A DNA stretch of 21,299 bases, taken from positions 1 through 21,299 of the IMG/VR virus record IMGVR_UViG_3300009130_000163, one strand, 5' to 3'. Of this stretch, positions 1 to 21,299 are shown piece after piece. The DNA is from a virus. A program made the translations under genes and the position numbers. The notes beneath the pieces are model-generated. The model worked only from the letters and a program-made list of their open reading frames with translations, had not been told where the DNA came from and did no database searches. Position 1 is the stretch's first letter, and every line of letters begins with the position of its first letter.

Positions 1-1223
1 GGCGCAAACGGAAGCGTCACTTGTTTGAATCCGCTTTGAATAGGGTTCGGCGGTGAATTCCATTCGACCAGGTCGTTGTATCTTGCCGCCGCTTCAAAAC
101 CGACATACTCTTGCGCGTCGCGTGTGTATTCAAAGCGGCCAAACGCCGGACGTTCTTCGTCGATCCAATTGAAGCAAACTTCGCCGCCGATCAAATCGCC
201 GGAAGCGTCAAGATCCGAAGTGTTGATCCAGGTTGCCAAATTCAAGAAGAAGTCTTTCCTTTCAAAGATTAATTCGGTTCCAACGATTCGCCAATCAGCA
301 TTAAAGACCGGAATCAAATGTTCGGAAAGTAGTTGTTCAAGCGTCAAGATCGGTTCATTGCCGGAAATCAACGATTGATTTGTTGAATTTTGATCGCGGC
401 CTTTTTCAACCGGCGCCGAAAACAACGCGACGTTGTAATAAATTGACGAAGGATCGTTCAAAATTGAACTTTGGAAGGTCAATCCGCATTTGTCGCAAAC
501 GTTGTTTATATAGTCGCGCAGATACGGCGAAGGGTGAAATCGACCGCATTGAATGAACTTGTCTTGAACTTCGTCCATTGACCAAAGGATCAATTCGATC
601 GTCGCGACCGGATTGACGAAGGTTCCGGAACAATCCGGCGGCGAAACGCCTGGAATGATCGCAAGGATCGCCGAAATCGTCAAACAAATCGAATAAACGA
701 TCGAAAATAAAAGGAAAACACTAATGACAAGCGGAATCAACGTTCCGATCGTTGCCAGGTTGAAACCCCAAGCCGCGAAGATTCCGGCAACCTGGATAAA
801 AGCCGGACGCGTTTCCAGGCAATACCTAACGGCCGGGTGTTGACGGTCCTTGAAACCGGCGTGATTGTCATAAATTAACGTTGATTTAACACAATTCAGC
901 GCTTCCGGTTCTTCGATCACTTGACAAGTCGCGGAACATATCGGTTCGCACCAATCAACCGCGTCGCCGCGAATAACGCCTTCAAAGACCGCTTCTTCGC
1001 AACATTCGTCGTAAACTTTGACGTCTATTTTGTTGACAAAACCGTTCGGATCGTCAATCAAGACCGACTTGATCAGATCAAAACCGTCGTCAAAAAAGGT
1101 CAATTCCGACGAAAACTTCTTCGTTGTCCGGTGTTCTTCGGTTTGTCGCGAAATCGTGACTTCGAATTTTTCGGTTCCTTCGATCCGTCCGGTCAACAAT
1201 ACGCCGTTAAATTCAATCTTCAT
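1..1223 (-). CDS. Large tail protein downstream of the tape measure (3' end cut by window edge)
   Basis: An open frame runs from an ATG at 1223 to the left edge with no stop, giving about 407 residues of an incomplete protein. Its ATG overlaps the tape measure stop in an ATGA arrangement, so the two are translationally coupled. In siphoviruses the gene after the tape measure usually encodes the distal tail or baseplate hub protein, and that is the inferred role; I recognise no family from sequence alone. The first 130 residues look beta-rich with several cysteines (C74, C75, C92, C96, C100, C111). Residues about 142-192 form one or two strongly hydrophobic segments, and a CxxC (VCDKCG) lies near 243-246. 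A membrane-like segment inside a tail protein is odd and could relate to host membrane penetration. Confidence 0.82.
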   Translation of the reverse strand, partial: MKIEFNGVLLTGRIEGTEKFEVTISRQTEEHRTTKKFSSELTFFDDGFDLIKSVLIDDPNGFVNKIDVKVYDECCEEAVFEGVIRGDAVDWCEPICSATCQVIEEPEALNCVKSTLIYDNHAGFKDRQHPAVRYCLETRPAFIQVAGIFAAWGFNLATIGTLIPLVISVFLLFSIVYSICLTISAILAIIPGVSPPDCSGTFVNPVATIELILWSMDEVQDKFIQCGRFHPSPYLRDYINNVCDKCGLTFQSSILNDPSSIYYNVALFSAPVEKGRDQNSTNQSLISGNEPILTLEQLLSEHLIPVFNADWRIVGTELIFERKDFFLNLATWINTSDLDASGDLIGGEVCFNWIDEERPAFGRFEYTRDAQEYVGFEAAARYNDLVEWNSPPNPIQSGFKQVTLPFA

Positions 1224-4200
1224 GTCGCTTTGTTTCGAATTCGTTGGTCTTTGAATCGCATTGTTGAAACGATTCCGTTGATTCCGCGTTCGTCAATGCT
1301 CAATTGAAGCCGGTCTTGCTTCTTGATCGCCTTTTCGATCCGGTCCAACTTCGCGTCAAATCCGCTATTTTGTACAACGATTAATTGTTCGTTCAATCCT
1401 TGTGTCAAGAAAGGGTTCCGGCCTTTGTGAATGTCTTCAAATATCGGTCTAAATTTCCGCGTCTTGTCCTGGTCGAATACAAATTCGCCTTTGTGAACGG
1501 TTCCGGCCGATTCATATTTTCCGCCGTCGCCGGTATAACCGCCTTCAGCAAATCCGCCGGCGGCCGCTTGTGCTTGTGCTTTTGCAGCAACCAGTCCGGC
1601 CGCAAGTGCGATCAATGTCGCCGCAACCGTAAAAGGCGCCGCCGCGCCGCCTTCGGCCGCCGCTTTTGAAATTGCGATCATTGAATTGACAACAAGTTCA
1701 ACGGCTGCAAGCGCTTGTTGTTGTCGAACGAATTTTTCGCGCTTTTTCTGAAGTTCTGAAAGACGTTTTTCTTCGGCTTCCAACAATGCGACGTTTCCTT
1801 CTTCAGCCAATTCGACCGCGCGTTCGACGCGCCGTTCTTGTGCTTCGATCGCGGTGTCTGTTTGCTTGATCTGCAAGTCTATTATTTGACCGATCAACTT
1901 TTCGGTTTCTGAAAGGACGTCTTTCAAACCGTCGACGATTATGTCTTTCCTTTGTTGCGATTGCTTCTTTTCGTCTTCGGTTTGATCCTTATTGAAATCG
2001 TGGATCTTGTCGTTGAAGTCTTGTCGCGCTTTGAGAATGTCAAGATCGGCTTGTTTGTTGATCAAGATCCGTTCTTCTTTGGTCAATCCTTCTTCCTTTA
2101 GTTCAAAATCACGTTGTTTCTTGATCTGCTTGACCGTTAGATCGAATTGTTCGTTCAAATTGGCGTCGATCAATCCTTTGTTGAAGCCAAGTTCGCGTTT
2201 AAGATTGTCGCGTTCGGCTTTGGACGTTGACTTGATCAAATTGATCTTCAATTGTTTGCGTTCTTCAAGAAGACGTTCTTCTTCGTTGGACAATATTTCG
2301 ATTTGCCGTTCAAGTTCGACTTGTTCGATCTCTGAAATTGTCTTCGCGCGGTCCTTTGCAGCGTCTTCGCGAATGTCGGAAATCGCTTCTTGTGTCTTTG
2401 CTTCGATTTGCTTGATCTTTTCGTCCTGGATCAACTTGAACAAGGCCGCTTCTTTTGCGCCTAATTGACCGGCGGCGCGCGCTTTGTCAACGCGGTCTTT
2501 GATCGCATTTCGAATGATCACTTTTTCCGCTTTGGCCGCTTCCTTCAACTTTTCGATTTCTTCTTCCAGGTTCTTCGGATCAATGAACGAAACCGCTTGT
2601 TTTTTTGTTTCAAGTTTTGCTTTTCGAAGTTCGCGTTGAAGGTCTAAAAGGATTGATTTGATCTTTGACGCCTTCAACGGCGCGTCGTCAAATACATTTC
2701 CGAAGTCAAAGTCTTCGAAATCACCTTCAAGCGCAAGAAGCGCTTCTTCGATTTCGCGGATTTGATTGACTTGCTCAACCTGAAACCGTGCAAGCAACTT
2801 CGGCCGGACGCCGGGCGCAAGGTCCGCGACCGACGGCGCGCCTTGCGCCGCTAAATCGCTTATTGTTTGTGCAAGTTGTTTGGATTCGGCTTCAGCGCCT
2901 AATATAGTTGATCGGAATAGTTCCTTTTGGTTATCGCTTAAACCCTTATGAACATTCAAAAACGCTTCGGTGATTCCTTTTTCGGCCAATTTTGGATCTG
3001 AAATCAAGACTTCGCGCAATTCGGCGGTTGATAATTCGGACAAATCTTTGATTTCACGAAGCGCAATATTGGCGGCAAGTTTTGTTTGTTCCGGAAGTTT
3101 ATTGAATAGATCCTTCGCGACAATTGCGCCGAGTGTGTCGCCGAGTTTTTCAGTCAATTCGATTTCTTCGGTCAACAATTTCGTGATTTCGGCTTGTTTG
3201 ATCTGAAGGAAGATCCTTTGACGAAGTGATTCGATGTATTTTTGATATTGCGCGTCCAATTGTGCAATGAATTTCTTTTCGTCGGACAAGTTTTTCAACG
3301 TCAATCCGTATTTTGAATTGATTTCGGTCATTAATTCCGACCGTTCTTTCGATCCGGCGTTCGTGTTCTTTAATTGCCGGATCATTAACTTCAATTCGGC
3401 GCCTTCTTCGGCGACCTTCTTGATCGTTTCGTCGCGGACCGTGTTCAATGCTTCTTCCTTCCTGGTCAAGTCGCTTACTTCGTCGCCGAATTCGGCCGTT
3501 GAAAGTGTCGCTTCGTCGGCGGAATCTGAAAAGTCTAAAAGGAAAGACGCCGCAATCGAAACGCCGGATAACAACAATCCAAGCGGATTCGATCGAATTG
3601 CAGCGCTAAAAGCGCGCGTCGCAACCGTTCCGGCGATTGTGCTTGCCGTGACCGCCTTTTGAACTATGTTTTGTGCGTTCATTGTTCTAATGTGATACAA
3701 CCTTTGTGCGGCGGCGAAACGTTGCGCCAACGCAGCGCCGCGCGTAGCTAATGAAGACAACGTCGTTTGAATCCGATTAAAAATCATTATTTGTGATTGC
3801 CTGGTCAAAGCGCCAACCAATAACGAAACGGCGCCGGTGAATAGCGCGATCGCCTTCCGGTTATTATTGAAGAACAAACCGAAGTTCTGAAAGGCGTTGA
3901 TCACCTTGAAGGCGACTTCAAGAAGCGAATTGAAGACCGGAAGAAGACCTTGACCGATTTCGCGCATTAAAAGACCGAAATTTCCTTGAAGCGTCGAAAT
4001 CCGGCCGGCGGTCGTTTGTGACAACGCTTCGGTCAATCCGAAGAATTTTCCGCCTTCACCGGTCAACGAAGCGAACGCGGCTTCCAGGTTCGAAAAGGAA
4101 ATTTGACCTTCGGATCCTAATTTTTTGACTTGACTTTCAGAAACGCCGAATTGTTTCGCGAATTCCTGGATTACCGGAACGCCGGCTTCGGTCAATTGAT

Positions 4201-4720
4201 TAATGTCTTCAGCGAAAAGGGTTCCTTGTACCTTCGCTTTTCCGAAGATCACGGCTAATTCGTTGAAGTCTTTTCCGGTTGCCGAAGATACGTCACCTAC
4301 CTGACGAAGTGACGTTTCGAGTTTATCGGTTTCAATACCAAACGCAAGAAGCGCTTTTCCGGCGTTTTGTACTTGTTCCGGCGTGAACGGTGTCGAAACG
4401 GAAAGATCTTCAAGTTGTTTCAAGACCTTTTCGGCTTCCTTTGTCGATCCTAAAAACGTGGAAAAACTTACTTCCAACTTTTCAAAATCCGACGCCGCCG
4501 TGATTGCCGACTTTCCAAGTTTAAACAACGCCGCGCCAACCGCGACCGCGCCAATTGCCGCGCCGACCTTCTTGATTGCGCCGGTCAAGCCGTTAAACTT
4601 CTTTTCGGCTTGTTCGGTATTGTCGCCAATTCCGGAAACCGATCGTTTGACTTCGTCTAATTCCTTGCGAAGTCGTCCGGTTTCGGCTTGTAGTCTGAAT
4701 ACAACGTTTTTAACTGCCAT
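1220..4720 (-). CDS. Tail tape measure protein
   Basis: This 1166-residue protein is the longest in the window and has the build of a siphovirus tape measure protein, which sets tail length and leaves with the DNA. Residues 75-270 match the conserved N-terminal tape-measure region, with phrases such as DFEKLEVSFSTFLGS, ATGKDFNELAVIFGKAKVQG and LFAEDINQLTEAGVP. Long charged coiled-coil stretches fill the middle (about 400-980). A hydrophobic Ala-rich segment near 1030-1080 precedes a Gly-rich turn (GGFAEGGYTGDGG) and GEFVFDQDKTRKF, a common tape-measure C-terminus. At roughly 0.15 nm per residue, the rule known from lambda, the tail would be about 170 nm long. It starts at an ATG three bases after the stop of the chaperone extension and overlaps the next gene by ATGA. 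Confidence 0.96.
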   Translation of the reverse strand: MAVKNVVFRLQAETGRLRKELDEVKRSVSGIGDNTEQAEKKFNGLTGAIKKVGAAIGAVAVGAALFKLGKSAITAASDFEKLEVSFSTFLGSTKEAEKVLKQLEDLSVSTPFTPEQVQNAGKALLAFGIETDKLETSLRQVGDVSSATGKDFNELAVIFGKAKVQGTLFAEDINQLTEAGVPVIQEFAKQFGVSESQVKKLGSEGQISFSNLEAAFASLTGEGGKFFGLTEALSQTTAGRISTLQGNFGLLMREIGQGLLPVFNSLLEVAFKVINAFQNFGLFFNNNRKAIALFTGAVSLLVGALTRQSQIMIFNRIQTTLSSLATRGAALAQRFAAAQRLYHIRTMNAQNIVQKAVTASTIAGTVATRAFSAAIRSNPLGLLLSGVSIAASFLLDFSDSADEATLSTAEFGDEVSDLTRKEEALNTVRDETIKKVAEEGAELKLMIRQLKNTNAGSKERSELMTEINSKYGLTLKNLSDEKKFIAQLDAQYQKYIESLRQRIFLQIKQAEITKLLTEEIELTEKLGDTLGAIVAKDLFNKLPEQTKLAANIALREIKDLSELSTAELREVLISDPKLAEKGITEAFLNVHKGLSDNQKELFRSTILGAEAESKQLAQTISDLAAQGAPSVADLAPGVRPKLLARFQVEQVNQIREIEEALLALEGDFEDFDFGNVFDDAPLKASKIKSILLDLQRELRKAKLETKKQAVSFIDPKNLEEEIEKLKEAAKAEKVIIRNAIKDRVDKARAAGQLGAKEAALFKLIQDEKIKQIEAKTQEAISDIREDAAKDRAKTISEIEQVELERQIEILSNEEERLLEERKQLKINLIKSTSKAERDNLKRELGFNKGLIDANLNEQFDLTVKQIKKQRDFELKEEGLTKEERILINKQADLDILKARQDFNDKIHDFNKDQTEDEKKQSQQRKDIIVDGLKDVLSETEKLIGQIIDLQIKQTDTAIEAQERRVERAVELAEEGNVALLEAEEKRLSELQKKREKFVRQQQALAAVELVVNSMIAISKAAAEGGAAAPFTVAATLIALAAGLVAAKAQAQAAAGGFAEGGYTGDGGKYESAGTVHKGEFVFDQDKTRKFRPIFEDIHKGRNPFLTQGLNEQLIVVQNSGFDAKLDRIEKAIKKQDRLQLSIDERGINGIVSTMRFKDQRIRNKAT

Positions 4721-4723
4721 AGC

Positions 4724-5068
4724 TTAAGTATTTGAAGAAGTTCTTTTCGCGGTCCTGGAAGACTTGACTTCACCTTGATCGCTTGATCCTTCGATCGCGG
4801 CGTTCTTTTCGTCTACAATCCGTAACCAGGTGTTGACCGTTGAATAATAGTTTTCGACCGACATATTTTCCAGGTGTGCAACTTCCGAAGGTCTTGATTC
4901 ACAGATCATTTGATTCAATAAATTTATGTCTTCAATGTATCGGCCGACATAGTCGCCGACAAATAGCGGTTTATCCGGTCGGCGACCGCCTTGTTTTGTT
5001 TCAAATACTTTTGGAAATCGGCTTCGGATAGTTCTGAAAACTTCGTTGTGAGTAGGTAAACTCTTGAC
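4724..5068 (-). CDS. Tail assembly chaperone, -1 frameshift extension (GT-like part)
   Basis: This frame is open from the T9 run at 5069-5077 down to a TAA at 4724-4726 and lies in the -1 frame relative to the upstream 192-residue chaperone. Read after a -1 slip it adds 114 residues beginning VKSLPTHNEVFRT and ending SSRTAKRTSSNT, for a fusion of 259 residues. Within it the first ATG is at 4909 (MICESRPS), with a TTG at 4918, so a 61-64 residue stand-alone product is possible but weaker: the frame stays open for about 50 codons upstream of that ATG, as expected for a frameshift extension. The place, between chaperone and tape measure, is where lambda-type G/GT pairs sit. The extension probably links the chaperone to tail tube subunits. 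Confidence 0.75.
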   Translation of the reverse strand, partial: VKSLPTHNEVFRTIRSRFPKVFETKQGGRRPDKPLFVGDYVGRYIEDINLLNQMICESRPSEVAHLENMSVENYYSTVNTWLRIVDEKNAAIEGSSDQGEVKSSRTAKRTSSNT

Positions 5069-5502
5069 AAAAAAAAACTTTTCGCGTCCGAATCTTCTTC
5101 CATTAATTCGCGCTTTTTCGCCTTCCAGGTTTCCGAAGGTTCCGCCGGATCTTCGCCGTCCAAAATGAAGTAAATCGACGCCAATTCAAGAAGCGTTTGT
5201 TCTTCACCAATGAAATCAAGCCGGAATTCGATTTCGGCCAATATGTTAAACAGACCGACAACGTTTCCTTTGTTCGCGTGATCCTTCATTTTTTCGATCA
5301 ATTCCTTCAAGATCGGCTTTGTCAAGTTCATGTCCGCAAACCTGGTCGCGACTTCGGCCGCGATTGCGCGTTTCGCCGGTATCGACATAATATCGGCGAA
5401 TTCAAACCATTCGTTTTCGTTGTTGTCCGTGTAGATCTTTGTCAAATTATATTCAGGAATCAGATCGGAATCCGTCTTCCTGGACCGTTTAAATAGCTTC
5501 AT
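4924..5502 (-). CDS. Tail assembly chaperone, zero-frame product (G-like)
   Basis: A 192-residue, mainly helical, acidic protein directly upstream of the tape measure gene, the position of lambda gpG-type chaperones that bind the tape measure and guide tail tube polymerisation. There is little primary sequence conservation in this family, so the call rests on position, size, predicted helices and the frameshift signal inside it. Codons 142-145 (Ser-Phe-Phe-Leu) cross the nine-T slippery run. Termination in frame gives ...SATMSADTLKT; a -1 slip gives the longer product. The ATG at 5502 is preceded by the AAAATCGAAA leader and by TATCTTTG, which matches the Bacteroidota -7 element, so it may begin its own transcript. 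It follows the terminase large subunit with no head genes between. Confidence 0.85.
   Translation of the reverse strand: MKLFKRSRKTDSDLIPEYNLTKIYTDNNENEWFEFADIMSIPAKRAIAAEVATRFADMNLTKPILKELIEKMKDHANKGNVVGLFNILAEIEFRLDFIGEEQTLLELASIYFILDGEDPAEPSETWKAKKRELMEEDSDAKSFFLSRVYLLTTKFSELSEADFQKYLKQNKAVADRINRYLSATMSADTLKT
5069..5077 (-). other. Slippery run for programmed -1 ribosomal frameshifting
   Basis: The coding strand reads AGT TTT TTT TTG TCA in the chaperone frame, a run of nine T. It contains U UUU UUU and U UUU UUG heptamers of the X XXY YYZ type in the right phase. A -1 slip enters the frame ending at 4724. I did not identify a convincing stimulatory hairpin or pseudoknot just downstream. 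Polymerase slippage on the same run could give the same result. Confidence 0.75.
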
Positions 5503-5515
5503 TTTCGATTTTTTT

Positions 5516-5523
5516 CAAAGATA
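5516..5523 (-). promoter_or_regulatory. Possible promoter -7 element before the tail chaperone
   Basis: The minus strand reads TATCTTTG, a full match to the Bacteroidota -7 element TAnnTTTG, about 14 bases before the chaperone ATG. I could not find a good TTTG -33 element at the usual 19-21 base spacing, so this is tentative. Confidence 0.3.
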
Positions 5524-5534
5524 GGGAAAATTGA

Positions 5535-6812
5535 TCAACGGAATTTAACGAAGTCATGATTGAAGGTCCAAAGGAAATAACGAAAACAATCAAGAAGGTG
5601 ACTTTTGCGCGCGTCTTTTGTCTTGTTGATTTCGCCGGTTTCCGTTGCTTCAACGGTTTCCAGGTCTTCGATCAAGTACATGCAACCGGCGTCAACGCTG
5701 AAATCTTCATGATTCGCAAGGATTGAATTGCACAAAACGCGTGAATTCTTGATCGACGGATTCACGGACGGAACGCGGAATTGATTCTTTGAAAGATCCA
5801 ATTCGTCACGAATGATCGTATAATAATTCAAGGCGCCTTTCGTGATCGCATTTCGGGCCGATCCGGACGCGTCACCGGTAACAATGAAGTAAACGTCGCC
5901 GAATTCAACGCGGATCGCTTCACAAAGTCGGTAAATGTCACTATTACGAAGGCGGAATTCCTGGAAGATCCGGATCGTATCGTCGTAACTTTGGCCGGCA
6001 ATGCATGTGATAGGATCGACATTGAAGTCAAACGACAAGATAATCGGTTCGGATTTGTCAATTTCAACGCCTTTCTTGACCGTTTTCCGCTTGTCGAACG
6101 CATAAAGGAACGGCCGATCAATATCAAGAACGTTCCAATCGCCGCGAACGAATACGGCCTTTGTCACTTCGTCCAGGTTTTCAAGGCCGTCAAGGTATTC
6201 TTCCGGAAGTGAAGGATTGTCTTCCATTGTCGCGCGTAAATAGAAGTATTCCTTTCGAAGTGTGCCGTCGATAAACGGTTCGTGAAATTCGTGTTTGGTC
6301 CAATTGTTCGACGGATTGCAAGTCGTCAAGATCAACGGTTTCGGTTGAAGATCCAGGTCCGGAATAATATGTCGGCCGGCCCGAAGTTTACACTTTTCGA
6401 AGGTCTTCTTTTGGATCTCTTGACCTTCTTCTATCAAAAATCCGTTCGCTTCGATTCCGTCAAACCTGGTCAAGTTCTTGTCCTGATTGAAGTTTTCCGG
6501 AAAGAATGTCAATTGTGAACCGTTTCGAAACGTGACGATTTGATCGGTTTGATTGTATGATTTGATAAATGATCGCGGACACAACTTCAGGAACGACGGA
6601 ATTGTCGTTCGTTTAAGCGTCGGAAGCGATTCACGGACAACAAACCAACGTGAACCAGGAAAGAACTTCGCCAATAGCACAAAGATCGCTAAACATACGT
6701 AAGTTTTGCCGCCGCCGGCCGCGCCGCCGTACATTAAACAACGGTATTTGAAGGAAAGAACCGCGTCAATGAATTCTTCTTGCCGCTTGTGCGGTTCAAA
6801 AACAACGTTCAA
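5535..6812 (-). CDS. terL: Terminase large subunit
   Basis: This is the ATPase-nuclease motor that packages DNA into the prohead. Numbering from the chosen start (425 residues): Walker A GGAAGGGKT at 29-37, Walker B FLIEE at 125-129, a coupling motif TTCNPS at 163-168, then an RNase H-fold nuclease with acidic residues in SFDFN (D262), VTGDASG (D314) and SHLLDCFRYF (D408). I chose a TTG at 6812 because it overlaps the small-subunit stop as TTGA, like the many ATGA overlaps here. The frame stays open to another TTG at 6887, which would add 25 unconserved residues and overlap the small subunit by 79 bases. No portal gene follows: the next gene is the tail chaperone. Confidence 0.96.
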   Translation of the reverse strand: MNVVFEPHKRQEEFIDAVLSFKYRCLMYGGAAGGGKTYVCLAIFVLLAKFFPGSRWFVVRESLPTLKRTTIPSFLKLCPRSFIKSYNQTDQIVTFRNGSQLTFFPENFNQDKNLTRFDGIEANGFLIEEGQEIQKKTFEKCKLRAGRHIIPDLDLQPKPLILTTCNPSNNWTKHEFHEPFIDGTLRKEYFYLRATMEDNPSLPEEYLDGLENLDEVTKAVFVRGDWNVLDIDRPFLYAFDKRKTVKKGVEIDKSEPIILSFDFNVDPITCIAGQSYDDTIRIFQEFRLRNSDIYRLCEAIRVEFGDVYFIVTGDASGSARNAITKGALNYYTIIRDELDLSKNQFRVPSVNPSIKNSRVLCNSILANHEDFSVDAGCMYLIEDLETVEATETGEINKTKDARKSHLLDCFRYFLWTFNHDFVKFR

Positions 6813-7360
6813 AACGTGATCGTTTGATTTCCGATCCGGAAAACTTGCGGTTCGGCGTTGATTTCCTGGAATTTGTCTTCGTTCCAATTGGCCGGATCAA
6901 CGTTCTTCAGCGCGAAAATGATCGCGGCGGTTGCCGGTTGAACGTATCTTGATTTTTTGCGCGTCCTGGTTGATACAAGGCGGCCTTTTGAATCGGTCAA
7001 TTGTTCGACTTCTTCTTCGTCTACGTAATAGCCGGTTATTAGTCGCTTAAGGCCATATAAGGCCGTATCGCGGACGCCTTCACGGTTTGCCCGGCCGTTG
7101 TTGTCTTTGGCGTGTTTCTTTAGCGTTGAAATTTCCGAATACTTTTGCGACCAATTTTCGAGAGTTCGCGCGGTGATTCCTTCTTCGTTGCAACAAGATT
7201 CAAGAGTATAATTGCCGGCGGAATAAAGGTCAAGGATCTTTTCCGCCTTTTTGATTTTTTCGGCCTTTGTTCGAAGGTTTCCGGTCGATTTTTTCGGCGC
7301 TTTTTTAGCCGTTTTCGGCTTTGGATCCTTTTCGAACGTCTTTTTTGTGGCGCGCTTCAT
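6809..7360 (-). CDS. terS: Terminase small subunit
   Basis: A 183-residue protein just upstream of and overlapping terL. A lysine-rich tail (residues 1-40) precedes a helix-turn-helix region at about 45-75 (YTLESCCNEEGITARTLENW) expected to recognise the packaging site. A charged middle region follows, and then PATAAIIFALKNVDPANW near 142-159, a phrase typical of terminase small subunits, where it precedes the C-terminal segment contacting the large subunit and portal. The known role is to bind the concatemer and start cutting by TerL. The start is the ATG at 7360. The leader includes TAAATTTG, a match to the TAnnTTTG promoter element, only a few bases before the ATG. Confidence 0.9.
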   Translation of the reverse strand: MKRATKKTFEKDPKPKTAKKAPKKSTGNLRTKAEKIKKAEKILDLYSAGNYTLESCCNEEGITARTLENWSQKYSEISTLKKHAKDNNGRANREGVRDTALYGLKRLITGYYVDEEEVEQLTDSKGRLVSTRTRKKSRYVQPATAAIIFALKNVDPANWNEDKFQEINAEPQVFRIGNQTITF

Positions 7361-7379
7361 TTGGCAAATTTACGGATTT

Positions 7380-7550
7380 TCAAGAAAAAGGTTCTTCGAT
7401 CTTGACGGTTCCGATCTTTCCGTCGGTGAATCTCTTGATCGTGACTTTGTGTTTGTTGTTGTGTTCCTGGAAATCAATGAAAAGGATCTTTCCGATCGGT
7501 TTTCCGTTGTCGGTGACGACGTTTTTCCGGTGATCAATCGACAAGGCCAA
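7380..7550 (-). CDS. Small basic hypothetical protein
   Basis: An open frame of 56 residues ending with TGA at 7380-7382, just before terS. It has no ATG; TTG codons at 7550 and 7544 are the candidate starts and both overlap the end of the preceding small gene. Codon usage (GGA, AAG, ATC, GAA) matches the real genes nearby. The product reads like a compact beta protein: alternating hydrophobic and charged residues (GKPIGKILFIDFQEH, KVTIKRFTDGKIGTVKIEE) and many Lys. I recognise no family. Without this gene, about 170 bases between two packed genes would be empty, which is unusual for this phage. Confidence 0.5.
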   Translation of the reverse strand: MALSIDHRKNVVTDNGKPIGKILFIDFQEHNNKHKVTIKRFTDGKIGTVKIEEPFS

Positions 7551-7689
7551 AGATCAACTTCAAATATTTCCTTCTGACTTCAATTTCGCGGACCTTCAAT
7601 TGAAATTCGATCAGCGAAACCGCTTCATTGTGTGCAAGTTCGTTGATCCAATCGTCGAACATTTCGTCAAATAGTGCAAATCCGTTCAT
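7534..7689 (-). CDS. Small acidic/helical hypothetical protein (51 aa)
   Basis: A 51-residue ORF starting at an ATG at 7689 that overlaps the previous stop as ATGA, the coupling used throughout this operon. The protein begins MNGFALFDEMFDDWINEL and ends KYLKLIFGLVD; it is amphipathic and likely a small helical bundle. No family is recognised. Its size makes it easy to miss. The perfect overlap and phage-like codon usage are the support. Confidence 0.65.
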   Translation of the reverse strand: MNGFALFDEMFDDWINELAHNEAVSLIEFQLKVREIEVRRKYLKLIFGLVD

Positions 7690-7916
7690 TTATTGAAGTA
7701 TATCGTTCTGATTGTTCCTTTTGAATATTTGTTTCCGTTGTCGACTTCTACTTTGACGATTGAAACGTCTTCCAGGTGTTCGGATTCAATTATTCGGCCG
7801 TAATAATCGCCGTTTTTGTAGCAATTGCCGCAATTCGTAAACGTGAATTCGGTCGGTTGTGGTCCGTGATCCGGACAATCTTCCGGAATTGTGTTTGTAG
7901 TGGTTGAACAATTCAT
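7686..7916 (-). CDS. Hypothetical protein with four cysteines
   Basis: A 76-residue protein, ATG at 7916 overlapping the upstream stop by four bases. Cysteines fall at C3, C14, C29 and C32, the last two as NCGNC, so a small zinc-binding knuckle is possible but not proven. The second half (YYGRIIESEHLEDVSIVKVEV) looks beta-stranded. No family recognised. It sits in the chain of small genes between SSB and terminase. Confidence 0.7.
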   Translation of the reverse strand: MNCSTTTNTIPEDCPDHGPQPTEFTFTNCGNCYKNGDYYGRIIESEHLEDVSIVKVEVDNGNKYSKGTIRTIYFNK

Positions 7917-8170
7917 TTTTTAGCGCTTCTTTTCATTTCGCGAATGATCCTTCGCGATTCTTTTCCGGATCTGAATGTTCCGTCCTGGTTCAAATATACC
8001 TTTTGCCATAGTTTTTCGATTTTTTTGACTTCAGGCCGCGAATTGACGTCAAATTGAAGTTGAAATTTATCGCGTGCAAAGATCGAAAGGTTGACCAAGT
8101 GTTGAATTTTCTTCGCGCGGCGTTTCTTGAACCGGAAGAATTCGACAATTTTATTCAATATTTTTTTCAT
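7913..8170 (-). CDS. Small basic hypothetical protein
   Basis: An 85-residue, strongly basic, helical protein (MKKILNKIVEFFRFKKRRAK at the start, SGKESRRIIREMKRSAKK at the end). The N-terminal helix is amphipathic with Phe and Lys/Arg faces, which could bind membrane or nucleic acid. The ATG at 8170 overlaps the previous stop by four bases and the stop overlaps the next ATG in the same way. No family recognised. Confidence 0.7.
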   Translation of the reverse strand: MKKILNKIVEFFRFKKRRAKKIQHLVNLSIFARDKFQLQFDVNSRPEVKKIEKLWQKVYLNQDGTFRSGKESRRIIREMKRSAKK

Positions 8171-8571
8171 GAAGCGCTTTTTGTTAGGCCATATTTGGCA
8201 AAATACGACTTTCCGAAGGTGTCGTAAAGGTCTTTTTCACCGGCTTTTCGTATTGCCCGGATCGCTTCTTCGCGTTCCTTCAGCGAATCAAGCCAATTCG
8301 CGAAGTCTTCGGCATTATCGGCGACATAATAACCGGACGAAGACGCGACAAGGCCAGGAATCAACCGGCGAATTCGAATGTAATTGACAACTTTTCGAAT
8401 CCGGGCGCCGGAAATATTCAAATCGTGCTTCGTTTTAAGCGCCTTTTGAATCGTCTTGTTTGTGATTACGTGGTTTTTACCTTTGCGTTGCTTAAAGTGA
8501 TTTATAAACATGTTTACAACGCGTTTTTCGTCGTTGTTTAGTGGTTGCGTGATCTTTTCAAAGTTCTTCAT
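8167..8571 (-). CDS. Winged-helix-like DNA-binding protein (hypothetical)
   Basis: A 134-residue protein with the pattern of a winged helix-turn-helix. Helices around residues 14-50 lead into a recognition-type region (LNISGARIRKVVNYIRIRRL), then a Gly-containing wing (LVASSSGYYVA), and a helical C-terminus (FANWLDSLKEREEAIRAIRK). Such proteins in phage operons often act in replication control or transcription, but I cannot assign a specific role. I chose the ATG at 8571 over a TTG at 8595 because the AAAATCGAAA leader lies between them and would otherwise be translated as Lys/Ser/Asn. It overlaps the preceding gene by 14 bases. Confidence 0.72.
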   Translation of the reverse strand: MKNFEKITQPLNNDEKRVVNMFINHFKQRKGKNHVITNKTIQKALKTKHDLNISGARIRKVVNYIRIRRLIPGLVASSSGYYVADNAEDFANWLDSLKEREEAIRAIRKAGEKDLYDTFGKSYFAKYGLTKSAS

Positions 8572-8740
8572 TTCGTAGTTTTTCGATTTTTTCAATTATT
8601 TCGCGCCGCCTTCTTCGGTTTTTATTGTTTGTTTCTTGAAGACTTGCAATGAATCCGTCGGTCGCTTTTATTTGGGTGTCAATATTTTGAACCGCCGCTT
8701 GTAGTGCTTTTATTTGATCCTGGTTGCTTCTGCTAAACAT
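8558..8740 (-). CDS. Small coiled-coil protein (60 aa)
   Basis: A 60-residue protein that is almost entirely heptad-like helix (QIKALQAAVQNIDTQIKATD, then IASLQETNNKNRRRRREIIE), with an Arg-rich patch near residue 44. It starts at an ATG at 8740 within the end of the preceding membrane protein gene (8-base overlap). Function is unknown. A short coiled coil next to a membrane protein could be its partner, but this is only positional. Confidence 0.65.
   Translation of the reverse strand: MFSRSNQDQIKALQAAVQNIDTQIKATDGFIASLQETNNKNRRRRREIIEKIEKLRNEEL
8579..8592 (-). promoter_or_regulatory. A-rich TCGA translation leader deciding the 8571 start
   Basis: The minus strand reads AAAAAATCGAAAAA, seven bases before ATG 8571 and after the alternative TTG at 8595. 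The same motif precedes many starts in this phage, which favours the ATG. Confidence 0.5.
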
Positions 8741-8984
8741 TGTGACGTTTTCTTTTGTGTTTCCTTGTGTTTGCCTGGATCTTCATTTTTAGTCGATTTT
8801 TTCGGACCAATCCTTGAAAATACTTGATTTGATATTGACAAGCGTCAAGAAGGCCGGTAATTCTAAAGACAACCGAAACGATCCAAAGGACAAGACCGAA
8901 CGACATTGTCAAAACCAACAAAGGAACGGTCAAAACAAGCGAAGGAACAAGCGCAATTTTTCCGCGAATTGATAATTTTTCCAT
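8733..8984 (-). CDS. Small membrane protein
   Basis: An 83-residue protein with hydrophobic segments at about residues 9-42 (ALVPSLVLTVPLLVLTMSFG, then LVLWIVSVVF), long enough for one or two membrane passes, and a strongly basic C-terminal tail (KMKIQANTRKHKRKRHNV) expected in the cytoplasm. No family recognised. The ATG at 8984 is two bases after the preceding stop. A TTG at 8990 overlaps that stop as TTGA and would add two residues. Confidence 0.68.
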   Translation of the reverse strand: MEKLSIRGKIALVPSLVLTVPLLVLTMSFGLVLWIVSVVFRITGLLDACQYQIKYFQGLVRKNRLKMKIQANTRKHKRKRHNV

Positions 8985-8986
8985 GA

Positions 8987-9190
8987 TCAAAAAGGTTGTT
9001 TTTGCGGTTCGTTTATTTCGGTAATCTTATTTCGGATCTGTTTGATCGTTTCGTCAATATCTTTGACGTTTTCAACGGCGTGATCGGAAACAATTGATTT
9101 CGCGGATTCCTGGATCTTCAGATTTTCAAGCGCAATAAGCGTCAATTGTAAAGCGTTCATGTTTATTTCAATGCAAATAATATCATTCAT
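8987..9190 (-). CDS. Small helical hypothetical protein
   Basis: A 67-residue acidic, helical protein (LQLTLIALENLKIQESAKSI, then ETIKQIRNKITEI). It starts at the ATG at 9190, overlapping the upstream stop as ATGA. A second in-frame ATG occurs about ten codons later. No family or motif recognised; it belongs to the coupled chain of small genes here. Confidence 0.65.
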   Translation of the reverse strand: MNDIICIEINMNALQLTLIALENLKIQESAKSIVSDHAVENVKDIDETIKQIRNKITEINEPQKQPF

Positions 9191-9657
9191 TTTATGTCGA
9201 TTTTTAAAGGGTTCATTTCAATGTATTCGTTCAATTTTATTCGGTCGATCCAGGTGAAGAAGATCGGATTTTCGCTTTTCAAAAAGCGCATAATTTCGGA
9301 AAATGTTCCGGCATTATCAATCAAATTAACGATTTGCGATATTGTCGCGGATCCAAATTTCGACATTGAATCGAAGTCTTTTGAATCTTCAATTTTAAAT
9401 ATCGACGCGGCGATCGGTTCTTCCTGGAAGATTTCGATCTTCGCCAATGTCAAACGCGTGTCAACAACGCCGATCACCTTCAAACCAGGCGACGACTTTT
9501 CAAGTTGATCAATGTAGTCGTCAACTTGTTGGTCGGTTCCGAAGAATCTAATTGAGCCGGAACCGGACGCGAAATCGTTGAAATTGCGGTTTGAATGTAG
9601 ATCGTGACAAACCGCCGCGACTTGTCCTTTGTAGTGTATTTCAAACGTTGTTTTCAT
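9187..9657 (-). CDS. Hypothetical protein
   Basis: A 156-residue protein, ATG at 9657 overlapping the preceding small membrane gene by ATGA. The first half appears alpha/beta (MKTTFEIHYKGQVAAVCHDL, GSGSIRFFGTDQQVDDYIDQ). The second half is helical with SATISQIVNLIDNAGTFSEI and a Trp-containing end. No catalytic motif or known family is visible. It is the largest gene of this small-gene cluster. Confidence 0.75.
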   Translation of the reverse strand: MKTTFEIHYKGQVAAVCHDLHSNRNFNDFASGSGSIRFFGTDQQVDDYIDQLEKSSPGLKVIGVVDTRLTLAKIEIFQEEPIAASIFKIEDSKDFDSMSKFGSATISQIVNLIDNAGTFSEIMRFLKSENPIFFTWIDRIKLNEYIEMNPLKIDIK

Positions 9658-9782
9658 AGCGTTATCAAGTAAATAGTTGCGACAACGGCAAAAAGCGTCA
9701 TTAAAAATATAAACAATCTTCCGGCGCGTTTTTCTTCTTCTTCGTCGGTTCCTGGAATCATTTCGGTCGTTTTTATTTTCAT
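9654..9782 (-). CDS. Single-pass membrane micro-protein (42 aa)
   Basis: A 42-residue ORF not much longer than its membrane helix. An acidic head (MIPGTDEEEEKRAGR) precedes a hydrophobic segment (LFIFLMTLFAVVATIYLITL). The ATG at 9782 follows the AAAATCGAAA leader closely, and the stop overlaps the next ATG as ATGA. These two signals make it a convincing gene despite its size. The predicted topology has the acidic N-terminus on one side and almost no C-terminal tail. Role unknown. Confidence 0.72.
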   Translation of the reverse strand: MKIKTTEMIPGTDEEEEKRAGRLFIFLMTLFAVVATIYLITL

Positions 9783-9853
9783 TTTTTCGATTTTTTTGGT
9801 TGTCGCAATATACTTTTTTTATCTATTCCGTCGCGTTTATTGAAATTTACTTT

Positions 9854-10243
9854 TCAAAATTGGAACGGAAGATCGTCCGCCGGAAGACTTTCTTCGGCTT
9901 GTTGAAGATTTGTTTCTTTTGGTTTCGCTGACAAAAATTCGATTTCGTCGGCGATCGTTTCAACAAAAAGACGTTCGTTTCCTTCCTGGTCGGTGTATTG
10001 TTTCTTTTTTAGCCGGCCAATTACAAGCAATTTCGATCCTTTTTTCACGTAGGATTCGACCAGGTCGGCCAATTTGCCAAAGGCGACAACGTTGAACCAG
10101 GTTGTTTCTTCTTGTTTTTCACCGTTTTCGTTCTTTCGGTATTCGTTGACCGCGATTGAAATCTTCGCGATCTTCATTCCGGAATCGGTCGTTTTGACTT
10201 CCGGATCTTGTCCGGTATTACCGGCGATCATGTGTTTGTTCAT
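9854..10243 (-). CDS. ssb: Single-stranded DNA-binding protein
   Basis: A 129-residue SSB. The OB fold covers residues 1-105 and carries family phrases: GNTGQDPEVKTTDSGMKIAK, ETTWFNVVAFGKLADLVESY, VKKGSKLLVIGRLK and YTDQEGNERLFVETIADEIE. A short linker ends in the acidic tip DDLPFQF, like the DDDIPF-type tail that docks partner proteins in bacterial SSBs. It coats single-stranded DNA during replication and recombination, which fits its operon with the Bet/RecT annealing protein. ATG at 10243. About 70 non-coding bases follow its stop before the next gene. Confidence 0.97.
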   Translation of the reverse strand: MNKHMIAGNTGQDPEVKTTDSGMKIAKISIAVNEYRKNENGEKQEETTWFNVVAFGKLADLVESYVKKGSKLLVIGRLKKKQYTDQEGNERLFVETIADEIEFLSAKPKETNLQQAEESLPADDLPFQF

Positions 10244-10244
10244 T

Positions 10245-10460
10245 TTATTTGATTTTTGGTTTGATTAACTGATTATTTGGAACGATCAATTTCGATTCGT
10301 CCGCTATTGCGCCGACATTGATCAACCATTCGTTGAAGTCCGGCGCGCTTATTTTGTCGCCTTCGTCGCGTTCCTGGTTGATCTGTTCGACTGTTATGAT
10401 CGTTCTTTTGTATTCGCATTTCAGCAAGTGCAAAAGCGCGTTATTTGCGTTTAATTTCAT
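10245..10460 (-). CDS. Small hypothetical protein
   Basis: A 71-residue protein between SSB and a second small gene. The start is the ATG at 10460, overlapping the preceding stop by 20 bases; the stop is one base before the ssb ATG. The sequence (LLKCEYKRTIITVEQINQER, then DFNEWLINVGAIADES) suggests a small alpha/beta domain. No family recognised. Confidence 0.65.
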   Translation of the reverse strand: MKLNANNALLHLLKCEYKRTIITVEQINQERDEGDKISAPDFNEWLINVGAIADESKLIVPNNQLIKPKIK

Positions 10461-10620
10461 CGTTCAATATTTCTGCAAGCGTGTAATTTTCAAGGCCGTG
10501 TATCACTAAAAAAATGAAACGTGCGATTTCAGCGTTCGCGGCCCAAACGAACGCGTCAAACCAAACCGGAAGAAGATCTTCCATGTCCAGGATTGCGCCG
10601 TATTTGATCAATTTATTCAA
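10441..10620 (-). CDS. Small hypothetical protein, start uncertain
   Basis: A frame open from 10692 to a TAA at 10441. There is no early ATG. A TTG at 10620 overlaps the upstream stop (TTGAATAA) and gives 59 residues; a TTG at 10692 gives 83 but overlaps the preceding gene by 80 bases. The product is aromatic and hydrophobic (LLPVWFDAFVWAANAEIARF) and ends with the basic NDEIKRK. Family and function unknown. Confidence 0.55.
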   Translation of the reverse strand: MNKLIKYGAILDMEDLLPVWFDAFVWAANAEIARFIFLVIHGLENYTLAEILNDEIKRK

Positions 10621-11467
10621 AGTTTTTTCGATCGTTTTTCCATTCTTCAAAATTGCGATAATCGGCCGAAACGCTTTTAAAAAAGTCTTCAACGGTCAAT
10701 TCATAACAGATCCGGACAACGACTTCTTCTTTTTTTTCTTGTCCTTTGACCGGATCGTTCAACAATTTTCGAAGCGCGAATTGTTTAAATGAAGACGAAT
10801 GTTTTGACGAATTCACGTTAAACCAAATTTCGGCGCGTTTAAGCGCTTCTTTTTTTATTTCCGACTTCTTCCCTTCCGAATACTTTTGAAGGCCGTAACG
10901 ACGACGTAAGACGCCAAAAACGACCTTTGCCGGTGTGATTTCAAAGTTCAATTTTCCGGATTTGCAAAATTCGTCGAATAACGGCTTCAAAACGTTCCGG
11001 TCGAACAATCTTTCGGTTTGTTGTTGGAATTTTGGATCCTTCGATCGTTCTTCCTGGATTCGTTTTTGATCCGATTGTTGCGTTTTTCTTGCAAGATCCG
11101 CCGCGATTGTTCTTCGATGTTTGTTGTAAGCGTTGAAAATAGTCGTCAAATAAAGCGCCGAAAAGCGGCCGAAGTGATTTGTTTCAACCTGGATCGTTCC
11201 ATTCAAGGCCAATTCGAACGCGATCTTGATTTCTTCCGGCGCGTAATTTTTCAAATTGCCGCGAATGAAATTGATCAAGACCGTTTTTTCAAGGTCGGAA
11301 GGTATTTGATCGGATCGAAGGCCGATCAAGGTGAAGACGTATCGAAGCGATTGTTTGATCGGTTCGTCGTCTTCAAGATCGCGGATCCTGGTCGTCGATT
11401 GTATCGCGGCGACGATTTCAGAATTTCCGAAGCCGGTCTTCGAAGTTGTTGTTTGTAGTTGTTTCAT
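10613..11467 (-). CDS. Replication-operon protein of unknown function
   Basis: A 284-residue helical, basic protein. The best conserved-looking part is about residues 85-120 (KIAFELALNGTIQVETNHFG followed by RFSALYLTTIFNAYNKHRR), a pattern I associate with uncharacterised phage replication genes, not with any enzyme. No Walker, nuclease or zinc motif is visible. It lies directly after the DUF1376-like replication protein, overlapping it by 50 bases, and before ssb, so a role as helicase loader or replication accessory protein is possible; this is inference from context. The N-terminus is Thr/Ser/Gln-rich. Confidence 0.75.
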   Translation of the reverse strand: MKQLQTTTSKTGFGNSEIVAAIQSTTRIRDLEDDEPIKQSLRYVFTLIGLRSDQIPSDLEKTVLINFIRGNLKNYAPEEIKIAFELALNGTIQVETNHFGRFSALYLTTIFNAYNKHRRTIAADLARKTQQSDQKRIQEERSKDPKFQQQTERLFDRNVLKPLFDEFCKSGKLNFEITPAKVVFGVLRRRYGLQKYSEGKKSEIKKEALKRAEIWFNVNSSKHSSSFKQFALRKLLNDPVKGQEKKEEVVVRICYELTVEDFFKSVSADYRNFEEWKNDRKNFE

Positions 11468-12164
11468 TGTTGTTTTCTTTTTTTAGCCAATTACGCGCCG
11501 TCAAATAGGCGCTTTTGTATTTTTTTAAGTTCGCGAAATTTTCCATTCGATCGAAAATGTCCGTCGTTTTTTTAATTCCGAAGTCACTTTCAAGGGTTTG
11601 ACAATCGCGAAAAGTCAATTGTTTTTTCAATTTCAATATTTCCGGACAATTATCACGGACGTATTTTTGAAGAACATGATCTTCACTTTCTTTTTTATAT
11701 TCTTTTTTCTTTATAGAAGAAGAAGAAGAATAAGAAGGGGTTGACTTTTGCTTCCCGGTTTGCTTGTCGTTTGCTTGTTGTTTGCTTGCGTTTTGCTTAA
11801 CCAAATTAGGGTTTCCGCCTTTCTTGCCGGAATCCGCGCGGACCTTAGAAAGACGCGCGTCTTCAACCATTCGTTTGCAAAAATATCGGCCTTTTTCGTC
11901 CATTTTTACGACTCCAAAACGCGTCAATTCGTCGAATACTTTATTGAACCTTTTTTGACTAATTCCGGACAACTTTTGGATTCCTTTTGGATCCAAAAAG
12001 TGACCATTTATCGCTAAATAACCAGGCGACGACGACAAAAAAGAATGACAAAGAAGGTCGATCCAAACGCCGCGCGCTTCGGCCGAAACCATGCGAAGCG
12101 AAGAATCGGTCAACCAATCGGCCGCGTAAAATTGAAACGCCGGCGCTTTTTTTCGTGAATTCAT
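11418..12164 (-). CDS. DUF1376-like phage replication protein
   Basis: A 248-residue protein whose N-terminus (PAFQFYAADWLTDSSLRMVS, then ARGVWIDLLCHSF) matches the DUF1376/replisome-organiser style found in phage replication genes. A winged-helix-type region follows (IQKLSGISQKRFNKVFDELT, FGVVKMDEKGRYFCKRM), ending near KKGGNPNL. A low-complexity linker rich in Lys, Gln and Ser (about 118-155) joins it to a helical C-terminal domain (160-235), an arrangement like initiator or DnaT-type proteins that bind origin DNA and recruit helicase. ATG at 12164, four-base overlap with the preceding stop. The origin itself is not evident. Confidence 0.78.
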   Translation of the reverse strand: MNSRKKAPAFQFYAADWLTDSSLRMVSAEARGVWIDLLCHSFLSSSPGYLAINGHFLDPKGIQKLSGISQKRFNKVFDELTRFGVVKMDEKGRYFCKRMVEDARLSKVRADSGKKGGNPNLVKQNASKQQANDKQTGKQKSTPSYSSSSSIKKKEYKKESEDHVLQKYVRDNCPEILKLKKQLTFRDCQTLESDFGIKKTTDIFDRMENFANLKKYKSAYLTARNWLKKENNNETTTNNNFEDRLRKF

Positions 12165-12571
12165 TTGACCGGCCTTTCTTGTTTTCGGCTTGCTTGTGCC
12201 GCCTGGATCAATATCTTCATTAAAGACCGGACCTTCGGCGTCAAAAAGACCTTCGTTCCATTAACAACGCCGGACAAATACGACTTTGTAAATTCCGGAA
12301 ATTGACGATTGAATTCCGCGAATGATCCGAATTCGATCAAGATCGTTCGCCGTATGTATTCGCGCAAACTTTGCGGAATCCGCGCTTCCGGCTTCAAGAA
12401 AACGTTCAATTCTCGGATCCTGGAAAGTAATTCTTCGCGGTCTTTTTGGCGCGTGCCGTTCAGCGTTCGAAAAATGATCCAGGATTCAAGCGGTTGTTGT
12501 GAATGATTCGCAAAACATGCAAGAGATCCGAATTTTTCGATTATTTGGTTCTTCAATTTAGTCGCTTTCAT
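12161..12571 (-). CDS. Protein with two repeated HTH-like domains
   Basis: A 136-residue protein made of two similar halves. IIEKFGSLACFANHSQQPLE...FRTLNGT (residues 10-40) parallels ILIEFGSFAEFNRQFPEF...LSGVVNGT (about 78-106), each followed by a helix with charged residues. The FGS-x-x-x-F ... NGT spacing resembles a Cro/lambda-repressor type HTH, where a phage regulator or DNA-binding accessory would be expected, but the match is loose. It begins at an ATG inside the end of the bet gene (14-base overlap) and ends with an ATGA overlap to the replication protein. Confidence 0.7.
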   Translation of the reverse strand: MKATKLKNQIIEKFGSLACFANHSQQPLESWIIFRTLNGTRQKDREELLSRIRELNVFLKPEARIPQSLREYIRRTILIEFGSFAEFNRQFPEFTKSYLSGVVNGTKVFLTPKVRSLMKILIQAAQASRKQERPVK

Positions 12572-13583
12572 TGTCTTGTATTGTTATTTTTGGAACGGCG
12601 TTCAAGGTGATTTCGTTCAACCTGGAATCAATTATTTCAAGCGCGCCTTTTCGCGTTTCATTTTTGGCGAATTCTTGAAGCGCTTCAGGATCATTGAAGT
12701 TCGAAACGAATTCTTTCAAATCTTTGATCGTAACGTCCGAAGAATTGAATTCCGGTTGTTCGTCCGTGTTTTCGGTTTGAACGCCGGAAATCGCTTCTTT
12801 TGGGCCTTCCTGGTCGTTTTTCAGCGCTTCGGCCTTCGCTTTGACAAGTGTCAAGAAGTTTTCGTCGCCGTGTTTGCCGGAATTCGCTTTCCAAATTTGC
12901 GCTAATTCGTCGCGATCCTTCGCGGATTCGACTTGTTCTTCCGGCGTCACAAAGGATTCCTTCAAAGATCCGATCGCCTTGTTCATTTTTTCGTTGTCGG
13001 TTTTGATCGGTTCTTTTACTTCCTGGAAGGAATCGAAGCGTTCTTCTTGTCCGATTTCTTCTTTCGTATAAGGTAGGCCGCCGAGTTCGTCGGAAAAACA
13101 CAACCGGAATCCTTGCGAAATCGCAACTTTCTTTATCATTGTGATCGGCTTTTGGGACCAAAACTTTGTCAATTGACCGTCGCGTTTTCGTTGGCAATAT
13201 TCGGAAAAGTGAACTTCATGTTCAAAAGGGTGAACGAAATCGGACCGGTGAATCGTGACGATTGCTTTCAACGTCGCTGATCCTGGATCTTTCTTGTCGA
13301 AGGTTCCTTCCGTTGTGACCTTCCAACCGGAAAGACGGCCGGATCGTTCCGCGCGCTTGATATAGGTTTCGTAACCGACAACGATCGAAAAATTGTCGCC
13401 GTATTTCGAAGCATATATTTCGCGTTTGAACGGATTCAATCCGAAGGCGGTTGATATACTGATAAATTGATCGACTTCAACGTCGGTTAAATGTCCGACC
13501 AGGTTCGCCGCGCGAAGATATTTTTTCAGCGTTTCGGCGTCAACGACTTGAACGCCGTTTGATTGTTCGTTTTTTTGTTTCAT
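12558..13583 (-). CDS. bet: Bet/RecT-type single-strand annealing recombinase
   Basis: A 341-residue protein of the phage Bet family: GLNPFKREIYASKYGDNFSI, VVGYETYIKRAERSGRLSGW and FWSQKPITMIKKVAISQGFR are the characteristic phrases (residues about 45-185). These proteins anneal complementary single strands during phage recombination and replication. The C-terminal 140 residues are an acidic, low-complexity tail with further helices. The usual partner, a 5'-3' exonuclease (YqaJ or lambda Exo type), is not visible in this window. SSB lies further down the same operon. ATG at 13583 is preceded by the AAAATCGAAA leader and by TACATTTG, a possible -7 element. The symbol could equally be recT. Confidence 0.92.
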   Translation of the reverse strand: MKQKNEQSNGVQVVDAETLKKYLRAANLVGHLTDVEVDQFISISTAFGLNPFKREIYASKYGDNFSIVVGYETYIKRAERSGRLSGWKVTTEGTFDKKDPGSATLKAIVTIHRSDFVHPFEHEVHFSEYCQRKRDGQLTKFWSQKPITMIKKVAISQGFRLCFSDELGGLPYTKEEIGQEERFDSFQEVKEPIKTDNEKMNKAIGSLKESFVTPEEQVESAKDRDELAQIWKANSGKHGDENFLTLVKAKAEALKNDQEGPKEAISGVQTENTDEQPEFNSSDVTIKDLKEFVSNFNDPEALQEFAKNETRKGALEIIDSRLNEITLNAVPKITIQDNESD

Positions 13584-13600
13584 TGTTTCGATTTTTTTTA

Positions 13601-13608
13601 CAAATGTA
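13601..13608 (-). promoter_or_regulatory. Possible promoter -7 element before bet
   Basis: The minus strand reads TACATTTG, matching TAnnTTTG. It lies in the 26 bases between two genes, about 18 bases before the bet ATG, giving a short leader containing AAAATCGAAA. A TTG about 21 bases upstream could serve as a weak -33 element. Tentative. Confidence 0.33.
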
Positions 13609-13609
13609 A

Positions 13610-14074
13610 TTATTTAGGGAACGTCACTTCAACGGTTGTCGTAGAAGTTTTGATCGGCGGAACCAAGTCAACGATTTCGCCGTCCGGAATCAAAACTTGT
13701 TCGACTCCTTTGACGGTCTTCAATCGCGCTTCAAGATCTTTCCGGTCCTTTTGGACGCGAACAAATTCTTCATTCAGTTCGTTCCAAACTTCGCAATTTG
13801 AATAGTCGTATTTGACGCCGGCTTCCTTTGTTCGGATCTTGACGCCGTTGATCGTTGCGCCGTCCTTGCCGTATTTGTCAAGTTCGTCGATCGCTTCTTC
13901 AAGAAGCGCTTTGCGCGCCGCTTCAAGCGCCTTTTTCAAAAATTCGATCCGAACGATCACGTTCGTCGGATCTTCGATTCCGGCGCGAACGCCGGCGGTG
14001 ATATTGTCGGACAATTTTGAAATTTCGTCTTTTGACAAGATCACGTTGTTGATTGTTTCAATTGGATTGTTCAT
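13610..14074 (-). CDS. Hypothetical protein upstream of bet
   Basis: A 154-residue protein with a long helical part (residues 30-75 and 95-125, for example EFLKKALEAARKALLEEAID and RVQKDRKDLEARLKTVKGVE) and a beta-like C-terminus (TSTTTVEVTFPK). Charged helices plus a place directly before bet resemble phage accessory recombination proteins such as Gam- or Gp157-type nuclease modulators, but no diagnostic motif is seen. It starts at the ATG at 14074 after the AAAATCGAAA leader. Codon usage is typical of the phage, in contrast to the two AT-rich ORFs upstream of it. Confidence 0.78.
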   Translation of the reverse strand: MNNPIETINNVILSKDEISKLSDNITAGVRAGIEDPTNVIVRIEFLKKALEAARKALLEEAIDELDKYGKDGATINGVKIRTKEAGVKYDYSNCEVWNELNEEFVRVQKDRKDLEARLKTVKGVEQVLIPDGEIVDLVPPIKTSTTTVEVTFPK

Positions 14075-14115
14075 GATTTCGATTTTTGTTGTTCTATTTT
14101 ATACGTTTGTTGGTA

Positions 14116-14355
14116 TCAACCAATTTTTAAATAATCTTTATATTTTAAAGGCTTCATACCTTTTCTATCACATTCAATGCAAAAAGTGGCATAGGCTTCA
14201 AATTGGCAATTACCAACATCGGTTAAAGTTAATTGCTTTTTATAGTCTTTTAAAAATCTATTTACCTGCAATCTATCCCATCTCATTTCACTTGGGTAAA
14301 AAGGGTTATTTTTCTTTTCCCAATGCTGTAAGTATTCTTGTGTGTCTTGTATCAT
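14116..14355 (-). CDS. AT-rich hypothetical protein in inserted island (79 aa)
   Basis: A 79-residue protein (YLQHWEKKNNPFYPSEMRWD at its start, AYATFCIECDRKGMKPLKYK near its end). Base and codon use differ sharply from the neighbours: TTA, AAA, TAT and ATT dominate, GC is roughly a third, and the GATC and CCWGG sequences that fill the rest of the phage are absent. Two cysteines occur as CIEC. No family recognised. With the next ORF and the inverted repeat between them it appears to form a recently acquired unit. ATG at 14355. Confidence 0.7.
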   Translation of the reverse strand: MIQDTQEYLQHWEKKNNPFYPSEMRWDRLQVNRFLKDYKKQLTLTDVGNCQFEAYATFCIECDRKGMKPLKYKDYLKIG

Positions 14356-14390
14356 TTTTTATTTAATTCTGTTAATATTCTACGCAACAA

Positions 14391-14455
14391 TTGTTACACT
14401 TTCAAGTTGTATGCCATTAAAACGGTACGCTTCGCCATACAACAATGTGTAACAA
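14391..14455. repeat. Nested imperfect inverted repeat (about 65 bases)
   Basis: Two paired arms are separated by short asymmetric spacers: TTGTTACAC (14391-14399) with GTGTAACAA (14447-14455), and GTTGTATG (14406-14413) with CATACAAC (14436-14443). The spacers are 6 and 3 bases and the loop 22 bases. The arms match perfectly. It occupies most of the 103-base gap between the two AT-rich ORFs. It could fold as a hairpin in RNA or single-stranded DNA; the two-stem layout recalls integron attC sites, but the outer arms do not fit the GTTRRRY core. Confidence 0.75.
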
Positions 14456-14458
14456 CAA

Positions 14459-14698
14459 TTAAGAGTAGTATTGCTTAATTGTTTCTGTTCGTTCTTTTAT
14501 CCATAAATCAATTTTACTTAATCTATGCTCCAAATCTTCATATACAATCGCAGAAGCCGTATTGGTTTCTAAGTTCACTAAATACTTTGGCGTATGTGCT
14601 TCAAGTATCTTTCGTTTTAATTCGTTTAAGCTATTTATTTCAGGGTCTTGTAAAATTGCTTTATTCAACTCCATCAGTCTTTTAGTTTCTCGTTCCAT
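14459..14698 (-). CDS. AT-rich hypothetical protein in inserted island, upstream ORF
   Basis: A 79-residue charged helical protein (RETKRLMELNKAILQDPEIN, LEHRLSKIDLWIKERTETIK). Like its partner ORF it is AT-rich, with CTA, AAA and TTA codons uncommon elsewhere in the phage. It starts at an ATG at 14698 inside the last 25 bases of the preceding phage gene and ends four bases before the inverted repeat. Function unknown. An accessory 'moron' or cassette gene is plausible. Confidence 0.68.
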   Translation of the reverse strand: MERETKRLMELNKAILQDPEINSLNELKRKILEAHTPKYLVNLETNTASAIVYEDLEHRLSKIDLWIKERTETIKQYYS

Positions 14699-14943
14699 AA
14701 TTTCTTAACTTTTGTTGCACTCGTCCGTTTTGCATCGCGGTAAACGTCGCAAATTTCTTCAAGTTTTTGTTGAAGCGTTTGACAATTTTCCAGGTGGTGA
14801 CCGGATTTTTTCATCACTTGAAAATATTGGTCGTTCAAGTGTGACAAAAACAACCATTCGTCCGGGTTTATGCTATCGACGGCGTTCAACAATTTTTCGT
14901 TTTGATCGTCGGAAAATACAATCGTTTCAATTGCTTTTTTCAT
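14674..14943 (-). CDS. Hypothetical protein; C-terminus crosses the island edge
   Basis: An 89-residue protein beginning MKKAIETIVFSDDQNEKL. I chose the ATG at 14943 because it overlaps the preceding stop as ATGA, is a few bases after a TCGAAAAATTGAAA leader, and avoids a 31-residue extension overlapping the gene before. The body is helical (QTLQQKLEEICDVYRDAK). The final codons (WNEKLKD) fall in AT-rich DNA, so the original end of the gene may have been replaced when the island inserted near 14700. No family recognised. Confidence 0.7.
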   Translation of the reverse strand: MKKAIETIVFSDDQNEKLLNAVDSINPDEWLFLSHLNDQYFQVMKKSGHHLENCQTLQQKLEEICDVYRDAKRTSATKVKKLWNEKLKD

Positions 14944-15248
14944 GATTTCAATTTTTCGATTTTGGTTTGTAATATGGAAAGAAGCGTCGATCGCAATTTT
15001 GACGATTGTTCGTTTTTTTGCGTTTGTTCGATCCAAAAGATCACTTGTGACAACTTGATTCGCTTCATTTCCCGGACGCCTGGAATCGCGTTCATTTTGA
15101 TTGTGACGAAGTTTTTCAAGAATTGCTTGTCCTGGTCAATAAGGTCCGGCCAAAGGTCCGCAATCGTCGCGTTTGTCTTCTTGTCCTTTCGGATCCTGGA
15201 TCGCTTTCCGTCCACAAGTGAAAATTGATTAATTTTGTTGGTGTTCAT
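14940..15248 (-). CDS. Hypothetical protein (102 aa)
   Basis: A 102-residue basic, helical protein (KRSRIRKDKKTNATIADLWP, DQDKQFLKNFVTIKMNAIPG). It starts at an ATG at 15248 with AAAATCGAAAAGG just before it, and its stop overlaps the next ATG by four bases. A perfect 11-bp hairpin lies about 30 bases upstream of the start. The sequence suggests a small nucleic-acid-binding protein from its charge, but no motif is diagnostic. Confidence 0.7.
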   Translation of the reverse strand: MNTNKINQFSLVDGKRSRIRKDKKTNATIADLWPDLIDQDKQFLKNFVTIKMNAIPGVREMKRIKLSQVIFWIEQTQKNEQSSKLRSTLLSILQTKIEKLKS

Positions 15249-15277
15249 TCCTTTTCGATTTTTGGTTTGAATAAAGC

Positions 15278-15306
15278 AAAGGCCGACGATCTGCGCGTCG
15301 GCCTTT
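15278..15306 (-). terminator. Perfect hairpin, probable terminator or leader structure
   Basis: Arms AAAGGCCGACG and CGTCGGCCTTT pair perfectly (11 bp) around a seven-base loop. On the minus strand the stem is followed by GCTTTATT, a weak T-rich tract, so it may terminate transcription after the gene ending at 15316. It could also act as a stable leader structure, being about 30 bases before the next ATG. Confidence 0.6.
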
Positions 15307-15315
15307 TGTTATGAA

Positions 15316-15537
15316 TCAAGAAACAAATTGAATCGTTTTCACGATTTCAAATCCATGTTCGAAACCTTCTTCCGTTTCTTCAATAAATTTCAGCGCTTCA
15401 AATTCTGAATCAAAGTCGCCGACATGTTTCCGGAAAACGACGAATTCGTCTTCGGTTTGAATTCCGGTTGAAGTTAGCCAGGCCGAAAGAACGATTTCAC
15501 GTTCTTCCAGGCCAAAAATTTTAAAAATTGTTTTCAT
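15316..15537 (-). CDS. Small acidic hypothetical protein
   Basis: A 73-residue acidic alpha/beta protein (MKTIFKIFGLEEREIVLSAW, ALKFIEETEEGFEHGFEIVK). The alternation of strands and one helix and the many Glu/Asp residues suggest a compact domain; acidic small phage proteins are sometimes DNA mimics, but nothing specific supports that here. ATG at 15537 with the TCGAAA leader immediately before it. A hairpin follows its stop. Confidence 0.72.
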   Translation of the reverse strand: MKTIFKIFGLEEREIVLSAWLTSTGIQTEDEFVVFRKHVGDFDSEFEALKFIEETEEGFEHGFEIVKTIQFVS

Positions 15538-15562
15538 TATTTCGATTTTTAATAAGTTAAAA

Positions 15563-16333
15563 TTAAGCGTTTAGAAGGCCGGAAAAATGTTTGCAAATAT
15601 TCCGTTTCAGGTCACTTACGATCTTGCTTTGAATCGAATCCAAATCCGCAAATTCGCAATATATTTTAATGTAGTCTTCAACGTAATTGTCAATTATAAT
15701 ATCAATCGGCGTTCTTGACGTTGAATGATAATGCCGAAAATTATCAAGAATGTCAAAGGCCAATTCACCGTCTTTCATAGGTGAAAACAAAAAATTCGAC
15801 AATTGTGACTTGACTTGATTGACAACCGGTTCGAAGCAATAGTCGAAACATTTTTTTCGATCTTCTTCAAGTCGATCGGCGCCGGTCAAACGGTCGAAGA
15901 ATTCTTTGATTTCTTCGGTTGTTGCTTGTCCTTTTGGCGTTGAATCCTGGTCTTCTTCGGCGCCTTCGTTGGATTGAAGCGCTTGTTCTTGTTGTTTTGT
16001 GTATTTGGTTGTATATCCTAACTGTTCGCGTTTTCCGTTTGGTCCGATCGTAAAAATCGAATGAATCAAATATTCGTTTGTTTCTTGTTGAATTTCAACG
16101 AAAATTGTTCGGTGTACTTTTTCGACTTCCATTGTGACCGTTTCTTCCGGCTTGACCGTTAACCAAATGTTTAAGATTTGACATAATTTGGACCATTGTG
16201 TCGGCGTTACTTTGACATATTTTGAAAGATCGTCGTTCAATTTCCATGAAGACCGATAATCGAAGTGACCGTTTTTGTCCGTTTCGCCTTTGTAACTTAC
16301 TGTAAATGAGTGATTTACCCTTGAATTTTCCAT
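15563..16333 (-). CDS. Hypothetical protein, first gene of the leftward operon
   Basis: A 256-residue protein with a beta-rich N-terminal half (NHSFTVSYKGETDKNGHFDY, EETVTMEVEKVHRTIFVEIQ), a Gln/Glu-rich linker around 118-145, and a helical C-terminal half (residues 150-256). No family is recognised. It is the first gene after the terminator at 16438-16468, so it probably starts the early or middle transcript. I chose the ATG at 16333 over the one at 16360 because the AAAAAATCGAAAAA leader lies between them and would otherwise encode KQEQKIEK. A product of the longer frame cannot be excluded. Confidence 0.78.
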   Translation of the reverse strand: MENSRVNHSFTVSYKGETDKNGHFDYRSSWKLNDDLSKYVKVTPTQWSKLCQILNIWLTVKPEETVTMEVEKVHRTIFVEIQQETNEYLIHSIFTIGPNGKREQLGYTTKYTKQQEQALQSNEGAEEDQDSTPKGQATTEEIKEFFDRLTGADRLEEDRKKCFDYCFEPVVNQVKSQLSNFLFSPMKDGELAFDILDNFRHYHSTSRTPIDIIIDNYVEDYIKIYCEFADLDSIQSKIVSDLKRNICKHFSGLLNA

Positions 16334-16347
16334 TTTTTCGATTTTTT
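16334..16347 (-). promoter_or_regulatory. A-rich TCGA translation leader deciding the 16333 start
   Basis: The minus strand reads AAAAAATCGAAAAA immediately before ATG 16333. Near-identical leaders stand before the starts at 5502, 8571, 9782, 13583, 14074, 14943, 15248 and 15537. It probably acts as the translation enhancer in place of a Shine-Dalgarno sequence, as A-rich upstream contexts do in flavobacteria. Confidence 0.6.
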
Positions 16348-16364
16348 GTTCTTGTTTCATGTTG

Positions 16365-16398
16365 TAATGTTACGGATTTTTTCAATACCAGTTACAAA
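16365..16398 (-). promoter_or_regulatory. Possible promoter for the leftward early/middle operon
   Basis: On the minus strand TTTG (16398-16395) is followed 22 bases later by TAACATTA (16372-16365), a partial match to the TTTG-N19-TAnnTTTG pattern of Bacteroidota promoters. It is correctly placed after the terminator and before the first gene. Spacing and the -7 match are imperfect. Confidence 0.3.
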
Positions 16399-16417
16399 AA
16401 TTGAAACTTTTTTTTCG

Positions 16418-16442
16418 TTTTTGTGCAAATCAAGCACAAAAA
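16418..16442. promoter_or_regulatory. Perfect 9-bp inverted repeat, possible operator
   Basis: TTTTTGTGC and GCACAAAAA pair perfectly around the loop AAATCAA. It lies between the terminator and the candidate promoter, about 85 bases upstream of the first gene. It could be a repressor operator or part of the terminator structure. No regulator gene of known type is visible in the window. Confidence 0.5.
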
Positions 16443-16468
16443 AAAGCGATCCGAAGACCGCCTTTTTT
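16438..16468 (-). terminator. Hairpin terminator ending the late structural/lysis operon
   Basis: On the minus strand GGCGGTC-TTCG-GATCGCT forms a 7-bp stem (two G-U pairs) closed by a UUCG tetraloop and followed by eight T, with A6 before it. This is a standard intrinsic terminator, about 30-60 bases after the stop at 16496. The flanking A and T tracts make it usable in both directions. Confidence 0.8.
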
Positions 16469-16495
16469 ACAACAACAAAAAAAACAAATCAACTA

Positions 16496-16912
16496 TTATT
16501 GTTCAATATCGAAGTGTTTGAGCATGAAATACAAAACAACGTGTGCGATCAGCGCCGAAGGTATTAACCAAATGAAAGAAAGATCCCAAAAATACCAATA
16601 TACAACGAAGACCAGGTTCGCGACATAAACGTTCATGCATATCGTACAAGCGCCTAACGGCTTGTAAAGGAACCGAAACGGATTTTTGGCGTTTTTGTGA
16701 AAATATTTGTTAAGAAACCGGATCCAAAACGACAAGACGTTTCCTTCTCGGAAACAAAAGTCCAGGAAGAAGGAAACAAGCGCCGCAACAAAACCGACAA
16801 GACCGGCTTCAAAAACCGGCCGGAACCAATTGAAATCACGAACGAAAAAAATCGCCGTAAGGCCGGCCAAAATTCCAAGAAGGAAAAAGGCCCAAATTTT
16901 TAAATTTTTCAT
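16496..16912 (-). CDS. Multi-pass membrane protein, last gene of late operon
   Basis: A 138-residue integral membrane protein with about four hydrophobic segments: LKIWAFFLLGILAGLTAIFF, PVFEAGLVGFVAALVSFFLD, VYVANLVFVVYWYFWDLSFI and IWLIPSALIAHVVLYFML. Between the second and third lies a basic loop with GACTICMNVY, a CxxC at the membrane edge. No known family is assigned; it may be a lysis or superinfection-related protein. The ATG at 16912 is preferred over a TTG at 16927, as an A-run precedes it. It ends just before the terminator. Confidence 0.75.
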   Translation of the reverse strand: MKNLKIWAFFLLGILAGLTAIFFVRDFNWFRPVFEAGLVGFVAALVSFFLDFCFREGNVLSFWIRFLNKYFHKNAKNPFRFLYKPLGACTICMNVYVANLVFVVYWYFWDLSFIWLIPSALIAHVVLYFMLKHFDIEQ

Positions 16913-16920
16913 TTTTTTTT

Positions 16921-17235
16921 TTAGCAATTACCGACTTCAGAATGAACCAAAAACACACAAGCGCCGCCGGGCGAAGTTATATAATTGAATCCTGGTTGCG
17001 GTGAACAAGGCGCGATTTGTGGGACCTTGATCTTGATCTTGATTTCGCCGGATTCGGTGAAGTTGTTTGTCAAAACAATGTCCGCGCCGCCGGCAAAAGT
17101 GACCGTTTCGCGAACGGTTAAACCGCGCGAAGTTATTTCGAATATATAGTCGCCGTCACAATACGCGACAACGCCAAAATCAATAACGTCGCCGGGCAAG
17201 AAACAACCTAAATCTTCATTACAATTACAATTCAT
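16921..17235 (-). CDS. Cysteine-rich small protein, probable virion component
   Basis: A 104-residue protein that begins MNCNCNEDLGCFLPGD and ends VGNC, with seven cysteines. The middle is beta-rich (YIFEITSRGLTVRETVTFAG, GEIKIKIKVPQI), like a small Ig-like or jelly-roll domain, perhaps disulphide-stabilised on the virion. The frame is open further upstream, but the ATG at 17235 is chosen because the upstream part covers the neighbouring gene and reads like a shadow. No family recognised. Confidence 0.72.
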   Translation of the reverse strand: MNCNCNEDLGCFLPGDVIDFGVVAYCDGDYIFEITSRGLTVRETVTFAGGADIVLTNNFTESGEIKIKIKVPQIAPCSPQPGFNYITSPGGACVFLVHSEVGNC

Positions 17236-17245
17236 TTTTTTCGTT

Positions 17246-17515
17246 TTAAGTGATTTTTGTTGACGCGCTGAAGGCCGACAATTGAACAATTTGGCCTTCA
17301 ATAAAGGCGACGTCCGGAAAGTCGTTCGCCTGGAATACAACGTCCAACAATCGAAGAATTTTTGAAGACGCGTCGATCCACCGGATTTGAACTTCAAACG
17401 TGTCGTTTGTAGCATTGAAACCGTATTGTTCGACCGACCAAGTCGGATCAATCAACGCGATTCCGTCTTCGGTCGTATAATTGGCGTTTAATTGATAAGT
17501 GCTAAAGTGTGACAT
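17246..17515 (-). CDS. Small hypothetical protein in structural block
   Basis: An 89-residue protein, mostly beta in appearance (STYQLNANYTTEDGIALIDP, DTFEVQIRWIDASSKILRLL, VAFIEGQIVQLSAFSAS). It starts at an ATG at 17515; a TAAATTTG element, similar to the TAnnTTTG -7 motif, is a few bases upstream, the same arrangement as before terS. Its neighbours are structural-type genes, so a virion role is likely but unproven. Confidence 0.72.
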   Translation of the reverse strand: MSHFSTYQLNANYTTEDGIALIDPTWSVEQYGFNATNDTFEVQIRWIDASSKILRLLDVVFQANDFPDVAFIEGQIVQLSAFSASTKIT

Positions 17516-17530
17516 TTTACAAATTTACGA

Positions 17531-17833
17531 TTAATTTTGCGGCGTCGGATCCTTCAGATCAATAATATCGCCGGCGGTCGTTTCGATTTCGTTCATTGAA
17601 AACAAGGTCGTCAACATTTCCGCGCATGAATCTACAAGCGGCGCAAAGTCGGCGATCCTGGAAGCCGGCGGAATTTTCAGTTCGATCGCGTCTTCTTTTG
17701 TCAAGTAAAAGTCGACTTGAACGGCGGACGAATCTTCAATCAAGTTTTGACCGATCAACGGAATTGTAAAGAAGTCAAGATTGTGATCTTGTGGATTTTT
17801 GATTCCGGTATTTTGTTTGAAGTATGCTTTCAT
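17531..17833 (-). CDS. Small hypothetical protein in structural block (100 aa)
   Basis: A 100-residue protein beginning MKAYFKQNTGIKNPQDHNLD. It has a strand-rich first half, a central SAVQVDFYLTKEDAIELKIP and a helical part (FAPLVDSCAEMLTTLFSMNE). The frame is open to 18073, but the extra 80 residues lie inside the upstream 440-codon gene in another frame and look like a shadow, so the ATG at 17833 is used. No family recognised. Confidence 0.72.
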   Translation of the reverse strand: MKAYFKQNTGIKNPQDHNLDFFTIPLIGQNLIEDSSAVQVDFYLTKEDAIELKIPPASRIADFAPLVDSCAEMLTTLFSMNEIETTAGDIIDLKDPTPQN

Positions 17834-17843
17834 TGTTGTTTTT

Positions 17844-19166
17844 TTACATTGTACGGACGAATAAGGCGACAACCGTCGAAGTTCCGCCGGTTCCGGAATA
17901 AATAATTCCTTGTTGCGACGTATAAATATAACGTTGATTTGATACGTCGCGACGAATAGAACATGAAGAAACGCTTCCGCCAATTCGAAAATAGGTTCCG
18001 TTGTCAAAAGGAACATTCGCTTGATTTGTAATCGTTGACAATTCCGACATTGACGGAACGCGCCAATCAGCATGGTTTAAAACATTTGCCGCCGCGACAT
18101 TTGATAAATTGTTCAACCATGTTGAATTTGAAAAGCCAATATAAAACGCGTTTCGATTAACCCAAGCAAGGCCGGTCAAGTGATCTTCCGTAACATTTCG
18201 AAGATCGCTTGAAGAATTTGTCGCATTTAGCCAATCTTGCGCGCCGTTGCCGTCGGTGAAGCGGTTCTTGTTGCCGTATTGATTGTTATATAATAGCGTT
18301 TCACGAAGAAGGTCGGTTTCGTCCAATTGTTGAACTTGTCCGGATCCTTGCAAATACCCGGTCGTATATGTTCCGGCCTGATAGTTATATCCTTCGTCAA
18401 ACGAAAAATTTGCCGTCGTTTGACCGAAAGACGGCGCCGGTCTGTTAAATATAGTTGCGCCGCTTCCAGGCGTGCAAAGGACGTCCAGGTTCGCCGGTTG
18501 ATTGAACGTTGAACCGTCGCAATCGGTGACTTGAATATCCGGCGCGACGAACGTCGATCCGCAATCTATTGATTGACTGAAAGATCCGTCCGAATTTCGA
18601 TAGTTCGCCGAAGGTCCGCCGGAAATCGCCGTCGGCCTGGTATCGCAAACAACCGACATATCAATCGAAAGATCAAAATCAACCGCGACAAATGTCAAAT
18701 TCTTGTCGAATTTTTTCGGCTTCGGCGATTCTTCCTTCAAGACCAAAAATGAATCTATCAAGGATTGACGAACAACGATCCGACCGGATTTGATTCCGGC
18801 GCCGCGTTGAATTCGATATTTCAACAAGGCGGTTCGGATCTTCGCTTCTATATTGTACGGATCACAAGGTCGATCCAGGACCGCAACAATTCGAATCGGC
18901 GAACGTTGTTCAAGGAAGTTTTCACAAGATCCGGTTCTTCGGTCTTCGCCGGCGTCTTCATAGAAAATATAATCGTCGCGCCAACGCATATAAAAAAAGC
19001 AACCGTTCGAATCGGTTATTCCGCCGAAGGCGCGTTCGTTTCCGTTGATTTCGATCGGTATTGTGACGCGGCCTTCTTCGTCCTTCCGGGCGTCCAAAAT
19101 AAAGCGGTCGAAATCGTCAACTTCGCGAAGAATCAAATCCGATATTTCCTTGAAAATAGGATCCAT
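17844..19166 (-). CDS. Virion protein with C-terminal DUF1566/Lcl-like domain
   Basis: A 440-residue protein in two parts. Residues 1-175 form an alpha/beta domain (MDPIFKEISDLILREVDDFD, IRIVAVLDRPCDPYNIEAKI) ending in VAVDFDLSIDMSV; its size, ending and place after a tail-completion-like gene suggest a tail-terminator-type domain (inference). After a Ser/Asn/Gly-rich linker, residues about 320-440 carry the marks of DUF1566/Lcl: DHLTGLAW (328-335), ADWRVPSMSEL (366-376), a YIYTSQQG segment and a final LFVRTM. This domain has a C-type-lectin-like look and is often surface exposed. Such fusions could display a binding domain on the virion. ATG at 19166. Confidence 0.8.
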   Translation of the reverse strand: MDPIFKEISDLILREVDDFDRFILDARKDEEGRVTIPIEINGNERAFGGITDSNGCFFYMRWRDDYIFYEDAGEDRRTGSCENFLEQRSPIRIVAVLDRPCDPYNIEAKIRTALLKYRIQRGAGIKSGRIVVRQSLIDSFLVLKEESPKPKKFDKNLTFVAVDFDLSIDMSVVCDTRPTAISGGPSANYRNSDGSFSQSIDCGSTFVAPDIQVTDCDGSTFNQPANLDVLCTPGSGATIFNRPAPSFGQTTANFSFDEGYNYQAGTYTTGYLQGSGQVQQLDETDLLRETLLYNNQYGNKNRFTDGNGAQDWLNATNSSSDLRNVTEDHLTGLAWVNRNAFYIGFSNSTWLNNLSNVAAANVLNHADWRVPSMSELSTITNQANVPFDNGTYFRIGGSVSSCSIRRDVSNQRYIYTSQQGIIYSGTGGTSTVVALFVRTM

Positions 19167-19168
19167 TT

Positions 19169-19621
19169 TTAAATGTTTTTAAAGGCCGTGATCACGATGT
19201 CCGTGACCAGGTCGTCAAAGTATTCTTCGATCTGAATAAGTTCGCCGGCCGTAGGTTCAAAGATAGTCTTTTTACGTCTTTCTTCATTTCCGCGCGCCTT
19301 GACATAATCGGAATTGTTCACAATCGCAAGGACCGCTTCGGATCCGTCTTGAACCGTTTTGAAGGACCGAATCAAATCGCCTTTGAATTGTAAATCGACA
19401 TAGCTTGTTTGATTGCCGCGCTTTTGCCGGACCTTTGACCATGCTTTTGAATAAGATCCGATCTTTGAATTTTGCTGATCAAGACCTTTGTTGAAAATCC
19501 GCGCCTTCATTAGTCCTTCAAGGCGCTTTCCGGTCAACAACAACAAGACCGGCTTCCGGCTATTTACGGCCGCCGTCACGGTCTGAATTCTGTTTTTGAG
19601 TGTGTTTATATCGGTGGCCAT
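19169..19621 (-). CDS. Tail completion / virion morphogenesis-like protein
   Basis: A 150-residue protein that fits the layout of gp10/gpG-type tail completion proteins. An N-terminal helix is followed by a region with GSYSKAWSKVRQKRGNQTSY, then LQFKGDLIRSFKTVQDGSEA, NNSDYVKARGNEE, and a helical end (ELIQIEEYFDDLVTDIVITA). In other phages these proteins join head to tail. The similarity is in pattern only. The ATG at 19621 is used; the 26 residues upstream of it overlap the spanin gene. It lies between the lysis genes and the 440-residue virion protein. Confidence 0.65.
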   Translation of the reverse strand: MATDINTLKNRIQTVTAAVNSRKPVLLLLTGKRLEGLMKARIFNKGLDQQNSKIGSYSKAWSKVRQKRGNQTSYVDLQFKGDLIRSFKTVQDGSEAVLAIVNNSDYVKARGNEERRKKTIFEPTAGELIQIEEYFDDLVTDIVITAFKNI

Positions 19622-19623
19622 TT

Positions 19624-20070
19624 TTAGCGCTTTATTTGCTTGATAAAATAACCGATCGCCAACGCCAACAAACAAACGCCAACAATTATAATTATCCAAA
19701 TTCCCGGACCTTCCATAAATCCGGCGATCCTGGTTTCAACGTTGTTCGTGACAATTTCCTTCGTTATCGTTACCGTGTCCGGCGGACATTCGGCCGTTAA
19801 ATATATAGAGTCGCCGGGCAATTGTAAATATTTGATTTTGATTTGTGTTTCCAAATCGTGAAAAAACATTGTATCGCGCGTGATTTCCTTTGTCAATTGA
19901 ACGATCGTGTCGAATTTCGTTGTTTCCGTGTAAACGGTTGTATCACGAATTATCGTTTCTTTTGTTATAACCGGCGGAAACCTTTGATTGCATTTTTTCG
20001 CCGTTATGCAACCGGAAAAGATCCAGGAAACAAACAATAAAACGGCGATATTTTTAATCCTTCTTTTCAA
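19624..20070 (-). CDS. Candidate unimolecular spanin (u-spanin)
   Basis: A 148-residue protein with both ends of a one-piece spanin. A lipoprotein signal (KRRIKN, hydrophobic core, then WIFSGC with the acylated cysteine at 21) would anchor it in the outer membrane. A C-terminal transmembrane helix (about 121-143, GIWIIIIVGVCLLALAIGYF) with a basic KQIKR tail would anchor it in the inner membrane. Between them is a beta-type, Thr-rich ectodomain (VITKETIIRDTTVYTETTKF). Known u-spanins, such as T1 gp11, have exactly this topology and fuse the two membranes at lysis. Position after the holin supports this. It starts at TTG 20070, within the holin gene end (17-base overlap). Confidence 0.78.
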   Translation of the reverse strand: MKRRIKNIAVLLFVSWIFSGCITAKKCNQRFPPVITKETIIRDTTVYTETTKFDTIVQLTKEITRDTMFFHDLETQIKIKYLQLPGDSIYLTAECPPDTVTITKEIVTNNVETRIAGFMEGPGIWIIIIVGVCLLALAIGYFIKQIKR

Positions 20071-20560
20071 TTTTTTGATTCTTATACGCGTCTATTTTTT
20101 TATAGAAGAATTCCGCGAATCCTTTTTTGATATAACCAAGCAAAGACAAGTTCTTGATAAACGACAAAAGATTCACCAAGACAAGCGGAACAAAGACGCC
20201 TTCGTTCAACCAAAAAAGCGCCGCGCTTGCTTTGCTTAATTGCATGGAAAAATATAATAGCGCCGTGTGTGAAATCAGCGTCCAAAATACGCGAAGCGCT
20301 TTTCGTGTTTCGAATTTGTCGCGCTTGAAGGCGACAACGATTCCGGTCGCGTAATCTGCCAGGATCAAAACAACAAGCGCATAATAAGACGCCGCCGGGT
20401 AAACGATCCAATTTTCAACGCAAGCCGAAAGACCGCCGATCGAAAAAGCGCCAAGCCAAACAACAACCGGTTGTTTTAGGCCCATTGAACAAACGCTTGA
20501 AACCGTGTCGGCGGCTTCCTGGATTTGTTCGTTTTGCGCGATAGTATCTTTGAAGTTCAT
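20054..20560 (-). CDS. Holin family protein
   Basis: A 168-residue protein with three to four membrane segments: VVVWLGAFSIGGLSACVENW, YYALVVLILADYATGIVVAF, RVFWTLISHTALLYFSMQLS and a last one around FVPLVLVNLLSFIKNL. The phrase LILADYATGIVVAFK followed by a Lys-rich loop is the signature of the Phage_holin_4 type, which makes holes in the inner membrane to release endolysin. No endolysin gene is visible next to it. The ATG at 20560 overlaps the stop of a tiny gene upstream as ATGA. Confidence 0.9.
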   Translation of the reverse strand: MNFKDTIAQNEQIQEAADTVSSVCSMGLKQPVVVWLGAFSIGGLSACVENWIVYPAASYYALVVLILADYATGIVVAFKRDKFETRKALRVFWTLISHTALLYFSMQLSKASAALFWLNEGVFVPLVLVNLLSFIKNLSLLGYIKKGFAEFFYKKIDAYKNQKIEKKD

Positions 20561-20667
20561 TTTCTTTTAGTTTTCGGACGCGTGAAAACGGTTCTTGATC
20601 TTGTTGTTGAACGCGGTTTCGCCGTCGGTCTTGGTTTTGAATTTTTTCCGCATTTGCTGCAAGCCAT
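20557..20667 (-). CDS. Tiny basic CxxC protein (36 aa)
   Basis: A 36-residue ORF with MACSKCGK at the start and a tail of Arg, Lys, Pro and Thr (TAKPRSTTRSRTVFTRPKTK). The CxxC could form half of a zinc knuckle. Its stop overlaps the holin ATG as ATGA, and it follows the preceding stop by 13 bases with an A-rich leader (AAAAAATCGTAAAAA). Role unknown; it could be a lysis regulator or a minor virion peptide. Confidence 0.6.
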   Translation of the reverse strand: MACSKCGKNSKPRPTAKPRSTTRSRTVFTRPKTKRK

Positions 20668-20680
20668 TTTTTACGATTTT

Positions 20681-21299
20681 TTAAGGTGTCGATTCAAGGT
20701 ATCTTGATTGATTGCAAACAACGCAAACTTCGTCGATCCTGGTCATTAGGGCCGGAAGTGTCGCGATCGTTGTTTTTAGCGATCTTTTATATTGTCGTTC
20801 AAATTCGTCAAGAAGGAATTGTTCGGTTCCGTCGTCGATCATTGTGACCGAATTCAAACGGTCCGAAGCGATCCATTCTTTCACTATTTCAATTCCGGTC
20901 TTGTATAATAGCGGAAAGGCCAACTTCGAAGAAACAAGACAAACAAGTTCGTCGTTGTTACATTCTGCCAACGCATTAACCGAAAGGCCGAAAGAAGAGG
21001 TCGATTGAGATCCGCCGGTCCAACCGTGACCGATCAAAAATTCGGTTGCTTTAGAATAACAATGACAACCGTTTTTTATTTGACCGTCGCGCGGTGTGAC
21101 CGTTGCGTCTTCCATAACAACAAAAACTTCGTTTGTTTCTGACAAGTATTCCGGCCGCAATTCGGCGCGACCGTCCGCGTCGGTTGTGAAGTCGATCAAC
21201 GTTGTCGAATTGCCGTCCAGGATCTTCACTTGTCCGGCGTGAAGCGCTTCTTGTATGTCAACGGTGATCGAATCAATCCGGATCTTTAAAAGTCGCGAA
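20681..21299 (-). CDS. Hypothetical virion-region protein (5' end cut by window edge)
   Basis: An open frame enters from the right edge and ends at a TAA at 20681, giving about 206 visible residues. An internal GTG at 21229 is a possible but unlikely start, because the frame remains open with sensible sequence beyond it (KIRIDSITVDIQEALHAGQ). The visible part starts with strands, has a CHCY motif, and continues with helices (ERQYKRSLKTTIATLPALMT) and a late CVVC. No family is recognised. It is the first gene seen of the late block, so a structural role is likely. Confidence 0.75.
   Translation of the reverse strand, partial: SRLLKIRIDSITVDIQEALHAGQVKILDGNSTTLIDFTTDADGRAELRPEYLSETNEVFVVMEDATVTPRDGQIKNGCHCYSKATEFLIGHGWTGGSQSTSSFGLSVNALAECNNDELVCLVSSKLAFPLLYKTGIEIVKEWIASDRLNSVTMIDDGTEQFLLDEFERQYKRSLKTTIATLPALMTRIDEVCVVCNQSRYLESTP

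Follow-up and report, generated by a model that had tools for sequence, protein, structure and literature searches.

A conserved −1 frameshift at a T run ahead of the tape measure gene in a family of uncultivated phages

Introduction

The 21,299-nucleotide stretch of viral DNA considered here (the ‘window’, taken from IMG/VR virus record IMGVR_UViG_3300009130_000163 and possibly a fragment) carries, directly upstream of its tape measure gene, two overlapping open frames and a run of nine T’s at which a ribosome or a polymerase might pass from one to the other. Does a single gene at this locus produce two proteins, and if so, at which step does the shift in frame occur? The obvious precedent is phage lambda, where G (9711-10133), T (10115-10549) and H (from 10542) follow one another closely; there, G binds the tape measure, and the frameshift product GT is believed to bring in the major tail protein (PMC4493119, PMC5009743). 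Homopolymer slippery motifs (such as the PRFect motif ‘six’ and U_UU.U_UU.Y) are also known, and allow both tRNAs to re-pair after the slip (PMC10885494, PMC4066793).

The type of frameshift at issue is thus already familiar from long-tailed phages, lambda G/GT among them, and the protein family itself is absent from the libraries searched. It is known here from uncultivated phages only, and extends the set of phages in which frameshifting yields two tail-assembly proteins; for annotation, the consequence is that two ORFs belong joined.

Results and Discussion

The locus and its two frames

All of the features that concern us lie on the minus strand. The 0-frame product (‘G-like’, 192 residues) is encoded by an ATG-initiated ORF at 4924..5502, homologous in 188 loci. 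The T9 homopolymer (5069..5077) occupies the third base of codon 142, the whole of codons 143 and 144 and two bases of codon 145, so that the message reads AAA AGT TTT TTT TTG TCA across the site, and it contains a slippery heptamer, T_TTT_TTT, in X_XXY_YYZ phase at 5071..5077. From base 5071, which would be read twice, the −1 frame is open as far as a TAA at 4726-4724; this ‘T-like’ extension (4724..5071) comprises 115 residues after the slip, for a fusion of 259 residues. Only three bases separate its stop from the ATG (4720) of the tape measure gene, a gap that is also short in relatives. The tape measure protein (1220..4720, 1166 aa) is recognized by both PHROG (E=3e-62) and Pfam (TMP_3, E=2e-25). 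On the other side of the chaperone ORF lies the terminase large subunit (5535..6887, identified in PHROG/Pfam searches), and beyond it the small subunit (6809..7360, by library match).

The first-pass annotation of this DNA, which had placed a nine-T run at codons 142-145 of a 192-residue ORF, was correct base for base in its coordinates, as were all of its figures for a −1 frame that stays open to 4724, just ahead of the tape measure ATG, and yields a 259-residue fusion. The spurious ORF that it predicted for any annotation made without the frameshift corresponds to a 64-codon, TTG-initiated ORF at 4918-4724. The T9 run is not rare for DNA of this base composition (the window holds 4 matches, against 17 expected from dinucleotide shuffles), and the case for a frameshift therefore rests on conservation rather than on rarity.

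Conservation of the slip site

A scan of IMG/VR with the chaperone ORF, the tape measure and two alignments found both parts of the gene together at 188 loci, which reduce to 101 distinct 300-nt cores and to 34 clusters at 80% identity. The heptamer T_TTT_TTT is present in phase in all 101 distinct sequences, within runs that differ in length: among 100 tabulated sequences, 51 carry nine T’s (T9), 48 carry seven (T7) and one carries ten, and L021 is likewise T9. At 187 of the 188 loci it is the −1 frame that holds the extension. The exception, L005, has eight T’s (5150-5157) in place of nine in a sequence otherwise near-identical to its relatives, and is most simply regarded as a miscounted run or a defective copy.

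Run-length errors of this kind are common, and might suggest that the two frames are themselves an artefact, the true gene being one continuous frame with ten T’s. That explanation is very improbable: half of the distinct relatives carry only seven T’s, flanked by G or A, and still keep both frames. Moreover, what the 0 frame encodes beyond the slip is itself conserved as protein (S156, S159 and L167 are invariant), and hence both endings are real.

Between the slip and the 0-frame stop, the −1 frame is open in 34 of 34 clusters and the +1 frame in none. When the 0 frame was shuffled among synonymous codons, the per-cluster chance of an open −1 frame ranged from 0.002 to 0.45, and the product of these P values is about 1e-46 if the clusters are treated as independent. 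Past the 0-frame stop, the −1 frame shows a median dN/dS of 0.10, and in the other two frames pN exceeds pS. The first-pass annotation had named stops in the −1 frame of related phages as grounds for abandoning the frameshift, and had proposed an alignment with relatives as a check; no such stop was found in any cluster, the +1 frame being closed in every one, and the homopolymer heptamer and both frames are kept throughout the 101 distinct sequences.

The point at which the two frames begin to constrain one another can also be located. Synonymous differences in the 0 frame, about 0.28 upstream and mostly within 0.22-0.33 there, fall to 0.06-0.19 from the slip codon on, which places the start of the dual-coding stretch (4924..5071 in the window) at the slip site. 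Codons 142-144 show no synonymous difference in 207 pairs; Phe codons elsewhere are divided between TTT (138) and TTC (149), whereas the slip codons never vary synonymously. Upstream of the T run, a stop closes the −1 frame within 30 nt in half of the clusters. Within the extension, residues are invariant from the eighth position after the slip onwards (H8, N9, F12, R18 and F23).

These observations bear upon a further alternative, in which the extension is translated independently, as a small protein with a start codon to itself, and the overlap is open by coincidence. Such a protein could begin at the TTG of the 64-codon ORF (4918-4724), and an ATG is found at extension codon 63 in 25 of the 34 clusters. 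The dual constraint on the overlap nevertheless starts at the slip codons, the invariant residues (from H8) lie far upstream of any frequent start, and no start codon in the −1 frame is conserved near the slip among the clusters. The proposal is largely refuted, and we regard it as scarcely credible. A conserved frameshift that joins two coding frames at the T run is, by contrast, strongly supported by these comparative sequence data.

As a separate matter, one relative (L127, and likewise L171) carries an in-frame TGA (6319-6321 in L127) midway through its 0-frame chaperone ORF, and the sequence to either side of this codon is conserved; the TGA represents either a sequencing error or a recoded stop.

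Downstream RNA structure and the nature of the shift

Among cluster representatives, the 100 nt after the slip site fold more stably than expected (mean z −2.2). The sequences with seven T’s carry a GC-rich stem, GGGCGTTC...GAACGCCC or a close variant of it, with its first arm 7 nt past the heptamer, which is the classic form of a stimulator of ribosomal frameshifting. In an alignment of 47 such relatives (A3, with the arms at columns 15-23 and 81-89), 92.8% of the alignment cells are paired, with compensatory changes, and the covariation score of the stem exceeds all slid controls and is reached by none of 500 shuffles. The corresponding site in the window (4989..5063, minus strand) does not keep the pairing, nor does the window’s T9 clade as a whole keep a stem 5-9 nt past the heptamer; the duplex energy is −3.3 kcal/mol in the window’s clade, against about −17 in the T7 relatives. 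A near stem of the window’s own was considered and rejected: the strong hairpin that the window does have is about 80 nt downstream, beyond the range of the usual stimulators, and the more distant members of the clade that were inspected did not show it.

The reading that we consider likely for the family is that one gene gives two proteins, in the manner of G/GT, through a −1 slip on the ribosome at the T run. Most ribosomes would read through in the 0 frame to give the 192-residue G-like protein, while a minority, their P and A sites both occupied by tRNA-Phe on UUU, would slip back by one base on U_UUU_UUU and continue in the −1 frame to the stop just ahead of the tape measure start, producing the 259-residue GT-like fusion. 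Heptamers of the form U_UU.U_UU.Y are among the efficient −1 sites in E. coli (PMC4066793). A ribosomal slip is preferred because neither the heptamer nor its phase varies within the family, and because the T7 half of it is poorly suited to polymerase slippage; for the T7 relatives, with their covarying stem, comparison of sequences strongly supports a ribosomal shift.

Against the ribosomal reading, the window’s own clade is without the stem, a U9 run can also cause a polymerase to slip, and U_UUU_UUU was ranked far below A_AAA_AAG in older E. coli work (PMC5009743). Transcriptional slippage, in which the polymerase lengthens the transcript of the T9 run by one U (or four) and the fusion then arises by ordinary translation, is accordingly a live rival for this stem-less T9 clade. 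Nine T’s suffice for slippage by a bacterial polymerase (PMC5009743), the window possesses the run of 8-9 or more A/T that marks programmed transcriptional slippage (as its T7 relatives do not), and its clade has no downstream stem. The distribution of stems across the family points in the same direction, with a stem at or below −12 kcal/mol in 14 of 14 T7 clusters against 5 of 20 T9 clusters (Mann-Whitney P=3e-4, kinship ignored). On the tree, however, the run changed between T7 and T9 only about five times, with one independent pair on supported branches, too few for the association to attain significance when kinship is allowed for, and the co-occurrence of T9 and a weak stem is no more than suggestive. 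Also unfavourable to transcriptional slippage are the T7 runs found in half of the family, which fall below the at least 8 nt usual for programmed slippage (PMC3711429), the constant X_XXY_YYZ phase, and the failure to find an upstream hairpin at the slip site (mean z −0.03). Taken over the whole of this evidence, transcriptional slippage is possible but unlikely.

A mixed arrangement is also conceivable, in which the family uses two routes (ribosomal frameshifting on U7 with a stem, and polymerase slippage on U9 without one) with evolutionary switches between them; we hold this to be rather doubtful. Returning to the ribosomal slip, it probably operates in the window record itself as well. 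The ‘programmed −1 frameshift’ of the first-pass annotation can thus be retained as far as the conserved shift is concerned, while its ribosomal step in the stem-less T9 clade is inseparable by sequence from transcriptional slippage. With T7 runs plus a stem and T9 runs side by side in it, the family provides a natural experiment on the trade-off between run length and RNA structure.

Identity of the protein and comparison with known systems

The chaperone ORF matched no family in Pfam or PHROG, and no relative of it was found among INPHARED phages (by tblastn) or in two scans of GTDB genome contigs. Its predicted model (pLDDT 69) consists of two strands followed by helices. The best Foldseek matches (E=0.035) were viral proteins without a name, 158 and 246 aa long; two annotated chaperones appeared only at E of about 0.3-0.5, and the PDB gave no match. 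Tail assembly chaperones of this kind diverge fast, and the absence of detectable similarity is therefore compatible with membership in the G/GT group. The name ‘tail assembly chaperone’ used in the first-pass annotation accordingly draws on the position beside the tape measure and on the frameshift architecture, and gained nothing from sequence libraries or the fold search. By gene position and frameshift design, on grounds other than homology, we infer a G/GT-type chaperone; by analogy with lambda, the short form would coat the tape measure protein during tail assembly and the extension of the long form would recruit the tail tube protein. This function, like a product ratio in which only a minority of ribosomes shift, is presumed from the comparison.

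As in lambda gpG/gpGT, the tape measure is immediately preceded by two overlapping frames, the −1 shift falling late in the first of them, and this layout, proposed at the outset, is kept in the window and its relatives. The two systems are linked by no library match between their sequences, and they differ in the slip site itself, where, as had been suggested, the homopolymer U_UUU_UUU takes the place of lambda’s GGGAAAG (T_TTT_TTT being in phase in every distinct sequence). Unlike lambda, the window shifts 48 codons ahead of the 0-frame stop, creating a long overlap (148 nt). Compared with PRFect motif ‘six’ and the E. coli sites, the homopolymer is here fixed across a whole phage family, in both its T7-with-stem and its T9 forms; in the incomplete literature covered, we found no paper that names a T/U-run slippery site in a phage chaperone.

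The best full-length cultured relative of the tape measure belongs to a Cellulophaga phage, with Bacteroides phages next, which suggests a host among the Bacteroidota. Cellulophaga phi39:1 (gp19/gp20) and Bacteroides phage jmh47_hp, whose tape measures are related, also have open overlapping frames just upstream, and a profile search of both left the chaperone unmatched. The arrangements differ in detail: in phi39:1 an A7 run lies near the end of gp19 and the +1 frame is used by the ORF that follows, and jmh47_hp lacks any T homopolymer heptamer in phase.

Gene order and other observations

Directly upstream of the chaperone, the window and its close relatives have the terminase large subunit, and in a closed-looking, 34.8-kb relative (G001, which holds L221 and L222) a portal-like gene is found on the downstream side of the tape measure, from which it follows that the tail block precedes the head genes. 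The resulting order (terminase, chaperone, tape measure, portal-like gene; 4720-6887 in the window, and G001) is unusual. L163 departs from it, with a 395-aa ORF between the terminase and the chaperone. The record containing L163 and L230 (IMGVR_UViG_3300020017_000024) carries two cassettes of chaperone and tape measure, about 6.6 kb apart; since the tape measures are 100% identical, the second is probably an assembly duplicate. Elsewhere in the window, a run of eleven T’s on the plus strand (16912-16922) is read as A11 near the start of a minus-strand ORF.
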